From Arthrobacter woluwensis (GTDB taxonomy: Bacteria > Actinomycetota > Actinomycetes > Actinomycetales > Micrococcaceae): a stretch of DNA of 64,000 nt. Both the position numbers and the translations under genes were made by a program. The stretch is from assembly GCF_900105345.1 (NCBI RefSeq), contig NZ_FNSN01000003.1, positions 1,240,001 to 1,304,000 on the forward strand. Direction: 5' to 3'. Under the pieces are notes generated by a model, which was given only the letters and a program-made list of their open reading frames with translations, had not been told where the DNA came from and searched no databases. Shown piece after piece: positions 1 through 64,000 of this stretch. Numbering within the stretch: the first letter of the stretch is position 1; each line of letters starts with the position of its first letter.

Positions 1-1
1 G

Positions 2-1246
2 GCTCCGAGCCTCAAGGACGACGCCATGGTCGGCTCGATCCGGTACTACGACGCCCAGGTGGATGACGCCCGCCTGGTGGTGAACATCATCCGCACCGCC
101 GCAGGCTACGGCGCTCACGCCGTCAACCGCATGAAAGTGGTCGAATTCCTCCGCGAGGGCGAGCGCGTGGTGGGCGCGCGCCTGGAGAACATGGAGGACG
201 GCAGCACGTTCGACGTCGCCGCCAAGCAGGTCGTGAACGCCACCGGTGTGTGGACGGACGAGACGCAGGCCCTGGTCACCGACCGTGGTCAGCTCAAAGT
301 GCGCGCGTCCAAGGGCATCCACCTGGTGGTTCCCCGCGACCGCTTCCAGTCGACGGTCGGCCTGATCCTCCGGACCGAGAAGAGCGTCCTGTTCGTCATC
401 CCCTGGGGAAGGCACTGGATCATCGGCACCACGGACACCGACTGGAAGCTGGACAAGGCCCATCCGGCCGCCTCCAGCAAGGACATCGACTACGTCCTGG
501 AACACGTCAACAAGGTGCTCAAGCGCCCTCTGACCAGGGAGGACGTGGAGGGCGTGTACGCCGGGCTCCGTCCGCTGCTGGCCGGCGAAAACGACTCGAC
601 GGCGAAGCTCTCTCGGGAGCACGTCGTGGCCCACCCTGTGCCCGGCCTCGTGGTGGTGGCCGGCGGCAAACTGACCACGTACCGGGTCATGGCCAAGGAC
701 GCCGTGGACGAGGCGGTGCGCGGTCTCGACGACCGGGTCGCCCCGAGCTGCACCGAGGGCATCCCGCTGCTCGGAGCCGAGGGCTACAAGGCCGCCTGGA
801 ACCGCCGTCATCGCAGCGCCGATGAAGCCGGGATCCATGTGGCGCGGGTGGAGCACCTGCTGAATCGCTATGGTTCCGAGACGCAGGAACTTCTCGACCT
901 GATCCGGGAACGCCCGGAGTTGGCGGAACCGTTGCCGGGAGCGGATGATTATCTGGGCGCCGAAGTGGTCTTTGCGACTACCCATGAGGGCGCCCGTCAT
1001 GTGCATGATGTCCTCACCCGCAGGACCAGGATCTCGATCGAGTCCTGGGACCGTGGGGTCTCCGCGGTGCCGGTGGTGGCCCGCCTCATGGGGGAGGTGC
1101 TCGGCTGGAGCCCCGTCCAGGAGGAGAGCGAGGTCAAGCACTACCTGGCCCGTGTGGAGGCCGAACGCCTGTCGCAGGAGCAGCCGGACGACGAGTCCGC
1201 CGATGCGGCGCGGATCGGCGTGGATGACATCATCCCGCTCCGCTGA
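2..1246 (+). CDS. glpD: Glycerol-3-phosphate dehydrogenase, C-terminal part (5' end outside window)
   Basis: FAD-dependent glycerol-3-phosphate dehydrogenase, which oxidises glycerol 3-phosphate to dihydroxyacetone phosphate at the membrane and feeds the respiratory chain. The reading frame is open from the first bases of the window, so the ATG at 26 is probably internal and the N-terminal FAD Rossmann motif lies upstream. Visible family marks are the VVNATGVW stretch, the IIGTTDTDW motif, the LRPLL segment and the GGKLTTYRVMA motif near the end of the FAD domain, followed by the C-terminal helical domain. The gene ends at a strong hairpin. Family assignment is secure; only the length is unknown. 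Confidence 0.95.
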   Translation, partial: APSLKDDAMVGSIRYYDAQVDDARLVVNIIRTAAGYGAHAVNRMKVVEFLREGERVVGARLENMEDGSTFDVAAKQVVNATGVWTDETQALVTDRGQLKVRASKGIHLVVPRDRFQSTVGLILRTEKSVLFVIPWGRHWIIGTTDTDWKLDKAHPAASSKDIDYVLEHVNKVLKRPLTREDVEGVYAGLRPLLAGENDSTAKLSREHVVAHPVPGLVVVAGGKLTTYRVMAKDAVDEAVRGLDDRVAPSCTEGIPLLGAEGYKAAWNRRHRSADEAGIHVARVEHLLNRYGSETQELLDLIRERPELAEPLPGADDYLGAEVVFATTHEGARHVHDVLTRRTRISIESWDRGVSAVPVVARLMGEVLGWSPVQEESEVKHYLARVEAERLSQEQPDDESADAARIGVDDIIPLR

Positions 1247-1271
1247 GGACGACGCCTGGAGGCGCCGTCCG

Positions 1272-1303
1272 GTGGTGCTCCCGCAGCGATGCGGGAGCAC
1301 CAC
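1272..1303 (+). terminator. Hairpin terminator after glpD
   Basis: Perfect 13-bp inverted repeat (1272-1284 with 1291-1303) and a 6-nt loop, 26 bp after the glpD stop. There is no T-run, as is common for terminators in high-GC Actinobacteria. Confidence 0.7.
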
Positions 1304-1332
1304 GATCGAACGTTGACTGAAAGGACGCCCCC

Positions 1333-1821
1333 GTGGCTGAGGATCTGAACCGCTATGACGCTGAGCTCACCCTGCCCAGCATGGTGATCCTGGAGATGGA
1401 AGCCACGGATCGCGAGGACGCCGCTGCCCAGCTGGCGCAGCGTCTGTTCACCGCCGGCCGGGTGTCCAATCTGGAGCGGTTCCTGGAAAGCGTCAACTCC
1501 CGCGAGCATCAGATGGCGACCGGACTGCCGGGCGGCATCGGGCTCCCGCACGCCCGCAGCGAATACGTCACCCAGCCGTCGATCGCTGTCGGCGTCACCA
1601 AGTACGGGCACTCGCTCGACTTCGGCGCGGCCGACGGCCCTGCGAATCTCATCCTGCTGATCGCGACGCCGGCCCAGTCGTTCTCCGAGCACCTCGAGGT
1701 GCTCGCGACGCTGGCGCGCTCGCTGTCGAAGGAGAGTTACCGGGAGTCCCTGCGCCGGGCCCACGACCCGGAGGTCATCGCCGAGCTGATCAACACCTCG
1801 CTGGTGTTCTTCGATCACTGA
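1333..1821 (+). CDS. Stand-alone PTS EIIA domain protein (fructose/nitrogen type)
   Basis: A 162-residue single-domain PTS IIA protein of the fructose/mannitol/Ntr family. The phosphoacceptor histidine is His73 in the GIGLPHARSEY motif, which is phosphorylated by HPr in this family. The GTG start at 1333 is preceded by an AAAGGA ribosome binding site. No IIB, IIC, HPr or EI gene is adjacent, so it either serves a remote permease or acts as a regulatory phosphoprotein; the sequence does not decide. It lies 86 bp after glpD, separated by a hairpin, and converges on the ABC exporter operon, with a shared terminator between them. Confidence 0.88.
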   Translation: MAEDLNRYDAELTLPSMVILEMEATDREDAAAQLAQRLFTAGRVSNLERFLESVNSREHQMATGLPGGIGLPHARSEYVTQPSIAVGVTKYGHSLDFGAADGPANLILLIATPAQSFSEHLEVLATLARSLSKESYRESLRRAHDPEVIAELINTSLVFFDH

Positions 1822-1871
1822 CCCGGCACTGATCGGGCCACCGACCTCGAGGTCCCATCAGATTCCCCCTT

Positions 1872-1917
1872 TGAACGGACTTTCCCCGGCGCCGAAGCGC
1901 CGGGGAAAGTCCGTTCA
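1872..1917. terminator. Bidirectional hairpin terminator between convergent genes
   Basis: Perfect 21-bp inverted repeat with a CGAA tetraloop, placed between the PTS IIA stop (1821) and the stop of the minus-strand ABC gene (1931). It can terminate both convergent units. Confidence 0.9.
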
Positions 1918-1930
1918 GGCAGGGAATCCG

Positions 1931-3763
1931 TCACTCACTGCGCCACGACCTCCACAGGGCGGCATAGGACCCGTCGAGCGCCAGCAGCTCATCATGGCTG
2001 CCCAGCTCCGTGATCCGGCCGTCCTCCACGACGGCGACCCGGTCGGCGTCGTGGGCGGTGTGCAGACGGTGGGCGATCGCCACCACGGTGCGGCCGCTCA
2101 GCACGGCGCCGAGGGAGCGCTCCACACTGCGGGCCGCCTGCGGATCGATGAGGCTGGTCGCCTCGTCGAGCACCAGGGTGTGAGGATCGGCCAGGACCAG
2201 GCGGGCCAGGGCCAGTTCCTGAGCCTGCGACGGCGTCAGCGCGTGACCACCTGAGCCCAGCTCCGTCTCCAGGCCGTCCTTGAGAGCGGAGAACCACGGG
2301 CCGGCGCCCACATCGTCGAGGGCGGCGAGCAGCTCGCCGTCGCTCGCGTCCTCCTTGCCCAGGCGCAGATTGTCCGCCAGGGTGCCCACGAACACGTGGT
2401 GCTCCTGCGTCACGAGGGCCACCTCACGGCGGAGTTCCTCCACCGGCAGGTCCACCAGGGGCACACCGCCGACGGTGACCGCTCCGGACGTCGGCGGGTT
2501 GATGCCTGCGATCAGGCGGCCGAGCGTCGACTTGCCGGCGCCGGACGGGCCCACCATGGCGAGCCGCTCCCCGGGCACCAGTTCCAGATCCACCCCGTGC
2601 AGGACGTTCCGGCCGGCGCGGTAGGCGAAGGTCGCGCCGCGCAGGGAGATCCTGCTGCCGTCAGGGGTCTCGCCGCTCACCTCACGGTCCGCGGGAACCT
2701 CCTTGACGCCCACGATCCTCGCAAGCGAGGCGGCGCCGAACTGCAGTTCGTCGAGCCACATGATGAGCGTGTTCACCGGTTCCACGAGGGCCACGGCATA
2801 CAGCGCGACGGCGGCGACGGACCCCGCGGACACGGCGCCGACGGAGACCAGCCAGCCGCCCCAGAGCACCACGAGCACGGCCGGGAGCCACAGTGCCAGC
2901 TCGGTCACCGGGAACAGCATCGAGCGGAGCCAGAGCGTGTACTTCTCCGCTTCGAAGCCTTCACGGATCGCGGTGCGGGTGCGGTGGATCCGCTGCGGGC
3001 CGAGGCTGAGGGCGTCCACCGTGAGGGCGCCGTCCGCCGCCTCGGAGATGGTCCCGTCGATGGTGCCGTACGCGGCGTGTTCGCGCTGGTAGCCGGGCCC
3101 GGAGCGCTTGAGGTACCAGCGGGTGACCGGGATGATGAACGGCGCGCTGACCAGCAGCCCCAGGCCGAGCAGCGGGGACACCACGAACGCCGCGGCGAGC
3201 GTCAGCGTCACGGTGACCACGGCGACCAGGAGGCGGGGCACGCCGAAGCGCACCGCGTGGGAGAGCGCCTCGACGTCGTTGGTCGTGCGGGAGAGCAGAT
3301 CGCCCGTGCCGGCGCGTTCCACGGTGGAGAGCGGCAGCGACGTGACGTCACCCATGAACTCCTCGCGGAGGTCGGCGAAGACCTTCTCCCCGAGGACCAT
3401 CGAACGGTAGGACGCGAGGCGCTGGAGCAGTGCCTGTGCCACGACCGACCCCAGGAGTGCGACGCTCAGGGCCGTCACCGTGGACATGGTGGTCCCCGAG
3501 GTCACGGTGTCCACCAGCCGCCCGATGATGAACGGGCCCACGAGGCCCATGATCGCGGCGGCCGCGTAGAAGACCATGACGCCGACCAGGCCGCGCTGGT
3601 TGCGCCGGAGCAGCCGCCAGGCCTCCGCGCGGACCTGTGCGGAGGCCGCGATGGGCAGGCGGTTGCCAGGACGGGGGAGAGCGGCGGCCGCCTCGGGCAG
3701 GCTCTGACGCGCCTCGTTCTCCTCCAGCAGAGGTTCCTCGAAGGACTCCACCGTGTTACTCAC
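1931..3763 (-). CDS. ABC exporter half-transporter with canonical ATPase motifs and altered signature
   Basis: A 610-residue type IV ABC half-transporter: an N-terminal six-helix membrane domain (about residues 50-340) and a C-terminal nucleotide-binding domain. The NBD has an intact Walker A (GPSGAGKST), Q-loop (TQEHH), Walker B (LVLDEATS) and H-loop (AHRLHTA). The signature, normally LSGGQ, reads LTPSQ. Its upstream partner has the reverse pattern, so the two are expected to form a heterodimer with one catalytic site. The GTG start at 3763 overlaps the stop of the upstream gene by 8 bp, so the pair is translationally coupled. Multidrug or lipid export is typical of the family; the substrate cannot be read from sequence. 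Confidence 0.9.
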   Translation of the reverse strand: MSNTVESFEEPLLEENEARQSLPEAAAALPRPGNRLPIAASAQVRAEAWRLLRRNQRGLVGVMVFYAAAAIMGLVGPFIIGRLVDTVTSGTTMSTVTALSVALLGSVVAQALLQRLASYRSMVLGEKVFADLREEFMGDVTSLPLSTVERAGTGDLLSRTTNDVEALSHAVRFGVPRLLVAVVTVTLTLAAAFVVSPLLGLGLLVSAPFIIPVTRWYLKRSGPGYQREHAAYGTIDGTISEAADGALTVDALSLGPQRIHRTRTAIREGFEAEKYTLWLRSMLFPVTELALWLPAVLVVLWGGWLVSVGAVSAGSVAAVALYAVALVEPVNTLIMWLDELQFGAASLARIVGVKEVPADREVSGETPDGSRISLRGATFAYRAGRNVLHGVDLELVPGERLAMVGPSGAGKSTLGRLIAGINPPTSGAVTVGGVPLVDLPVEELRREVALVTQEHHVFVGTLADNLRLGKEDASDGELLAALDDVGAGPWFSALKDGLETELGSGGHALTPSQAQELALARLVLADPHTLVLDEATSLIDPQAARSVERSLGAVLSGRTVVAIAHRLHTAHDADRVAVVEDGRITELGSHDELLALDGSYAALWRSWRSE

Positions 3764-5477
3764 TGCGAATCACGACCATTCGGTACTCGGGACAGCGCTC
3801 CAGCAATTCGGCGTGGGTGCCGGTGAGTGGTGCGCCGGTTTCGGGAAGGTAGATGACGCGGTCCATCGCGTGCAGCAGCAGCGGGCTCGCGGTGGTCACG
3901 AGGGTCGCGGCGCCACCGTGACCGGTCAGCGCGCCGCGGGATTGCGAAAGCCCCTCCGCGATCCGCGCTTCGGTGTGAGCGTCCACCGCGCTGGTGGGCT
4001 CCACCAGGAGCAGGAAGTCGGCCTCGCTCAGGAGCGCCCGGGCGAGGGACAGCCGCTGGCGCTGGCCACCGGAGAAGCTGCGGCCCTTCTCGTCGACCTC
4101 ATGATCCAGCCCCTCTTCCAGTGCGTCCAGGATGTCCAGGCCCGCGGCGGACTCGAGCGCCTCCAGGATGCGCTCGTCGCTGTGGCGGCCCTGCGGGTCC
4201 AGGGCGCTGCGCAGGCTGCCGGTGAACAGCTGCGCCTCGGCCTGGCTGAACACGATCCTCCGGCGGATGTCGGCCAGCGGATACGCCTCGAGAGGGAGGT
4301 CTCCCCACAGGACGTTGCGGGACTCGGCGTCGTCGAAGCGCCCCAGCCGCTTGGCCACCGCGGCCGAGCGGCCCGGGTCCGAGCACACCAGCGCGGTGAG
4401 CCCGCGCGGCGGGACCGTCACGCCGCTCTCGCCGTCCTCCAGCGGGGACGACGACGGCGGTGCGGACGTGCCGTCGTCGCTCACGAGAGGCGGCGCCCCC
4501 AGGAGCTTGCTGACCTTGCGCGCGCCGACGATGCCGCGGATACCCACGTTGAGGGCCTCGGAGCCGGTCCGGATCGGAGCGACGAGGAACACCGAGAACC
4601 CGTACAGGGACATGAGCTGGCCCGGAGTGATCGTGCCGTCCAGGGCCAGTGCCGCACCGGTGAAGGTGAAGAACACGCTGAACGCGCCGCCGATGAGCAG
4701 CTGTGAGGCTTCCAGGGTCGCGACCGACTTCGCCACCTCGATACCCTGCTGGCGCGCGTGCTGGGAGCGTTCGCGGTATCGGTTGACGAAGATGCGCTCG
4801 CCGCCGATGCCGCGGAGCACCCGGAGGCCGGCGACCGTGTCCGCTCCCACGGAGGACATCTTGCCGGTCGCCTCCCGCTGGGCCTGCTGGCGCTTCTGGA
4901 AGGGCTTGACCACGAAGACCAGGAGGGCGCCGAGCACGGGCACGCCGATCAGGACCGCGAGGCCCAAAGGCAGGTGGATGCCGGCCACGAGCGCGGAGAC
5001 GACGAGGTACGAGACGATCGAGCCGGAGAGCCGGGCCGTCACGTCGAAGAGCTGCCCGATGCGCGGGGCGTCGTTGGACGCGACCGTCACGATTTCGCCG
5101 GTCGGCACGGCCCGTCCCACGGACTCCCCGCCACGCGCCACCTTCACTCCGATGAGCTCCTTGGTGGTCAGAGCCGCCTGGAGCCAGTTGCTCACGGCGA
5201 GACGGTGCCGGATGGTGGTGGTCGCCGCCTGGATGGCCGCCAGGCACAGGAAGATCGCCGTCCAGAACAGCAGCGCGCTGAAGTCCTGGGCGACCACGCC
5301 CAGATCCAGGGCCTTGCCGATCACAAAGGGGGCGAAAGCCTGTGACAGCATCCAGATGATGCCGAAGAAGAATCCGCCGATGAGCGTGGGCAGCTGCAGA
5401 CGTCCCAGCCAGAGCAGGAATCCGCGGGGGGAGAGACCGAAAGGCTCGTTGGAACGGGGGTATGGGTACTCTCGCAC
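3756..5477 (-). CDS. ABC exporter half-transporter with degenerate ATPase motifs and canonical signature
   Basis: A 573-residue half-transporter, first gene of the two-gene operon. The N-terminal six-helix membrane domain is intact. In the NBD the signature is canonical (FSGGQRQRLSLARAL), but Walker A has become CSDPGRSAAVAKRLG with no GKS/T, Walker B reads LLLVEPTS (Val for the Mg-coordinating Asp), and the H-loop histidine is absent (VTTASPL). Such a subunit can donate only its signature to the partner's ATP site. The GTG start at 5477 lies 6 nt from a TAGGCT -10 hexamer, which suggests a leaderless mRNA. It is divergent from the SURF1 gene. Confidence 0.9.
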   Translation of the reverse strand: MREYPYPRSNEPFGLSPRGFLLWLGRLQLPTLIGGFFFGIIWMLSQAFAPFVIGKALDLGVVAQDFSALLFWTAIFLCLAAIQAATTTIRHRLAVSNWLQAALTTKELIGVKVARGGESVGRAVPTGEIVTVASNDAPRIGQLFDVTARLSGSIVSYLVVSALVAGIHLPLGLAVLIGVPVLGALLVFVVKPFQKRQQAQREATGKMSSVGADTVAGLRVLRGIGGERIFVNRYRERSQHARQQGIEVAKSVATLEASQLLIGGAFSVFFTFTGAALALDGTITPGQLMSLYGFSVFLVAPIRTGSEALNVGIRGIVGARKVSKLLGAPPLVSDDGTSAPPSSSPLEDGESGVTVPPRGLTALVCSDPGRSAAVAKRLGRFDDAESRNVLWGDLPLEAYPLADIRRRIVFSQAEAQLFTGSLRSALDPQGRHSDERILEALESAAGLDILDALEEGLDHEVDEKGRSFSGGQRQRLSLARALLSEADFLLLVEPTSAVDAHTEARIAEGLSQSRGALTGHGGAATLVTTASPLLLHAMDRVIYLPETGAPLTGTHAELLERCPEYRMVVIRSE

Positions 5478-5483
5478 AGCGCC

Positions 5484-5489
5484 AGCCTA
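5484..5489 (-). promoter_or_regulatory. -10 hexamer for leaderless ABC exporter mRNA
   Basis: TAGGCT on the minus strand, six bases upstream of the GTG at 5477. No Shine-Dalgarno fits between them. Confidence 0.55.
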
Positions 5490-5507
5490 AATGAGGCCTG
5501 AGTCACA

Positions 5508-5543
5508 GGGAAGTTCATGTGAAAGATTTCTTTCGGGAAGTTC
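5508..5543. promoter_or_regulatory. AT-rich inverted and direct repeats between ABC exporter and SURF1 genes
   Basis: A perfect inverted repeat GAAAGA-TT-TCTTTC (5521-5534) is flanked by two copies of GGGAAGTTC (5508-5516 and 5535-5543) spaced 27 bp apart. This AT-rich patch in a GC-rich divergent intergenic region could be an operator. The regulator is unknown. Confidence 0.4.
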
Positions 5544-5684
5544 TGGAATAAAGCGTTTTTGCAGGTGGAAGGCCGTTCTGTTACAGGCGCCGGACCGGTC
5601 GCGAGGGCCTGCTCGGCCCGCGTGGGGGTCGCGCGGGCGGGGAGTGGCTTTTGGGGAATTCCGAGGTTCAGCAAGTACGGTGGA

Positions 5685-6533
5685 ATGGTGCTGAAAACTG
5701 CCCTTAAGCCGCGTTGGATCGCCGGATTGCTCTTCGCGCTGCTGGTGTCCACGGTCTTCGTGCTCCTCAGCCAATGGCAGTTCGGGCGCTCCACGGAGCA
5801 GGAGAAGACCCCGGACAGTGCGCTGGAGTCACCCCGGCCCTTGAGCGAAGTGCTCAAGCCGGGCAGTTTCTTCCCCTCCTCGGTCGCGGACCAGATGGTC
5901 ACGCTGACCGGGCACTATGACCCTTCGCGCCAGGTGCTGGTGAAGGACCGGCTGCTGGACGGCCGGAGCGGCTTCTGGGTGGTCACCGCGTTCGCCGTCG
6001 ACGGCGCCCCGCGCCTCGCCGGGGCGAAATCAACCCCCGCCACCTGGATCCCCGTGGCCCGTGGCTGGATCGCGTCGGAAGACCAGGCTCCCCGGGCGCC
6101 GCAAGGTCAGATCGCCCTCACGGGCCGGTTGGTCCCGTCCGAGGCTCCCACCGTCACGCAGGATCTCCCGCAGAGCAGCTACGCGAATCTGTCGGTGGCC
6201 GAACTCATCAACGTCTGGGACGTCTCGAGCTACCAGGGCTTCGTCGGCGCCAGCCAGGAGAAGAGCGCCGGGCAGGATGTCGGGGCCCGTGACGACTCGG
6301 ACCTCAAGCCCCTGCGACTGAAGGCGGCGCCTCCCGAGCAGGGCGTGAACTGGCTCAACATCTTCTATGCCGTGGAGTGGGTGGTCTTCGCAGGATTCGC
6401 CCTCTTCATCTGGTGGCGACTCGTGAAGGACGACTACCAGCGGCAGCTTGAAGCCGAAGAGGACGAGGCGCTGTTGGCCCGCCACGAGTCCGCTTCGCAG
6501 AACACCCCCGATGATCACAGGAGCAGCGAATGA
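5685..6533 (+). CDS. SURF1-family cytochrome oxidase biogenesis protein
   Basis: Membrane protein of the SURF1/Shy1 family, linked to assembly of heme-copper cytochrome c oxidase. There is an N-terminal transmembrane helix (about residues 10-30, ending in the family's QWQFGR segment), a large extracytoplasmic domain with the family motif for a returned reaction product (LVKDR...GFWVV), and a second helix near the C terminus (NIFYAVEWVVFAGFALF). The frame is open further upstream, but the 42 residues before 5685 are Arg/Ala/Gly-rich and unlike the family, so the ATG at 5685 (MVLKTALKPRW) is preferred. Its stop overlaps the next gene by 4 bp (ATGA). Confidence 0.88.
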   Translation: MVLKTALKPRWIAGLLFALLVSTVFVLLSQWQFGRSTEQEKTPDSALESPRPLSEVLKPGSFFPSSVADQMVTLTGHYDPSRQVLVKDRLLDGRSGFWVVTAFAVDGAPRLAGAKSTPATWIPVARGWIASEDQAPRAPQGQIALTGRLVPSEAPTVTQDLPQSSYANLSVAELINVWDVSSYQGFVGASQEKSAGQDVGARDDSDLKPLRLKAAPPEQGVNWLNIFYAVEWVVFAGFALFIWWRLVKDDYQRQLEAEEDEALLARHESASQNTPDDHRSSE

Positions 6534-7015
6534 TCGACCCCAAGCCCGCAGGCACCCCCGCCCCTCGTCCGCGGCGTTTCGGAGGGACGGAACAGCAGAT
6601 CCGTTCCGCGCTGAAGTTCTACAAGGTCCTGGCGTACGCCACGGGCTCGTTCCTGCTGCTGCTCTGCGTCGAGCTCATCCTGCGGTACGGTTTCGGCCAG
6701 TTCCTCTTCGCGGGCGGCACCAACGCCGTGACGGGGCAGCCGCACGGCTTCGGTCTGGCCAGCGCAGACCCGGCCGGTGTGGTGGGTGGCGCGAACCTCT
6801 CCATCATCGTGCTGATCGTGCACGGCTGGATGTACGTGCTGTACCTGATCTCCAACTTCCGCCTATGGAGCCTCATGCGCTGGCCGTTCGGCAAGCTCGT
6901 GGTCCTGGCCCTCGGCGGTGTGGTGCCGTTCCTCTCCTTCATCGTCGAGAAGAAGACCCACGCCGAGGTGGAGTCCGAACTCGCGGCGAACCCCCAGGGC
7001 GCCAGCCGCTACTGA
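6530..7015 (+). CDS. DUF3817 family integral membrane protein
   Basis: A 161-residue membrane protein. The segment from about residue 20 to 160 matches the DUF3817 pattern: a first helix at about 30-50 (TGSFLLLLCVELILRY), a second including VLIVHGWMYVLYLISNF, and a third (LVVLALGGVVPFLSFIVEKK) ending in the typical VEKK motif. In Actinobacteria this family often sits next to guaA, as here. It is translationally coupled to the SURF1 gene. Biochemical role unknown. Confidence 0.85.
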   Translation: MIDPKPAGTPAPRPRRFGGTEQQIRSALKFYKVLAYATGSFLLLLCVELILRYGFGQFLFAGGTNAVTGQPHGFGLASADPAGVVGGANLSIIVLIVHGWMYVLYLISNFRLWSLMRWPFGKLVVLALGGVVPFLSFIVEKKTHAEVESELAANPQGASRY

Positions 7016-7034
7016 GCGGTCCGTTTCACCTGGT

Positions 7035-7083
7035 CACGACGACGCCGGGCGGTCGCGATGAGCGGCCGCCCGGCGTCGTCGTG
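7035..7083 (+). terminator. Long-stem hairpin after DUF3817 gene
   Basis: Perfect 18-bp stem (7035-7052 with 7066-7083) and a 13-nt loop, about 20 bp after the stop and 110 bp before the guaA promoter. It separates the SURF1-DUF3817 unit from guaA. Confidence 0.75.
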
Positions 7084-7193
7084 CAGCAGGATCCGGCACA
7101 CGACGGCGGGTACTCGCCGCCGCTGTGACGGCCCCGGTTGTGAGCCGCGCTACTCGTAGGCCGTCCGGTGTGCGGGGGAGTGCCCCGGGACCG

Positions 7194-7199
7194 TATCCT
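7194..7199 (+). promoter_or_regulatory. -10 hexamer for leaderless guaA mRNA
   Basis: TATCCT, six bases before the GTG start at 7206. This places the transcription start on the start codon. Confidence 0.6.
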
Positions 7200-7205
7200 T
7201 GAGGG

Positions 7206-8792
7206 GTGACCAATTCCCCCGCAGCTCAGACTTCTCAGCGCCCCGTGCTGGTGGTTGACTACGGTGCACAGTACGCGCAGCTGATCGCCCGCCGCGTGCG
7301 TGAGGCGAATGTGTATTCGGAGATCGTTCCGCACACGCTCAGCACCGAACAACTTCTGGCCAAGAACCCCGCCGCCATCATCCTTTCGGGTGGTCCCTCC
7401 AGCGTTTACGCCGAAGGTGCCCCCAACGTCGGCGCGGACCTTTTCGAGGCCGGCGTCCCCGTCCTCGGCATCTGCTACGGCTTCCAGGCCATGGCCCGCG
7501 CCCTCGGCGGCGAGGTGGCCCAGACCGGTCTCCGCGAGTACGGCTCCACCGAGACCACCCTCGTCGGTGAGCCCCACTCGCTCCTGGAAGGCGTGACCGA
7601 CCACCGCTCGTGGATGAGCCACGGCGACTCGGTGCACCGCGCTCCGGAAGGCTTCGAGGTCCTCGCCACCACGGCGGGCGCCCCGGTGGCGGCCTTCGCC
7701 AACGAGGAGAAGTGCCTGTACGGCGTGCAGTGGCACCCCGAGGTCAAGCACTCCGAGAGCGGCCAGAAGATCCTCGAGAACTTCCTTTACAAGGGCGCGG
7801 GGCTGGAAGCCAACTGGACCACGGGCAACATCGTCGAGGACCAGGTCGAGCGCATCCGCGAGCAGGTGGGTGACGCCCGCGTGATCTGCGGTCTGTCCGG
7901 CGGTGTGGATTCCGCCGTGGCGGCGGCTCTGGTGCAGCGCGCCGTGGGCGACCAGCTGACCTGTGTGTTCGTGAACCACGGACTGCTGCGCGAAGGCGAG
8001 GCCGAGCAGGTGGAGCGCGACTTCGTCGCCGCCACCGGCGCCAACCTCTACGTCGCCAACGAGCAGGAGCGCTTCCTGAACGCCCTGGCCGGGGTCAGCG
8101 ATCCCGAGACCAAGCGCAAGATCATCGGCCGCGAATTCATCCGCGCGTTCGAAGAGGCTGAGCGGGCGATCATCGCCGCAGCGGCTGCCGACGGCGAGAG
8201 CATCAAGTTCCTGGTCCAGGGCACCCTGTACCCGGACGTCGTCGAGTCCGGCGGCGGCGAGGGCACGGCCAACATCAAGAGCCACCACAACGTGGGCGGC
8301 CTGCCGGAGGATCTCCAGTTCGAACTGGTGGAGCCCCTGCGCACGCTGTTCAAGGACGAGGTCCGCGCTGTCGGCGCCCAGCTGGGTCTTCCGGCCGAGA
8401 TCGTGGGACGCCAGCCGTTCCCCGGACCGGGTCTGGGTATCCGCATCGTCGGTGAGATCACCGCCGAGCGTCTGGATCTGCTCCGCAAGGCAGACGCGAT
8501 CGCCCGCGCCGAGCTGACCGCTGCAGGCCTGGACAACGAAGTGTGGCAGATGCCCGTCGTGCTGCTCGCCGATGTGCGCAGCGTGGGTGTCCAGGGCGAC
8601 GGCCGCAGCTACGGTCACCCGATCGTCCTGCGTCCCGTGTCCAGCGAGGACGCCATGACGGCCGACTGGTCGCGCCTGCCGTACGACCTGCTCGCCCGCA
8701 TCTCGAACCGCATCACCAACGAGGTGGACGGTGTGAACCGCGTGGTGCTGGACGTGACCAGCAAGCCGCCGGGAACCATCGAGTGGGAGTGA
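7206..8792 (+). CDS. guaA: GMP synthase (glutamine-hydrolysing)
   Basis: Converts XMP to GMP using glutamine and ATP, the last step of guanine nucleotide synthesis. 528 residues, the usual full length. The class-I glutamine amidotransferase domain spans about 12-200 with nucleophile Cys90 (GICYGFQ) and His177/Glu179 (QWHPE). The ATP-pyrophosphatase domain carries the PP-loop SGGVDS at 231-236. The C-terminal dimerisation domain ends in the conserved KPPGTIEWE. The GTG start is set by a -10 hexamer 6 nt upstream and by alignment with the family N terminus. Confidence 0.98.
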
Positions 8793-8810
8793 TCCCACCT
8801 GCCTGGTGAA

Positions 8811-8850
8811 CCGTGACCGGTCCGCTCCTGCGGGCCGGTCACGGCTTTTT
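8811..8850 (+). terminator. Intrinsic terminator after guaA
   Basis: A 10-bp perfect stem (8811-8820 with 8835-8844), a G/C-rich loop and a CTTTTT tract at 8845-8850: a classical rho-independent terminator. Confidence 0.92.
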
Positions 8851-8917
8851 CCCCGGAATTCCGCTGGACTTTGGCAAGTCGTGGGCGTTGCAAGCCCCGG
8901 TGGCGCTCCGGGGCGGA

Positions 8918-8923
8918 TACCCT
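8918..8923 (+). promoter_or_regulatory. -10 hexamer before the helicase-like gene
   Basis: TACCCT, seven bases before the ATG at 8931, consistent with leaderless transcription. This supports 8931 over the earlier in-frame start at 8871. Confidence 0.5.
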
Positions 8924-8930
8924 CGAAGGT

Positions 8931-11900
8931 ATGCCTATCTGGTCCAAAGCCTCACGCGCCAGTGCAGCCAGTGCAGAGAAGAAGGAACCCGTGCCGGAGA
9001 ACCCACAACACGACGAACGCTCCGAGGAGCTGAGCCGCTGGCTCGCCGCGTTCGCGCCGGTGTCAGGTCCGGACACCCTGCTGCGCTTCTCACGCACGGC
9101 GGACGGCACCATCGACCTGGCGCACGCCCACCCGTCCGGCCTCGCCCAGCTGATGGCAGGCCGCAAGACCCGCCTGTCCACGCTCATCCGCGAGCCGCAG
9201 GATTACACCCGTGCGGCCCGGGCCGCACGGAGCATCCGCGCCAAGGTCTATGAGATGGGCAATGAGCGGGGCATCGACGTCGGCTACCTCTCGGCCGGAA
9301 CCGCCGTGTGGACGTCGGCCGTCGGCGGTAAGCCGCAGCGCGTCACGGCTCCGGTCCTGCTGGCCGCCATCAGCCTGAGCCTGCGTCCCAGCGGCGACGA
9401 CTATGAACTTCAGGTCCTGGAGCAGGCGCGCATCAATCCCGCCCTCGTCCGGCACCTCAAGACCGTGCACGGCATCATCTTCGACGTCAACGCCCTGGCC
9501 CGCCTGGCGTACAGCACCGCCCGCTTCGATCCGCAGCCTGTGCTGGAACGGATGGAGACGGTCATCGCGCCCATCCATGGCGCCGAGATCCTCCCGGAAC
9601 TGCTGGTCTCCACCTTCGCCGACCTCCCGCAGGACCTGGACGACCCGTGGATCAGCGATCGTCACGAGCTGATCTCCGCTCTGGCGGATCCGAGCAGCGT
9701 GGAACCGCGGGTGCCCATCACGGCCGAGGAGTTCGTGCCGCTGGACGAGCGTGACCCGGCGGACGAATTCCTCCTGCTCGACGCCGACGCGTCCCAGCAG
9801 CTGGCCCTCGACGTCGTCCGCGCCGGAGACTCCGTGGTCGTCTCCGCGCCTCCCGGCACGGGTCAGACCCAGACGGTGATCAACGCCCTCGGTGAGCTCG
9901 TGATGGCCGGGAAGTCCGTCCTGGTCGTGGGCGAGCGACGCACCTCCCTGGCTGAGCTCAATCAGCGGCTCGCGGGCCTCGGTCTGGAGACCCTGGTGCT
10001 GCCTCTGAGCACGAGTTCCAACCCGGCGCAGCTCAAGGCCCAGCTGATCCAGGCGATCGTCCGCAATGAGAAGGCCGAGGAGCCGCAGCTCGAGCAGCTG
10101 CACAGCACTCTGCGGGCCCGCCGGCATTCGCTGGCAGAGCACGTCGCCTCGCTGCACAACGTGCGGTCGCGGTGGGGCTGCTCTCCCTACCAGGCGATGC
10201 AGGCCCTGGCCCGGGCCGTCGCCACCGACACGACGCCGGGCACCACCGTGCGCCTCAAGCGCAGCGTCCTGGACAGCATCAAGGACCGCGAGGCCACCGC
10301 GACGCAGCTGATCCGTGCCGCCGAACTGGGCAGCTTCACCCGGTCCACCGTGACGAGCGAATGGCACGGTGCGCGTCTCCTCACGCGCAAGGAAGCCCAG
10401 GAGGCGCACGAGACGGCCACCCGCCTGAACACCTCGGTTCCGGAGCTCCGCCGCCGCATGGAGGAGTTCGCCGAGCAGGCTCAGCTCCACCTCGGCGCGA
10501 ACTTCCACGAATGGGGCGAGCAGCTCGGGCTGTTCCTCGGCATGCGTGACAGCCTCAGCCGCTTCTCCGTGGAGATCTTCGACCGCGACGTCCATGACTT
10601 CATCGCGGCCACGGCCCCCAGTGCCTGGCGCCGCGAGCGGGGCATCGAGATGACGAGCCTGGGCCGCGCCAAGCTGCGCAAGTACGCCAAGGAGTTCGTC
10701 CGTCCGGGTGTGCACATCCTCGACCTGCACGAGAGCCTCAAGGAAGTCCAGGTCCAGCGTGAACAGTGGTCCAAGTACGCGGCGTCGCAGCGGCACCCCG
10801 TGGTGCCCTCCGGCCTCGCAGACCTTGACACCCGGTACACGGAGGTCAAGAAGGACCTGCTGACCCTGAGCCAGGCGCTCAAGGGAACCCGCGGCGGCAC
10901 CGATCTGCAGGAGATGCCGCTGGCCGCCCTCGAGGCTCGTCTGGCCTCGCTGAGTGGCGACACCGAGGCTCTGGAGACCCTTCCCGAGCGCACCCTGATC
11001 CTGGACAGTCTGCGCGGCCAGGGTCTCGACGAACTGCTGGATGACCTGGCGGCCCGCGAGGTCCCCGCCGAAGCCGTCAGCGCCGAACTGGATCTCGCCT
11101 GGTGGCAGTCGGTCCTCGAAGCGATGATCAGCGGCGATGATTACCTCGCGATGTCCGACGGCGACAGCCTCCGCACGATGGAGGGCGAGTTCCGCCTCGC
11201 GGACAGCGCTCACGTCGCCAGTGGCGCCGGACGCCTGCGCTGGTCGCTGGCTCAGCGCTGGCGGGACCTCGTGCAACGGGAGACCCGCCAGGCCGAGCTC
11301 CTGCGCAGCCTGCTCAAAGACGGCCGCGTCAGCATGGCCGCCCTCTGGGCCCAGGCTCCGCAACTGCTCTCCAGTCTGGTCCCGATCTGGACGGTCAGCC
11401 CGCACTCGCTGTCGCGCGCTCTGCCGGCCGGTGTCCACTTCGACGCGGTCGTGCTGATCGACGCCGAATCCACCGCATTGCGCAGCGCGCTTCCGGCGTT
11501 GGCGCGGGGCACCCAGGTGGTGGCCTTCGGTGACGCGAGCATCGGCTCGCCGCGTGCGTTCTCGGTCGCCGTGGAGCGTCCCGACGATCGTGCCGATGCC
11601 ACGCAGACGGTCACGAGCGCACTCGACGCCCTGAACGAAGTGCTGCCGGGCGTCGAACTGCGCAATGCGTACCGCTCGGTGGACGAGGATCTGAGTCTTC
11701 AGCTCAGCCGGTCCTTCTACGGCGAGCGACTCAACCGCCTGCCCGATGGCAACGCGGTGACCGGGCTCGACCGTTCGATCGTGGTGGAGTACCTTCCGGA
11801 CGGCACGGGTCTGCCGGTTCAGGGCAAGGAGGCCGTGGAATCCGTCATGGCCGAGGTCAATCGCGTGGTGGAGCTGGTCTTCGAACACGCGAGGACCCGT

Positions 11901-12767
11901 CCGCGGCGTTCTCTCGCGGTGGTGACGAGCACCCTGAACCATGCCGCGCGCATCGGCGAGGCCATCAGGCTCCAGTTGCCGAACCACCCCCTGCTGGCGG
12001 ACTTCTTCCACGGCACCGGGCCGGAGTCCTTCCGTGTGGTGGATCTGGAACGTGCCCGCGGCCTGGTGCGGGATCACATCATCTTCTCGCTCGGTTTCGG
12101 ACGGACGCCCCATGGACGGGCCCTGCACAGCTTCGGGCCCCTGTCGGCTCGCGGCGGCCGGGCCAAGTTCGCTCTGGCCATGTCCCGGGCGCGCCAGCAT
12201 CTCCATGTCCTCAGCTGCTTCAAGCCGGAAGACCTGGACCGCAGTCGCCTGAGCCACGGCGCCGCGGACTTCTACGATCTGCTGGATCGTGAGCTCGGAG
12301 GAAACTACTCCTTGGGCAGCCACGCGTCCCGTGCCGCGTCCAGCGACCCGAGCCTGGGGGAGGACGCGCTGGTGGTCGATCTCGCCGAGCGTCTCAGGGT
12401 CCGGGGCGCCAGGGTGTGGCACCAGTACGATGGCGCGATCGATGTGGTGGCCGCGGCCGACCCTCTGCACACCATCGGCAAGGACGACTCGGAGATCCCC
12501 ACTCCGGTGGCCATCGAGTCCGACGGCACCGCCGCCTACCAGAAGCGGTCCATCCGTGAACGGAGCAGGCTGCGTCCCGAGCTGCTGGAACGGATGGGCT
12601 GGCGGCATGTCTCCCTCTGGACCATCGAAGTCTTCACCGACCCGTCCTTCTGCGCCGACCGGATCGCCTCCTATCTCCACCTGGACGGCGACGACCAGAA
12701 CGGAACCGAGAACACCGCCACGGGTTTCATGACGCAGGTGGATCTGGACGACGACGGAGCGTTGTGA
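8931..12767 (+). CDS. Large SF1-helicase-like protein with degenerate ATPase motifs and C-terminal endonuclease-like domain
   Basis: A 1278-residue protein laid out like DUF4011-type superfamily-1 helicases with a C-terminal Vsr/REase-like domain. The Walker A region (from about residue 305) reads APPGTGQTQTV where relatives have GPPGTGK[ST]QT, so the catalytic Lys is Gln. The Walker B region reads VLIDAES where relatives have DEAS. Motif III (VAFGDASIGSP) lacks the usual Gln. The later motifs are recognisable: LRNAYRSVDE, and a LALAMSRARQHL-type segment (here FALAMSRARQHL). The last 130 residues hold VAIESDGTAAYQ, RSRLRPELLERMGW and an acidic pattern as in MTES_1575-type REase domains. The ATG at 8931 is preferred; an in-frame start at 8871 would add 20 basic residues. 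The stop overlaps the next start (GTGA). It probably cannot hydrolyse ATP normally; function unknown. Confidence 0.72.
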   Translation: MPIWSKASRASAASAEKKEPVPENPQHDERSEELSRWLAAFAPVSGPDTLLRFSRTADGTIDLAHAHPSGLAQLMAGRKTRLSTLIREPQDYTRAARAARSIRAKVYEMGNERGIDVGYLSAGTAVWTSAVGGKPQRVTAPVLLAAISLSLRPSGDDYELQVLEQARINPALVRHLKTVHGIIFDVNALARLAYSTARFDPQPVLERMETVIAPIHGAEILPELLVSTFADLPQDLDDPWISDRHELISALADPSSVEPRVPITAEEFVPLDERDPADEFLLLDADASQQLALDVVRAGDSVVVSAPPGTGQTQTVINALGELVMAGKSVLVVGERRTSLAELNQRLAGLGLETLVLPLSTSSNPAQLKAQLIQAIVRNEKAEEPQLEQLHSTLRARRHSLAEHVASLHNVRSRWGCSPYQAMQALARAVATDTTPGTTVRLKRSVLDSIKDREATATQLIRAAELGSFTRSTVTSEWHGARLLTRKEAQEAHETATRLNTSVPELRRRMEEFAEQAQLHLGANFHEWGEQLGLFLGMRDSLSRFSVEIFDRDVHDFIAATAPSAWRRERGIEMTSLGRAKLRKYAKEFVRPGVHILDLHESLKEVQVQREQWSKYAASQRHPVVPSGLADLDTRYTEVKKDLLTLSQALKGTRGGTDLQEMPLAALEARLASLSGDTEALETLPERTLILDSLRGQGLDELLDDLAAREVPAEAVSAELDLAWWQSVLEAMISGDDYLAMSDGDSLRTMEGEFRLADSAHVASGAGRLRWSLAQRWRDLVQRETRQAELLRSLLKDGRVSMAALWAQAPQLLSSLVPIWTVSPHSLSRALPAGVHFDAVVLIDAESTALRSALPALARGTQVVAFGDASIGSPRAFSVAVERPDDRADATQTVTSALDALNEVLPGVELRNAYRSVDEDLSLQLSRSFYGERLNRLPDGNAVTGLDRSIVVEYLPDGTGLPVQGKEAVESVMAEVNRVVELVFEHARTRPRRSLAVVTSTLNHAARIGEAIRLQLPNHPLLADFFHGTGPESFRVVDLERARGLVRDHIIFSLGFGRTPHGRALHSFGPLSARGGRAKFALAMSRARQHLHVLSCFKPEDLDRSRLSHGAADFYDLLDRELGGNYSLGSHASRAASSDPSLGEDALVVDLAERLRVRGARVWHQYDGAIDVVAAADPLHTIGKDDSEIPTPVAIESDGTAAYQKRSIRERSRLRPELLERMGWRHVSLWTIEVFTDPSFCADRIASYLHLDGDDQNGTENTATGFMTQVDLDDDGAL

Positions 12768-13219
12768 GCGGCAGGTCTGAAGGTTCGCCGGACGACCGGG
12801 ACAGGCTCCCGGCAGCCGGCGGGAAATCTGAATCCTCGACGACCGGAGCGGCTGGGCCGCGCACTGCCGCGGACGACGCCTCCGGCGTCGGCCGGAAGCG
12901 TCGGGGCTCACGCCGGGCCACCGTCCAGGTGACGCGGCTGGACGTGGCCGTCGGGCAGTCCATGGTGCTGCCGGCGCCGGGGAAGGTCCCAGGGAACCCA
13001 TCATCGTCCGCGGCAGGCGGGAGTCCGACGGCACAGCCCACCGGAGCTGCCGAGCCCACGGCCGCACCCTCACCGGAGGCCCGTCAGCGAAGCGGTCTTC
13101 CGCAGGGCATTCTGCCGGACAAGGCCGCGGAAGACCTTGACGGCGTCTGGGGCGGATCGGCGGGGAATCCGGAGCGGGACGACTGGCTCAAGGAACAGCG
13201 GCCGCCGCACTGGGACTGA
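12764..13219 (+). CDS. Hypothetical low-complexity protein coupled to helicase-like gene
   Basis: A 151-residue protein that I do not recognise. It starts with GTG overlapping the upstream stop by 4 bp, so it is probably translated from the same mRNA. The first 40 and the middle 35 residues are Ser/Pro/Gly/Ala-rich and likely disordered. A basic stretch RKRRGSRRATVQVTRLDVAVGQ lies at about 44-65 in two blocks, and the C terminus (LPQGILPDKAAEDLDGVWG, then DDWLKEQRPPHWD) looks conserved and could be a short binding motif. No signal peptide or membrane helix. Gene status is supported by coupling and GC3; function unknown. Confidence 0.6.
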   Translation: MSGRSEGSPDDRDRLPAAGGKSESSTTGAAGPRTAADDASGVGRKRRGSRRATVQVTRLDVAVGQSMVLPAPGKVPGNPSSSAAGGSPTAQPTGAAEPTAAPSPEARQRSGLPQGILPDKAAEDLDGVWGGSAGNPERDDWLKEQRPPHWD

Positions 13220-13272
13220 CCGCAGACCGGGCGGACCAGGCGATGCGACGACGGGTGTCGCGCCAGGCGGTG

Positions 13273-13956
13273 TCATCGGACCAGCACGAACGACAGGCGC
13301 CCCTGACGCTGGACGCCGGCCAACGACCTGGACTGCGCGGACGTCGCGCCCACCACCACGAGACCCGGCGACTCGTCCCCTCCGAGCCAGGAGCCGGAAT
13401 TTTTGTCCCCTTGCCCGATCCAGAGGACCGTGACCTGGGATGCGAGAACCTGAGGACCTGGGTCTCCGGCTGTCGGTGTTTCCGGCCCTGATGCGGGACT
13501 GAGGATCACGTCGATGAGCTGACCTGGGCTCAGAATCCGCAGCGAAGAGGGATCGGACATCCGCAGTGGCACCGCCGTGGTGCCGGGTGGGGTTCCGGTG
13601 AGGAGACCGGGACCGGTCAGCGAGGTGTCATCGAGCACCTGACCGCGGCGCAGGGGAGTGGCCAGCCGTCGTCCGAGCAGTGGCGTGGGATCGCGGTAGC
13701 TGCCTTCGGGAACCGCTTGTGGTGGGAGCTGCACCGTCGTCAGCTGGTGCCGGTCCAACGTGGCGCCGGCGGGAAGGTCCGCCGAGGCCGCCACCACCGA
13801 AGTCCGGGCTGCGGGCTCCGGCGTGAGCTGGTACACCGTGAGACTGGCTGCCGTGGCAAGGCCGGCCGCCGCGAGGAAGCGGCGGTGGCGCATGGTCCAG
13901 GAACGGACTCGATCCGTGGTGGATGTGCGGCGCGGGCCGGACGATGGATTCCTCAT
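13273..13956 (-). CDS. SAF-domain (CpaB/RcpC-like) membrane-anchored protein
   Basis: A 227-residue protein with a basic N terminus, one transmembrane or signal-anchor helix (FLAAAGLATAASLTVYQL), then a SAF domain (TSVVAASADLPAGATLDRHQL through PLLGRRLATPLRRGQVL) and an RcpC-like C-terminal part (PPGTTAVPLRM and LIDVIL). CpaB/RcpC proteins help assemble Flp/Tad pili, but no pilus gene is present here, so a pilus role is not established. An AGGCTA complement places a TAGCCT -10 six bases from the ATG at 13956, suggesting a leaderless message. It converges on the preceding hypothetical gene with a 53-bp gap. Confidence 0.78.
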   Translation of the reverse strand: MRNPSSGPRRTSTTDRVRSWTMRHRRFLAAAGLATAASLTVYQLTPEPAARTSVVAASADLPAGATLDRHQLTTVQLPPQAVPEGSYRDPTPLLGRRLATPLRRGQVLDDTSLTGPGLLTGTPPGTTAVPLRMSDPSSLRILSPGQLIDVILSPASGPETPTAGDPGPQVLASQVTVLWIGQGDKNSGSWLGGDESPGLVVVGATSAQSRSLAGVQRQGRLSFVLVR

Positions 13957-13962
13957 ACCTTG

Positions 13963-13968
13963 AGGCTA
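13963..13968 (-). promoter_or_regulatory. -10 hexamer for the SAF-domain gene
   Basis: TAGCCT on the minus strand, six bases upstream of the ATG at 13956; leaderless arrangement. Confidence 0.5.
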
Positions 13969-14071
13969 GGGAGCGACCGGACTCCCGAAGGTGCTGATGC
14001 CGTCTATGTGGACAGCCGAGGCGCCATTCTGGCCTCCCCCTGTGGAGGAGACCAGAAGGGCGCGGATCGGA

Positions 14072-14335
14072 TCAGTTGCCGCCGCTCGCGGGCGTCGCCG
14101 CGGGAGCGGGTGAGCTGGACGCGGTCGAGGCGGCCGGCACGGTGCTCTGCGAAGAGGAACCGCGGGAGTCGGTGCGGTAGAAGCCGGAGCCCTTGAAGAC
14201 CACTCCGACACTGTTGAACTTCTTGCGCAGCGTTCCGCCGCACTCGGGGCACGTGGTCAGGGAGTTGTCACTGAAAGACTGGACGATCTCGAAATCGTGG
14301 CCGCAGTCCTTGCAGGCATACGCATAAGTCGGCAC
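14072..14335 (-). CDS. FmdB-family zinc ribbon protein
   Basis: An 87-residue protein whose N-terminal 55 residues form a small zinc ribbon: two CxxC knuckles (CKDC and CPEC) flank the FEIVQSFSD segment, then FNSVGVVFKGSGFYRTD, which is characteristic of the FmdB/CxxC_CxxC_SSSS regulatory-protein family. The C-terminal 30 residues are Ser/Ala/Pro-rich. The GTG start at 14335 has a GAGGAG ribosome binding site a few bases upstream. The exact role is unknown; the family is widespread and often annotated as a putative regulator. Confidence 0.85.
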   Translation of the reverse strand: MPTYAYACKDCGHDFEIVQSFSDNSLTTCPECGGTLRKKFNSVGVVFKGSGFYRTDSRGSSSQSTVPAASTASSSPAPAATPASGGN

Positions 14336-14435
14336 GGATTCTCCTCAGTTCTCTGGGTCCTGAACGGATACGGATTAGCACTGTCAGGTTCCGAGTGCCA
14401 ATTCTATCAAAGAGGTCAACGCCCGGACGGTGGAA

Positions 14436-15089
14436 TCACTTCCCGAAGGACCGCCACTGCTGCTCCGTCACCACGGCATCCACGGGACGGTCGAGCGGCC
14501 CGACGGCGAACGAACCCTCCGGGACGAACTCCGAGTCGAAGACCAGAGCGGCCAGGGGCACGTCGTGCCCGGTGTCCGCCAGGGTCGCCAGGAACCGGTC
14601 GTAGTAGCCGCCGCCCTGCCCCAGCCGGTTTCCCGCCGCGTCCACAGCGGTGGCAGGAAGGAACATCACGTCCAGCCCGGGGCCGTCCGCGGCGAACAGC
14701 TCCTGGAAGCCGAGCCCTGGACCGACGGGTTCGTCGACCGGGGCGAGCGTGCTCCGCCGGACTTCGATGCCCGGATGCCAGCGGACCCACTCCATGAGGT
14801 GCCCGGGAAGACAGACCGGGACCAGGACCGTGCAGCCTCGCTCCCGGAGGGCCCCGAGGAGGGCCAGGGTGGGCGGTTCGAGGGCGGCGTTCAGGTAGCA
14901 GGCGACGCTGGGGGCGGACGACACGTCCGCGGGCAGTGCCGTGCTGAGCCAGGCCATCGCCTGCGCCCCGAAGGACCCGCTCAGCCGGGCGGCGTCGTCG
15001 TCGGTGCGGAGAGCGGCGTCCGCGCGACGCCGGGTGCGCTGGACGGTCCGGAATTCCGCTTTGTCTGCTGGCATGGGCTGAACCGTCAT
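14436..15089 (-). CDS. 5-formyltetrahydrofolate cyclo-ligase
   Basis: Converts 5-formyl-THF to 5,10-methenyl-THF with ATP, returning folate to the one-carbon pool. 217 residues. The C-terminal family signature GNRLGQGGGYYDRFL (ATP/folate binding) is intact, followed by the VFDSEFVPEG and PVDAVVTE segments typical of the family. It is divergent from galU with 58 bp between the starts. The neighbouring zinc-ribbon gene lies downstream in the same direction, about 100 bp away, so the two may be cotranscribed. Confidence 0.9.
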   Translation of the reverse strand: MTVQPMPADKAEFRTVQRTRRRADAALRTDDDAARLSGSFGAQAMAWLSTALPADVSSAPSVACYLNAALEPPTLALLGALRERGCTVLVPVCLPGHLMEWVRWHPGIEVRRSTLAPVDEPVGPGLGFQELFAADGPGLDVMFLPATAVDAAGNRLGQGGGYYDRFLATLADTGHDVPLAALVFDSEFVPEGSFAVGPLDRPVDAVVTEQQWRSFGK

Positions 15090-15135
15090 TCTGTCGCAGG
15101 AAAAGTCGGGAGGAGGGAGTGGTGACTGTATCGGC

Positions 15136-15141
15136 TAGATT
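15136..15141 (+). promoter_or_regulatory. -10 hexamer for leaderless galU mRNA
   Basis: TAGATT, six bases before the GTG start at 15148. Confidence 0.55.
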
Positions 15142-15147
15142 AGTCCT

Positions 15148-16044
15148 GTGACCGAACAGAAGCAGATCCGTAAAGCCGTCATCCCGGCCGCCGGCCTGGG
15201 AACCCGATTCCTGCCGGCCACGAAGGCCATGCCCAAGGAAATGCTGCCGGTGGTGGACAAACCGGCCATTCAATATGTGGTGGAAGAAGCATCCAGCGTC
15301 GGTCTGGACGACATTCTGATGATCACCGGCCGCAGCAAGCGGGCCCTGGAGGACCACTTCGACCGTGTCCCGTCGCTCGAAGCGACGCTGGAGGCGAAGG
15401 GCGACGCCCGCAAGCTCTCCGCGATCCAGGAGTCCACGAACCTCGCCGACATCCACTATCTCCGCCAGGGCGACCCCCTCGGTCTGGGCCACGCGGTGCT
15501 GCGTGCCCAGCAGCACGTGGGCCAGGAACCGTTCGCGGTGCTGCTCGGCGACGACCTGATCGATGCCCGCGACGAGCTGCTCTCCACCATGATGAAGGTC
15601 CAGCAGAAGACCGGCGGATCCGTGATCGCCCTCATCGAGGTCGAGCCGGACAAGATCAGCGCCTACGGCTGCGCCGACATCTCCCCGGTGGAAGGCGAGG
15701 ACTTCGTCCGGGTCAGCCAGCTGGTCGAGAAGCCGTCCGTCGAAGAGGCCCCGTCCAACCTGGCCGTGATCGGCCGTTATGTGCTGCACCCCGCCGTGTT
15801 CGACGTGCTCGCCCACACCGAGCCCGGCCGGGGTGGCGAGATCCAGCTGACCGACGCCCTCCAGACGCTCGCCGCCGGCGAAGGCGAGGGCTACGGAGTC
15901 TACGGCGTGGTCTTCCGCGGCCGCCGGTACGACACCGGCGACAAGCTGAGCTACCTCAAGGCCGTCATCCAGCTGGCATCGGAAAGTGAGGACCTCGGTC
16001 CTGACCTCCGCACCTGGCTTGGCGAGTTCACCTCCGCTCTCTGA
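15148..16044 (+). CDS. galU: UTP-glucose-1-phosphate uridylyltransferase
   Basis: Makes UDP-glucose from UTP and glucose 1-phosphate for cell-wall and capsular glycans. 298 residues, the normal length. The nucleotide-binding signature AAGLGTRFLPATKAMPKE is near the N terminus, with VDKPAIQYVVEEA next; the sugar-binding and catalytic segments LGDDLIDA and EKPSVEEAPSNLAVIGRYVL follow, then the C-terminal RRYDTGDKLSYLKAVI. The GTG start is supported by a -10 hexamer 6 nt upstream. The GNAT gene follows after 11 bp. Confidence 0.97.
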   Translation: MTEQKQIRKAVIPAAGLGTRFLPATKAMPKEMLPVVDKPAIQYVVEEASSVGLDDILMITGRSKRALEDHFDRVPSLEATLEAKGDARKLSAIQESTNLADIHYLRQGDPLGLGHAVLRAQQHVGQEPFAVLLGDDLIDARDELLSTMMKVQQKTGGSVIALIEVEPDKISAYGCADISPVEGEDFVRVSQLVEKPSVEEAPSNLAVIGRYVLHPAVFDVLAHTEPGRGGEIQLTDALQTLAAGEGEGYGVYGVVFRGRRYDTGDKLSYLKAVIQLASESEDLGPDLRTWLGEFTSAL

Positions 16045-16055
16045 CGCCGCCGCCG

Positions 16056-16670
16056 GTGCGTCAGGTTCCGTACTGGCCCGTCACCCTGGAACACGGTGAC
16101 ATCGTCCTGAGGCCCATCCGCCAGAAGGACCGTGTCGAGTGGACGACGGTCCGTCAGCGCAACAAGGACTGGCTGCAGCCCTGGGAGGCGAGCAACCCGA
16201 ATCCGGGCGGCCGCCTGCCCAGTTACCGCGAGATGGTCAGCTCGCTGCGGACTCAGGCGCGCCAGGGCAGTGCTCTGCCGTTCGTGATCACCGAGCGCAG
16301 GCCTGGCCTGGCGGCCCCCGCGATCGTCGGTCAGCTGACCGTCTCCAACATCATGTGGGGCTCCGCCATGATGGCGAGCATCGGGTACTGGGTCGATCAG
16401 GACCGGGCCGGGCGGGGCATCGTGCCGACCGCGGTCGCCCTCGCCACGGATTTCTGTTTCGAGGAACTCGGTCTGCACCGGATGGAGATCAACATCCGTC
16501 CGGAGAACACGCCGAGCCTGCGCGTGGTGGAGAAGCTCGGTTTCCGCCCGGAAGGGCTGCGACCGGCGTTTCTCCACATCAACGGCGAATGGGCGGATCA
16601 TCTCAGCTTCGCGTTGACAGCCGATGAAGTCCCCGGCGGTGTCCTGAACCGCTGGCTCACCAGCAGATGA
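16056..16670 (+). CDS. RimJ/RimL-type GNAT N-acetyltransferase
   Basis: A 204-residue acetyltransferase of the RimJ/RimL branch: an N-terminal acceptor region (LRPIRQKDRVEW), then the acetyl-CoA binding core with GYWVDQDRAGRGIVPTAVA (motif A) and the ENTPSLRVVEKLGFRPEG motif of this branch. These enzymes acetylate N-terminal alpha-amino groups of ribosomal proteins or small molecules. It starts with GTG at 16056, 11 bp after galU, so it is probably cotranscribed with it. Substrate not predictable. Confidence 0.88.
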   Translation: MRQVPYWPVTLEHGDIVLRPIRQKDRVEWTTVRQRNKDWLQPWEASNPNPGGRLPSYREMVSSLRTQARQGSALPFVITERRPGLAAPAIVGQLTVSNIMWGSAMMASIGYWVDQDRAGRGIVPTAVALATDFCFEELGLHRMEINIRPENTPSLRVVEKLGFRPEGLRPAFLHINGEWADHLSFALTADEVPGGVLNRWLTSR

Positions 16671-16746
16671 GTCACCGGCGCCGTCATTTCCCGGCGAGTT
16701 GGGCGACACACTAGGTCAAATGGTCAGGCGTGTGGTGAGCACCCCC

Positions 16747-16752
16747 TAACGT
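16747..16752 (+). promoter_or_regulatory. -10 hexamer before the membrane-protein gene
   Basis: TAACGT lies seven bases before a GTG at 16760. This favours a leaderless start there rather than at 16751 (inside the hexamer) or 16772. Confidence 0.4.
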
Positions 16753-16759
16753 GAAGACT

Positions 16760-17668
16760 GTGGATTTCCCCATGAGCAGCTCAGTGGTCCTGGTGGCTGC
16801 TGTCGCGTTCTGGCTCCTGGGGATCGCTCCGTCACTTCTGAAGCGCCGCGTCCGGGTCAGGACCGTGGAACCAGAGGGGGAGGGGCGTCCCGTTTCCTTG
16901 CCGGTGGCAAGGATCGGGCCCACCGTGACAGTGCAGGACGGCAGCGAGGAGGAAGAGACCGTGCCCATGGAGAATCCAGGCCAGCAGGATCTCTCGGAGA
17001 ACCCTGTCCGCCGTCCCACGATCAAGACCGGCCGGGCAGCGCTTGCACTGCTGGGCGCCGTCTCCCTGGTGGCCGTTCCGGTGACGGCCGTCCTCACCCT
17101 GTTCTCGGTCGTGGCGCCGAGCGCCCCGTTGCTGTGCCTTTTCGTGACCGTGGCGTGCGTCGCGGTCCTGCGGCAGCTGGCCAAGCGTGATCGTCTGCGG
17201 CGGGTGGACCGCGCGTTCCAGGATGCGATGTCCTCGTCGTCCGTCCCGACGCGCGACGTCGCCGTGGAGCGTCCGCTGTCATCGCCCAGCGAGCCTTTCG
17301 ACGGTTCCCCCGCGGAGCCGGTCAAGGAGGCCGAGGAGCCGCCGCTGACGGCGGCTGAGCTGCGTCAGGCGGCCCTCGCCGTCGCGCGGGAGATCGGTGA
17401 CTCCGAGGCGGAAGCCGATGCGACGTGGGAACCCGTCGATGTCCCGAAGCCTCTGTACGTCGATGCGCCGCGTGCGGAGCGTCCCGCTCCGGAGCCGCTC
17501 GACCTGCCCGAGGCCCCCAAGCCCGAGGGCAAGCCGATCATCAAGGACGCGCTCAAGCCGGATCTCGCGCAGGCCGTTCAGGCCGGCGCGGCGAACGTCG
17601 CCGTGGTGGGACAGGGCCAGTCGGCCCTGCGGAATCTGGACGCGATCCTGCAGCGCCGGAGGGCCTGA
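16760..17668 (+). CDS. Hypothetical membrane protein with acidic/proline-rich C-terminal region
   Basis: About 302 residues, family not recognised. There is an N-terminal helix (SSVVLVAAVAFWLLGIAPS) followed by basic residues, then a hydrophilic loop, then a hydrophobic hairpin (ALALLGAVSLVAVPVTAVL and APLLCLFVTVACVAVL). The remaining 150 residues are soluble, Glu/Pro/Ala-rich and end in a QSALRNLDAILQRRRA helix. This resembles small divisome- or envelope-associated actinobacterial proteins in layout only. Start alternatives are 16751, 16760 and 16772. The tRNA gene follows 70 bp downstream on the same strand. Confidence 0.65.
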   Translation: MDFPMSSSVVLVAAVAFWLLGIAPSLLKRRVRVRTVEPEGEGRPVSLPVARIGPTVTVQDGSEEEETVPMENPGQQDLSENPVRRPTIKTGRAALALLGAVSLVAVPVTAVLTLFSVVAPSAPLLCLFVTVACVAVLRQLAKRDRLRRVDRAFQDAMSSSSVPTRDVAVERPLSSPSEPFDGSPAEPVKEAEEPPLTAAELRQAALAVAREIGDSEAEADATWEPVDVPKPLYVDAPRAERPAPEPLDLPEAPKPEGKPIIKDALKPDLAQAVQAGAANVAVVGQGQSALRNLDAILQRRRA

Positions 17669-17738
17669 GCACCGCGTTTTTGAACTTGCGGCTGTTTCTT
17701 TGTAGTCTGATCCAGTTGGTTCCCGCGAGAGCGGGTCC

Positions 17739-17811
17739 GGGGCTATAGCTCAGTTGGTAGAGCGCTTCGTTCGCATCGAAGAGGTCAGGAGTTCGAATCT
17801 CCTTAGCTCCA
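17739..17811 (+). tRNA. tRNA-Ala (anticodon CGC)
   Basis: A full cloverleaf can be drawn: 7-bp acceptor stem (17739-17745 with 17104+ numbering equivalent 17804-17810), D-arm GCTC/GAGC, anticodon stem CTTCG/CGAAG with loop TTCGCAT, a 5-nt variable loop, and T-arm AGGAG/CTCCT with loop TTCGAAT. The anticodon at 17772-17774 is CGC, reading GCG. The acceptor stem carries a G3-U70 wobble pair, the classical alanine identity element, and A73. The 3' CCA is not encoded (ACAG follows). Confidence 0.96.
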
Positions 17812-17821
17812 CAGTTTCACC

Positions 17822-17851
17822 GAAGGCCCCTCCTGTTCGGGAGGGGCCTTC
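17822..17851 (+). terminator. Terminator after tRNA-Ala
   Basis: A 12-bp perfect stem (17822-17833 with 17840-17851) and a 6-nt loop, 10 bp after the tRNA 3' end, with a short T-containing tail. Confidence 0.85.
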
Positions 17852-17954
17852 AGTCGTTTGAGGGCGCCGATGCGGCGAGCACGGGCCCCTCGACGTGCAG
17901 AGGCACGACGGCCGGGGCCGGGTATTCAGTCCATGTTTCCCAGCTTTCTTTCAG

Positions 17955-18002
17955 TTGACAAAGAAATCGTGTAGCGTTGCGACTGCATATGTCCTACATA
18001 TG
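17955..18002 (+). promoter_or_regulatory. Candidate promoter/operator region of the adhesin gene
   Basis: A perfect -35 hexamer TTGACA (17955-17960) lies in an unusually AT-rich stretch. It is followed by TAGCGT (17972-17977) and two CATATG palindromes (17986-17991 and 17997-18002) separated by TCCTA. The TTGACA to TAGCGT spacing is short, so the exact -10 is unclear; the paired CATATG sites look like an operator. Confidence 0.4.
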
Positions 18003-18088
18003 TATTAGTTGTCGGTTTCTGCCTCTCCACCTCGGTTCGCCCCAGGTCCGAAGAGCGACCTAGAGCCGTACTCACAGGAGAAAATACG

Positions 18089-21000
18089 ATGCAAACAGGC
18101 TTATTGAGGAGGACTGTCTCCACGACCCTGAGTGCGACGCTGGCACTGGCTGGATTGACGGGGATGGCAGGCCTGCAGCTTGCCAATCCCACGCGGGCCG
18201 ATGCCGCGGAGCAGAACGGGTATGTCTTCAATGACGCGTGGCAGATTCAGGACCCCGGATCTCAGAACACGCAATACACTCCAGGCGGTCAGAGTGCCGC
18301 GACCCACGCAACGAGTTCGTTCCCTCTGAGGACGGGCGCCGTGAGCGTTGACGCTCTGTTCACGGCGAACAGTTCTCAGCTGCCCGGAACGAACTTTCTG
18401 ACCAACGGAGCCAATCAAGGCGCCTACGGCGCGGGCGCTTCGATGCTGGCCGGGTCGCCGGACCCCGCGAGCATTCCGGCGCTGGGCATTCTCTCGAACA
18501 GTTCTACTTGCGGGGGAGACCTCGGAACTGCGGCCCACCAGAATTTCGACGCGGTATGCGCCAACACTGGCACTTTGACGTTGAAGTTCTCCCAAGCAGT
18601 GACGGATCCGACCCTGGACATCACCGGCATCGGCGGGACTGCTTTGGCCCACCAGGAGCAGCAGGGCGGATACCAGTACGCGCGCGGTTCGTTCAACAAC
18701 ACGCGGTGGAACATCCTCACGCCGGGCATCGCATTTTCGCAGCTGACTGCGGGCGCCACGAACTTGCAGATCAGCAACGGTGGCACCCGTCTGCAGGAGA
18801 ACAATCGCAACGGCAACGGCTTCTGCAACAACAATGCGACGACCAATCCGGGGACGAAGTACCAGTCTCCGTCCATGGACTATGCGGGCTGTGGATCCGT
18901 CACGCTTCAGGGGACCTTCTCGGAAGTCACCTTCCAGATCGATGCGCAGGCGACTCCCTGGTCGATGTTCCCTGCCGCGCAGTACGGCACAGGATCAGAG
19001 CTTTTCCAGAACGATGGCACGCAGTATGCCGATGGAATCAATGGGCTCAATGCCGTGAACAGCGAGAAGGTCCTGCTGCCGCAGAACCTGACCACCTCGA
19101 CGAACTCGGATCTGCAGCGCATTTCCCTTCGTCTGCCCCAGACCGGTTCCCTCGGGGACCGGGTGTGGCGGGATACAAATGGTGATGGCATCCAGAGTGA
19201 CGGCGAGCCGGGGGTTCAGGGAGTGACGGTCCAACTGCTGGATGGTGACGCAAACCCCGTCAAGGACGCCAACGGCAATCCGATCACGACCACGACGGAT
19301 GCGAACGGCAACTACAAGTTCACCGACCTCCCCTTCGGCGCGTACAAGGTGACCTTCACTGACCTGCCCGCAGATACGGCCTTCACCAAGGCCAACGCCG
19401 GTTCCGACGACGCAGTCGACTCCGACGCCGACCCCGCAACGGGAGTGACTGACGCCGTGACGCTGACGAGCACGGCCCCGGAGAACCTGACACTCGACGC
19501 CGGGATCGTTCCCGTGGGTTCGCTGGGCGACAAGGTCTGGCGGGACACGAACGGTGACGGCATTCAGGATCCGAACGAGCCTGGTGTCGCAGACGTGAAG
19601 GTTGAGCTGCTGGACAAGGACGGCAATCCCGTCAAGGACGCCGACGGAAACCCGATCACCACCACGACTGATGCCAACGGCAACTACAAGTTCAGCAACC
19701 TCTCACTCGGTGATTACAAGGTGAAGTTCGATCTCCCGGAGAACACGGCCTTCACCAAGGCCAACGCCGGTTCTGACGACGCAGTCGACTCCGACGCGGA
19801 CCCCGTTACGGGGGTGTCCGATGTGGTCAGCCTGACTCTGGAGAATCCCAGCAACATGACGGTCGACGCCGGCATCGTCCGCCTCGGTTCGCTGGGTGAC
19901 AAGGTCTGGCGTGACGACAATGGCGACGGCATCCAGGATCCAAACGAACCTGGTGTCGCCGGGGTAAAGGTGGAGTTGCTGGACAAGGACGGCAACCCCG
20001 TCAAGGACGCCAACGGCAACCCCATCACCACGACGACCGATGCGAACGGCAACTACAAGTTCAGCAACCTCCCGCTCGGCGATTACAAGGTGAAGTTCGA
20101 TCTCCCGCCGGACAGCAAGTTCACGACTGCGAATGCCGGTTCTGACGATGCCGCAGACTCTGACGCGGATCAGACCACTGGTGTGACGGACGTGGTGAGC
20201 CTGACGGACAGCGCGCCGGACAACATGACCGTCGACGCCGGCATCGTGCCGGTGGGTTCGCTGGGCGACAAGGTGTGGCGTGACGATAACGGTGATGGCA
20301 TCCAGGATCCGAATGAGCCGGGCATTTCCGGTGTGAAGGTGGAGCTGCTGGATAAGGATGGCAACCCGGTTAAGGATGCCAACGGCAATCCCGTCACGAC
20401 GACCACGGATGCGAACGGGAATTACCTGTTCACGGATCTGCCGATGGGTGATTACAAGGTCAAGGTCGATCTTCCGGCCGGGACCAAGGCCACCACCGCC
20501 GGTGCGGGCGATGACCGGGGCAAGGACTCCAACATCGATGCGAACGGTGTCTCCGACGTCGTCTCGTTGACCCCGGAGAACCCGAACCGTCGCGATGTGG
20601 ACGCCGGTGTTGTTCCGTTGGGTTCGCTGGGCGATAAGGTCTGGCGTGATGACAACGGTGATGGCATCCAGGATCCGAATGAGCCGGGTGTCTCCGGGGT
20701 GAAGGTGGAGTTGCTGGATAAGGACGGCAATCCCGTCAAGGACGCCAACGGCGACCCCATCACCACGGTCACGGATAAGGACGGGAATTACCTGTTCACG
20801 GATCTGCCGATGGGTGACTACAAGGTCAAGGTCGATCTTCCGGCCGGGACCAAGGCCACCACTGCCGGCGCCGGTTCCGACCGGGGCAAGGACTCCAACA
20901 TCGATCCGAGCGGTGTCTCCGACACGGTTTCTCTGACTCCGGAGAACCCGAACCGTCGTGATGTCGATGCCGGTATCGTGCCTCTGGGTTCGTTGGGCGA

Positions 21001-22510
21001 CAAGGTCTGGCGCGATGACAACGGTGACGGCGTGCAGGGTGACAATGAGCCCGGGATTTCCGGTGTGAAGGTGGAGCTGCTGGACAAGGACGGCAACCCC
21101 GTCAAGGACGCCAACGGCAACCCGATCACCACCACGACCGACAAAGACGGGAACTACAAGTTCAGCAACCTCCCGCTCGGCGATTACAAGGTCAAGTTCG
21201 ACCTTCCGCCGGACAGCAAGTTCACCACGAAGGGCGCTGGAAGTGACCAGGCGAAGGACTCCAATCCTGATGCTGCCACCGGCGTGACGGACGTGGTGAG
21301 CCTCACCGCTGACGCCCCGGACAACATGACCGTCGACGCCGGCATCGTGCCGGTGGGTTCGCTGGGCGACAAAGTGTGGCGCGATGACAACGGCGACGGC
21401 ATCCAGGATCCGAACGAGCCGGGCATTTCCGGGGTGAAGGTGGAGCTGCTGGACAAGGACGGCAACCCCGTCAAGGACGCCAACGGCAACCCCATCACGA
21501 CGACCACGGATGCGAACGGGAATTACCTGTTCACGGATCTGCCGATGGGTGACTACAAGGTCAAGGTCGACCTGCCGGCCGGGACCAAGGCCACCACCGC
21601 CGGTGCGGGTGATGACCGGGGCAAGGATTCCAATATCGATGCCAACGGTGTCTCCGACGTCGTCTCACTGACTCCGGAGAACCCGAACCGCCGTGACATC
21701 GACGGCGGCATCGTGATCCTTCCGGCGGCCAAGGACGACCAGTCGCTGAACAACAAGCAGGGCACCGTTGTCACCGTTCCGGCGCTCAAGAACGACAAGG
21801 GTGATCTGGACCCGTCCACCGTGAAGATCACGGACAAGGACGGGAAGCCGGTGAGCAGCCTCGTCGTTCCGGGTGAAGGAACGTGGACGGTCGACCCGAA
21901 CACCGGTGACATCACCTTCGCTCCGGAGAAGGGTTTCACCGGAAACCCCACGCCGGTGAACTACACCGTGAAGGATCTCAACGGGAACGAGACGGGTGCC
22001 AAGGTCACCATCACGTACGTTCAGCCGATCCCGCCGTCGGCGAGTGACGACCAGTCGCTCGACAACAAGCCCGGCAGCACGGTCAAGGTTCCGGTACTGG
22101 GCAACGACAAGGGCAATCTGGTTCCGTCCTCAGTGAAGATCATCGATCCGGGCACTGGCAATCCTGTGGACAAGCTCGTTGTCCCGGGAGAAGGTTCCTG
22201 GACGGTCGATCCGCAGACGGGTGACATCACCTTCACGCCGGAGAAGGGCTTCGAAGGTAACCCGACCCCGATCCAGTACCTGGTGAAGGACGTGGACGGC
22301 AACGAAGTCCGCGCCAAGGTGACGGTGACGTACTCGGCCACTGAGCCAGGCCAGCCGGGTAACCCGGCAGGTCCCGGTGCCCCGGAGAACCCGGGTGGGG
22401 ACCTGGCGTACACCGGTGCGAACATCGGATCCGGCGTCATTGCACTGGGAGCGCTTCTGTTCCTCGGTGGCGCGGGTCTGCTGATCATCCGCCGACGCCG
22501 TCAGCACTGA
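18089..22510 (+). CDS. Large repeat adhesin with SdrD-type B repeats, CshA-type repeats and LAYTG sorting signal
   Basis: A 1473-residue cell-surface protein. The N terminus is a signal peptide (RRTVSTTLSATLALAGLTG, cleavage near ADA-AEQ). Residues about 36-350 form a unique N-terminal domain with an early GYVFNDAWQ segment. Seven tandem SdrD B-like repeats of 122-124 residues follow (first at residue 353), each starting GSLGDxVWRD and carrying an acidic NGDGIQDPNEPG loop of the calcium-binding type. Two CshA-fibril-type repeats (each with KDDQSL or SDDQSL, VPGEG and EKGF) come next. A Pro/Gly linker leads to LAYTG, a hydrophobic helix and RRRRQH, the pattern used by class E sortases (LAxTG). 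The ATG is preceded by ACAGGAG. Likely role: adhesion or surface stalk; ligand unknown, and no sortase lies nearby. Confidence 0.9.
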   Translation: MQTGLLRRTVSTTLSATLALAGLTGMAGLQLANPTRADAAEQNGYVFNDAWQIQDPGSQNTQYTPGGQSAATHATSSFPLRTGAVSVDALFTANSSQLPGTNFLTNGANQGAYGAGASMLAGSPDPASIPALGILSNSSTCGGDLGTAAHQNFDAVCANTGTLTLKFSQAVTDPTLDITGIGGTALAHQEQQGGYQYARGSFNNTRWNILTPGIAFSQLTAGATNLQISNGGTRLQENNRNGNGFCNNNATTNPGTKYQSPSMDYAGCGSVTLQGTFSEVTFQIDAQATPWSMFPAAQYGTGSELFQNDGTQYADGINGLNAVNSEKVLLPQNLTTSTNSDLQRISLRLPQTGSLGDRVWRDTNGDGIQSDGEPGVQGVTVQLLDGDANPVKDANGNPITTTTDANGNYKFTDLPFGAYKVTFTDLPADTAFTKANAGSDDAVDSDADPATGVTDAVTLTSTAPENLTLDAGIVPVGSLGDKVWRDTNGDGIQDPNEPGVADVKVELLDKDGNPVKDADGNPITTTTDANGNYKFSNLSLGDYKVKFDLPENTAFTKANAGSDDAVDSDADPVTGVSDVVSLTLENPSNMTVDAGIVRLGSLGDKVWRDDNGDGIQDPNEPGVAGVKVELLDKDGNPVKDANGNPITTTTDANGNYKFSNLPLGDYKVKFDLPPDSKFTTANAGSDDAADSDADQTTGVTDVVSLTDSAPDNMTVDAGIVPVGSLGDKVWRDDNGDGIQDPNEPGISGVKVELLDKDGNPVKDANGNPVTTTTDANGNYLFTDLPMGDYKVKVDLPAGTKATTAGAGDDRGKDSNIDANGVSDVVSLTPENPNRRDVDAGVVPLGSLGDKVWRDDNGDGIQDPNEPGVSGVKVELLDKDGNPVKDANGDPITTVTDKDGNYLFTDLPMGDYKVKVDLPAGTKATTAGAGSDRGKDSNIDPSGVSDTVSLTPENPNRRDVDAGIVPLGSLGDKVWRDDNGDGVQGDNEPGISGVKVELLDKDGNPVKDANGNPITTTTDKDGNYKFSNLPLGDYKVKFDLPPDSKFTTKGAGSDQAKDSNPDAATGVTDVVSLTADAPDNMTVDAGIVPVGSLGDKVWRDDNGDGIQDPNEPGISGVKVELLDKDGNPVKDANGNPITTTTDANGNYLFTDLPMGDYKVKVDLPAGTKATTAGAGDDRGKDSNIDANGVSDVVSLTPENPNRRDIDGGIVILPAAKDDQSLNNKQGTVVTVPALKNDKGDLDPSTVKITDKDGKPVSSLVVPGEGTWTVDPNTGDITFAPEKGFTGNPTPVNYTVKDLNGNETGAKVTITYVQPIPPSASDDQSLDNKPGSTVKVPVLGNDKGNLVPSSVKIIDPGTGNPVDKLVVPGEGSWTVDPQTGDITFTPEKGFEGNPTPIQYLVKDVDGNEVRAKVTVTYSATEPGQPGNPAGPGAPENPGGDLAYTGANIGSGVIALGALLFLGGAGLLIIRRRRQH
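19145..21720 (+). repeat. Seven tandem SdrD-type coding repeats (366-372 bp)
   Basis: Repeat units start at 19145, 19517, 19886, 20255, 20621, 20987 and 21356, each at the GSLGD codons. Unit lengths are 372, 369, 369, 366, 366 and 369 bp, and the last ends near 21720. Several units are nearly identical at DNA level, which points to recent duplication or gene conversion. Confidence 0.92.
21722..22340 (+). repeat. Two tandem CshA-fibril-type coding repeats
   Basis: Two units of roughly 100 residues, beginning PAAKDDQSLNNK and PSASDDQSLDNK, share LVVPGEGxWTVDPxTGDITF and an EKGF-GNPTP segment. Confidence 0.85.
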
Positions 22511-22525
22511 CACTGCTGCGGCAAT

Positions 22526-22567
22526 CGAAGGCCCCGTCACTCCTGATCCGGAGTGACGGGGCCTTCG
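22526..22567 (+). terminator. Terminator after the adhesin gene
   Basis: Perfect 18-bp stem (22526-22543 with 22550-22567) and a 6-nt loop, 15 bp past the stop. Confidence 0.9.
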
Positions 22568-22668
22568 GGCGTCTGGAACTGAAATGACTGTGCGCCTCTC
22601 GGCTCACCGGTGCCCCCAGGGCGCTCTCCGCGGGCGTTACGCGGAGGTGAGGTCGCCGGCGTCGTGCC

Positions 22669-23664
22669 CTACATCCAGCCCTTTTTCTTGAAGATCAGAT
22701 ACAGCAGCGCGGCGAGGGCTACCATCATGCATACGGCGAGCGGATAGCCGAAGGCCCATTCGAGTTCCGGCATCTCGCGGAAGTTCATGCCGTAGATGCC
22801 GGCCACGATGGACGGGGCGAAGAAGATGGCCGCCCAGCCGGAGATCTTCTTGACCTGTTCGTTCTGAGCGAGGGTCACCTCGTTCATCCGGTTCGCCGTC
22901 AGGGTGCCGTCCAGGGTGAGGGCGTTCTGGAGGATTTCCCGGAAGGAGTTCACCCGGGCGATCACGGACGCGACGTGATCACGGACGTCCCGCAGATTGC
23001 GCTGCAGTTCCACGTTGACCTGGTACTTCGTGAAGCCGCGTTCCAGGACCTCCATCATGTCCGGGAGCGGCTGGATGGCACGCTGGAACTGGATCACTTC
23101 TCGGGTGAGTTCGTAGATGCGCCGGGACACCGTGGAATCGCCCGCGAAGAGCTGGTCCTCGATCTCGTCGATGTCGTTCTCCAGGCCGGCCACCACGGGG
23201 GAGTAGTCGTCCACCACCTTGTCGAGCAGGGCGTACAGCACGGCCTCCGGGCCCATGCTGAGCAGTTCGGGATTGTCCTCCAGGCGCTTCCGGACGGCGG
23301 CGACTCCCTGGGTCTCGGCGTGACGGATGGTCACCACGAAGTCCGGACCGGTGAAGATGTGGAGCTCGCCGAACTCCACGGTCTCGGTGGAGTCGATGTA
23401 CCGGGCCGGGCGGAGCACGGTGAACAGCGTGGAGTCGTACCGTTCCAGTTTGGGACGCTGATGCGCGGTGACGGCGTCTTCGACGGCCAGCGGGTGGAGT
23501 CCGAACTCCACCGCGATGTCCTTCATGTCCTCCTGGCTCGGACGGTACAGGCCGAGCCAGGCCATCCCGCCGGTCTCCTCCATGCACTCGCTGGTCTGCA
23601 GCACGGACTGCGGTTCGAGAATCCGGCGGCCGTCCACGTAGACGGCGTTGTCGATGATCGTCAC
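22669..23664 (-). CDS. corA: CorA-family magnesium/cobalt transporter
   Basis: A 331-residue CorA channel for Mg2+/Co2+ uptake. A large N-terminal cytoplasmic alpha/beta domain and long stalk helix are followed by two C-terminal membrane helices. The first ends in the diagnostic YGMNF motif, and the periplasmic loop has the usual acidic MPELEW. The frame is open to 23724, but the GTG at 23664 (VTIIDNAVYVDG) is chosen because a CATAAT -10 lies six bases upstream and the extra 20 residues are unlike the family. Confidence 0.93.
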   Translation of the reverse strand: MTIIDNAVYVDGRRILEPQSVLQTSECMEETGGMAWLGLYRPSQEDMKDIAVEFGLHPLAVEDAVTAHQRPKLERYDSTLFTVLRPARYIDSTETVEFGELHIFTGPDFVVTIRHAETQGVAAVRKRLEDNPELLSMGPEAVLYALLDKVVDDYSPVVAGLENDIDEIEDQLFAGDSTVSRRIYELTREVIQFQRAIQPLPDMMEVLERGFTKYQVNVELQRNLRDVRDHVASVIARVNSFREILQNALTLDGTLTANRMNEVTLAQNEQVKKISGWAAIFFAPSIVAGIYGMNFREMPELEWAFGYPLAVCMMVALAALLYLIFKKKGWM

Positions 23665-23670
23665 GGCTTC

Positions 23671-23676
23671 ATTATG
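23671..23676 (-). promoter_or_regulatory. -10 hexamer of corA, overlapping the stop codon of the upstream Lrp gene
   Basis: CATAAT on the minus strand, six bases from the GTG at 23664. The TAA stop of the Lrp gene (23672-23674) lies inside it. Confidence 0.55.
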
Positions 23677-24187
23677 GATGAGCGGAGGCCTGGGCGCGCG
23701 CTGCGCGGGCATTCTCCTGCACATCCAGGGCCCGGCTGAGCAGCGGTTCGGTGCGGTAGGCGATGTGGGTGTGGAGGGCCAGGACGGTCTCGGTCCTGAT
23801 CACGCCCTTGATGCGGACCACCTGGCGGAGCGCGGACTGGAGCTGGTGGGTGTCCGTGGCGGTGAGCCGGACCCAGAGATCGCCACGGCCCGAGATCTCG
23901 TGCACCTCCAGCACTTGCGGGATGAGCCTGAGGGCGGCGATGACGGAGTCCAGCTCGCGGTGGGTCACTTCGATCGTGACGAACGCGACGACGTCGTATC
24001 CCACCGCTTCGAGGTCGATCTCCCGGCCGCCTCCGGTCAGCACGCCGGAGCGCTGCAGGCGCCGCAGCCGCGCCTGCGCGGTGTTGCGGGCGATGCCCAG
24101 GACTTCACTGAGTTCGCTGACCTGGATCCGCGGCTCGCGGACGAGCTCCAGCAGGATCTTCAGATCGGTGGCATCGAGATTGTTCAA
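23672..24187 (-). CDS. Lrp/AsnC-family transcriptional regulator
   Basis: A 171-residue feast/famine regulator: an N-terminal winged helix-turn-helix (LDATDLKILLELVREPRIQ, then LSEVLGIARNTAQARLRRLQRSGV in two blocks) and a C-terminal RAM/ASNC ligand-binding domain (VAFVTIEV ... VLEVHEISGRGDLWVRL). The best start is TTG at 24187, which matches the usual distance to the DNA-binding domain; no ATG or GTG is available nearby. It is divergent from an MFS transporter gene, and TGCGCA repeats lie around the start, so autoregulation and control of the transporter are likely. Confidence 0.86.
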   Translation of the reverse strand: MNNLDATDLKILLELVREPRIQVSELSEVLGIARNTAQARLRRLQRSGVLTGGGREIDLEAVGYDVVAFVTIEVTHRELDSVIAALRLIPQVLEVHEISGRGDLWVRLTATDTHQLQSALRQVVRIKGVIRTETVLALHTHIAYRTEPLLSRALDVQENARAARAQASAHP

Positions 24188-24250
24188 TTGCGCACTCCAG
24201 CTCAAGAGACGGCAAATCTGTTGAATGTTTTGCGCAATTTTCTCTGCGCA
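24187..24250. promoter_or_regulatory. Three TGCGCA elements, candidate Lrp binding array
   Basis: ATTGCGCA (24187-24194) and TGCGCAAT (24231-24238) form an inverted pair whose TGCGCA cores start 42 bp apart, about four helical turns. A third TGCGCA lies at 24245-24250. They cover the start and upstream region of the Lrp gene and face the MFS gene. Confidence 0.5.
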
Positions 24251-24358
24251 CACTGATCGATAGTACGGGAATGCCTCATGATCTGAACAGGCCTCGACCC
24301 AGGGCCTGAGAGCTTCGTGACGGCACACCCACCGTCCATAGCCGCGAGGAAGATCCCG

Positions 24359-25591
24359 ATGACCGTCATCAGTGAACTGCGTATGCGCCCGGCCGCCCGT
24401 GAATGGGGCTGGGAAGCGTCCACCACGGCCCGCCTGGTGCTGTCCGGCGTGGTCATCTTCGTGCTCCTGGTCGGAGCCAATCTGGCCACCCCGCTCTACC
24501 CCTCGCTGCAGGCCGAGCTCGCCCTGGGGCCTTTCGGCACCACCGTCGCCTTCTCCAGTTACGTGATCGCCCTCGTGGCCACCCTCGTGCTCGCCGGCCA
24601 CTGGTCCGATCACATCGGACGCCGCGCCGCACTGGTGGTCTCCGTGGTGGTGGGTCTCGCCGGCACCGCCGTGTTCGGCCTGGCCCAGAATCTGCTGATG
24701 CTGTGCGGTGGACGGGTGCTCCAGGGCGTCTCGATCGCCCTCGCCACCGGCGCGAGCGCCGCGGCCCTGCGCGAACTCCTGCCGACCCGCCCGGAGTGGG
24801 CCTCCCGCTTCACTTTGCTCTCGTCCTCCGGCGGAGTCGCAGCCGGGCCCGCCATCGGCGGTCTGCTCGCGCTGCTGCCGGGCGGCCGGACCGCGCCGTT
24901 CATCGTCCAGATGGTCGTCCTGGCGCTCCTTCTCGTGCCGCTCTGGCTCATCAAGGCCCGGCCCGCCATCATGCGCGCCGAGCATGGCTTCGACCACCGG
25001 GCCCTCGCGCCGCGCCGCCTCGGCGTGCCGTCCCAGGCCCGCGGAGCGTTCTGGCTGGCGGCTCTGGTCGGGTTCCTCAGCTTCGCCATCTTCGGCTTCC
25101 AGCTCTCCCTGGCACCCGGGTTCTTCGCCCAGGGGATGCACCTCAGTTCGCTGCCCCTGGTGGGCGTCCTGGCAGGTCTCTCCCTCGGGGCTTCGGCCCT
25201 GAGCCAGCTCACCGGCTTCTCCGGTAAGGCGACCGTTCCCGTGGGCCTCGCGGTGCTGGGCCTTTCGATGCTCCTCACCGCCTGGGCCAGCAACACCTCC
25301 GCGCTGTGGCTGCTGGTGGTGGCGTCCGTGGCGGCCGGCTTCGGTCAGGGCCTGTCCTTCCGGACCGTCTTCAACCGCGCGGCGATGGCCGTGTCCCCGG
25401 ATCAGCACGCGCAGATGGTGTCCACGGTGTACGTGGTGACGTACCTGGGGAGCGCGGTACCGGTGCTCGGCCTCGGCCTCGCCGCCGCGGTCTGGGGAAT
25501 GACGACGGCGGTCACCGCCTTCGCGATCCTGGCCGCCGTGGCCGCGTTCCTCCTGGCTCTCGCGTCCCTGCGCGGTCCTCGCCGGGTCTGA
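24359..25591 (+). CDS. MFS transporter (12 TM)
   Basis: A 410-residue major facilitator permease with about 12 hydrophobic segments. The cytoplasmic loop 2-3 motif reads GHWSDHIGRRAA, and motif GGRVLQGVSIALATG follows as in drug:H+ antiporter-like members. A second pseudo-repeat starts after the RRLGVPSQARGAF loop. The ATG at 24359 is chosen over GTG 24317 because an AGGAAG ribosome binding site sits 6-7 bases upstream. Divergent from the Lrp regulator, which suggests export or import of an amino-acid-related compound; that is inference from context. Confidence 0.88.
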   Translation: MTVISELRMRPAAREWGWEASTTARLVLSGVVIFVLLVGANLATPLYPSLQAELALGPFGTTVAFSSYVIALVATLVLAGHWSDHIGRRAALVVSVVVGLAGTAVFGLAQNLLMLCGGRVLQGVSIALATGASAAALRELLPTRPEWASRFTLLSSSGGVAAGPAIGGLLALLPGGRTAPFIVQMVVLALLLVPLWLIKARPAIMRAEHGFDHRALAPRRLGVPSQARGAFWLAALVGFLSFAIFGFQLSLAPGFFAQGMHLSSLPLVGVLAGLSLGASALSQLTGFSGKATVPVGLAVLGLSMLLTAWASNTSALWLLVVASVAAGFGQGLSFRTVFNRAAMAVSPDQHAQMVSTVYVVTYLGSAVPVLGLGLAAAVWGMTTAVTAFAILAAVAAFLLALASLRGPRRV

Positions 25592-25652
25592 CGGTGGCAG
25601 GGAGCCTGGACGCCCACCACCCCGGTCTGGCCGGATTTCTGTCGGGCCGCCC

Positions 25653-26156
25653 TCAGCTGAGCAGGCCCGAGTTCCCGTCCATGTGCTCGAACACCAGGGT
25701 GGTTTCGGTGTGTCCCACCACCGGGTCGGTCGCGAGGTTGTCCAGCACCCAGTCGCGGAGTTCCTCCGTGGTGCCCACGGCGATGTGCAGCAGGTAGTCC
25801 ACTGAGCCGGAGGTGTGGAACGTGGACAGCACGGCGGGAAGCCGAGGGACCCGCGCCGTGAACTGATCGATCTGATCGCGGTCGTGCGCCCGGAGCCGGA
25901 CGGCGATCAGCGCTTGGACGCTGCGGCCGATCGAGGCGAGATTGAGCTCGGCCGTGAAGGACTTGATGATGCCGCGATCCTGAAGGGTCCGGGTCCGCAT
26001 CAGCGCCGTGGAGGGTGCGATGCCCACGTCCTCGGCAAGCTGCTTGTTGGAGATGCGGGCGTCCTCCGAAAGAATCCGGATGATTTTCCGGTCCACGTCG
26101 TCCAGGGTTTCGCCGTTGGCGCCTGGATTGCGAAGATTCTTCGCTGAATCGGCCAT
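25653..26156 (-). CDS. Lrp/AsnC-family transcriptional regulator (second)
   Basis: A 167-residue Lrp-type regulator with a winged helix-turn-helix (LDDVDRKIIRILSEDARI, then LAEDVGIAPSTALMRTRTL) and a RAM domain containing STFHTSGSVDYLLHIAV. The ATG at 26156 has a GGAGGA ribosome binding site. It lies 62 bp downstream of the nitronate monooxygenase gene on the same strand and converges on the MFS gene. It is clearly a different paralogue from the regulator at 23672-24187. Confidence 0.9.
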   Translation of the reverse strand: MADSAKNLRNPGANGETLDDVDRKIIRILSEDARISNKQLAEDVGIAPSTALMRTRTLQDRGIIKSFTAELNLASIGRSVQALIAVRLRAHDRDQIDQFTARVPRLPAVLSTFHTSGSVDYLLHIAVGTTEELRDWVLDNLATDPVVGHTETTLVFEHMDGNSGLLS

Positions 26157-26218
26157 TGTTCCTCCGCTTCGAATGTCACTACATGATACGGCGGGGCGGC
26201 GATTCGCGAAATGCCGGA

Positions 26219-27271
26219 TCAGCGCTCGGATGCGGCCGCGAGGAACGGCGCCAGAACCTCCTGCAGCGGGGCGGTGCTCGCCTGCCGCCAGCCGGTGCCG
26301 GCCCAGAGGTTCACCCCGTCCGCCAGGCCTTGCCGTGCGGCCTCGGCGCGCAGCGGCGCGGTGAGGTGGTGGATGGCGGGGTACGCGTCCGGGGCCAGGG
26401 CGTCGTACTCCCGGAGGAAGGCGTTCTCGAGGCTGCGGGCCCGTCGCCCAGTGAAGGCTCTCGTCATGCGGGTCGCGACGAAGCGGGGGTCGCCCAGGGC
26501 GTCCTTGTGGACGGGGCGTGCCCCGGACTCGGGCGTCCGCAGCAGTGCGGTGCCGAGCTGCACCGCGGAGGCTCCGGCGTCATAGGCCGCACGGGCGTCG
26601 GCGGGCGACATGATGCCGCCCGCGGCGATGAGCGGCAGGGGGATGTGCCGGGCCAGTGCGGCGACGAGGGCCGCGGCGTCGTCGGTCGCAGGCGGTTCGC
26701 CCGGGAGGAAGCGGCCCGAATGACCGCCAGCGCTCTCGTGCTGGACCACCAGGGCGTCGACGCCGAGAGCGAGCGCCGCCTCGGCCTCCGCGCGGTGGGT
26801 CACCGTCGCCCAGAGGCGAGTGCCGCCGGCCTGGAGCGCCTGGGCGTCCTCGGCGGACGGGAGGCCGAAGGTGAAACTGACCACCGGCGCCGGGTGCTCT
26901 AGCAGCAGGCGGATCTTTGCGGGGTAGTCGTCATCGTCGTCGAGGACCGGCTCGGGCACCGCGACCCCCAGACGGTCCGCCCAGGGACGCAGGGCTTCCG
27001 CGTAGTCGCGCACGGCCTGCGGGTCGACGGGCGCGGAGTCCGGAACGAACAGGTTCACTCCGAACGGGGCTCCGCCCAGCACGGCGGAACGCGCCTTGAT
27101 CTCCTCGAGCTGTGCGCCGAGCTCTGCGGCACTCCGGTAGCCGGCGGCGACGAATCCCATGGCGCCGGCTTCCAGCGCGGCACTCACGAAAGCCGTGCTG
27201 CTGGCGCCTCCCGCCATGGGCGCTGCCATCACACGGGACGGCAGCGGCATGCCGTCGTGGGTTCCTGACAT
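26219..27271 (-). CDS. Nitronate monooxygenase / 2-nitropropane dioxygenase family protein
   Basis: A 350-residue FMN-dependent TIM-barrel enzyme. Family marks are APMAGG at the N terminus, VVQHESAGGHSGRF (the segment that holds the catalytic histidine in the family), AAGGIMSPADARAA and the phosphate-binding GASAVQLGTALL. These enzymes oxidise alkyl nitronates such as propionate 3-nitronate to carbonyl compounds. The ATG at 27271 has a GGAGGA site. It is divergent from the sugar-kinase-like gene, with 29 bp between the starts. Confidence 0.88.
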   Translation of the reverse strand: MSGTHDGMPLPSRVMAAPMAGGASSTAFVSAALEAGAMGFVAAGYRSAAELGAQLEEIKARSAVLGGAPFGVNLFVPDSAPVDPQAVRDYAEALRPWADRLGVAVPEPVLDDDDDYPAKIRLLLEHPAPVVSFTFGLPSAEDAQALQAGGTRLWATVTHRAEAEAALALGVDALVVQHESAGGHSGRFLPGEPPATDDAAALVAALARHIPLPLIAAGGIMSPADARAAYDAGASAVQLGTALLRTPESGARPVHKDALGDPRFVATRMTRAFTGRRARSLENAFLREYDALAPDAYPAIHHLTAPLRAEAARQGLADGVNLWAGTGWRQASTAPLQEVLAPFLAAASER

Positions 27272-27287
27272 GGGGTTTCCTCCTGCG

Positions 27288-27293
27288 TACCCT
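27288..27293 (+). promoter_or_regulatory. -10 hexamer for leaderless kinase-like gene
   Basis: TACCCT, seven bases before the GTG at 27301. Confidence 0.5.
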
Positions 27294-27300
27294 TGGAGTC

Positions 27301-28224
27301 GTGACTACTCCAAGCCATCCTGCCACCGAGCTGCCCGAGACCGCCTCCCACGAAGCCGTGGCCATCGACATCGGGGGCACGAAGACCCGCGGCGTGCTGC
27401 TGCGGAACGGTCTGATCGCGGGTGATCTGACGGTGGGCAGCGCCAATGTGCAGAACGTCAGCGTGGACGCCGCTCAGCAGGCTTTCGCCGAGCTGTTCGC
27501 GGGCCTCGCCCCGACGGCCGTGGCCCGCGTGGTGGTGGGCGCGGGAGGCGTCGACACCGAGCAGGACAAGCACGCCCTCGCGTCCCTCATCCAGCCGCAC
27601 GTCCCGGGCGCGCACATCACCGTGGTGCACGACTCCGCACTCCTGCTGGCCGCCGCGGGGGCGACAGCCGGCGTCGCTGTCATCGCCGGGACCGGCACTG
27701 CGGCCTGGGGCCGCGACACCTCGGGACGGGAATCCCGCTTCGGCGGCTGGGGCTACCTGCTGGGCGACGAGGGCAGTGGTTACTGGCTGAGCCGCGAGGC
27801 CGTGCGCCACTCGCTGCGCCGCTTCAATTCCGGTCTGGAAGCCGACGCGCTCGCGCTGGCCCTGTGCGAGTCGGCCGGAGCGCCCGACGTCGCCGGGCTG
27901 ATCGCCGCTTTCCATCACCCTGACAAGGGCCGCCGCTACTGGGCGGAGCGGAGCCGCGTGGTGGTGGACGCAGCGCGGGGTGGCAACGAAGGGGCCAAGG
28001 ACATCCTGCGCCGCGCCGCTGACGAACTCACGACCCTTGCTCTCGGCGTCCTGGACAATCTGGGCATCGAAGGACCCGTAGTGCTCGGCGGCGGTCTGGG
28101 TCAGCACGTCCCGGAGATCTCGGTCCCGTTCCGCGAGGGCCTGGCCGCCCGCGGCCACCACGACGTCCGGGTGCTCGATCAGGAGCCGGTGTTCGGAGCG
28201 GTCGCGCTGCTCACGGCCGGGTAA
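27301..28224 (+). CDS. BadF/BcrA-type ATPase, probable N-acetylglucosamine kinase
   Basis: A 307-residue ASKHA-fold kinase. The N-terminal phosphate-1 loop is AIDIGGTKTRGVLL. Phosphate-2 is in VIAGTGTAAWGRD. The RFGGWGYLLGDEGSGYWLSR region (in two blocks) is typical of the BadF/N-acetylglucosamine kinase branch, and the adenosine motif is PVVLGGGLG. The likely reaction is ATP-dependent phosphorylation of an amino sugar. The GTG at 27301 fits a leaderless promoter; a longer frame exists upstream but overlaps the divergent gene. Confidence 0.85.
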   Translation: MTTPSHPATELPETASHEAVAIDIGGTKTRGVLLRNGLIAGDLTVGSANVQNVSVDAAQQAFAELFAGLAPTAVARVVVGAGGVDTEQDKHALASLIQPHVPGAHITVVHDSALLLAAAGATAGVAVIAGTGTAAWGRDTSGRESRFGGWGYLLGDEGSGYWLSREAVRHSLRRFNSGLEADALALALCESAGAPDVAGLIAAFHHPDKGRRYWAERSRVVVDAARGGNEGAKDILRRAADELTTLALGVLDNLGIEGPVVLGGGLGQHVPEISVPFREGLAARGHHDVRVLDQEPVFGAVALLTAG

Positions 28225-28303
28225 GGGCCTTCTGCCGGTTGGTCCTGGTGGTTTGGGCGCGCCCGCGCCGTCCAAGCCGGAGCGGGGCTGCTACAACTGA
28301 CGC

Positions 28304-28705
28304 ATGGGGTGGTTCGGCCGATGGCTCGGTGATGGTGTGGAGGACTGGCCCCGCGACCCCTTTCTGGATCCGTTCCGGGATGCCGTGTGGCAGCTGTTGA
28401 AGGATGGCCGCGTCGAAGGGTGGGTGACGACGTCGGTCGCCCCGATGCGGGCTCTGCCCGCCTTCTGGCTCCGGCAGGAGCAGATGTGGAGCCAGGTGCA
28501 TTGGGCCGATGGCCGCCGCGAGTTCCTGGAAGAGGACTACGACCCCTGGGTGACCGTCAGCGAACTTCTCGAGGGCCACTTCACCGCCGGCGCCTCCCGA
28601 TTCGAACGCGATGAAACCTACGATGCGGTGCGGGTCACGGGCGCCGAACGGAACCGGCTCTGGGAGGAACTGGACCACGGAGTGGAACCGAGCGCGCGGG
28701 GCTGA
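28304..28705 (+). CDS. Hypothetical protein, tryptophan-rich N terminus
   Basis: A 133-residue soluble protein that I do not recognise. It is rich in Trp and acidic residues (GWFGRWLGDGVEDW at the N terminus, DYDPWVTVSELL in the second half), with no signal peptide or membrane helix. A TACAAC sequence six bases before the ATG resembles a weak leaderless -10. It stands alone between the kinase gene and the Fic module. GC3 is high and the frame uncontested, so it is probably real. Confidence 0.6.
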   Translation: MGWFGRWLGDGVEDWPRDPFLDPFRDAVWQLLKDGRVEGWVTTSVAPMRALPAFWLRQEQMWSQVHWADGRREFLEEDYDPWVTVSELLEGHFTAGASRFERDETYDAVRVTGAERNRLWEELDHGVEPSARG

Positions 28706-28828
28706 ACCGGACATCGCGGGTTCACTCGCCATGATTCAGTGCCACGTGCGGCAGCACCGGAACTCGTGAGTCATCCCGACACCAGAACGTCCCGAAACAT
28801 CCTGTTCTCCGTTGTCGGTGTCACGGCG

Positions 28829-28856
28829 TACCTTGTGGGTAGGACCCGAAGAGGAG
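28829..28856 (+). promoter_or_regulatory. Promoter -10 and ribosome binding site of the Fic module
   Basis: TACCTT at 28829-28834 and a strong GAGGAG at 28851-28856, seven bases before the antitoxin ATG at 28863. Confidence 0.5.
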
Positions 28857-28862
28857 CACGTG

Positions 28863-29084
28863 ATGGAAGACCAGCGATTGAAGGCCAGGGAGCGGTGGCC
28901 CGAGGCTTTCGAAGGCCTGAGCGCACTGCAGACGCATGCCTTGGAGCAGGCCCTCGTGTCCTCCTGGCACGAGGGAGTCGAACCGACGACGGACCTCGTC
29001 CGGGACATCGCGGCCCGCGCCCGGAGCGAGATCAGCTTCGATGAGTTCAAACACCGGGTGCTGCGGCGCGCCGGCGTTCAGTGA
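28863..29084 (+). CDS. VbhA/FicA-like antitoxin
   Basis: A 73-residue protein like the VbhA/FicA antitoxins of class I Fic modules. It carries the inhibitory motif [ST]xxxE[GN] as SSWHEG (Ser33 to Gly38), whose Glu in characterised systems blocks the ATP gamma-phosphate position in the Fic partner. The following sequence (VEPTTDLVRDIAARARSE) matches the helical arm of VbhA antitoxins. The ATG at 28863 has GAGGAG upstream; GTG at 28860 is an alternative. Its stop overlaps the Fic start (GTGATG), giving tight coupling. Confidence 0.82.
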   Translation: MEDQRLKARERWPEAFEGLSALQTHALEQALVSSWHEGVEPTTDLVRDIAARARSEISFDEFKHRVLRRAGVQ

Positions 29085-29890
29085 TGGATGTTTTGCCCGG
29101 CCCGGATGCCGTTGCGCAGGAGGACTACGTCTATCCGGAGACCTATGACCCGGCCACGGGCCGTGCGGTGCTCCGGAACCTCCACGGGATCCGGGATCAC
29201 GCCACCCTTGCCACAGTCGAGTCGGAACTCGCGACCGCGCGGTTCCGGCAACTGCTGCAGGGCGTGGTCCGGATACCGATCGAACCGGACACTTCGTATC
29301 TGCAGGACGTCCACCGGCACCTGTTCCAGGACACCTACGCATGGGCCGGTGAGCTGCGGACCGTGAACCTCACCCTGGGGGAGTGGGTGTTCCCCGACAA
29401 GAACCTGCTGAGAACCCATCTCCGCCCTCTCCTGTGCACGGCGGCCACCACGGACTGGCGCAGGATCGATCACGACGGCTTCGCCCGTATGGCGTCTATC
29501 CTCTTCGCGGGGCTCAACCACGTGCGGCCTTTCCGCACGGGCAATGGGCGGATGATCATGGCCGTCCTGCATGAGATCTCGACCCTCAGCAGGTTCGAGT
29601 TCGACTTCGATCGGGTGGGACGGCGCACCTGGGACGCCATGGCGCGGGCGACGCTGCCCGCCCGGGGTGAGTTCATGCCGCGGGCGACGGAGGCGGTGGC
29701 CGTCTTCCGGGCTGCCTCGGTGAGCCGCACCACTCCTGTTCCGAACCGTACCGTCCAGGCGATGCGCGAGATCTCACGCAGGAGCACCTCCGGTCCCTTC
29801 ACCAGCCCGGAGGCCCTCAGGGCGCGGCGTGACGAGGCGGAGCACCGGCGGTACCACGGCTACGGCGAGGACAGGCCCGGAGAGGGATGA
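29081..29890 (+). CDS. Fic-domain protein with non-canonical motif (RPFRTGNGR)
   Basis: A 269-residue FicT-like toxin-type protein. The Fic core runs from about residue 70 (IHRHLFQD-like VHRHLFQDTYAWAGELR) to 165. The motif that is normally HPFx[DE]GNGRxxR reads RPFRTGNGRMIM at residues 148-159: Arg148 replaces the catalytic His, Thr152 replaces the metal-binding acidic residue, and the final Arg is absent. A histidine (His146) lies two residues earlier. The flap region and the rest of the fold look intact. In canonical members the reaction is AMPylation of DNA gyrase or topoisomerase IV; whether this protein is catalytic is doubtful. GTG 29081 and ATG 29084 are both possible starts. Confidence 0.85.
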   Translation: MMDVLPGPDAVAQEDYVYPETYDPATGRAVLRNLHGIRDHATLATVESELATARFRQLLQGVVRIPIEPDTSYLQDVHRHLFQDTYAWAGELRTVNLTLGEWVFPDKNLLRTHLRPLLCTAATTDWRRIDHDGFARMASILFAGLNHVRPFRTGNGRMIMAVLHEISTLSRFEFDFDRVGRRTWDAMARATLPARGEFMPRATEAVAVFRAASVSRTTPVPNRTVQAMREISRRSTSGPFTSPEALRARRDEAEHRRYHGYGEDRPGEG

Positions 29891-29908
29891 CCTCGACGAC
29901 GGCGCGCT

Positions 29909-30949
29909 TCAGCGGCGCCGCACGCGCGGCCTGAGCGTCACGCCGGGCAGCGGTGGCGCGGGGATGTGCCCGACTTCCGCCTGTGCCTCGGCGGTCGCGC
30001 CTCCCTGGTGCCCGGCGACCCAGCCGAAGCGTGACCCGGCGATCTCCGTGGGTGTGGGCTCGACGCCGTCGTCCGTGTAGAGGACTCCACTGGCCTCCCA
30101 GTCGTCCCGGGCCTGCACGATCTCCTCGTGGTTGCGGCCCACGAAGTTCCACCACATGAGGAGGTCCTCGCCGAGCGGTTCGCCGCCCAGGAGGAAGAAG
30201 CGGGCGCCGGGTCCGGCGTCGACGGTCAGGCTCGTGCGCTGCCCGCCGAGGTAGAGCAGCGGACCCGGCTCGAGGGACTGCCCTTCGACGCTCAGGGTGC
30301 CGTCGATGACCAGCAGCGCATGCTCGAAGCCCGGATCCAGCGGGATCACCACGGAGCCCGCGGCGTCCACCTGAGCCCCGACCAGAGGACTGAACGCGCT
30401 CGCAGGGGAGCTGACGCCCGCGAGTGACCCCATCACGACGGTGGCCTCCCAGCCCTCACCCGTGGCGACGGGCAGGTCCTGGTGCTGCTCGAAGGCGGGT
30501 TCGCGGTGCCGGTGCTCCTCCGGCAGGGCCACCCAGAACTGGAGCCCTTCCTGGACCGGGATCTCGTCGCCCTCCACGCAGGTGAACTCGGAGTGGGCGA
30601 TCCCGCGCCCGGCCGTCATCAGATTGAGCTCCCCGGGGCGGACGGTCACGTCGCTGCCGAGGCTGTCCCGGTGGCGGATCTCGCCCTTGAGCGGCCAAGT
30701 GACGGTCTGCAGCCCGATGTGCGGGTGAGGCAGCACGGTCATGGCGACACGGCCAGGGCCGAAGCGGTCCAGGAAGCACCAGGCCCCGATGGTGGGAAGG
30801 TCTTTGAGGGGGAGCGTCCGCTGGACCGTGATGGCGCGGATCCCCCCGAGGGGCACCGCGCGTTCTGGCCAGACTTCGAGGCACGGTTCCGGCACGGTGG
30901 TCCGGGCCGGGCAGGCCTGCTGATCCGGGGACGGGTCGAGGTTGGTCAC
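29909..30949 (-). CDS. Pirin family protein
   Basis: A 346-residue bicupin of the pirin family. The N-terminal cupin holds the metal-site residues in PHPHIGLQTVTW and HSEF (AGRGIAHSEF), and the C-terminal pirin_C domain includes FLLGGEPLGEDLLMWWNFVGR, split here as GGEPLGE and WWNFVGR. Bacterial pirins have been reported as quercetin dioxygenases or metabolic regulators; the specific role is not visible here. The GTG at 30949 follows a TAGAGT -10 by six bases. It is divergent from the GH35 gene. Confidence 0.92.
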   Translation of the reverse strand: MTNLDPSPDQQACPARTTVPEPCLEVWPERAVPLGGIRAITVQRTLPLKDLPTIGAWCFLDRFGPGRVAMTVLPHPHIGLQTVTWPLKGEIRHRDSLGSDVTVRPGELNLMTAGRGIAHSEFTCVEGDEIPVQEGLQFWVALPEEHRHREPAFEQHQDLPVATGEGWEATVVMGSLAGVSSPASAFSPLVGAQVDAAGSVVIPLDPGFEHALLVIDGTLSVEGQSLEPGPLLYLGGQRTSLTVDAGPGARFFLLGGEPLGEDLLMWWNFVGRNHEEIVQARDDWEASGVLYTDDGVEPTPTEIAGSRFGWVAGHQGGATAEAQAEVGHIPAPPLPGVTLRPRVRRR

Positions 30950-30955
30950 AGCGCC

Positions 30956-30961
30956 ACTCTA
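30956..30961 (-). promoter_or_regulatory. -10 hexamer for leaderless pirin mRNA
   Basis: TAGAGT on the minus strand, six bases from the GTG at 30949. Confidence 0.5.
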
Positions 30962-31040
30962 CGCCGCCGGAGAGGCTCGGACAGCTGGCTCATCTGTGCG
31001 TAATTGTTTATTTTGTATCGATTAAGTGTGCTGCCGCTTC

Positions 31041-31046
31041 TAGACT
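31041..31046 (+). promoter_or_regulatory. -10 hexamer for leaderless beta-galactosidase mRNA
   Basis: TAGACT, six bases before the ATG at 31053. An AT-rich stretch (about 30999-31026, with TAAT and ATTA at its ends) just upstream could hold an operator. Confidence 0.5.
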
Positions 31047-31052
31047 GATGGC

Positions 31053-32876
31053 ATGCCCACTCCGATTCTCAGCTACCGCGATGCCCGCCTCTTCAAGGGC
31101 GACCGCGAGCACCGCATCCTGGCCGGCGCCATCCACTATTTCCGCGTTCACCCCGAGCTGTGGGAGGACCGTCTGACCCGTCTGAAGGCGATGGGCGCGA
31201 ACACCGTGGACACGTATGTCGCCTGGAACTTCCACCAGGAGCGGCGTGAGGACGCCCCCGACTTCAGTGGCTGGCGGGATCTGGGCCGCTTCATCGACCT
31301 GGCGGGTGATCTGGGCCTGGACGTGATCGTGCGCCCTGGACCCTACATCTGCGCCGAATGGGACAACGGCGGGTTCCCCTCCTGGCTGACCGGGACCCCC
31401 GACATCATGCTCCGCTCCACCGACCCGCGCTTCACCGGACCGGTCGGCGAGTGGCTCGACCACCTGGTCCCCGTCATCGCGAGCCGGCAGGCGGCGGAAG
31501 GCGGGCCCGTCGTCGCGGTCCAGGTCGAGAACGAATACGGCAGCTACGGGGACTCCGCCGCGTACATCCGGTGGAGCGCCGAAGCGCTGCGGGAACGGGG
31601 CATCACCGAACTGCTCTTCACCGCGGACGGCGGCAGCGACTACTACCTCGACGGCGGCGCCGTCCCGGAGATCTGGGCCACCGCCACACTGGGCTCCCGT
31701 GGCGCTGAGGCTATCGACGTGTGGAAGCGACGCCGGCCCACCGAACCCTTCTTCAACGTCGAGTTCTGGGGCGGCTGGTTCGACCACTGGGGCGAGGCTC
31801 ACCATGTGCGGCCGGGCAGTGAGGCGGCCGCGGAGATCCGCACGATGCTCGACGCCGGCGGCTCCCTCTGCGTCTACATGGCCCATGGCGGGACGAACTT
31901 CGGGCTCGGGGCCGGTGCGAACGAGGACGGCGGCATCCAGCCGACCGTGACGAGCTACGACTCCGACGCCCCGATCGCGGAGAACGGCGCTCTCACCGAG
32001 AAGTTCCACGCCATCCGCGCCGAGTTCCTGCGCGCCCAGGGGCTGGCCGAAGACGAGTGGCCGGCCCTCCCGGCAGCCCTGCTGGAGCCGGCGGCCGTGC
32101 TGCCCGCGCGCACTCTGGAGCTGTCCCCGGCGCGCCTGCCGCTGCTGGATTCCTTGCGGGCGGGGCTCGACTCCGCCGTCGCGGCCGGGGAGCACCACCC
32201 GAGCGAGCGGCCGCTGAGCTTCGAGGAGATCGGCCAGCACCACGGCCTGCTCTTCCACCGTGCGACGGCGGTCCTGCCGGGCCGCGAGGACGCTCCCCAG
32301 GAGTGCCTCCTCAAGCTTCCGGAGCTCCACGACCGCGCTCAGATCTGGGTGGACGGCGAGCCGGTGGGCATCCTGGACGATACGACCGGCACCGCGGGTC
32401 TGGCCGTGCAGGGGCACGGGCGTGAAGTGGTCCTGGAGATCCTGGTCGAGAACCTGGGCCGCATCAACTACGGCCCCTACACCGGCCAGCGCAAGGGCCT
32501 GCTGGGCGGGGTCCTCATCAACCAGCGCTTCACCCTCGGCTGGGAGCACCTGGTGGTCGACCCGACCCGGTTCGGCGCGGAGGATCTGGCCGGGCTGGCG
32601 ACGGCCGCATTCGAGGCGGACGCCCCGGCGGACACGTACCTCGCGCTGCCCGGCTCGACCAAGGGCTTCGTCTGGGTCAACGGATTCCTGCTGGGCCGGT
32701 ACTGGGAGATCGGGCCGCAGGAGACCCTGTACGTGCCGGCGCCGCTTGTGAAGGCCGGCCGCAACACGGTGCACGTGCTGGAGCTGGGCGTCAGCGGCGG
32801 AACGGTGGAACTCCGGGAGGCTCCGCAACTCGGGGCCACCCGCGTGGACGTCCTCACGGAGGCCGAACTCGCCTGA
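31053..32876 (+). CDS. Beta-galactosidase, glycoside hydrolase family 35
   Basis: A 607-residue GH35 retaining beta-galactosidase that hydrolyses terminal beta-galactosides. The TIM barrel spans about residues 10-330 with the typical RVHPELWEDRL and GPYICAEWDNGG segments. The acid/base is Glu161 in QVENEYGSYG and the nucleophile Glu237 in FFNVEFWGGW. C-terminal jelly-roll domains include the RINYGPYTG and GFVWVNGFLLGRYW motifs. There is no signal peptide, so it acts in the cytoplasm on imported sugars. No transporter or LacI regulator is adjacent. The start is fixed by a leaderless -10. Confidence 0.94.
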   Translation: MPTPILSYRDARLFKGDREHRILAGAIHYFRVHPELWEDRLTRLKAMGANTVDTYVAWNFHQERREDAPDFSGWRDLGRFIDLAGDLGLDVIVRPGPYICAEWDNGGFPSWLTGTPDIMLRSTDPRFTGPVGEWLDHLVPVIASRQAAEGGPVVAVQVENEYGSYGDSAAYIRWSAEALRERGITELLFTADGGSDYYLDGGAVPEIWATATLGSRGAEAIDVWKRRRPTEPFFNVEFWGGWFDHWGEAHHVRPGSEAAAEIRTMLDAGGSLCVYMAHGGTNFGLGAGANEDGGIQPTVTSYDSDAPIAENGALTEKFHAIRAEFLRAQGLAEDEWPALPAALLEPAAVLPARTLELSPARLPLLDSLRAGLDSAVAAGEHHPSERPLSFEEIGQHHGLLFHRATAVLPGREDAPQECLLKLPELHDRAQIWVDGEPVGILDDTTGTAGLAVQGHGREVVLEILVENLGRINYGPYTGQRKGLLGGVLINQRFTLGWEHLVVDPTRFGAEDLAGLATAAFEADAPADTYLALPGSTKGFVWVNGFLLGRYWEIGPQETLYVPAPLVKAGRNTVHVLELGVSGGTVELREAPQLGATRVDVLTEAELA

Positions 32877-32964
32877 GCTGCGTGGCCAGGGACGGAGCAG
32901 GGCCGCGGGATATGCTGGACAGGCTCTCGCACCGTCCTGAACGCCCTCTCGAAGGAGTGCCCCC

Positions 32965-33963
32965 ATGGCCCCGTTGCGTCCGTCTGCCGTCGTCCGGACC
33001 GTGATGGCCGCCGCCGTTCTGGCCTGTCTGCCGGCCTTCACCGCCTGCACGCCCGGACAGCCCACCCCGAGCCCCGCGGTGACGAGCGGCGCGCCCCAGC
33101 GGCCGGTCGTCGTCGGCGCGCTCGACACGGCGGAAGGCGCGGTCCTCGCGGAACTGTACTCCGGCGCGCTCCGCTCGGCCGGGGTGCCCAGCAGCGTGAA
33201 GCTGAACGTCGGAGGCCGCGCTGCGACGCTCGAAGCCCTGCGCTCGGGCCGGGTGCAGCTCGTCCCGGCCTACACCGGCAGCCTCCTGGAGGCCCTGGGC
33301 GGCACCACCAAGGACACGGGCGACGACGCGGTGAAGTCCGGCATCTCCGCGGCCCTGCGGAAGCCTCTGGCCGTCCTGGACGCCTCGGGCGCGCAGGACC
33401 GGGAAGTCGTGGTCGTCACCAAGGTGACTGCCGAGAAGTACCAGCTCAAGACGCTTGAGGACCTGGGGAAGGTCTGCTCCCAGACGGTCTTCGCCGCCGC
33501 GGCGGACTTCAGCGGCGGGGCGTACGGTTCCCAGGCGCTGAAGAACGCGTACTCCTGCACGCCCAAGCGGGTGCTCACGTACGGCATGAAGAGCGGTCCG
33601 GACGGCGGCCCGTCGCTTCCGAACCCCGACGCGCAGCCCGATGCGGCGCTCCCGCAGCCGCTCAAGTCGCTCCTGGAGGATGAGGCCCAGGTGGCGGTCC
33701 TGCTCAGCACCGACCCCGCGATCACGGACAACGACCTCGTGGTCCTGGAGGACAACCGCAGGGCCCTCCTGCCCGAACAAGTCGTTCCCGTGGTGGACGA
33801 GGGCGTGCTCCCGGACCGCGCGCGGGACGCCGTCAACAACGTCTCCCGGACACTCACGGCGGACGATCTGGTGGCGATGAACCGCGCCATCCGGGGCGAC
33901 CAGGCCCGAACCCCTCACGAAGTCGCCGTGTCCTGGCTGAAAGAGAGGGGCATCACAGGGTAG
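32965..33963 (+). CDS. Glycine betaine/choline-type ABC substrate-binding lipoprotein
   Basis: A 332-residue lipoprotein of the OpuAC/ProX-type quaternary-amine binding family. An N-terminal signal peptide ends in the lipobox AFTAC (Cys28), followed by a Pro/Thr-rich linker. The mature part has the family's LVPAYTGSLLEALGG segment near residue 100 and the closing AVNNVSRTLTADDLVAMN helix. It would deliver osmoprotectants to an ABC importer, but no permease or ATPase gene is adjacent, so the partner is elsewhere or this is an orphan. ATG with AAGGAG upstream. Confidence 0.85.
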   Translation: MAPLRPSAVVRTVMAAAVLACLPAFTACTPGQPTPSPAVTSGAPQRPVVVGALDTAEGAVLAELYSGALRSAGVPSSVKLNVGGRAATLEALRSGRVQLVPAYTGSLLEALGGTTKDTGDDAVKSGISAALRKPLAVLDASGAQDREVVVVTKVTAEKYQLKTLEDLGKVCSQTVFAAAADFSGGAYGSQALKNAYSCTPKRVLTYGMKSGPDGGPSLPNPDAQPDAALPQPLKSLLEDEAQVAVLLSTDPAITDNDLVVLEDNRRALLPEQVVPVVDEGVLPDRARDAVNNVSRTLTADDLVAMNRAIRGDQARTPHEVAVSWLKERGITG

Positions 33964-33991
33964 AACGTGTGTCATATGGCATATTTGGTGA

Positions 33992-35212
33992 ATGGCAGAA
34001 TTCAAGCAGTCCACCAAGCTTCACAACGTCCTCTATGACATCCGGGGACCGATCCTTGAGGCTGCCCAGCAGATGGAGGCCGAGGGACACAAGATCCTGA
34101 AGCTGAACATCGGCAATCCGGCGCCCTTCGGCTTCGAAGCGCCGGACGCCATCCTGGTGGACATGATCCGCCACCTGCCCCACGCCCAGGGCTACAGCGA
34201 CTCCCGTGGCATTTTCTCCGCGCGCACCGCCGTCTCGCAGTACTACCAGACCCGCGGCATCCAGAACATCGGCGTGGATGACATCTACCTGGGCAACGGT
34301 GTCAGCGAGCTCATCACGCTGTCCCTCATGGCGCTGCTCAACGACGGCGACGAGATCCTCATCCCCACCCCGGACTACCCGCTGTGGACCGCATCCGTGA
34401 GCCTCGCGGGCGGCTGGCCCGTTCACTACCTCTGTGTGGAGGAGGAGGGCTGGGCTCCGGACATCTCGGACCTGGAGTCCAAGATCACCGAGCGCACCAA
34501 GGGCATCGTCCTCATCAACCCGAACAACCCGACGGGCGCCGTGTACCCGGAGAGCACCGTCCGGGCGATCGTCGAGCTCGCGGACAAGCACGGTCTGGTG
34601 GTCTTCTCCGACGAGATCTACGAGAAGATCCTCTACGACGACGCCGTGCACGTGAACACGGCTAAGATCACCGGCGACGACGTCCTCTGCCTGACCTTCA
34701 ACGGCCTGTCCAAGGCGTACCGCATCTGCGGTTACCGCGCGGGCTGGATGGCGATCTCCGGGCCGAAAGCCGCGGCCAAGGACTTCCTGGAGGGCATCAA
34801 CCTCCTGGCCAACATGCGCTTGTGTGCCAACGTCCCCGGCCAGCACGCCATTCAGACGGCGCTGGGCGGCTATCAGAGCATCAACGATCTGATCCTGCCC
34901 GGAGGCCGGCTCCTGGAACAGCGGAACAAGGCGTACGAGCTGCTCAACGCCATCCCCGGCGTCAGCACCGAACAGGCCCGCGGTGCGCTGTACCTGTTCC
35001 CGAAGCTGGACCCGGAGGTCTATCACATCCGGGATGACGAGAAGTTCGTCCTGGATCTGCTCCGTGAGCAGAAGATCCTCGTGTCGCACGGCCGTGCCTT
35101 CAACTGGGTCCGCCCGGATCACTTCCGGATGGTCACGCTGCCCGCCGTGCCGGACATCGAAGAGGCGATCGGACGCATGGCCGAATTCCTGAGCCGGTAT
35201 CCCGGCAACTGA
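33992..35212 (+). CDS. PLP-dependent aminotransferase, AlaA-like
   Basis: A 406-residue class I/II aminotransferase close to glutamate-pyruvate transaminase AlaA. Family marks are LNIGNPAPFGFEAP at the N terminus, YLGNGVSELI, INPNNPTGAVYP, DEIYEKILYD and FNGLSKAYRICGYRAGWM, in which Lys is the PLP-binding residue and the second Arg binds phosphate. The likely reaction is reversible transfer of an amino group between glutamate/alanine and pyruvate/2-oxoglutarate. It starts 29 bp after the lipoprotein gene. Confidence 0.92.
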   Translation: MAEFKQSTKLHNVLYDIRGPILEAAQQMEAEGHKILKLNIGNPAPFGFEAPDAILVDMIRHLPHAQGYSDSRGIFSARTAVSQYYQTRGIQNIGVDDIYLGNGVSELITLSLMALLNDGDEILIPTPDYPLWTASVSLAGGWPVHYLCVEEEGWAPDISDLESKITERTKGIVLINPNNPTGAVYPESTVRAIVELADKHGLVVFSDEIYEKILYDDAVHVNTAKITGDDVLCLTFNGLSKAYRICGYRAGWMAISGPKAAAKDFLEGINLLANMRLCANVPGQHAIQTALGGYQSINDLILPGGRLLEQRNKAYELLNAIPGVSTEQARGALYLFPKLDPEVYHIRDDEKFVLDLLREQKILVSHGRAFNWVRPDHFRMVTLPAVPDIEEAIGRMAEFLSRYPGN

Positions 35213-35261
35213 TCGGCTCGGTCGCTCAACAGCCCGCACATCCTGGGGAAGGAAAAGATCG

Positions 35262-36125
35262 ATGGCATCGAAGAAGAGTCCGGTGGACTTCAAGCGTGAC
35301 CCTGCGAAGACCCTGAAGGTGGGGGAGGGGTTCAGACTCGCGGACGTCGATCCGGATTCCGCGCCGGGATTCCCGGGCCGGAAGAGCGACGGCGCCGCCC
35401 ACCTGGAGCGTCAGGACGCCCTCCTCGCGGGGCTGCAGGAGCGCCTTTTCGCGGCGTCGAAGGGCGGTTCCCCTGAGCGGGTCCTGCTGGTGCTCCAGGC
35501 CATGGACACCGCGGGCAAGGGCGGCATCGTCAGCCACGTGGTGGGTGCGATGGATCCTCAGGGCGTGCGCCTCAAAGCCTTCAAGGCCCCCACCGACGAG
35601 GAGAAGTCCCACGACTTCCTGTGGCGCATCGAGAAAGAGGTTCCCGGCGCCGGCATGGTGGGCGTCTTCGACCGCTCGCACTACGAGGACGTGCTCATCC
35701 ACCGGGTGCACGGCTGGGCCGACGAAACCGAGCTGGAACGCCGCTACGCCGCCATCAACGAGTTCGAGGAACGCCTGATCGCCGAGGGCACGCGGATCGT
35801 CAAGGTCATGCTCCACATCTCCAAGGACGAACAGAAGGAGCGCCTTCTGGCCCGACTGGAGGATCCGGCCAAGCACTGGAAGTACAGCACCGGGGACCTC
35901 AAAGAACGCGGATTCTGGGAGGACTACCAGGCGGCGTTCCAGGCCATGTTCGAGAAGACGTCCACCGCGGCGGCACCGTGGTACGTCGTGCCGGCGAACA
36001 AGAAGTGGTACGCCCGCATCGCCGTTCAACAGCTGCTGATCGACGCGCTCGAGGACATCGATCCGCAGTGGCCGGCCGCCGACTTCGACGTGGCCGAGCA
36101 GATCGCCGCCGTCGAAGCGTCCTGA
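35262..36125 (+). CDS. Polyphosphate kinase 2 family protein
   Basis: A 287-residue PPK2-family phosphotransferase that moves phosphate between polyphosphate and nucleotides. It has the Walker A-like QAMDTAGKGGIVSHV, the lid-region Arg/Lys block near KAFKAPTDEEKSHDFLWR, and the Walker B-like VGVFDRSHYEDVL. The length and single domain fit the one-domain class that usually phosphorylates ADP or AMP using polyphosphate; subclass not certain. ATG with a strong GGGAAGGA site. It converges on xseB. Confidence 0.92.
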   Translation: MASKKSPVDFKRDPAKTLKVGEGFRLADVDPDSAPGFPGRKSDGAAHLERQDALLAGLQERLFAASKGGSPERVLLVLQAMDTAGKGGIVSHVVGAMDPQGVRLKAFKAPTDEEKSHDFLWRIEKEVPGAGMVGVFDRSHYEDVLIHRVHGWADETELERRYAAINEFEERLIAEGTRIVKVMLHISKDEQKERLLARLEDPAKHWKYSTGDLKERGFWEDYQAAFQAMFEKTSTAAAPWYVVPANKKWYARIAVQQLLIDALEDIDPQWPAADFDVAEQIAAVEAS

Positions 36126-36168
36126 CCCGGAACAGGATCGGCGGTCCGCGGGGGATCGGCCGGCGGCG

Positions 36169-36393
36169 TCAGACCTCGGCGTCGGGCTGAGCGGCCTTGA
36201 GCCGGGCGCGGGCGCCCTCCAGCCACTCCTCGCAGCGGGCGGCCAGTGCCTCGCCACGCTCCCAGAGCGCCAGCGAGTCCTCCAGGGTGCTTCCGCCGGT
36301 TTCGAGGCGCTGCACCACGAGGAGCAGTTCTTCGCGGGCCTCCTCGTAGCTGAGCGCGGTGACGTCCGGTGCGGTGGTGGTCTTCTCGGCCAT
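36169..36393 (-). CDS. xseB: Exodeoxyribonuclease VII small subunit
   Basis: A 74-residue small subunit of exonuclease VII, which degrades single-stranded DNA from both ends. It is a short helical protein with the family pattern [18 protein letters not shown] and [19 protein letters not shown]. It starts one base after the xseA stop region, as in the usual xseA-xseB operon, so the two subunits are made together. Confidence 0.93.
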
Positions 36394-36394
36394 G

Positions 36395-37738
36395 TCAGTT
36401 CCTCACGTCCTGGGAAGCGGTGCTGCTCCCGGTCTTCTTCTGCTGGGTGGTCTTGCGGGGGCGCGGGGCGGTCCCGGACGACGCCGGGGCGGTCGCCTGT
36501 GCCGTGAACTTGCCCCCGGCGACGCGGATGAGCAGGTCCCGGCCGCCCTCGGTCTGGGCGGGGTCGCGGACGATCGCGCCGGAGTCCTCCCTGCCGTCGA
36601 GATGGACGACGGCGTACCCGCGGTCCAGGGTCTTCTGCGGCGAGAGCGCCAGCAGCTGGGCCCGGAGGTGGGTGATCTGATCCTGGCCGCGCGCCAGGGC
36701 GGAAGTGAGCGCCGTCGTCGACGTCTGGCGGAGTCGCCGCAGCTCGTCGGCGCGCGAGTCGACCATGGTCAGGGGCTGCGCCAGGACCGGCCGGGAGCGA
36801 AGCTGCTCCAGACGTTCCGACTCCCGCTCCACACGCTGGTGGATGACCCGGCGCATCTGATCACGGGCGTAGGCGAGACCCGCGAGCTCCTCGGCGACAT
36901 CGGGGACGATCCTCTTCGCCGCATCCGTCGGGGTCGAGGCGCGGAGATCCGCCACGTAGTCCAGCAGGGGGTTGTCGGCCTCGTGGCCGATCGCGCTGAC
37001 CACGGGCGTCGTGGCGCGGCTGACGGCCCGGATGAGGTCCTCGTTGCTGAACGGCAGCAGGTCCTCGAGAGAGCCACCACCCCGCGCGATGACGATGACG
37101 TCCACGTCGGGGTCGGCATCGAGGTCGAGGAGGGCGGCCGTGACCTGGCCGACGGCCGTGACACCCTGAACGGCGACCTCCCGGACGTCGAATTCGACGG
37201 CGGGCCAGCGGAGCGCGGCGTTGCGCAGCACGTCCTTCTTCGCATCCGAGTCGCGGCCCGTGATGAGCCCGATGCGATGCGGCAGGTAGGGGAGCGGCTT
37301 CTTCAGTTCGTCGGCGAACAGGCCCTCGGCGGCCAGTGCCTGCCGCAGCCGTTCGATCCGGGCGAGCAGATCTCCCAGGCCCACGGGCCGGATGTCCCGC
37401 ACGGACATGTTCAGACGGCCTGTCTTGAGCCAGAACTCCGGCTTGAGCTGGGCCACCACCCGCGAGCCGCGCTCCAGGGTGGTGTCCAGCCGGTTGAGGT
37501 TGTTGGCCCAGATGGAGGCCGGAAGTGAGACCTCGGCGTCGACGTCGCGCAAAGTCAGATAGGAAGCGCTGCCTCGATGGTTCAGTTCGATGATCTGGCC
37601 TTCGACCCACGCCATGGGCGTGCGATCGATGTGGGCCTTGAGCTTCTCCGACAGGAGGCGCAGAGGCCAGGGGTTGTCCGGGGAGGTCTCGCCCGCGGTG
37701 GCGGGCAGGGCCGCAAGGCTGTCCTGCGGTTCGCTCAT
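36395..37738 (-). CDS. xseA: Exodeoxyribonuclease VII large subunit
   Basis: A 447-residue catalytic subunit. It has an N-terminal OB-fold ([19 protein letters not shown]), then the catalytic core with [19 protein letters not shown], the [21 protein letters not shown] motif of the family and [20 protein letters not shown] long coiled-coil region and a short C-terminal domain ([15 protein letters not shown]) follow; a Thr/Lys-rich tail ends the protein. It is followed directly by xseB. Divergent from the membrane-protein gene at 37817. Confidence 0.96.
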
Positions 37739-37805
37739 GTGCTGTCCTCACTCTCGCCGTTCCTCCCTTCACCCTATCGAGGAGCGAGGACATTTTCGTG
37801 CCGAC

Positions 37806-37811
37806 TAGACT
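37806..37811 (+). promoter_or_regulatory. -10 hexamer before the membrane-protein gene at 37817
   Basis: TAGACT, five bases before the ATG at 37817; supports this start over the much longer open frame. Confidence 0.5.
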
Positions 37812-37816
37812 GGCTG

Positions 37817-38770
37817 ATGACCCCGGTGACCTTTCCGCAGGTCCCGCCGACCCGCTTTCCCGCCAATAGAAAGGCCACGGTGCGTACCACCATCGCCGTC
37901 CTCGCGGCCATCCTGTCCTTCGTCCTGACCCTGATCGCGGGTCCCGTGCTGTGGCTGGACAAGAACGTCGTGGACCGGGCGGGATTCGTGCAGACCATGA
38001 GCCCGCTCGGCCAGGACGACTCCTTCAAGAAAGACCTCGCCACGGCCATCGGCCGGCGGGTGGCGGCGGAAGTGCCCGTGCCGGAACAACTCGATTCCGT
38101 GGTGGGCAAGGCGGTGACGGCGGCCGCGAACACCATGTTCGACCTCCCCGGCTACCCCGATGCCTGGAACGCCACGCTCGAGCGCAGCCACGCGCTGACC
38201 ATCGGCGCTCAGTCGAAAACGTCCACGACCGCCTTCACCCTCGACGTCGCGCCGCTCGTGGATCTCGTGGTGAACGAGGCGAACAAGAAGCTCCCGGTCA
38301 AGGTTGCAGGCCCCAAGGTCGCGCTCATCAGCATGGGCGACCTGAGCCAGCGGCAGATGATCGAACCGGTCCTCAAGATCGCCCCTTACGGCACCCCGCT
38401 GGCCATTGGCGCTGCGATCGCCTTCCTGCTGGCTCTCGTCAGCGCGCGACGCCGGGGCGCCTTCCTCATGGTCGCCGGCGTCGGGCTGGTGGTGATCGCC
38501 GTGATCTGGAAGGTGGTCGCGTTCGCGGGCGTCACCGTGCTGAGCCAGAGGATGAGGGGCGAACTCGAGGGGGTGGTCCTCACCCGCGTCGGTGACGTCG
38601 TCACGGCGCAGGTCGATCAGGCGTTCCTGCCGTTCGTCATCGCCGGACTCGCCGGATTCGTGGTCGGCATCGTGATCGAGTCGGTCCGGCGCCGGAAAGA
38701 GATCCGCCGGGTCAGCGCCTCCGCGCCGCACGAGCAGGACTACGACGACGGGTTCCTGCCCGGTCGCTGA
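37817..38770 (+). CDS. Hypothetical membrane protein
   Basis: A 317-residue membrane protein, family not firmly recognised. A first helix (TIAVLAAILSFVLTLIAGPVLWL) is followed by a large extracytoplasmic domain of about 170 residues (VDRAGFVQTMSPLGQDDSF ... LDVAPLVDLVV), then three more helices (IGAAIAFLLALVSA, FLMVAGVGLVVIAVIWKV and FVIAGLAGFVVGIVI) and a basic, acidic tail. The open frame extends 80 residues upstream, but those residues overlap xseA and read as antisense. The leaderless -10 fixes the start. Confidence 0.78.
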   Translation: MTPVTFPQVPPTRFPANRKATVRTTIAVLAAILSFVLTLIAGPVLWLDKNVVDRAGFVQTMSPLGQDDSFKKDLATAIGRRVAAEVPVPEQLDSVVGKAVTAAANTMFDLPGYPDAWNATLERSHALTIGAQSKTSTTAFTLDVAPLVDLVVNEANKKLPVKVAGPKVALISMGDLSQRQMIEPVLKIAPYGTPLAIGAAIAFLLALVSARRRGAFLMVAGVGLVVIAVIWKVVAFAGVTVLSQRMRGELEGVVLTRVGDVVTAQVDQAFLPFVIAGLAGFVVGIVIESVRRRKEIRRVSASAPHEQDYDDGFLPGR

Positions 38771-38788
38771 CCGCTCCCGCCCCAGGAA

Positions 38789-39367
38789 TCACCCGGTGGC
38801 TGTCCCGTCCCAGATCTCCGGGGACGGGGTGATCTCCCGCGCCATCTCCTGCAGGAACCGGCTGACGACTTCCCGCTCCTCGGGCGTCAGCCCCGCCGCG
38901 ACGCCGAATCGGCGCGCCTGCTGACGGCCGACGGTGTTCATCGCCGCGGCGCGGGTCTCTTCGGTGACGGTGATCGCCAGCGCCCGGCGGTCGCTGGGAT
39001 GCGGCTGGCGCAGGATGTGGCCGGCCCGTTCCAGACGGTCAAGGAGCTTGGTGGTGGACGCAGTCGAGATGTTCAGGTGCGTCGCGATGCCGCCGGGGGT
39101 CGCCACGATGCCCTGGTTGCGCGCCACGATCAGATAGTGGAGCGCCCTCATGTCCGACTCGTTGAGGTTCATGTAGCGGCGCGAGGCCTCGGACAGTTCG
39201 TTCTCCGCCGCGCGGAGCGCTGCCATCGCCTCCATCAGCCGGTTGATCTGCTGGAGGTCGTCTGCGGACACGCCCGTCCTGTCGACCAGTTCTCCCTGCG
39301 GGTCGCTGGCTTCGACGTGGTACACGGAAGCGGGTCCGATGCCCTCGCCTTCGACAGAAAATGTCAT
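38789..39367 (-). CDS. MarR-family transcriptional regulator
   Basis: A 192-residue MarR regulator. A winged helix-turn-helix is visible at about residues 75-140 (ESDMRALHYLIVARNQ, GGIATHLNISTASTTKLLDRL and ILRQPHPSDRRALAITVTEE with the wing's Asp-Arg-Arg). An N-terminal extension of about 40 residues precedes the dimerisation helices. It is divergent from the MMPL transporter gene, with a near-perfect palindrome between them, so it probably represses that gene and itself. TAATCT six bases from the ATG suggests leaderless transcription. Confidence 0.9.
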   Translation of the reverse strand: MTFSVEGEGIGPASVYHVEASDPQGELVDRTGVSADDLQQINRLMEAMAALRAAENELSEASRRYMNLNESDMRALHYLIVARNQGIVATPGGIATHLNISTASTTKLLDRLERAGHILRQPHPSDRRALAITVTEETRAAAMNTVGRQQARRFGVAAGLTPEEREVVSRFLQEMAREITPSPEIWDGTATG

Positions 39368-39373
39368 AGATCA

Positions 39374-39379
39374 AGATTA
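39374..39379 (-). promoter_or_regulatory. -10 hexamer for leaderless marR-type gene
   Basis: TAATCT on the minus strand, six bases from the ATG at 39367. Confidence 0.45.
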
Positions 39380-39407
39380 CTCCTTGGCTTTCTTTCAACC
39401 CATCTAA

Positions 39408-39426
39408 TTGCTAGCCTGGCTAGAAA
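39408..39426. promoter_or_regulatory. Candidate MarR operator palindrome
   Basis: A 19-bp palindrome with arms TTnCTAGCC and GGCTAGnAA around a central T, placed in the MarR-MMPL intergenic region about 70 bp before the MMPL start. Confidence 0.65.
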
Positions 39427-39493
39427 CAAGGCAATGGAAGTAAGTCGGCGGACGAGTCGACGGCCCTTCCGATCGGGATGATGAGGGCTGGAC

Positions 39494-41707
39494 ATGGGAA
39501 CACATCGCATCGCGGACGCACCGCCTCGTGAACAGGGGACGGCTCCGTCCTCCCGGGCCGGGAGCGGGCCGGCCCGCTGGATCAGGATCCTTCTTCCGGC
39601 ATTGCTCATCGTGGGATGGCTCGTGGCCGGAAGTGTCGGCGGGCCGTACTTCGGCAAGGTGGACGAGGTCTCCTCCAACGACCAGACCACCTATCTGCCC
39701 TCGTCGGCCGAGGCCACGCAGGTCCAGCAGTTGCTGCCCGGCTTCAACGAGCAGGACCGGATCCCGGCCATCGTGCTGTTCAGTTCCGACACGGCGCTCG
39801 GCCGGGACCAGGCCCGGGAGATCACCGCGGCCCTGCAGGCGCTGAAGGGCCGTGAGGGCGTGATCGGGGACATCTCGCCGGCCATCCCGTCGGAGGACGG
39901 GAAAGCCGTCCAGGCGTTCGTGAGCATCGACTCCTCCGCCGAGGTGGGCGCGGTGGTCGAAGATCTGCGTCAGGACCTGCGTCAGACCGTCCCCTCCGGC
40001 GTCACCGTTCAGGTGACCGGACCTGCCGGGTTCACCGCGGATCTCCTCGAGGGTTTCTCCGGGATCGACGGGCTCCTGCTGGCGGTCTCCCTCGTTGCGG
40101 TCCTGATCATCCTGGTGGTGGTCTACCGCTCCTTCCTGCTTCCCCTGGCGGTGCTGCTCAGCAGCGTCTTCGCCCTGTGCGTGGCCCTGCTGACGGTCTG
40201 GTGGCTGGCGAAGGCGGGCGTGCTGCTGCTCAATGGCCAGACGCAGGGCATCCTGTTCATCCTGGTCATCGGCGCGGCCACCGACTACTCCCTCCTTTAC
40301 GTCTCCCGCTACCGGGACGAACTGGCCCGCGGCCATGAGCGCTGGGCCGCCTCCCGCACGGCGCTGCGACGGTCCCTTGAGCCGATCGCCGCCTCCGGTG
40401 GAACCGTGATCGCGGGCCTGCTGTGCCTGCTCCTGAGCGATCTGAAGTCCAACAGTGCCCTCGGCCCCGTGGCGGCCATCGGGATCGTCTTCGCGATGCT
40501 GTCGGCTCTGACCTTCCTTCCGGCCCTCCTTTACGTCATGGGCAAGGCCGCGTTCTGGCCGCGCCGTCCGCGTGCCGTGGACGACGACGGCGACGCGGCC
40601 TCGGCGCCCACGCGCCGGACCGTGTGGGACCGCCTCGCGGTGGCCATCCGGCGTCGTCCGCGGCTGATCTGGAGCAGCACCGTGGTGCTCCTCGTGGCCG
40701 CCTGCTTCGGGCTGGGAGGGCTGCAGGCCTCCGGGGTGCCGCAGTCGGATCTGGTCCTCGGGAAGTCCGAAGCCCGTGACGGCCAGAAGGCCCTGGGCGA
40801 GCACTTCCCGGGCGGCTCGGGCAGCCCTGCGCTGCTGGTCGTCCCCGCGGACCGCTGGTCCGAGGCCGCCGCCGTCGCGTCCCGGGAACCGGGGGTCCAG
40901 TCGGTGAGCGTGAGTTCCAAGGAGGCCCCGGGCGGGTCGATTCCGTGGACCCCGCCAGGGGAGAAGCCGGCGGGACGTGCGCCCCAGACCTCCAAGGCCG
41001 CCCCGACCGAGGCGGACGGCCGGGTGCTGCTCCAGGCGACCCTCCGGGACGCCCCGGATTCGCAGGCGGCGGAGGACACCGTGGTGGCCCTGCGGACTGC
41101 GCTCGGTCGGGAGGTTCCGGGCAGTCTGGTGGGTGGCGTGACCGCCACGGCACTGGACACCAACACCGCCTCGGTGCACGACCGGAATCTCATCATCCCC
41201 GTGGTGCTCGGCGTGATCTTCGTGATTCTGGGCCTGCTGCTGCGCTCGATCGTGGCGCCGCTGCTCCTCATCCTGAGTACGGTGCTGTCTTTCGGAGCCG
41301 CGCTGGGAGTCTCCGCCCTCGTGTTCAGTCACGTGCTGCATTTCCCGGGGGCGGACGCGTCGGTGCCGTTGTACGGGTTCGTCTTCCTGGTGGCACTCGG
41401 CATCGACTACAACATCTTCCTCATGAGCCGGGTCCGGGAGGAGATGAAGAAACACGGCTCCCGGGAGGGCCTGCTCCGCGGGCTGAAGGCGACGGGCGGA
41501 GTCATCACGTCGGCGGGTCTGGTCCTGGCGGCCACCTTCGCGGCGCTGGGCGTGATCCCGATCCTCTTCCTGGCACAGATCGCGTTCATCGTGGCGTTCG
41601 GCGTGCTGCTGGACACCTTCGTGGTCCGGTCGCTGCTGGTGCCGGCGCTCAGTTACGAGCTGGGCCGGTGGATCTGGTGGCCCTCGCGGTGGTCGCGGAA
41701 GGCATGA
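39494..41707 (+). CDS. MMPL-family (RND-type) membrane transporter
   Basis: A 737-residue MMPL transporter, with two halves each made of one helix, a large extracytoplasmic loop and a five-helix bundle. The N-terminal half has the first helix LLIVGWLVAGSVGGPYF and the cluster ending in IGAATDYSLLYVSRYRDEL. The C-terminal half has ALGIDYNIFLMSRVREEM. The two GxxxDY signatures carry the proton-relay Asp-Tyr pairs of the family. Likely export of a lipid or hydrophobic compound, powered by the proton gradient. ATG at 39494. Under probable control of the divergent MarR regulator. Confidence 0.92.
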   Translation: MGTHRIADAPPREQGTAPSSRAGSGPARWIRILLPALLIVGWLVAGSVGGPYFGKVDEVSSNDQTTYLPSSAEATQVQQLLPGFNEQDRIPAIVLFSSDTALGRDQAREITAALQALKGREGVIGDISPAIPSEDGKAVQAFVSIDSSAEVGAVVEDLRQDLRQTVPSGVTVQVTGPAGFTADLLEGFSGIDGLLLAVSLVAVLIILVVVYRSFLLPLAVLLSSVFALCVALLTVWWLAKAGVLLLNGQTQGILFILVIGAATDYSLLYVSRYRDELARGHERWAASRTALRRSLEPIAASGGTVIAGLLCLLLSDLKSNSALGPVAAIGIVFAMLSALTFLPALLYVMGKAAFWPRRPRAVDDDGDAASAPTRRTVWDRLAVAIRRRPRLIWSSTVVLLVAACFGLGGLQASGVPQSDLVLGKSEARDGQKALGEHFPGGSGSPALLVVPADRWSEAAAVASREPGVQSVSVSSKEAPGGSIPWTPPGEKPAGRAPQTSKAAPTEADGRVLLQATLRDAPDSQAAEDTVVALRTALGREVPGSLVGGVTATALDTNTASVHDRNLIIPVVLGVIFVILGLLLRSIVAPLLLILSTVLSFGAALGVSALVFSHVLHFPGADASVPLYGFVFLVALGIDYNIFLMSRVREEMKKHGSREGLLRGLKATGGVITSAGLVLAATFAALGVIPILFLAQIAFIVAFGVLLDTFVVRSLLVPALSYELGRWIWWPSRWSRKA

Positions 41708-41817
41708 CCGTCGGTCGGGGAGCCGTGCACGGCCGATGGGGGGCCGTGATGGCACGCCGGCGGCCTCCGGGGGACGGCTGGGACGCAGCTCACCCTCGGA
41801 GGCCCGGCCCGGTTCAG

Positions 41818-41823
41818 TAGAAT
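41818..41823 (+). promoter_or_regulatory. -10 hexamer for leaderless ispH mRNA
   Basis: TAGAAT, seven bases before the ATG at 41831. An in-frame ATG at 41822 overlaps the hexamer and is therefore unlikely to be the start. Confidence 0.6.
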
Positions 41824-41830
41824 GGATGTC

Positions 41831-42916
41831 ATGACCTCGGCCGCCATCTCTGTGCCCATGCCCTCCATCCCGCGTAAGCGCCGGACCCGCGAGGAAGTGG
41901 AGGCCGCTGCGCCCGTCACCGCTCCGAAGAAGGTCCTGCTGGCCGCGCCGCGTGGCTACTGCGCCGGCGTGGACCGTGCCGTGATCGCGGTCGAGAAGGC
42001 GCTGGAGCACTATGGTCCTCCCGTCTATGTGCGCAAGCAGATCGTCCACAATGTGCACGTGGTGACTTCTCTCGAGGAGAAGGGCGCCATCTTCGTGGAG
42101 GAGAACGACGAGGTGCCCGAGGGCGCCCTGGTCATCTTCTCCGCTCACGGCGTCTCTCCGGCCGTGGTGCAGTCCGCCGAGGACCGGGGCCTCCGGACCA
42201 TCGACGCGACGTGCCCGCTGGTCACCAAGGTTCACCGCGAGGCCGTGCGCTTCGCGAAGGACGATTACGACATCCTGCTCATCGGCCATGACGGCCATGA
42301 GGAGGTCGAAGGCACCGCGGGTGAGGCTCCGGAGCACATTCAGATCGTCAACGGGCCCCATGAGGTGGACCAGGTCACGGTCCGCGACCCCGACAAGGTC
42401 ATCTGGCTCTCGCAGACCACCCTCAGCGTGGACGAGACCATGGAGACCGTGCGTCTGCTGCGCCAGAAGTTCCCCACCCTGCAGGATCCGCCCAGCGACG
42501 ACATCTGCTACGCCACCACCAACCGCCAGGTGGCCATCAAGAAGGTGGCGCCGCAGGCCGACCTCGTGATCGTGGTCGGTTCGGCGAACTCGTCCAACTC
42601 GGTCCGCCTGGTGGAGGTGGCCCTGGAGTACGGCGCCAAGCGGTCCGAGCGTGTGGACTACGCGAACCAGGTCGATGAGGCGTGGTTCGAAGGCGTGGCC
42701 ACCGTCGGCGTCACCTCCGGCGCATCGGTCCCAGAGGTCCTGGTGCAGGACGTTCTCCGCCTGCTGGCCGACTACGGGTACGGCGATGTCCAGGAAGTCG
42801 TGACGGCGGAGGAGGACCTGCTGTTCTCCCTCCCCAAGGAGCTGCGCGCGACGCTCAAGGCCGCCGGCGATTCCAGCCGGGCCCTGGGTGGCCGCGGTAA
42901 CCGGCCCCTGAGCTGA
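41831..42916 (+). CDS. ispH: 4-hydroxy-3-methylbut-2-enyl diphosphate reductase
   Basis: Last enzyme of the MEP isoprenoid pathway, reducing HMBPP to IPP and DMAPP with a [4Fe-4S] cluster. 361 residues. The three cluster cysteines are in [23 protein letters not shown] and [11 protein letters not shown]. Substrate-binding histidines are in VHNVHVV and FSAHGVSP, and the [13 protein letters not shown] region is present. The family C terminus [12 protein letters not shown] is intact. The start is fixed by the -10 hexamer 7 nt upstream. Confidence 0.97.
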
Positions 42917-42953
42917 CGGATCGTCGCTGACGGATCATCGTCTGACGACTGCT

Positions 42954-42988
42954 GTCCCCCTGAATCGCGATCGCGTGATTCGGGGGAC
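42954..42988 (+). terminator. Hairpin terminator after ispH
   Basis: A stem of about 15 bp with one bulge and one G-T pair, loop near ATCG, about 40 bp after the ispH stop. A few Ts follow. Confidence 0.65.
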
Positions 42989-43084
42989 TCGGCTTTCACG
43001 CGCCGTCTTTCAGGCCCCGGCTGCCAGGCATCTGACCTGCGGTGATGCCTGGGTTTCCGGTCAGTCCTTCTTCCTGACGGCTGA

Positions 43085-43090
43085 TAGCCT
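43085..43090 (+). promoter_or_regulatory. -10 hexamer for leaderless phzF-like gene
   Basis: TAGCCT, six bases before the ATG at 43097. Confidence 0.55.
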
Positions 43091-43096
43091 CGAAGG

Positions 43097-43942
43097 ATGA
43101 GCAGGCGATTCAGGCAAGTGGATGTTTTCGGCACGTCGGCGCTGGGCGGGAACCCGGTGGCCGTGGTGCTCGACGGCGAGGGGCTGACCACCGAGGAGAT
43201 GGTCCGCTTCACTGCCTGGACCAATTTGTCCGAGTGCACCTTCGTCCTGCCGCCGACCACCGACGAGGCCGACTACCGGGTCCGGATCTTCGCACCGGGT
43301 TCCGAGTGCCCCTTTGCCGGGCACCCGACGCTGGGAACAGCACGGGCCTGGCTGGACGCCGGCGGGGTGCCGAAGACGCCGGGTGTCATCGTGCAGGAGT
43401 GCGGTGCCGGTCTGATCCAGGTCCGGGAAGAGGGCGGCCTGCTGTCTTTCGCGGCCCCGGGTCTGATCCGTGGCGGTGAGGTCGAGGAGTCCTATCTGCA
43501 GGACGTCGTGGAGATCCTGGGCATCGAGCGCGAGGACGTGGTCGAGGCCCGGTGGATCGACAACGGTCCCGGGTGGGTAGGGGTCTTCCTGGCGGACGAC
43601 CGTGCGGTGGTGAACCTTCAGCCGAACGCGAGCCGCCATCCGGGCCGCTGGGACATCGGTGTCCTCGGCCCGTGCGCCGACGGCGACCAGGATGCGTTCG
43701 AGGTGCGGGGGTTCTTCTCGGACGGGCTCGGCGGCCCTTTGATGGAAGACCCCGTGACCGGCAGCCTCAACGCGTCGGCGTCCCAGTGGATGATCGAAAC
43801 CGGCCGTGTGATTGCGCCCTTCAGCAACCGGCAGGGCGGCTGCATGGACCGGGACGGCCGCGTGCATATCAAGGACATCGACGGCGCGCTGTGGGTCGGT
43901 GGCACCGCTGAGGTGGTCTTCAGCGGGGCGTACCGAGGCTGA
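43097..43942 (+). CDS. PhzF-family isomerase/epimerase
   Basis: A 281-residue protein of the PhzF (diaminopimelate epimerase-like) fold. The N terminus FRQVDVFGTSALGGNPVAVVLD is typical (split as QVDVFGTSALGGNPVAVV). The catalytic Glu lies in TNLSECTFVLPP, and FAPGSECPFAGHPTLG and DPVTGSLNASASQWM mark the two half-domains. Many members lack a known substrate and are not involved in phenazine synthesis. A leaderless promoter fixes the start. It converges on rmuC. Confidence 0.9.
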   Translation: MSRRFRQVDVFGTSALGGNPVAVVLDGEGLTTEEMVRFTAWTNLSECTFVLPPTTDEADYRVRIFAPGSECPFAGHPTLGTARAWLDAGGVPKTPGVIVQECGAGLIQVREEGGLLSFAAPGLIRGGEVEESYLQDVVEILGIEREDVVEARWIDNGPGWVGVFLADDRAVVNLQPNASRHPGRWDIGVLGPCADGDQDAFEVRGFFSDGLGGPLMEDPVTGSLNASASQWMIETGRVIAPFSNRQGGCMDRDGRVHIKDIDGALWVGGTAEVVFSGAYRG

Positions 43943-44002
43943 GTCCCGCGGGCTCAGTCCCGCAGGTTCAGCCCCCCAGGCTCCGCCGTCAGGACGCGGC
44001 CG

Positions 44003-45202
44003 TCAGGACGCCGCCCGGTTCTCCTCGTCGAGGAGTTCCGCCGAGGTGAGGACCCGCGGTGTTGTTTCGATGGTGGCCGGGGTGCTGAACTGCTCGGCAT
44101 CGCCGAGGTTCAGGCTGGTCATCTTGCGGGCGGTGCTCAGGACACGGGTTTCGAGGGTTCCGACGAAGCGGTTGTAGTTCTCCACGCTCGACTTCAGGGA
44201 CGTTCCCATCTTGGAGATGTGGCCGCCCATGGTTCCCAGACGGGTGTACAGCTCCTGGGAGAGGTCGTAGAGGTCCTTGGCATTCTCGGTCAGGAGTTCC
44301 TGCCGCCACGTGACGGCGACGGCCTTGAGCAGTGCCATCAGCGTGGCGGGCGACGCGAGGGCGACGTTGCGGCTGAAGCCGTAGTCGAGCAGGCTGCCAT
44401 CGGCCTCCAGTGCTGCGGCCAGGAAGGACTCCGCGGGCAGGAAGCACACCACGAGTTCCGGGCTGGCGGGCACGGCGTCCCAGTAGCGCTTGCTCGCCAG
44501 GGCATCGATGTGGGCCCGGACCGCCTTGGCATGGGCCTTCATGAGGTCGTTCCTCCGCTCCGGTGAGGACGAGGACCCGCTTTCCTGGGCTTCCAGGAAG
44601 GAGCTGAGCGGCACCTTCGAATCCACCACCAGGTACTTGCCCTGAGGCAGTTGCACCACGAGGTCGGGGCGGACCGCGGCGTCACCGGACACCGAGCTGA
44701 ACTGTTCGTGGAAGTCCACATGGTCCAGAAGGCCGGCGGATTCGACCACTCGGCGCAGCTGGACTTCTCCCCAGCGTCCACGGCTGGCGTTGTTCTTCAG
44801 GGCCGAGGCCAGAGAGTGGGTGCTCTCGAGGAGTGCCGCCTCCACCTGACGGGCCGATTGGAGCTGCTCGGAGAGCTGCCCGAACTGGTGCTGCCGGTCC
44901 CGCTCCAGGATGGCGACGTGCTGCTGGACGGCGGCGAGTTTCTCGGCCACGGGCGCCAGCGCATGCAGGACGGTGTTCTCCTGCTCGTCGAAGCTGCTGA
45001 GGGCCCTGTTCTGGCGTTCGAGCAGTTCAGCACGCGCCCGGGCGTCGGCGAGGGATTCGCGGCTCAGGCCCAGCTGCTGTTCCGCATCCCTCAGCTGGGC
45101 GCGCAGGAGGGGCGCGCCGTCGTCGTTCCGGGACCGTCCCCAGAGGAAACCGGCAGCGAGGCCGAGCAGCAGTGCGAGAAGAACCAGCAGGATGTTTTCC
45201 AT
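44003..45202 (-). CDS. rmuC: RmuC-family protein (DNA recombination)
   Basis: About 399 residues. The N-terminal membrane anchor is ENILLVLLALLLGLAAGFLWG. A long coiled coil (about 40-150) follows, then the RmuC nuclease-like domain with LKNNASRGRWGEVQLRRVVE, RPDLVVQLPQGKYLVVDSKVPL and VVCFLPAESFLAAAL. RmuC limits rearrangements at inverted repeats in E. coli, and the core resembles PD-(D/E)XK nucleases (Asp in RPDLVV, and DSK). The frame continues to 45232, but the ATG at 45202 directly precedes the membrane anchor and is preferred. It is divergent from ychF. Confidence 0.92.
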   Translation of the reverse strand: MENILLVLLALLLGLAAGFLWGRSRNDDGAPLLRAQLRDAEQQLGLSRESLADARARAELLERQNRALSSFDEQENTVLHALAPVAEKLAAVQQHVAILERDRQHQFGQLSEQLQSARQVEAALLESTHSLASALKNNASRGRWGEVQLRRVVESAGLLDHVDFHEQFSSVSGDAAVRPDLVVQLPQGKYLVVDSKVPLSSFLEAQESGSSSSPERRNDLMKAHAKAVRAHIDALASKRYWDAVPASPELVVCFLPAESFLAAALEADGSLLDYGFSRNVALASPATLMALLKAVAVTWRQELLTENAKDLYDLSQELYTRLGTMGGHISKMGTSLKSSVENYNRFVGTLETRVLSTARKMTSLNLGDAEQFSTPATIETTPRVLTSAELLDEENRAAS

Positions 45203-45266
45203 GCTTTTCACTGTGCCATGGGGGACTGACATTAATGGCGGCGGCGGGCCGAGGGGCGGTTCCCGG

Positions 45267-45272
45267 TATGAT
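45267..45272 (+). promoter_or_regulatory. -10 hexamer for ychF
   Basis: TATGAT, eight bases before the GTG at 45281, supporting leaderless initiation there rather than at TTG 45275. Confidence 0.5.
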
Positions 45273-45280
45273 GGTTGACC

Positions 45281-46366
45281 GTGGCTCTTACTATCGGCAT
45301 CGTCGGACTTCCCAATGTTGGCAAGTCAACGCTCTTCAACGCACTGACCCGCAACCAGGTCCTCGCAGCGAACTATCCGTTCGCGACGATCGAGCCGAAT
45401 GTCGGCGTCGTCAACCTCCCGGATCCGCGCCTCACCCAGCTCGCCGAGATCTTCGGCAGCCAGCGGATCCTCCCGGCCACCGTGTCCTTCGTGGATATCG
45501 CCGGCATTGTGAAGGGCGCGTCGGAAGGTGAAGGCCTGGGCAACCAGTTCCTCGCCAACATCCGCGAGGCCGAAGCCATCGCCCAGGTGGTGCGCGTGTT
45601 CGATGACCCGGATGTCATCCACGTCGACGGCAAGGTCGACCCGCGCTCCGACATGGAGACCATCAACACCGAGCTGATCCTCGCCGATCTGCAGACCATC
45701 GAGAAGGCCATCCCGCGCCTCGAGAAGGACATCCGCGCCCGCAAGCGTGAGCAGTCCGAACTGGACGCCATCAAGGCCGCCCAGACCGTCCTCGAACGCG
45801 GCGACACCATCTTCTCCTCGATCGCCTCGGACAAGCTGGACCTGGACAAGCTCAAGGAACTGAGCCTGCTCACGGCCAAGCCCTTCATCTATGTGTTCAA
45901 CGCCGACGAGGGCATCCTGGGCAGCGAGGACAAGCAGGCCGAACTGCGCGCTCTGGTCGCTCCGGCCGACTGCATCTTCCTCGACGCCAAGCTGGAATCC
46001 GACCTGGTGGAGCTCTCCGAGGAGGAGGCCCGCGAGATGCTCGAGATGAACGGCCAGGAGGAGTCCGGCCTGGACCAGCTGGCGCGCGTCGGTTTCCACA
46101 CCCTCGGCCTGCAGACCTACCTCACGGCAGGTCCCAAGGAGGCCCGCGCCTGGACCATCCGCCAGGGCGACACCGCCCCGCAGGCGGCCGGCGTGATCCA
46201 CACCGACTTCCAGCGCGGCTTCATCAAGGCGGAGGTCGTCTCCTTCCAGGACCTGGTCGACGCCGGATCCATGGCCGAGGCGAAGTCCCGCGGCAAGGTC
46301 CGCATCGAAGGCAAGGAATACGTCATGTCCGACGGCGACGTGGTGGAGTTCCGCTTCAACGTGTAG
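45281..46366 (+). CDS. ychF: Redox-regulated ATPase/GTPase YchF (Obg family)
   Basis: A 361-residue OBG-family P-loop protein associated with ribosomes and stress responses. Walker A is GLPNVGKST at residues 9-17. The G3 region is [19 protein letters not shown], and the G4 motif reads NADE rather than NKxD, the YchF hallmark linked to ATP preference. The C-terminal TGS domain ends [15 protein letters not shown]. The GTG at 45281 gives the standard MALTIGIVG start. Its last 28 bp are duplicated downstream at 49405-49432, so its 3' end looks like an attachment site. Confidence 0.97.
46335..46362 (+). repeat. Direct repeat copy 1 in the ychF 3' end (candidate attachment site)
   Basis: A 28-bp stretch at the 3' end of ychF, up to the second base of its last sense codon, is repeated without mismatch at 49405-49432. 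The distance between copies is 3070 bp. Confidence 0.85.
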
Positions 46367-46380
46367 TCACGCTACGACAA

Positions 46381-46415
46381 AGAGCCCCTGTCGTCTTTGA
46401 GACGGCGGGGGCTCT
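46381..46415 (+). terminator. Terminator after ychF
   Basis: A 15-bp stem with two G-T type pairs (46381-46395 with 46401-46415) and a TTTGA loop, 14 bp past the stop. Confidence 0.75.
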
Positions 46416-46895
46416 GCATTTGATGGTCGGCGTTAGGTCTGCTTACCGGCCTGCATGATCGCTGACTACTGCAGACTCGGCAGGACGCTCGGGAAGAAGG
46501 CGATGAGGTCTGAGATTGATGTTCCGAGCAGTGGCGTCCTGGCAACGCGAAAAGATCTGAACCGCCTCGGTTGCAGGCTCACTACGTGCACCGCGGCAGT
46601 CGTCATGTTCTTCGTCCACGCCCGGCACCCACGAGGTCGCACCGAAGTTCATGACGGCCGCCTCGAGTATCTATCTCCACGCCGCGCTCTCGGATTTCGG
46701 AACCTGAGAGCTCAGGTGGCACGCTCATTCTTCGAAGAGCGAGGTTTCAGAGCCTACCTAGACCCACAATTTCGATGGGGCCGATTTGCGGAGACTTTGC
46801 GGGGCCTTGACTGCTACTTGATGGTCGCCCTAGGCCCACTTGGATGAGTCGGGTGAGATAGTCGGGGCTAAAGTTTCTATGAAAAGGGGGGTGCA
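46416..46895 (+). other. Non-coding 5' flank of the island
   Basis: About 480 bp with no convincing gene. The open frame at 46455-46847 has no ribosome binding site and no recognisable product. The base composition is more AT-rich and mixed than the surroundings. Just before 46896 lie a candidate -10 region and the ribosome binding site AAAAGGGGGG. Confidence 0.5.
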
Positions 46896-49361
46896 ATGGC
46901 AAAAAAGAAACAAGCCCGCGAATTGCCGTCAGGGCGCATCGTAACGGCAGACAACGAAAGTCTTGCCGCGGCCGTCGCGCGTATGGGGGAGACGGTTAGT
47001 CGGATGGGCGGGACGACGAGTCTGCAGGACTACGTTGCTCGCGGACCCGAGATCATCGCGGAGCACGTTCAGACCATCGCGGATTCGCTGACGGACGCTG
47101 ATGCCTTCGACATCATCGAACTCATGCGGATGCGCGAGATGCCGGTGATACTAGACGGCTACCGTGAAAGTCTTGCTGATCAGACGCCGGCAGCGGTCGA
47201 ACTCGTCGCGCTCATTCTCATCGCCAGGGGCCAGCGCGCGCCCGTGTTGACGCCGACCATCAAGACCCGCCCTGCGGGATTGATTCCCGACCTGCACGAA
47301 CGGGCGCTCGAAATGCTGATCCTGGGCTCGTTCGCCCTCTTTAGCGCGGGTGAGCGAAACGAATTCGGGCCGCTGACCATGCTGTCCGCCCAGTTCGTCA
47401 GCCACGATCTGGCAGTGCAGTTCATGCAGTACGCACACATCAATGACGAGATCAACGAAGAGCTGTTCTCATCACACCACCTCGGTGAATTGCTCGTCGA
47501 GACGCTTGGTTTCAGCTACGAGGATTTCTGCGCCGTGCGTGAGGCAATCGTTCGCGTCCACGGGAAGAAGTTCTTGGCCCTCCGCGACACCGTCGGTGAG
47601 ATATTCGATCAGCGTGACGAGAAAAGGAACGATCCTGAGTCTGAAAAGGAAGCGCGCTCTGCCCTGGTGAGCATGCTGGAGCTTCCTGGGGAACGCGCAA
47701 CTCTCACGGTTCAAGAGGTGGCTGAGGCCTCAGGTGTCCCTGCGGATCGAACCCAAGCTGTTCTGGATCGTTTCAGCTTGACGTTCAACGGCGCTGACGA
47801 CGCTCTTGCCGTGGTGACGAAGTTTCTCGGCGGGGATAACCCGTTTCGCTCTGCGTCGCTGGTCAAGGACACCCACGGGAACTACATCTTGACAGGCAAG
47901 CCGATCGGCACCGACTGCTTCCGTCAGATCGTCGAAGAGGCGCTCAAGGCGGTCCCCGCAAAATTTCGCCGCTATGAAAAGCGCCGCATGTTCGTGAGCG
48001 AGAACCTCGCCCTGAAGCGTCTGGCCGCCCTGCTGGGCTCAGACGCGGCCCACGCGAACCTCAAATACTTCCGCGCCAATCCGGGCATCGAGGTTTCTGA
48101 GCTCGGATCCGATGCGAAGGATATCATTTCGATCGCCGAGCAGACTGAAGCCGACGGGCTGTTCATCATTGAGGATGTCGCGATTTGCGTAGAAGTGAAG
48201 GCAAAGAGTATCTCCAGTCACGCGCGGCGTGGGCATGTCCAAAGGTTGTCTGCCGATCTTCGGGAAACGATTGGTAGCGCGACCGACCAGGCGCTCAGGC
48301 TTGAAAACCATATCAGAACCAATCACGGGCTTTGGCTTGAAAATCGCGAATGGCTGGATCTCTCAGAGATCCGGGAGATTCGCTCGGTGACCGTCTACCT
48401 CGACGACTTCGGCCCGCTTTCCACTGCCTTGGACGAACTCGTGCGTGCCGACGTAGTCGGAAGTGATCGTTTCCCTTGGCTTGTGACGTTGCACGACCTT
48501 AGCGTCATTGCCGAGGTCATCGATAGGCCAGCGGAGTTCCTACTCTATCTGCGACGTCGCACAGAGTCAGAAGTGTCGCTGAAGTACTCAGCTGTCGACG
48601 AGCTCGATCTCTTCATGCTATTTCTCTCGGGCGGCTTGTGGGTTGAACCGGACCCTGATCGGGTAAGTGAAGAGTTCCTTGGCGTTGCGCCTTCTACGGG
48701 CAAGGAGCGTCGTCGGTATCAGGAGTCGGCCATTCCCACTCGAGTGATGACTCAAACCGACGAGCTGGACGCTTGGGTTTACTACCAGGAAGGCTCGAGC
48801 GGAGTAGAAGTCAAGAAGCCTTCCTTCAGCGTCTTACCGGGCACCGCCCGGATCGTGGACTTCCTTCAGGATGGGCGCAAGCCCGGGTGGTTCCGTTTCA
48901 GCGCCGATCTGTTGAACATTGCTGAGGAATCGCAAGAATCGCTATGCGACATGGTTGAACGCTTAGCGTTGATGACCCGACAGGACGGTCTCCACCACAA
49001 CTCGGTGATGGCATTTGCCGGAGCGTGGGGCTACCCGACGTTGTTCATGGGCACCAAACCTCGAAAGATGTCTATCCAAGAGGCCAGCTACCGGCTCGCG
49101 GCCTATGGGTTCGCTAAGAAGCACCAGATTCAGTCGGATCGTGCGCTCATGGTGGTATTCGACGAGGACCAATGCATTAGATCGGTCCTTTATGACAACT
49201 CGCCTCCGGAGGAGAATAAAGACCTTGACGGTGCCATTATGAAGATGGGCCTCATCCCCCCTGCCGACATGGGGCGGCCGATCCCACCGTCGGCGCGAAG
49301 AGCGACGGTCAGGTTGAATCCGAGCCGGAAGTCGAAGAAGCGGGGCAAACGCGGCCGCTAG
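46896..49361 (+). CDS. Island-borne 821-aa protein with PD-(D/E)XK nuclease-like motif
   Basis: An 821-residue soluble protein whose function I cannot assign. An N-terminal alpha-helical half (about 20-360) precedes a region with SENLALKRLAALLG (Glu369), then EADGLFIIEDVAICVEVKAK: Asp420, Glu433 and Lys435 fit the D...ExK pattern of PD-(D/E)XK nucleases of the NERD/REase type. Conserved-looking blocks follow (RPAEFLLYLRRRTE, DELDLFMLFLSGGLWVEP, KPGWFRFSADLLNI, HQIQSDRALMVVFDED, IPPSARRAT) and the tail is highly basic. Codon use is less GC-biased than in the neighbours. The ATG has AAAAGGGGGG upstream. It is the only gene between two 28-bp direct repeats. A DNA- or RNA-cleaving defence role is inference only. 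Confidence 0.72.
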   Translation: MAKKKQARELPSGRIVTADNESLAAAVARMGETVSRMGGTTSLQDYVARGPEIIAEHVQTIADSLTDADAFDIIELMRMREMPVILDGYRESLADQTPAAVELVALILIARGQRAPVLTPTIKTRPAGLIPDLHERALEMLILGSFALFSAGERNEFGPLTMLSAQFVSHDLAVQFMQYAHINDEINEELFSSHHLGELLVETLGFSYEDFCAVREAIVRVHGKKFLALRDTVGEIFDQRDEKRNDPESEKEARSALVSMLELPGERATLTVQEVAEASGVPADRTQAVLDRFSLTFNGADDALAVVTKFLGGDNPFRSASLVKDTHGNYILTGKPIGTDCFRQIVEEALKAVPAKFRRYEKRRMFVSENLALKRLAALLGSDAAHANLKYFRANPGIEVSELGSDAKDIISIAEQTEADGLFIIEDVAICVEVKAKSISSHARRGHVQRLSADLRETIGSATDQALRLENHIRTNHGLWLENREWLDLSEIREIRSVTVYLDDFGPLSTALDELVRADVVGSDRFPWLVTLHDLSVIAEVIDRPAEFLLYLRRRTESEVSLKYSAVDELDLFMLFLSGGLWVEPDPDRVSEEFLGVAPSTGKERRRYQESAIPTRVMTQTDELDAWVYYQEGSSGVEVKKPSFSVLPGTARIVDFLQDGRKPGWFRFSADLLNIAEESQESLCDMVERLALMTRQDGLHHNSVMAFAGAWGYPTLFMGTKPRKMSIQEASYRLAAYGFAKKHQIQSDRALMVVFDEDQCIRSVLYDNSPPEENKDLDGAIMKMGLIPPADMGRPIPPSARRATVRLNPSRKSKKRGKRGR

Positions 49362-49404
49362 CGACAACCCCTGGCAATATCGCACGTTAAGGTTGCTGAC
49401 CGCA

Positions 49405-49432
49405 GCGACGTGGTGGAGTTCCGCTTCAACGT
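49405..49432 (+). repeat. Direct repeat copy 2 (candidate attachment site)
   Basis: Identical over 28 bp to the ychF 3' end at 46335-46362. It is not followed by an immediate in-frame stop codon, unlike copy 1. Confidence 0.85.
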
Positions 49433-49446
49433 CTCGTCCGACACGG

Positions 49447-49482
49447 AAAGGGCCCCGGCGCCAGTGGGTGCCGGGGCCCTTT
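49447..49482. terminator. Strong terminator between island and LGFP gene
   Basis: A 16-bp stem with one G-T pair (49447-49462 with 49467-49482) and an AGTG loop, with A3 and T3 at its ends, so it can act in both directions. It lies just after repeat copy 2 and just before the end of the minus-strand LGFP gene. Confidence 0.85.
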
Positions 49483-49495
49483 CGCCGTCTCTGGG

Positions 49496-51244
49496 TCAGC
49501 GGTACGTGACCTTGACGCCGTACCGGGGGTCCCACGTGAGGTAGCCGTGCTGGAAGAACTGCCGGGTACCCCACACGTTGTTCGGATAGTACTGCCCCAT
49601 GAGCAGGGGCTGTTCCTCCGTGGTCGGATATCCGAGCCGGCCCCAGGCCCAGTTGAGGGACTGATAAACCCGCGCGTCTCCACCCATCACCCGTTGTGCG
49701 CCGGTGGTTTTCGACCACCAGATCATGCCGTTCTGGAACAGCTGGTAGCAACCGCCGCCGGGACCTGAGCAGTTCTCATCGCTGGTGGGGTAGCCGAGTG
49801 ACTTGCCCGCATACGCAAAAGAGTTGTAGTCGCCCCAGACGAAGTTGGAGCGCTGGTAGGTGCCCAGGATCGAGCCCCAGACGGCGCGAGCGGGGGTCTT
49901 AGGGGACCACCAGATCATCCCGTACTGGAAGCGCTGAGAGCACCCTGACTTGTCGACGTTGTTGAAAGTCAGGCCGAAACACTGCTCCGGCCCTGTCGGG
50001 TATCCGAGGTGGCCCTTTTCGCCGCCCAGAGCCCGCCACTTGGCGCGGATGGCGCCCTTGACCGGCTGTGAGCTCGTGGCCGGAGTCCACATCACGGTTC
50101 CGCCGGCGAATTCCTGGCTGCAGCCGCCCTGAGCCAGCCCGCACCGCTCATCGGCCAGCGGGGGTCCGTACAAGCCGATGGTGATCGCATCGCCGTCCCA
50201 GCGGAACATCGCACCCTTGACCACCGTGAGCGAATTCCCCTTGGTGTAAATGGAGGCGCGCTGGAAAGTCGTCTTGCAGTAGCCGCGAGCGTTGTAGAAG
50301 TCGCACCTCGAGTCGAGCGGGTAACCTGCCTGACCGGCTTCGCCGCCGAGTGCGCGCCAGCGATTCCATTCCGGGCTGCCGACGGCGACGACGCCCCGCA
50401 CCGAGGAGCCCTGGGAGTACCTCTGGACGATGGCGTTGTTCCACACGTTGTTCATGTAGCCCACGTACCGTGCGGAACAGCCTCCCTGAGCCAGGCCGCA
50501 CTGCACCGGAGACAGCCAACGAACGCCGCCACCGTTCGGGCCGTGCGGTTGCAGGTACTGGACGATCGGCTGGCTGCGGTCCAGCACGAATGCGGCGGCT
50601 CCGTTGGGCGCCACGATGATGACCTTCTCAAACGCTTGCTGGTATGAGCGGGGCACTGTGAACGAGTAACCGGTCCACTGGTAGTCGGCGAGTTCCTCTT
50701 CCGGCATGCCGAACTTCGCATAGCCGCCGTCGGCGAAGTACTTGGCGCCGACGCCCGTCGCCCGGGAGACCCCGTGGGCTCCGAGGGCCGACTTCCAGTA
50801 GGCGGTGCCGTACTCGAACTCCTGGGTGCAGAAGGTGCTTGTCGCGCACACCTGAGCCGCACGTGGTTTCCCGTAGAACGGCTCGACTCCATAGCTCCCG
50901 TACCAGGCAGTGAAATGGCTGCCCACAGGGATCGACGACGGCGTGGCAGTCGGTTGCGGGCTGGGCGTCGCGGTGGCCGTGGCGCTGGGAGCCGGAGTGG
51001 GTTCCGACGTCGGCGGTGCCGTCGGAGCCTCGGTGGTCACCGGGGTCGCGGAGGGAACGGGCGCTGTTTCCGTCGGAGCGGAAGTCTCCGTCGGCGTCGC
51101 GGTGGCGCTGACCGTCGGAGTGGGGGACGCCTCCGCCAGGGCGGGGGCCAGTGGCGTCACCAGCCCGCTGCACAAGGCGACCGTCGCGGTCACTGCATAG
51201 AGGGCCTTTAGGCCTCTCTGTCGAATGCTGGGCAAGTGTGCCAT
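49496..51244 (-). CDS. Secreted LGFP-repeat protein
   Basis: A 582-residue exported protein. The signal peptide is KALYAVTATVALCSGLVTPLAPALAE-like (written in parts: VTATVALCSGL and PLAPALA). A Thr/Pro/Ser linker of about 70 residues follows. The C-terminal 450 residues hold several LGFP-type repeats, each with a G-x-LGYPT/PL-x core (AGYPLDSRC, LGYPTGPEQC, LGYPTSDENC and LGYPTTEEQP) followed by an F-Q-x-G-x-I-W-W segment, and paired cysteines. LGFP repeats are thought to bind the cell wall in Actinobacteria. ATG at 51244. It lies between repeat copies 2 and 3. Confidence 0.85.
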   Translation of the reverse strand: MAHLPSIRQRGLKALYAVTATVALCSGLVTPLAPALAEASPTPTVSATATPTETSAPTETAPVPSATPVTTEAPTAPPTSEPTPAPSATATATPSPQPTATPSSIPVGSHFTAWYGSYGVEPFYGKPRAAQVCATSTFCTQEFEYGTAYWKSALGAHGVSRATGVGAKYFADGGYAKFGMPEEELADYQWTGYSFTVPRSYQQAFEKVIIVAPNGAAAFVLDRSQPIVQYLQPHGPNGGGVRWLSPVQCGLAQGGCSARYVGYMNNVWNNAIVQRYSQGSSVRGVVAVGSPEWNRWRALGGEAGQAGYPLDSRCDFYNARGYCKTTFQRASIYTKGNSLTVVKGAMFRWDGDAITIGLYGPPLADERCGLAQGGCSQEFAGGTVMWTPATSSQPVKGAIRAKWRALGGEKGHLGYPTGPEQCFGLTFNNVDKSGCSQRFQYGMIWWSPKTPARAVWGSILGTYQRSNFVWGDYNSFAYAGKSLGYPTSDENCSGPGGGCYQLFQNGMIWWSKTTGAQRVMGGDARVYQSLNWAWGRLGYPTTEEQPLLMGQYYPNNVWGTRQFFQHGYLTWDPRYGVKVTYR

Positions 51245-51514
51245 GGTCCCCCAAAAAAATACCGAACGGCTGGAATGCTGAACGAATGCTATCGGTTGGG
51301 GTCGTCGCTGGGAAGGGCGGGAAGTGCGATGATCAGACGCTGGTGTGGTCCACCCTGGATTTCAGCGCGGTTCGACGTCCGCGGCGGCGTCCCAACGCCA
51401 GGGCCGGTGCTGAAAGCACGTGATACTCCATATCCGACGGCGACGTGCTGGAGTACCGCTTCACCATGGGCCACGGAGCGAAGGGGAGCCGGCCGGGGCC
51501 GGAACCGTCGCCGC
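51245..51514. other. Intergenic region with degenerate ychF-end copy
   Basis: 270 bp without a supported gene. It holds the LGFP gene's upstream region (an A7 run at 51253-51259, T7 on the coding strand next to G5) and the degenerate ychF-like repeat at 51424-51465. Confidence 0.5.
51424..51465 (+). repeat. Direct repeat copy 3, degenerate ychF 3' end
   Basis: Aligns with ychF 46319-46360 and is identical at most positions, including 15 uninterrupted bases at 51433-51447. The conceptual translation YSISDGDVLEYRFTM parallels the ychF ending [15 protein letters not shown], and most changes would preserve the protein pattern. Confidence 0.65.
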
Positions 51515-52328
51515 TCAGAAGGTGTGGTTGGCGGACAGCTCCGTCTTCGGATAGCGACCGAACTTCGCCCGGTAGGCGTCAATGAGTTCGTGTTCAGTGA
51601 CCTCTTCACCCGCTGCGAGCCGCGCGAGGTACGGCACGAGCCAGTGGGCGTCACAGGCGTCGAACTCTTCGGCGAAGGACTCCTTCAGCGCATCATCGAC
51701 GATCACCCATGTGACCCGCAGTTGCCCGCCGACGTTGGCGATGTGAGGCCCCTTCGAGAAATTGAGGAGCGTCATCTCGCCTAGCGGATGGACGCTGATC
51801 GACACCGGGTGTGGCCAGCCGGTGGCACCCTCGGGGGGAGTGGCCCAGGACCAGGAAATCCAGTGGTTCGCGCGAGTTGTCAGCCACTCAAGCTCCTTCG
51901 TGGTGGGGAAGCGCCTCTCGTTGTGGTTCCCGGTTTCAATCCGCTGAATCGGTCGACGGGTCCGCCGCCGCGGCCTCCGCGAGACCCTTGAGGTGCTTCG
52001 TCGTCGCGCGCCTGATCGAGGCCACCTTCGGGTTGTCCACGCGTCCCGGGGGCAGGCTGTCCAGAATCGTGACGTCCGCTCGGGCGGCGAGCGTCAGCAG
52101 GCCCCACATGCCGATCGAGTCCAGCTCCAGGTTGATCTCCTGGGGAGTGGCGGCCGCGAAAGCCGCATGGGCGACCGCTTCGACCTCAGGGTCGCTCGGC
52201 CTTTTCGCAGCGCCCTTGACGGCGTTCGGCTGATTCGAATAGTTGTCCAGCCCGGTGAGCAGCTTGTCTGCGCGCTCTGCCCCGAGCGCGGCCTCGACCC
52301 TCTCCTGGATCGGGTACGTCTCTGTCAT
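51515..52328 (-). pseudogene. Hypothetical gene split by an apparent single-base frameshift
   Basis: Two open frames appear: 51936-52328 (130 residues, MTETYPIQERVEAALG...) and 51515-51805 (96 residues from GTG). The second frame stays open, with coding-like GC3, back to the TGA at 51936-51938. The residues before the GTG read as a sensible protein (RRFPTTKELEWLTTRANHW and SWSWATPPEG). Removing one T at the sequence GGATTGAAAC joins the two into one 270-residue product. There is no ATG, GTG or TTG for the second part near 51936. Either this is a disrupted gene, a sequencing error, or two genes of which the second has lost its start. Function unknown; the ATG at 52328 has a GGAGAC-type ribosome binding site. 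Confidence 0.6.
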
Positions 52329-52429
52329 GGTCGTCTCCTGGCCTCAGGTCGTCTCCGCGGTGATGTCCGCCGGTACGCCGGCGGGCGTTCACCGCCCATG
52401 CTAGACGACCAGGCATCGACCGCGCAGCG

Positions 52430-52984
52430 TCAGGCCCGCGGCGCCAGGAGCCCGTCCGCGAGGACGTCGAGCATGGCGGTGACGGCCTCCGCAGGCAGGC
52501 CACTGTTGTCGGCGACGGCGGCCACGCCGCCCACCAGGCGGCACATCTGCAGGGCTTCCGCATCGGGCCGGAGGTCTGACCCGAGGGCGTCGATGACCCG
52601 CTGATTGGCCTGCATGTAGGTCTGGCACTTGGCCTCGTAGGGGGATCCGGCGACTCCGAGTGAGGCGGTGATCCGCGCGGCAGCGCCCTGGTGCGCCGTC
52701 AGCATCGCGGTGTACTCGCGGAGCCAGAGGGCGAGCCGTTCCCGCGGAGTCCCTGGCGCCTCCATGGCGGCGTCCACGGCGGCGTTGACCTTGTCCGCCC
52801 AGGCCTCGATGACGGCGTCGTGGAGCGCGTCCTTGGTAGGGAAGTGGCGATACAGCGTGCCGGCGCCGATGCCGGCCTTCTTGGCCACCTCGTCCATGGT
52901 CAGCGCGTCATAGCCTTTGGCACGGGCCAGCTCCCGGGCCACTTCGACGATCCGGTCACGGTTCCGACGGGCGTCAGCGCGCAC
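52430..52984 (-). CDS. TetR-family transcriptional repressor
   Basis: A 184-residue TetR regulator with an N-terminal helix-turn-helix (RNRDRIVEVARELARAKGY, VAKKAGIGAGTLYRHFPTK) and a C-terminal ligand/dimer domain (EAWADKVNAAVDAAM ... LADGLLAPRA). GTG at 52984 is chosen because GAAGGAAG sits seven bases upstream; the frame continues further only as antisense of the divergent gene. Two operators with the form CGGAGnnnnnCTCCG lie between it and the divergent DHA2 transporter, so it most likely represses both. Confidence 0.92.
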   Translation of the reverse strand: MRADARRNRDRIVEVARELARAKGYDALTMDEVAKKAGIGAGTLYRHFPTKDALHDAVIEAWADKVNAAVDAAMEAPGTPRERLALWLREYTAMLTAHQGAAARITASLGVAGSPYEAKCQTYMQANQRVIDALGSDLRPDAEALQMCRLVGGVAAVADNSGLPAEAVTAMLDVLADGLLAPRA

Positions 52985-53009
52985 CTGAACACTTCCTTCG
53001 TGAAAAGTC

Positions 53010-53039
53010 TTGCGAAAACGGAGAGTGTCTCCGTATAGT
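53010..53039 (+). promoter_or_regulatory. Promoter of the DHA2 transporter gene
   Basis: -35 TTGCGA (53010-53015), an 18-bp spacer and -10 TATAGT (53034-53039). Predicted transcription start near 53046; about 55 nt leader. Confidence 0.7.
53019..53033. promoter_or_regulatory. TetR operator 1
   Basis: CGGAG-AGTGT-CTCCG, inside the spacer of the transporter promoter. Confidence 0.7.
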
Positions 53040-53045
53040 GCTAAG

Positions 53046-53060
53046 CGGAGCAACTCTCCG
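53046..53060. promoter_or_regulatory. TetR operator 2
   Basis: CGGAG-CAACT-CTCCG, starting at the predicted transcription start, 27 bp from operator 1. Confidence 0.7.
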
Positions 53061-53101
53061 ATTAGTGTACGCCAGTCCCCGTCGTCAGAACAGGACTCCC
53101 C

Positions 53102-54535
53102 ATGGCTCCCCTCACAGACACCCTTCTGCCCACCCGGAACCGGGCCACAGCCCGGACCACTTCCCTCGGGCTGGGCCTCGTCATGCTCGCCCAGCTCATG
53201 CTCGTCCTCGACGCCACCGTCGTGAACGTGGCGCTGCCCCGCATCGCCACGGACCTCCACTTCTCCCCGGCTCAGCTCAGCTGGGTCCTGAACGCCTACG
53301 CCCTCGCCTTCGGAGGTCTCCTGCTGCTTGGCGGCCGCGTCGGTGACGTGCTCGGACGCCGCCGGACCTTCCTGGCCGGCGTCGCCGTCTTCACGCTCTT
53401 CTCCCTTCTCGGCGGCCTTGCCACCGACCCGCTCTTCCTCGTGGTCGCGCGCGCCTTCCAGGGCGTCGGCGCCGCGTTCGCCGCCCCGAGCGTGCTGGCC
53501 CTCATCACGACCAGCGCCCGCGATGACAAGGCGCGCAACCGCGCTCTGGCCATGTTCTCCGCGATCTCCTCCATGGGTGGCGCGCTCGGCCTCATCCTCG
53601 GCGGCATCCTGACGTCGACGGCGGACTGGCGGTGGACGCTGTTCATCAACGTCCCCATCGGCCTGGCCATTCTTGTGACCGTGCCGAGGCTGGTGGCGGA
53701 GACCCCGCGCCAGACCGGGCACTTCGACGTCCTGGGAGCCGTCACCGCGACGGGTGGCGCCGTCGCGATCGTCTGGGCCCTGATCCAGGCGGCCGAGGAC
53801 GGCTGGTCCAGCCCGCTCACCCTGACGGGGCTCGCCGTCGGCGCCCTTCTGCTCGTCGCGCTCGCCGTGACGGAACGACGGGTGGCCCACCCGCTGCTCC
53901 GACCGCAGTTGCTCCGCAGCCCCAGCCGGGTGGCGGCGCTCGCCGCGATGGCGGCGACGTACGCCGGAATGCTCGCGATGTTCTTCCTGATGGTGCAGTA
54001 CCTGGAGGACTCGCAGGGCTACTCGCCGCTCATCACCGGGCTGATGTTCCTCCCCATGCCCGTGGGGGTGTCCACGATGTCCCGGATCGTGCCCCGTCTC
54101 GTGGAACGATTCGGTGCGGAACGTCTGGTGAACGTTGGCGCCGCACTCCGGGTGGCCGCCTTTGTGCCGCTGGCTCTCATCGGTCCGCAGACGCCGCTCG
54201 CGGTGGTGATCGCGGCACTCGCCTTCACCGGCATCTCAGCCGGCCTCACCTTCATGCCGCTGACCACGCTCGCCCTGCGCAACGTCGACCCGGAGGAGGC
54301 CGGCGCCGCATCGGGGCTGTTCCAGACCATGCAGCAGCTCGGCGGCGCGGTGGGCCTGGCCATCGTGGCGTCCGTCTTCGCGGCCTTCGCGATCCCGGGC
54401 GATTTCTACGCCGGCGGCCGGGCGGGCTTCCTTGCCGCGACGATCCTCTCGGTCATCGCGCTGCTGTCGGTGCTCGGCCTCGCGTTCCGGACCCGGAGTG
54501 CCCGACCGCTGGCGGTCGACGTCGACGCCGTCTGA
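53102..54535 (+). CDS. DHA2-type (14-TM) MFS multidrug efflux transporter
   Basis: A 477-residue EmrB/QacA-type drug:H+ antiporter with about 14 hydrophobic segments. Motif D1-like LVLDATVVNVALPRI is in helix 1. The loop 2-3 motif is GGRVGDVLGRRRTF, motif B is RAFQGVGAAFAAPS, and motif C-like GGALGLILGGIL follows. The C terminus is cytoplasmic and acidic. Start ATG 53102 with AGGA upstream. It is divergent from and probably repressed by the TetR gene, which suggests substrate-induced efflux of a toxic compound. Confidence 0.93.
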   Translation: MAPLTDTLLPTRNRATARTTSLGLGLVMLAQLMLVLDATVVNVALPRIATDLHFSPAQLSWVLNAYALAFGGLLLLGGRVGDVLGRRRTFLAGVAVFTLFSLLGGLATDPLFLVVARAFQGVGAAFAAPSVLALITTSARDDKARNRALAMFSAISSMGGALGLILGGILTSTADWRWTLFINVPIGLAILVTVPRLVAETPRQTGHFDVLGAVTATGGAVAIVWALIQAAEDGWSSPLTLTGLAVGALLLVALAVTERRVAHPLLRPQLLRSPSRVAALAAMAATYAGMLAMFFLMVQYLEDSQGYSPLITGLMFLPMPVGVSTMSRIVPRLVERFGAERLVNVGAALRVAAFVPLALIGPQTPLAVVIAALAFTGISAGLTFMPLTTLALRNVDPEEAGAASGLFQTMQQLGGAVGLAIVASVFAAFAIPGDFYAGGRAGFLAATILSVIALLSVLGLAFRTRSARPLAVDVDAV

Positions 54536-54583
54536 GCCGTCCGCTCTCCGTTCACGCTTTTTCTTTCACACGCTGACGGGATA

Positions 54584-54614
54584 GACCCCGGCATCACCTG
54601 GTGTCGGGGTTTTT
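54584..54614 (+). terminator. Intrinsic terminator after the DHA2 gene
   Basis: An ACCCCG/CGGGGT stem with an inner CACC/GGTG pairing, followed by a T5 run at 54610-54614. Confidence 0.8.
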
Positions 54615-54762
54615 CCGCGTTGTGGGTCGGAGGGCGAGGCCGACGACGTCGCCGTGGAACCGGAGGTCGTGTGGCAGGCTCGTGCTGTGGCACGGTCGAC
54701 GGCGGCCACGACGACGGCGACCCGTCGCCTCCAGGGGCGCGGCAGGGAAAGGGCGTGACGGC

Positions 54763-55740
54763 ATGTCAGAGGTTCCTCGCGAGTCCGGATTCCTCGAGGT
54801 CACCGATGGCCAGCGGATCTACTGGGAGGAGTGGGGCGACCCCCTGGGAACTCCCGTCCTCTATCTGCACGGAGGTCCCGGCGGAGGACTCGGTGCGAGT
54901 GGCTATCGGCGCCGGGTGGATCTGGAGCGGACCCGGGTGGTGGGCTTTGAACAGCGAGGGTGCGGACGCTCACTGCCGCACGCCTCCGATCCGCTGACAG
55001 ACCTCGGGGTGAACACGACGGCCCATCTCATCAGCGATATCGAATCACTTCGTGCCGACCGCGGGATCGATCGCTGGGTGGTCAATGGGGTCTCGTGGGG
55101 TTCCACCCTGGCGCTGGCGTATGCCCAGACCCACCCGGACCGGGTGATGGGGCTCGTGCTCGTGGCGGTCACCACGACGAGCCGCCGCGAGGTCGAGTGG
55201 ATCACCGAAGGAGTCGGCATGATGTTCCCCGAGGCCTGGGACAGATTTGCTGCGTTCGCGGAGGGTTCGGGTATCGGATACCGGCGGGGCGAGGGCAGAT
55301 TGATCGATGCCTATGCCCGGCTCCTGCGATCCCCGGACAGTGCGCTCCGCGACGCGGCGTCGAAGGAATGGGCGCTCTGGGAGGACACCCACGTGTCCAT
55401 CGGCGCCGGCGGATTCTCCAGAGACCCGAGATGGGAGTCCGACGCCTACCGCCTCGCGTTCGCGACGCTGACGACGCATTACTGGTCGAACTCAGGGTTT
55501 TGTGAGGCCGGACTCCTGGCGGGTATGGCCGGCATCGCGGACATACCCGGCGTGCTCATCCACGGCCGGAACGACGTTTCCGGTCCTGCGGTGACCGCCT
55601 GGGAAGTGCATCGCGCATGGCCCGGGTCCCGTCTGGTGATCGATGAGGGGGAAGGCCACGGAGGCGCCGGGATGATCGAGGCGTGGTCGCGAGCGAACGA
55701 CGACATCCTGGCGGCGGCCCGAGTCCGGGGCATGGCGTGA
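54763..55740 (+). CDS. Alpha/beta hydrolase, proline iminopeptidase-like (S33)
   Basis: A 325-residue S33-family peptidase that in characterised members removes N-terminal proline. The oxyanion motif is YLHGGPGGGL and GFEQRGCGRS follows, the nucleophile is Ser111 in NGVSWGS, and a helical lid spans about 150-235. The acid and His are near IHGRNDVSG and GEGHGG. The ATG at 54763 is preferred: the upstream 54 residues are Arg-rich and unlike the family. The stop overlaps the GTG of the following gene by 4 bp. Confidence 0.88.
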   Translation: MSEVPRESGFLEVTDGQRIYWEEWGDPLGTPVLYLHGGPGGGLGASGYRRRVDLERTRVVGFEQRGCGRSLPHASDPLTDLGVNTTAHLISDIESLRADRGIDRWVVNGVSWGSTLALAYAQTHPDRVMGLVLVAVTTTSRREVEWITEGVGMMFPEAWDRFAAFAEGSGIGYRRGEGRLIDAYARLLRSPDSALRDAASKEWALWEDTHVSIGAGGFSRDPRWESDAYRLAFATLTTHYWSNSGFCEAGLLAGMAGIADIPGVLIHGRNDVSGPAVTAWEVHRAWPGSRLVIDEGEGHGGAGMIEAWSRANDDILAAARVRGMA

Positions 55741-56801
55741 GCGGCGCAGCCCGCCGGGAGGCGCGGGTGGTCCAGAAGGCCGTCGCGTACGTCATCCACT
55801 GCGGCCGACTCCTGGTCTTCACCCACGACGACGTGTCGATCGAGGTCACGGGCGTTCAGGTGCCGGCGGGGACGGTCGAGGCGGGGGAGTCTCCCGTGGA
55901 AGCCGCTGTCCGGGAGGTGCTCGAGGAGACCGGCCTGAGGACCCGTGTGGTCCGTGAACTGGGCACGGAGATCTACGATGTGAGGCCGGCCAAGGAGGAG
56001 CGTCACCAGCGTCATTTCTTCCAGCTGGCGCCGGTGGGGGACTCCGTCCCGGAACGATGGCAGGCCGGTGAGGAGCATCCGTCCGAGGGGCCGGCGCAGC
56101 GCTGGACCTGCTGGTGGGCGCCCTTGGAGCACGGTCACGTGCTGTGCGCGGGCTTCGGGGCCCTGCTGGGGCGGGTCGTGGCTGATGCTGAACGGGCCGC
56201 CGGGCCACAAGACTCCGCATCGGAAATTCCCGCGCCGGCGGACTCCTCCACTGCGGGCACCGAAGCATTTCTCCGGCCTCTAACGCTCGAGGACACGCCC
56301 GAGGTGCTCGCGGCGTTCCGTTCGAGTCCGGATATGGAGCGCCAGGGTCGGGTGACCACCCTGGAAGAGGCCCAGCGCTACGTCACCAATCTCGTCTCCG
56401 CCGACACTCCGCATGACCCCTGGGTCATCGTGGACGGTGAGCGTCTGGTGGGGCTGGTCTGTGTGAGCGTGGACGCGGACAACCGCTCCGGCTGGTTCTG
56501 GTACTGGATGAACGCCGCCGCCCGCGGCAGGGGCCTGATGAGCCGTGCCGCGGCGACCATCGCCGACCGTGCTTTGTCGCACAGCGGCCTGGAGCGTCTC
56601 GAACTCGGACACCGCCTCAACAACCCGGCGTCGGGTGCCGTGGCGAAAGCGGCGGGCTTCGTCCGGGAAGGAACCGAACGCGGCAAGTTCCTGATCGAGG
56701 GACAGCGGATCGACGTCGCGACGTACGGCAGGCTGCGGTCCGACCGTGGGCCTTCCTTCGATCCGCTCGCTGTGCGGTTGCCGAAGGGGCCGCAACCCTG
56801 A
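55737..56801 (+). CDS. Nudix hydrolase - GNAT acetyltransferase fusion
   Basis: A 354-residue two-domain protein. Residues about 10-150 form a Nudix domain with a complete Nudix box (GTVEAGE, then REVLEETGL at the required spacing), which in the family cleaves nucleoside diphosphate-X compounds. After a Pro/Ala/Ser linker (about 160-178), residues 180-340 form a RimJ/RimL-like GNAT domain (AAARGRGLMSRAAATIADR and LNNPASGAVAKAAGF). No stop or frame change lies between the domains. GTG at 55737 overlaps the upstream peptidase stop, so the two are coupled. The joint substrate is unknown. Confidence 0.85.
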   Translation: MSGAARREARVVQKAVAYVIHCGRLLVFTHDDVSIEVTGVQVPAGTVEAGESPVEAAVREVLEETGLRTRVVRELGTEIYDVRPAKEERHQRHFFQLAPVGDSVPERWQAGEEHPSEGPAQRWTCWWAPLEHGHVLCAGFGALLGRVVADAERAAGPQDSASEIPAPADSSTAGTEAFLRPLTLEDTPEVLAAFRSSPDMERQGRVTTLEEAQRYVTNLVSADTPHDPWVIVDGERLVGLVCVSVDADNRSGWFWYWMNAAARGRGLMSRAAATIADRALSHSGLERLELGHRLNNPASGAVAKAAGFVREGTERGKFLIEGQRIDVATYGRLRSDRGPSFDPLAVRLPKGPQP

Positions 56802-56873
56802 TCGAACCTGACCGGAACTATCGGGTCCCGTCCCCGGCCCGCCCCGGAGAATCATTGGTGTCAGGAGGACCAC

Positions 56874-57737
56874 ATGATCGCCACGCTCAACGCCCTGGTC
56901 GACCACATCGAGGAGAACCTCGGTGAGCCGATCGACGTCGCCGGATTCGCCCGGCGGCACGGCACCACGGAGTATCACCTGCGGAGGATGTTCGCATCGC
57001 TGGCGCAGGTGCCGCTCTCGGAGTACATCCGCAACCGCCGGATGACCCTCGCCGGCGCCGAACTGGCCGCAGGCGCGCCGCATCTCCTCGATGTGGCCGT
57101 GCGCTACGGCTACGGGTCGGTCGAGGCGTTCGGCCGGGCGTTCCGTTCCGTGCACGGCGCCAGCCCGTCCGACGTGCGACGCCATGGTGGTCCGCTCAGC
57201 ACTCACACCATGCTCAGGTTCCGCCTGAGCGTAGAAGGGGGCACGTCCATGGACGTCACCATCACCGAACTGCCCGACCTCATGCTCGTCGGGCATGCCG
57301 CTCGGGTCCCGCTCCTCCACGAAGGGGTGAACCCCGACATTCAGGCGCACATCGCCGCGATCCCGGTCGAGGAGCACGTGCGCCTCAAGGCCCTGAGCAA
57401 CGCCGAACCGTCAGGCATCCTCGCCGTCACCGACGGTGTCGACCCCGACGCTCCGGAAGGATCCCTGCTCACGTATGTGCACGGCGTCGCGGTGGACGCC
57501 GGTACGGAGGTTCCCGAAGACCTCGATTCGCTCCCGCTCGACGCCGGCACCTGGGCGGTGTTCGCCGCGCGGGGTCCGTTCCCGGAAACGCTGCAGAATC
57601 TGTGGGCCGCGACGGCGACCGAATGGTTCCCGTCGAACCCGTGGCGGCTGAGGCCCGGGCCGTCGATCGTGCGGTACCTGGAATTCACGGAGAGCTTCGC
57701 CTCGTGTGAGCTCTGGCTGCCGGTCGAAAAGGGGTGA
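56874..57737 (+). CDS. AraC-family regulator with GyrI-like effector domain
   Basis: A 287-residue regulator. The AraC DNA-binding domain is at the N terminus (LVDHIEENLGEPIDVAGFAR, then LRRMFASLAQVPLSEYIRNR and DVAVRYGYGSVEAFGRAFR), and an effector-binding GyrI-like domain is at the C terminus (MDVTITELPDLMLVGHAAR ... YLEFTESFASCELWLPV). This order is that of the Rob/SoxS-type regulators that bind hydrophobic drugs. ATG with AGGAGG upstream. Confidence 0.9.
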   Translation: MIATLNALVDHIEENLGEPIDVAGFARRHGTTEYHLRRMFASLAQVPLSEYIRNRRMTLAGAELAAGAPHLLDVAVRYGYGSVEAFGRAFRSVHGASPSDVRRHGGPLSTHTMLRFRLSVEGGTSMDVTITELPDLMLVGHAARVPLLHEGVNPDIQAHIAAIPVEEHVRLKALSNAEPSGILAVTDGVDPDAPEGSLLTYVHGVAVDAGTEVPEDLDSLPLDAGTWAVFAARGPFPETLQNLWAATATEWFPSNPWRLRPGPSIVRYLEFTESFASCELWLPVEKG

Positions 57738-57785
57738 GGGAGTAGTCCTGTGCGGCCGACGCCGGTCATGGCAGGATCAGTGTCC

Positions 57786-58322
57786 ATGACCGACGTCGAG
57801 AACATCACGGATGGCATTGCGCTCCTCCGCACCCTGGAGACGATCCCCACCTGGAGGAAGCCCCGTTGGGGAGATCTTGGCCTGCCCGTCGTCGACCGAG
57901 GCGACCATGCCATCTTCCCTCTCGCGATAGCCCCTCTGAGCGAATCCGGTGACGCCGACGCGCTCCTCGAGACCGAGACCATGCTGAGGCGTCACTGCAT
58001 TCACTTCTACGGCGGCGACTCCTTTCACGCCGAGTCGGTCCTCAGTCCCGACGACGGATACGGGCGGAAGGTGCTCGAGGCCGGAGCCATTCCCCACGGA
58101 AGCGCTGTGCTGTGGTGGGGGATTCAGAATCTCGCCGTCGTGCTCGTCCGCGCTGTCGATGAACGACAACGGTTGGAGACCCTCGCCCTCCATGTCCTTC
58201 CCAAGGACTGGGTCTGGGAATCCGCGGTGCCCTTGAGCACCAAACGGGCACTGTCTCATGCTCGCAGCATGGCCAGGGACTGCAGCGCCGCTGACGTGCA
58301 CTGGTCCTGGCCGTTGAGCTGA
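57786..58322 (+). CDS. Hypothetical protein
   Basis: A 178-residue soluble protein that I do not recognise. It has no signal peptide, no membrane helix and no clear catalytic motif; the middle (RRHCIHFYGGDSFHAESVL) is His/Cys-containing and could bind metal, though this is speculative. An earlier in-frame start exists at 57750. It lies just after the AraC gene and converges on the phosphatase gene with a 25-bp gap. Confidence 0.6.
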   Translation: MTDVENITDGIALLRTLETIPTWRKPRWGDLGLPVVDRGDHAIFPLAIAPLSESGDADALLETETMLRRHCIHFYGGDSFHAESVLSPDDGYGRKVLEAGAIPHGSAVLWWGIQNLAVVLVRAVDERQRLETLALHVLPKDWVWESAVPLSTKRALSHARSMARDCSAADVHWSWPLS

Positions 58323-58347
58323 AAAAGGCCCTTCAGCCGGAAGCGGC

Positions 58348-58938
58348 TCAATCACTCGGCGGAGTGCATGTTCCGCCCGACAATCTCAGGTGCGGGATCC
58401 CGTTCACCCCATCAACCACCCAGTCGTCGTATCTTCCGCGGTGCAGCTCCGTGATGCCGGTGTTCCCGATGTGGAGCTTCATCCAAGCATCCGGAGCGGC
58501 TCCGAGCGCGGTGCCCACGAAGGATCCCACCACGAAGGCGTGAGTCACTGCGATCACGGTTCCGGGCTGCTCAGAAACGGTCAGCGCTCGCCAGGCCTCG
58601 GCCATCATGACGCCGTTGATGTCGCGTTCTTCCGGAGGGACCGAGCGGAGGTAATCCCACTGGCGCGGAGAGTAGTCATCGGCACGGTCGTCCGACGGGT
58701 AGGGGGTGCGATCCTCCAAGAGATCCGAGAGCGTCGGGGGGAGGCCGAGTTTCCGTCCGAGGAGTTCCGCGGTCTCCCGGGCCCTCCGCCGAGGTCCGTG
58801 CAGGAGAGTGTTCGCCTGGGAGGTCGCGAGGAGTTCTCCCAGACGTTCAACTTGCTCCCTGCCCATCGGGCTGAGGCCCGGATCGGATTCGTCGGACGGC
58901 GCGGCTTCGGCATGTCTGATCAGGAGGAGGCGATCCAT
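58348..58938 (-). CDS. Histidine phosphatase superfamily protein
   Basis: A 196-residue branch-1 histidine phosphatase. The catalytic histidine lies in LLLIRHAEA (RHG-type motif with Ala-Glu), the second phosphate-binding Arg in LLHGPRRRARETAELLG, and the C-terminal catalytic His in IAVTHAFVVG. Such enzymes act on phosphorylated sugars, nucleotides or acids; the substrate is not predictable. The ATG at 58938 follows a TACGGT -10 by six bases (leaderless). Confidence 0.88.
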   Translation of the reverse strand: MDRLLLIRHAEAAPSDESDPGLSPMGREQVERLGELLATSQANTLLHGPRRRARETAELLGRKLGLPPTLSDLLEDRTPYPSDDRADDYSPRQWDYLRSVPPEERDINGVMMAEAWRALTVSEQPGTVIAVTHAFVVGSFVGTALGAAPDAWMKLHIGNTGITELHRGRYDDWVVDGVNGIPHLRLSGGTCTPPSD

Positions 58939-58944
58939 GGCAAC

Positions 58945-58950
58945 ACCGTA
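58945..58950 (-). promoter_or_regulatory. -10 hexamer for leaderless histidine phosphatase mRNA
   Basis: TACGGT on the minus strand, six bases from the ATG at 58938. Confidence 0.5.
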
Positions 58951-58973
58951 CCCGTGCCGGGTGGAGGGGCGCT

Positions 58974-59804
58974 CTAACCCCCCAGCCCACGAGCGATGAG
59001 GGCATCGAAAGCGCGGTCGGGGAGCACGGCCCGCAGGAACACCAAAGGCTTGGCGCCGAAGCCCGGAAGATACCGCGTCCGGGGGTGCTTGACGGTCGAG
59101 GCCTTCACGACGGCTTTGGCGACCACTTCAGGCCGGGAGGCCAGGCGCGCCGTCGGACCCGAGCTGCCACCGATCGTCACGGCCATGGCGGCGGCCTGTC
59201 GGGCGTAGGGTCCGTCCCCGGAGACCTCCTGAAGGTTCCCCGCGGCGATGCCGCCCCACTCGGTCCGGATCGACCCCGGCTCGATGAGCACGACGTCGAT
59301 CCCGAACGGCGCGAGCTCCATCCGCAAGGCGTCGCTGAGTCCCTCGACCGCGTACTTGCTGGCGTGGTACCACGCGCCCATCGGCATGGCGAAGCGGCCA
59401 CCCATGGAGCTGACGTTGAGGATCCGGCCGCTGCCCTGAGCACGCATCCCCGGGATCACGAGCTGAGCCATCCGTGCCAGCCCCAGGACGTTGACGTCGA
59501 GCTGTGCCTGAGCCGTCGAAAGGGGAACCTCCTCCACCGAGCCGTAGGATCCATAGCCGGCGTTGTTGACCAGCACGTCGATCCGGCCCTCCGCCTCCAG
59601 GATCGCGGCGATCGCGGCGGAGGCCGACTCCGCATCCGTGACATCGAGCGCGATCGTGTGGATGCCGGATGCGGCGAGGGCGGCCATCCGGTCCAGGCGG
59701 CGGGCTGCCGCATAGACGGTGAAGCCTGCTGCGTGCAATCCGCGGGCGGCGGCCTCGCCGATCCCCGAGGAGGCTCCCGTGACCACTGCGACCTTCTGCG
59801 TCAT
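58974..59804 (-). CDS. Short-chain dehydrogenase/reductase
   Basis: A 276-residue classical SDR oxidoreductase. The cofactor motif is VTGASSGIGEAAARG, the VNNAGYGSYG segment follows, and the catalytic residues are in LNVSSMGG, YHASK and the preceding Ser. The tail ends in a hydrophobic segment like that of membrane-associated members. The ATG at 59804 is chosen since GGACGAG lies upstream and it matches the family N terminus; the open frame upstream is not coding-like. It is followed by the phosphatase gene with a 35-bp gap. Confidence 0.92.
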   Translation of the reverse strand: MTQKVAVVTGASSGIGEAAARGLHAAGFTVYAAARRLDRMAALAASGIHTIALDVTDAESASAAIAAILEAEGRIDVLVNNAGYGSYGSVEEVPLSTAQAQLDVNVLGLARMAQLVIPGMRAQGSGRILNVSSMGGRFAMPMGAWYHASKYAVEGLSDALRMELAPFGIDVVLIEPGSIRTEWGGIAAGNLQEVSGDGPYARQAAAMAVTIGGSSGPTARLASRPEVVAKAVVKASTVKHPRTRYLPGFGAKPLVFLRAVLPDRAFDALIARGLGG

Positions 59805-59883
59805 GTGCTCGTCCTTTGCTGGCGGGTGGAGGCCCGGCCAGGCCGGCACGGGCTGAGAGGTGAAGTGCTTGTCCACCTCATTC

Positions 59884-60789
59884 TCACGGAGTTTCCAGGG
59901 ACGAACCTGACTGCCGCAGGATCCCCTGGATGACCGCGTGCAGATTGGGGCCGTCCGCGGCAGCCGCCCGGACCACGAGTGACACCTCCCGGAAGGACGC
60001 CTCATCCGTGAGCGGCACGGCGACGACCCCCGGAGGGAGGGGTCCGCGGCCGAGCCGGGGGACCGCGCCCACGGCCAGTCCTGCGGCGATGTACTCGATG
60101 ATCGACTGGAACTCCGCGGCCTCGTAGACGGGCCCGGTGGGGTTGCCGAGTCCGCCCTGCGCGGCGATCCACTGGCGATACGGACCGTCGTCCGGTGTCA
60201 CGGCCCACGGCTCGTGCCGCAGCTGCTTCATGGAGACCCCTGGCTGTGCGGCCAACGGATGGTCGCCGGGGAGGATCGCATCCACCCGGTCCACCCCGAG
60301 CGAGATGCGCCGGAGGTCGGGGTCGGGCGTCTCCTCGGCGCGTCGGCCCCAGGTCTTCACGAGCGCCAAATCGGTCAGCCCGGTCCGGACGAAGAGCAGG
60401 GATTCCTCGGGCTCGAGCTCGAGCGGTTGCACCACCAGGGCCGGATGCGCGGAGGCGAGAGCCGCGACGGCGGGGATGATCAGCCCCCGCAGCGCCGTGG
60501 GGAAGACGGCGATCCGCACTCGGCCCGCCGGCTCGCCGTCGTGCGCCGCCGCCAGGTCGTCCAGCGCGAGGACGATGGGGCGTCCGCGCTCCACGAGCGA
60601 CCGCGCGTACTCCGTGAGCACCACGCCGCGTCCCACCCGCTCCAGCAAGGTGCACTGGACGGTCCGTTCGAGCCGCCGGATGTGCTGCGTGATGTTCGAC
60701 GGCGTGTAGCTGAGGAGCGTCGCGGCCGAGGTCACCGAACCCGTGTCGGCCACGGCGATCAGAGCGCGGAGCGAGAGGACATCGATCAT
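59884..60789 (-). CDS. LysR-family transcriptional regulator
   Basis: A 301-residue LTTR. The N-terminal helix-turn-helix (LSLRALIAVADTGSVTSAA, LLSYTPSNITQHIRRLER) is followed by a linker helix and the periplasmic-binding-like co-inducer domain. It is divergent from the DMT transporter gene (72 bp between starts), so regulation of that gene is likely. TAGAAT six bases before the ATG gives a leaderless message; the A+T-rich spacer includes TTnnnAGAAA-like LTTR features. Confidence 0.9.
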   Translation of the reverse strand: MIDVLSLRALIAVADTGSVTSAATLLSYTPSNITQHIRRLERTVQCTLLERVGRGVVLTEYARSLVERGRPIVLALDDLAAAHDGEPAGRVRIAVFPTALRGLIIPAVAALASAHPALVVQPLELEPEESLLFVRTGLTDLALVKTWGRRAEETPDPDLRRISLGVDRVDAILPGDHPLAAQPGVSMKQLRHEPWAVTPDDGPYRQWIAAQGGLGNPTGPVYEAAEFQSIIEYIAAGLAVGAVPRLGRGPLPPGVVAVPLTDEASFREVSLVVRAAAADGPNLHAVIQGILRQSGSSLETP

Positions 60790-60795
60790 TCAGAA

Positions 60796-60801
60796 ATTCT
60801 A
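60796..60801 (-). promoter_or_regulatory. -10 hexamer for leaderless LysR gene
   Basis: TAGAAT on the minus strand, six bases from the ATG at 60789. Confidence 0.5.
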
Positions 60802-60861
60802 CGATGAATGGCCTAGAAACTATTACTGGTGCTAAAAGAAAATCGCGCTCATGATCGATAC

Positions 60862-61800
60862 ATGACCTCCTCGACAGACCTTTCCAGCAGCCGCCGGCAG
60901 CCTCCATCAAGTCCCACCCCGCGGTCCGCCGTGCTGCGCGCCAAGATCTGGCTCGCGCTCGCCATGGCGGGCTGGGGCACCATCGGGGTGTTCAGCATCC
61001 AGGCCGGCACCGACCCGATCACCACCGTCGCGTGGCGTTGCGTCTTCGCCTCCGGTGCGCTGCTCCTCCTCGCCCTGGCGACGGACGCGTTCCGCAAGAG
61101 CACTTGGACCGTGAAGGCGGTCCTGCTCACTCTCGGCGGCGGCGTGGCACTCGTGGCGAACTGGGTGTTCCTCTTCCAGTCCTTCGCCACGACCACTCTG
61201 ACCGTCGCAACGGTGTCGTACCACATGGAGCCGTTCCTGCTCGTTGCTCTCGGCGCGGTGATCAGCCGGGAACTGCCGAAGAGGAAGGACCTGATCTGGC
61301 TGGTCGTGGCCTTCGGCGGCCTCCTCCTCGCGACCCGGTTCATCGGAGTCGACGGGATCGAACGGCTATCACCCAGCCAGATCGGCGGCGTCCTCTCGGC
61401 GCTGCTGGCCGGTCTCCTCTACGCTCTCGCCACCCTCGCGGCGAAGCATACGACGGGCATCCGGCCGTACGTCATGACACTGATCCAGTGCGTGACCGGC
61501 GCGCTCCTCCTGCTGCCGTTCTCCGCCCAGCTGCAGTGGAGCGGCACCGGCTGGTGGTGGATCGCTGCGATGGGCGTGATCCACACAGGCCTGCTGTACT
61601 CGGCGCTCTACGGCTCGGCCCGAGTGCTCTCGACCATGGCGCTCGCGGCGCTGTCCTTCGTGAATCCGGCCGTGGCGATCTTTGCGGACATCGCTGTGTA
61701 CGGCCACATCCCGGATCTGGTCCAGCTCGCCGGCATCGTCCTGATCGCGGTCGCCACCATCACCATCACGGTGCCCCGGAAGGTCAAGGCCCTCGATTAG
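60862..61800 (+). CDS. DMT-family (EamA) transporter
   Basis: A 312-residue drug/metabolite transporter with ten predicted helices in two EamA repeats. The first starts LALAMAGWGTIGVFSIQAG and includes WRCVFASGALLLLAL; the second includes GVLSALLAGLLYALATLAAK and ends in AGIVLIAVATITIT. Members of this family export amino acids or metabolites. ATG 60862 follows an AT-rich region shared with the divergent LysR gene. The open frame begins 33 bp earlier but without a better site. Confidence 0.9.
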   Translation: MTSSTDLSSSRRQPPSSPTPRSAVLRAKIWLALAMAGWGTIGVFSIQAGTDPITTVAWRCVFASGALLLLALATDAFRKSTWTVKAVLLTLGGGVALVANWVFLFQSFATTTLTVATVSYHMEPFLLVALGAVISRELPKRKDLIWLVVAFGGLLLATRFIGVDGIERLSPSQIGGVLSALLAGLLYALATLAAKHTTGIRPYVMTLIQCVTGALLLLPFSAQLQWSGTGWWWIAAMGVIHTGLLYSALYGSARVLSTMALAALSFVNPAVAIFADIAVYGHIPDLVQLAGIVLIAVATITITVPRKVKALD

Positions 61801-61864
61801 TCTGGTGACTGTTCTGTCCCGGCTGTCCCGGGGCGATCCTGCCCTGACGAAGGAGTTCCCTGCG

Positions 61865-63100
61865 ATGTCTTCCGTGCTCATCCGCGACTGCGGCGGATCT
61901 GAGGAGTACCCCGGGCTGGTCGCCATCTGGCGCAGTGCCGTGGACGCCACTCACGGCTTCCTCACCGCGGAGGACCGCGACGGGATCGAAGCGCAGCTCG
62001 CCGCGGCGTACTTCCCGCAAGTGCGGTTGAGCGTCGCGGAGGTCGACGGGCGGGTGGTCGGTTTCGCTGGGACCGCCGAGGACCGGCTGGAGATGCTCTT
62101 CGTCGATGCCTCCGCTCATCGCCAGGGCATCGGGAGCGCCCTGCTGGACCACGTGATCGCGGAGCAGGGCGTGCGTTCCGTGGACGTGAACGAACAGAAC
62201 CCCGGGGCCGCCGCCTTCTACGCCCGTCATGGTTTCACCGTGACGGGGCGCAGCGAGACCGACGACGCCGGGCGCCCGTATCCGCTCCTGTACCTCGCCC
62301 TCGCGGCTCCTCGGCCCCGGCCGCACCTCGTCCGGCGGGGCGAGGGCACACCGCTCCTGTTCGTCCACGGCAACGGCATCGACCACCGGCTGCTCCTGGA
62401 TCTGGACGATGTGTTCGACGACGGCGGCTGGGAGCGTCTGTACCTCGACCTCCCTGGGTTCGGCGGCACTCCCGCCCTGGCCGGCGACGGCGACCTGCCG
62501 GCTCTCGCGGACTGGCTCGACGACGCGGCGGGGGAGCTGACGGGCGGCCGTCCGTTCGCCGTCGTCGGCAACTCCCTGGGCGGCCTGCTGGCGCGCGAAC
62601 TGGCGGCGAGGCGGCCCGACCAGGTGCTCGGGCTGGCATTGCTCGCTCCGGTGGTGGACCCGGTTCTCTCCCGCCGCACGCTGCCGGAACAGACCGTGCT
62701 GCGGCGCGACGAAGATCTGCTGCGCTCGCTGAAGCCCGGCGATGCGATGGCGTACGAGGAGCTGTCGGTGGTGCAGTCGCCGGAGAACTGGGAGAGGTTC
62801 CGGACCGCGGCACTCCCTGGGCTGAAGGCTGCGGACACGCGCGCCATGGACCGGCTGGCCGAGCGGTACGTCCTGGACCCGGCGCCGGATGCCCGGCTGA
62901 CGGGGTTCGCCAAGCCGGTGCTGATCGTCGCCGCGCGGCAGGATCACGTGGTCGGCTTCGAGGATCAGGAAGTCCTCGCCCATTCCTTCCCGGACGCGGG
63001 GTATGCGGTGCTGGAGGAAGCCGGCCACAACGTCCACTTGGACCAGCCGGAGAAGGTCCGCGAGCTGCTCCGCGAGTGGGCGGCGCGGGTCCGTCCGTAA
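61865..63100 (+). CDS. GNAT acetyltransferase - alpha/beta hydrolase fusion
   Basis: A 411-residue fusion. Residues about 1-150 form a YjaB-like GNAT domain (LEMLFVDASAHRQGIGSALLDH, split as MLFVDASAHRQGIGSALL, and NPGAAAFYARHGF). Residues about 160-411 form an alpha/beta hydrolase with LLFVHGNGIDHR, the nucleophile in VVGNSLGGL and catalytic residues in VAARQDHVV and EAGHNVH. One continuous frame with no stop between. ATG 61865 has AAGGAG upstream; TAGTCT at 61798-61803 could be its -10. Substrates unknown. Confidence 0.88.
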   Translation: MSSVLIRDCGGSEEYPGLVAIWRSAVDATHGFLTAEDRDGIEAQLAAAYFPQVRLSVAEVDGRVVGFAGTAEDRLEMLFVDASAHRQGIGSALLDHVIAEQGVRSVDVNEQNPGAAAFYARHGFTVTGRSETDDAGRPYPLLYLALAAPRPRPHLVRRGEGTPLLFVHGNGIDHRLLLDLDDVFDDGGWERLYLDLPGFGGTPALAGDGDLPALADWLDDAAGELTGGRPFAVVGNSLGGLLARELAARRPDQVLGLALLAPVVDPVLSRRTLPEQTVLRRDEDLLRSLKPGDAMAYEELSVVQSPENWERFRTAALPGLKAADTRAMDRLAERYVLDPAPDARLTGFAKPVLIVAARQDHVVGFEDQEVLAHSFPDAGYAVLEEAGHNVHLDQPEKVRELLREWAARVRP

Positions 63101-63144
63101 GGAACCCGGCCCGGGCCTGTCGGCCCCGGCCGGGTAGGCGCGCC

Positions 63145-63969
63145 TCAGTACGAGGTCGTCGCCCCGCTGACGCCGTCGTCCTCGCCGGCCCCGGGCTGAG
63201 GGATGAAGCGCGCGGCGAGAGCCTCGGACGCCCTGGCCGTCAGCGCGACGTCGGCCCCCACGAGCAGGAAGGCCGCCCCGGCCTCCGCATAGTCGGCGGC
63301 GGCCTGCGGATCGAAGGCGTTGACGCCCACGGGTTTCCCTGCTGCCGTCACGTCGGCGAAGGCGCGGCCCACCGCGGCGACGACCTCCGGGTGGCCCTGC
63401 CGGCCCAGGAAACCCAGCGACGCGGCCAGGTCGCTGGGGCCGACGAACACGCCGTCGATCCCGTCCACCGCCGCGATCGCTCGCGCATTCTCCACGCCCT
63501 CGCCGGTCTCCACCTGCACGAAGACCGACACGTGCTCGGCGGCGTTCTGCAGGTAGTCCGGCACGCGGTTCCAGCGGGCGGACCGCGCCAGGGCACTCCC
63601 CACACCCCGGATGCCGTGCGGCGGGTACTGGGCGGCGGCCGCCACGGAGCGAGCCTGCTCCTCGGTGGAGACCATCGGGACCAGGATGGTCTGCGCGCCC
63701 AGGTCCAGGACCTGCTTGATGATCACCGGATCGGCGGACGGCACCCGCACCACGGCCGTGACCGGGTAACCCGACACGGCGTGCAGCTGGGACAGCACGG
63801 ACTCGAGCCCGTTCGGCGCGTGCTCCATGTCGATGAGGATCCAGTCGAGGCCCGAGCCGGCCATGACCTCCGCCATGACGGGCGAGCCGGAACAGACCCA
63901 GCCGCCGAACAAGGGCCGCCCCGCCTCCTGCAGGCGGTGACGCAGAGTGGGGTTCAGAGGAAGCGGCAT
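63145..63969 (-). CDS. HpcH/HpaI-family aldolase
   Basis: A 274-residue class II pyruvate-dependent aldolase of the HpaI/RhmA group, which cleaves 2-keto-3-deoxy acids to pyruvate and an aldehyde. Family marks are WVCSGSPVMAEVMAGSG, DWILIDMEHAPNG (metal-ligand Glu region), TILVPMVSTEEQARS, VQVETGEGVEN and GVFVGPSDLAASLG. ATG at 63969 is about 30 bp from the window end, so the promoter is not visible. Substrate not predictable. Confidence 0.92.
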   Translation of the reverse strand: MPLPLNPTLRHRLQEAGRPLFGGWVCSGSPVMAEVMAGSGLDWILIDMEHAPNGLESVLSQLHAVSGYPVTAVVRVPSADPVIIKQVLDLGAQTILVPMVSTEEQARSVAAAAQYPPHGIRGVGSALARSARWNRVPDYLQNAAEHVSVFVQVETGEGVENARAIAAVDGIDGVFVGPSDLAASLGFLGRQGHPEVVAAVGRAFADVTAAGKPVGVNAFDPQAAADYAEAGAAFLLVGADVALTARASEALAARFIPQPGAGEDDGVSGATTSY

Positions 63970-64000
63970 GAGATGGTTCCCAACGGTCCGTAGTCGCAGA

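Follow-up and report, generated by a model that had tools for sequence, protein, structure and literature searches.

The window analysed here, a stretch of 64,000 nt, carries at the 3' end of ychF a 3,070-bp module whose only cargo is a gene for a protein of 821 amino acids. Exact direct repeats of 28 nt bound the module, and their 26-nt core occurs at only these two places genome-wide with up to 3 mismatches allowed. Three genus mates were compared at this site: it is empty in one (G002), holds a different insert of about 2.1 kb in another (G001), and in the third (G003) has a single copy of the core, after which the next 3 kb or so show no similarity to the window. The GC content of the module is 58.4% versus 67.5% for the window. 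The first-pass annotation spoke of an island, and the GC content, the repeats and the empty site in G002 bear this out; the module is a site-specific integrated island. The same annotation took the 821-aa gene to be its sole cargo, and this holds as well. The other ORF upstream, 46455-46847, was considered as a second module gene and rejected since it has no Pfam match and is not conserved in the module of Arthrobacter MYb229, where the corresponding stretch has no blastn similarity and aligns poorly. There is no recombinase among the ORFs of 46363-49404 and no match to PF00589 or PF07508, so the module is not an autonomous integrative element. A scan of the module for sigma-70-like promoters gave 0 sites versus 0.9 expected, and terminators are within chance. 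Table 1 gives the coordinates.

Table 1. Features of the ychF locus and its module, in window coordinates
Feature	Position	Strand	Basis
ychF, host gene; its last bases are the chromosomal attachment site	45275..46366	+	ORF list; empty site in G002
Left 28-nt attachment repeat at the ychF 3' end; native YchF C-terminus EFRFNV kept	46335..46362	+	Spacing of 3070 to the right repeat; tail translation
Module leader, containing ORF 46455-46847 (probably spurious)	46363..46895	+	No blastn similarity to the MYb229/MYb213 module leader up to 46873
Candidate nuclease, 821 aa, sole module cargo	46896..49361	+	ORF, alignment, dN/dS
Winged-helix-like segment (tentative), residues ~206-337	47511..47906	+	Full-length model; IclR and other winged-helix rows at Z 4-6
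NERD-like PD-(D/E)XK segment, residues 369-500 (E369, E418, D420, E433, K435, Q465)	48000..48395	+	Alignment, NERD matches, domain model
Core motif, residues 418-435, EADGLFIIEDVAICVEVK	48147..48200	+	Alignment
Right attachment repeat; chromosomal sequence of the empty site continues from here	49405..49432	+	Repeat match, comparison with G002

The ORF has an ATG start, and its start, strand and length are as first described. The residues named at that time (E369, D420, E433 and K435) are at the positions given for them and the basic tail is present. We aligned the protein with 23 homologues (n=24) at 15-85% identity to it, spanning four bacterial phyla and one archaeon; one of them, L007, covers only the part from just before E369 onward. 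E369, E418, D420, K435, Q465, L535, R555 and E569 are invariant in all 24. At position 433, 21 sequences have Glu and the other three (L093, L097 and L098) have Gln; those three are all of the SEC-C type. The D...ExK motif pointed out earlier is thus kept, with D420 and K435 invariant and E or Q at 433. Judged by sequence, the alignment has the PD-(D/E)XK residue pattern: an acidic residue, (D/E/Q)xK and a flanking Glu or Gln. Compared with the MYb229 copy, dN is 0.078 and dS is 0.434, and the ratio of about 0.18 argues for purifying selection on the gene.

The window protein has no Pfam match at E<=10, NERD (PF08378) included, matches 0 of the 5027 models of PADLOC-DB 2.0.0 at E<=10, and has a single NCBIfam match that is far below its cut-off. 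The NERD profile at E<=1 matches seven of the eight distant homologues scanned, and all seven matched stretches include the residues aligned with D420, 433, K435 and Q465. Two of these homologues, L097 (32.7) and L093 (28.4), exceed the NERD gathering score of 22.1. Because only these distant ones pass, we regard the window protein as a relative of NERD and not a member by Pfam's rule. SEC-C (PF02810) is matched by 4 of the 24 aligned sequences. Proteins with NERD and a C-terminal SEC-C were reached by tblastn from the window protein and are homologous to it over the nuclease-like region. They are annotated 'SEC-C metal-binding domain-containing protein', and the closer ones 'preprotein translocase subunit SecA'. 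Unlike them, the window protein has no NERD score, lacks the C-terminal cysteines of the SEC-C zinc motif (CxC...CC) by both Pfam and the alignment, and has a basic tail instead.

Thirteen homologue loci were scanned for defence genes, further loci being only viewed. Seven of the 13 adjoin strong defence-gene matches, with neighbours picked by hand and no control set, and six have weak or no matches. A homologue in Gordonia is flanked by PADLOC matches to HmaA, HmaB and HmaC; the other PADLOC neighbours are DruE, a caspase with a ThsB-like protein, Avs3a, PifA, MkoA and PDC-S02. Homologues with identities of at most 41% are the ones that have the strong neighbours. The relatives nearest to the window protein (44-85%) are found in ychF modules, next to relaxase genes on a plasmid, and at other loci, and no defence system was recognised near them at the loci that are neither module nor plasmid. 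The idea of a defence candidate, raised in the first-pass annotation, thus gains from the neighbourhoods with Hma, DruE, Avs3a, PifA and the rest as far as homologues at <=41% are concerned, on hand-picked loci with no matched control, and does not gain from the closest relatives. Since the more distant relatives adjoin anti-virus genes, we believe the predicted function of the gene is probably a portable one-gene anti-phage defence.

On balance we favour the view that the gene encodes a stand-alone NERD-like PD-(D/E)XK defence nuclease, carried by a recombinase-less module at the ychF 3' end. What the sequences supply for it are the borders, the empty site, the transfer of a sister module, the conservation of the motif, purifying selection and distant homologues beside defence genes. 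The N-terminal helical and winged-helix part would sense invading DNA or an infection signal, and a metal-dependent centre of E369, D420, E433, K435 and Q465 would then cut DNA. The DNA cut could be the invader's, or the cell's own in an abortive response. The module may be mobilised in trans by the recombinases of other elements that target ychF.

Such a protein can be compared with known defence systems. It resembles Shedu (SduA)-like single-protein PD-(D/E)XK defence nucleases in being one protein with a PD-(D/E)XK-like motif, and the low-confidence domain model has SduA chains among its best structural rows (Z 4.6-4.7). Unlike Shedu, it matches none of the PADLOC models, and the likeness is one of motif and weak structural rows. 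The Gordonia homologue, on pGKT2 and at 28% identity, sits between HmaA and HmaB of Hma, a system related to Type-1 BREX. HmaA helicase, HmaB methylase and HmaC ATPase occur together in the locus around that homologue and not around the window module, where the gene is alone without helicase, methylase or DUF499 ATPase and there is no room for them. According to PMC12839542, BREX and BREX-related loci have PD-(D/E)XK proteins that serve as auxiliary effectors; neither SEC-C nor SecA occurs as a term in its main text. If the protein is a defence nuclease, then one gene, readily passed on, makes up a system to which current Pfam and PADLOC models are blind, and in bacteria as well as an archaeon proteins carrying the annotation 'SecA' or 'SEC-C' would be tied to immunity.

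The protein might instead serve the mobile module, in excision, in competition between elements or in addiction-like persistence, with phage resistance as a by-product. We consider this unlikely. It is true that several close relatives are on mobile DNA, namely in ychF modules, on plasmid p2MP, where one adjoins a MOBP relaxase gene, and at a Streptomyces locus that includes an FtsK-like DNA translocase (read by eye). There are also toxin-antitoxin matches in sister intervals at ychF: among the families listed, HigB accounts for 3 and PIN for 4 of the 118 interval proteins scanned, a tally made after long ORFs were added and short ORFs dropped by hand. However, there is no antitoxin-like partner among the module ORFs, and distant members lie in or beside Hma, Mokosh and Avs3a matches, which fits defence better.

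Structure prediction bears on a different alternative. Both models are of low confidence, with a mean pLDDT of 49.5 for the full-length model and 51.6 for the domain model. The secondary structure of the latter runs alpha-beta-beta-beta-alpha-beta, which places E369 in the first helix, D420, E433 and K435 at strands, and Q465 in the helix that follows; contrary to this, residues 413-438 are helical in the full-length model. Of the 50 structural matches listed for the domain model, 43 are to what we take to be PD-(D/E)XK nucleases; McrC, Card1, Can2 and Shedu SduA are listed, some proteins several times. The best Foldseek E is 0.058 and the best VIA Z is 5.1, values that unrelated folds can also reach. 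The full-length model has no Foldseek match at E<=0.001 and its structural rows all have Z<8, while its residues 271-290 have a pLDDT of 86. Searching PDB sequences with one sequence and with two profiles turned up no convincing match, and absence of a family from the PDB or fold match lists excludes nothing. The earlier suggestion of a nuclease-like protein is supported by motif conservation, by the NERD matches of distant homologues and, weakly, by these fold comparisons. That the protein is instead a regulator or RNA-processing enzyme, with its PD-(D/E)XK-like part inactive or acting on RNA and its winged-helix part setting expression, seems to us improbable. The winged-helix-like rows over residues ~206-337 are consistent with it, as are the low-confidence and disagreeing models behind the PD-(D/E)XK fold and the Gln at 433 in three sequences. 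But all 24 sequences, from four bacterial phyla and an archaeon, agree at E369, D420, K435 and Q465, and such residues are usually lost in inactive nuclease domains.

The gene is present in 2 of 59 relatives and in 7 of 396 genomes of the phylum, its own included; of these seven, three are distant and partial matches. No relative of the protein turned up among 50,697 phage records (E<=0.01) or, with family queries, in IMG/VR. The modules of MYb229 and MYb213 are 99.77% identical over 3,028 bp versus only 90.6% for their ychF genes, so we conclude that such modules move as units. The window gene is 86.4% identical to that of MYb229 versus 75.5% for ychF. These counts, together with the transfer of the module between species, lead us to reject the possibility, named in the first-pass annotation, that the homologues are all core genes inherited vertically. 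It is very unlikely that we are looking at an ordinary accessory gene left behind in the decayed remains of a phage or satellite, its repeats marking one old insertion with no movement now: the missing recombinase, the matching sites in IMG/VR contigs and in the satellite Mulchroom, and the Arthrobacter H5 copy split into three ORFs would suit this, but a sister module that is nearly identical in two species whose ychF genes have diverged, purifying selection on the gene and a two-border organisation common to unrelated modules speak against it.

The module is one of many at the ychF site, a point absent from the first-pass annotation. At least two copies of the site are found in 24 of 149 Micrococcaceae genomes, which makes it a hotspot for cassettes. 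The arrays have a fixed proximal site, then short gene cassettes, each closed by a related site, an imperfect palindrome about 45 nt long. There are 55 intervals that we take as putative cassettes, with two counted twice (L081 overlaps L003) and sites with <=3 mismatches included. The native ychF tail starts the stretch read in 20 of the 24 multi-copy genomes. In G798 ychF lies 13 kb upstream of the array, and it was not found in the stretches read of G010, G017 and G901 or in the second stretch of G899; we therefore do not claim a tie to ychF for every array. The cargo is mixed, with AbiEi/AbiEii, AbiD, HamB-like, HigB and PIN matches among the families listed and many metabolic genes and transporters too, as called by a codon-score script that misses low-GC genes. 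Nine IMG/VR contigs have the exact site, three of them gene-called, and in the other six a ychF-like reading reaches the site wholly or partly. We found no description of the ychF array or of the 821-aa protein in open-access texts.

Two genomes (G893 and G798) and three viral contigs have serine recombinases beside related sites, and in each of these genomes the element between ychF and the outer site has a large serine recombinase. The YchF tail is changed in these elements, to EFRHN... in G893 and EFRHG... in G798, while recombinase-less modules retain the native EFRFNV. Because of this difference we do not adopt simple integration by recombinases of this type as the whole story. PF07508 was not found at arrays in 22 genomes, a list that includes G002, which has no array, and leaves out G798, G836, G871 and G003; a protein search for the serine recombinase over 149 genomes (E<=1e-20) found none in the last three. 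Recombination of the Xer or integron type was rejected as the mover since there is no PF00589 match (E<=0.001) at arrays in 26 genomes, positions being compared by hand and two of the genomes (G002 and G003) having no array. In G022, a single contig that carries four sites, there are just two PF00589 matches, both elsewhere.

We tentatively suggest, as a possibility short of our favoured reading, that the Micrococcaceae ychF 3' end anchors an undescribed integron- or SCC-like system. Its cassettes, of ~0.5-10 kb and with 45-nt imperfect-palindrome sites, would be recombined by enzymes acting in trans, either serine recombinases or a tyrosine integrase, that phages, satellites or larger ychF elements encode. 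On this view the 821-aa protein would make up a whole anti-phage system from one gene, belong to a new NERD-type family and ride one cassette. If this is true, the Micrococcaceae share a docking site in the chromosome at which small cassettes carrying defence, toxin-antitoxin or metabolic genes are swapped, and the mover of the recombinase-less modules is directly testable with the serine recombinases found here.

In integrons an integrase acts on attI and attC. The ychF arrays are similar in their fixed proximal site and in short cassettes each followed by an imperfect palindrome, but unlike integrons they have no integron-type integrase in the genomes searched. The SCC elements of staphylococci insert at the 3' end of rlmH by large serine recombinases, and pseudo-SCC elements exist. 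Like them, the ychF elements sit at the 3' terminus of a conserved gene, have direct repeats and occur in tandem, in forms with (G893, G798) and without a recombinase, one having Hsd-like genes. The gene and host group differ from SCC, and the two serine-recombinase elements alter the YchF C-terminus whereas the recombinase-less modules leave it native. Passages in two reports (PMC8637289, PMC10383233) place pneumococcal temperate phages and satellites beside ychF as well; the sites given there are upstream of ychF, between it and the neighbour gene, whereas the Micrococcaceae modules are at its 3' end.

We believe the 821-aa protein is probably a stand-alone NERD-type defence nuclease, carried on a ychF cassette that lacks a recombinase. 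The first-pass annotation had proposed a defence or mobile-element nuclease as the cargo of an island; its reading frame is confirmed in the window ORF listing, and the residues it named (Asp420, Glu433, Lys435 and Glu369) are at those positions in the protein. Counted from one repeat to the other, the module is 3,070 bp long, and it has a GC content of 58.4% vs 67.5% for the window. The 26-nt core of the repeat has no further copy at three or fewer mismatches in the 3.86-Mb genome. Three genus mates were compared at this point. The site is empty in G002, where the end of ychF joins directly the DNA found after 49405 in the window. In G001 a different insert, roughly 2.1 kb long, occupies this position after ychF, and G003 has a single core copy followed by about 3 kb without similarity. 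A more degenerate core copy lies further on, in a stretch of about 96 nt that resembles the 3' end of ychF (76% in G001, 74% in G002); this stretch and the gene at 49496-51244 may be the mark of an older insertion.

Features of the window module, the ychF arrays and related loci
Feature	Position	Remark
Left 28-nt repeat	46335-46362	last codons of ychF; exact copy of right repeat
Leader ORF	46455-46847	
Candidate nuclease gene	46896-49361 (+)	821 aa
Right 28-nt repeat	49405-49432	exact copy of left repeat
ychF-like stretch	51368-51463	degenerate core copy at 51442
Tandem arrays of small modules	L058-L081, L003, L004	each module closed by a conserved imperfect-palindrome site; most 3' of ychF
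Clp_N-type gene cassette	L065 1248-2768; L067 1232-2754; L004 12535-15480; L076 12974-17661	differing array positions across genera
G798 element, ~13 kb at ychF	L116 2454-15628	spans ychF to outer site
G893 element, 13.3 kb	L115 8094 to L114 14721	ychF end to outer site
Mulchroom site match, 25 nt	L091 7353-7377	
pGKT2 homologue (Gordonia plasmid)	L018 7569-10028	between HmaA and HmaB
Arthrobacter sp. H5 homologue	L007 638-3091	

Sequence comparisons indicate that the module travels between species as one unit. Arthrobacter spp. MYb229 and MYb213 both encode a protein 85% identical to the window protein, immediately 3' of ychF, with a site of this type closing the module. Their modules are 99.77% identical over 3,028 bp vs 90.6% for ychF, and the arrays that follow are dissimilar. 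Between the window and MYb229 the candidate gene is 86.4% identical in DNA vs 75.5% for ychF and 75.3% for ispH. Similarity between these two modules by blastn starts only at 46873, shortly 5' of the cargo gene; the leader ORF had no match in a Pfam search.

The site was surveyed with a 20-nt core, allowing up to one mismatch, in 149 Micrococcaceae genomes including this one. It is present in 96 and has at least two copies in 24; the reversed control pattern had no match in any of the 149. The native ychF tail is the first copy read in 20 of the 24 multi-copy genomes; in G798 an altered ychF lies 13 kb upstream, and no ychF lies within the stretch read in G010, G017 and G901. With up to three mismatches allowed, the loci read yielded 23 ychF copies and 60 others. 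These 60 have a common left half, roughly AGGTTnnTnCGTgcCGGAACgtGGTGGAGTTCCGCTTCAACGTcTAg, which is unlike that of the ychF copies, and form an imperfect palindrome centred on GGTGG. Between successive sites lie 55 intervals, each roughly 0.5 to 10.5 kb long (two counted twice). Some recur across genera, such as a Clp_N-type gene module whose G834 and G017 versions are 93.6% identical over their whole length. A scan of 118 cargo proteins shows varied cargo without a purely defensive character: the first 25 families of each tally include TetR, GNAT, HTH, HigB (3) and PIN (4), as well as AbiEi, AbiEii, AbiD, HamB-like proteins, transporters and metabolic enzymes.

With positions compared by hand, the arrays have no match to PF00589 among 26 genomes or to PF07508 among 22. 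Large serine recombinases do lie close to such sites: the distance is 42-78 nt in three of nine IMG/VR contigs that have the site, 46 nt in G893 and 210 nt in G798. The G893 recombinase shares 55% identity with one from an IMG/VR phage contig; its element also has an ORF that looks primase-like by eye. The G798 element carries HsdM-, HsdS- and HsdR-like ORFs (by eye) and has its recombinase beside the outer site; a truncated recombinase N-terminus stands immediately 5' of the following site. Both elements alter the C-terminus of YchF, whereas recombinase-less modules leave it native, so a simple model of serine-recombinase integration fits poorly. Mulchroom, a satellite phage of Streptomyces, has its site match some 80 nt away from a gene for a tyrosine integrase (E 0.02), which suggests that it integrates at ychF; the main text of the Mulchroom paper does not mention 'ychF'. 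The array layout is like an integron in topology. Pneumococcal phages also adjoin ychF but differ in lying upstream of it, according to PMC8637289 and PMC10383233. No description of the protein family or the ychF array turned up in the literature searched. Tentatively, ychF may harbor a previously undescribed cassette system in which the window gene is a one-gene defence cassette.

The protein itself is likely a nuclease, mainly because of its invariant residues and its link to NERD. Aligned with 23 homologues (15-85% identical to it), it shares E369, E418, D420, K435, Q465, L535, R555 and E569 with all of them; position 433 is E in 21 of the 24 sequences and Q in three. It has no match at E<=10 in Pfam or PADLOC and a single NCBIfam match, below threshold. 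Distant homologues retrieved by tblastn in plasmids match NERD in seven of eight cases scanned, two above the Pfam threshold, and every matched stretch spans the residues aligned to D420, 433, K435 and Q465. A C-terminal SEC-C motif occurs in 4 of the 24. The AlphaFold models are poor (mean pLDDT 49.5 at full length with six aligned sequences, 51.6 for residues 340-562 with five). The low-confidence domain model (340-562) has the order helix-strand-strand-strand-helix-strand with the conserved residues in expected places. In its structural comparison 43 of 50 rows, several proteins repeated, are what we take to be PD-(D/E)XK nucleases, with no score above noise by itself (best Z 5.1, best Foldseek E 0.058). 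The low-confidence full-length model has residues 413-438 helical, contrary to the domain model, and places a segment resembling a winged helix at about 206-337. Among rival readings, a nuclease in the service of the mobile element is the strongest, though we think it unlikely; a regulator that is inactive or directed at RNA seems to us improbable. Selection maintains the gene, since dN is 0.078 vs a dS of 0.434 against the MYb229 copy. A dead remnant is the least probable reading of all.

The defence reading also draws on the neighbourhoods of homologues. PADLOC was run, without a control set, on 20 neighbours picked by eye at 13 homologue loci; at seven loci a strong match adjoins the homologue or lies no more than about 3 kb from it. 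The pGKT2 homologue begins at the HmaA stop codon, with HmaB and HmaC after it. Nucleases embedded in Hma have known counterparts, since PMC12839542 describes PD-(D/E)XK auxiliary effectors for BREX-related loci. Other neighbours are a helicase resembling DruE (L049), a caspase and, immediately downstream of it, a weak ThsB-like TIR protein (L052), Avs3a (L099), a PifA-like NTPase (L100), MkoA (L098) and PDC-S02 (L097). Matches are weak or absent at six loci (L002, L016, L051, L094, L095, L101). The seven defence-adjacent homologues are 41% or less identical to the window protein. The gene is rare: counting its own genome, it is found in 2 of 59 relatives, in 7 of 396 genomes of the phylum (three by distant partial matches) and in 8 of 394 of the class (two such). 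The homologue in Arthrobacter sp. H5 is spread over three ORFs and appears broken.
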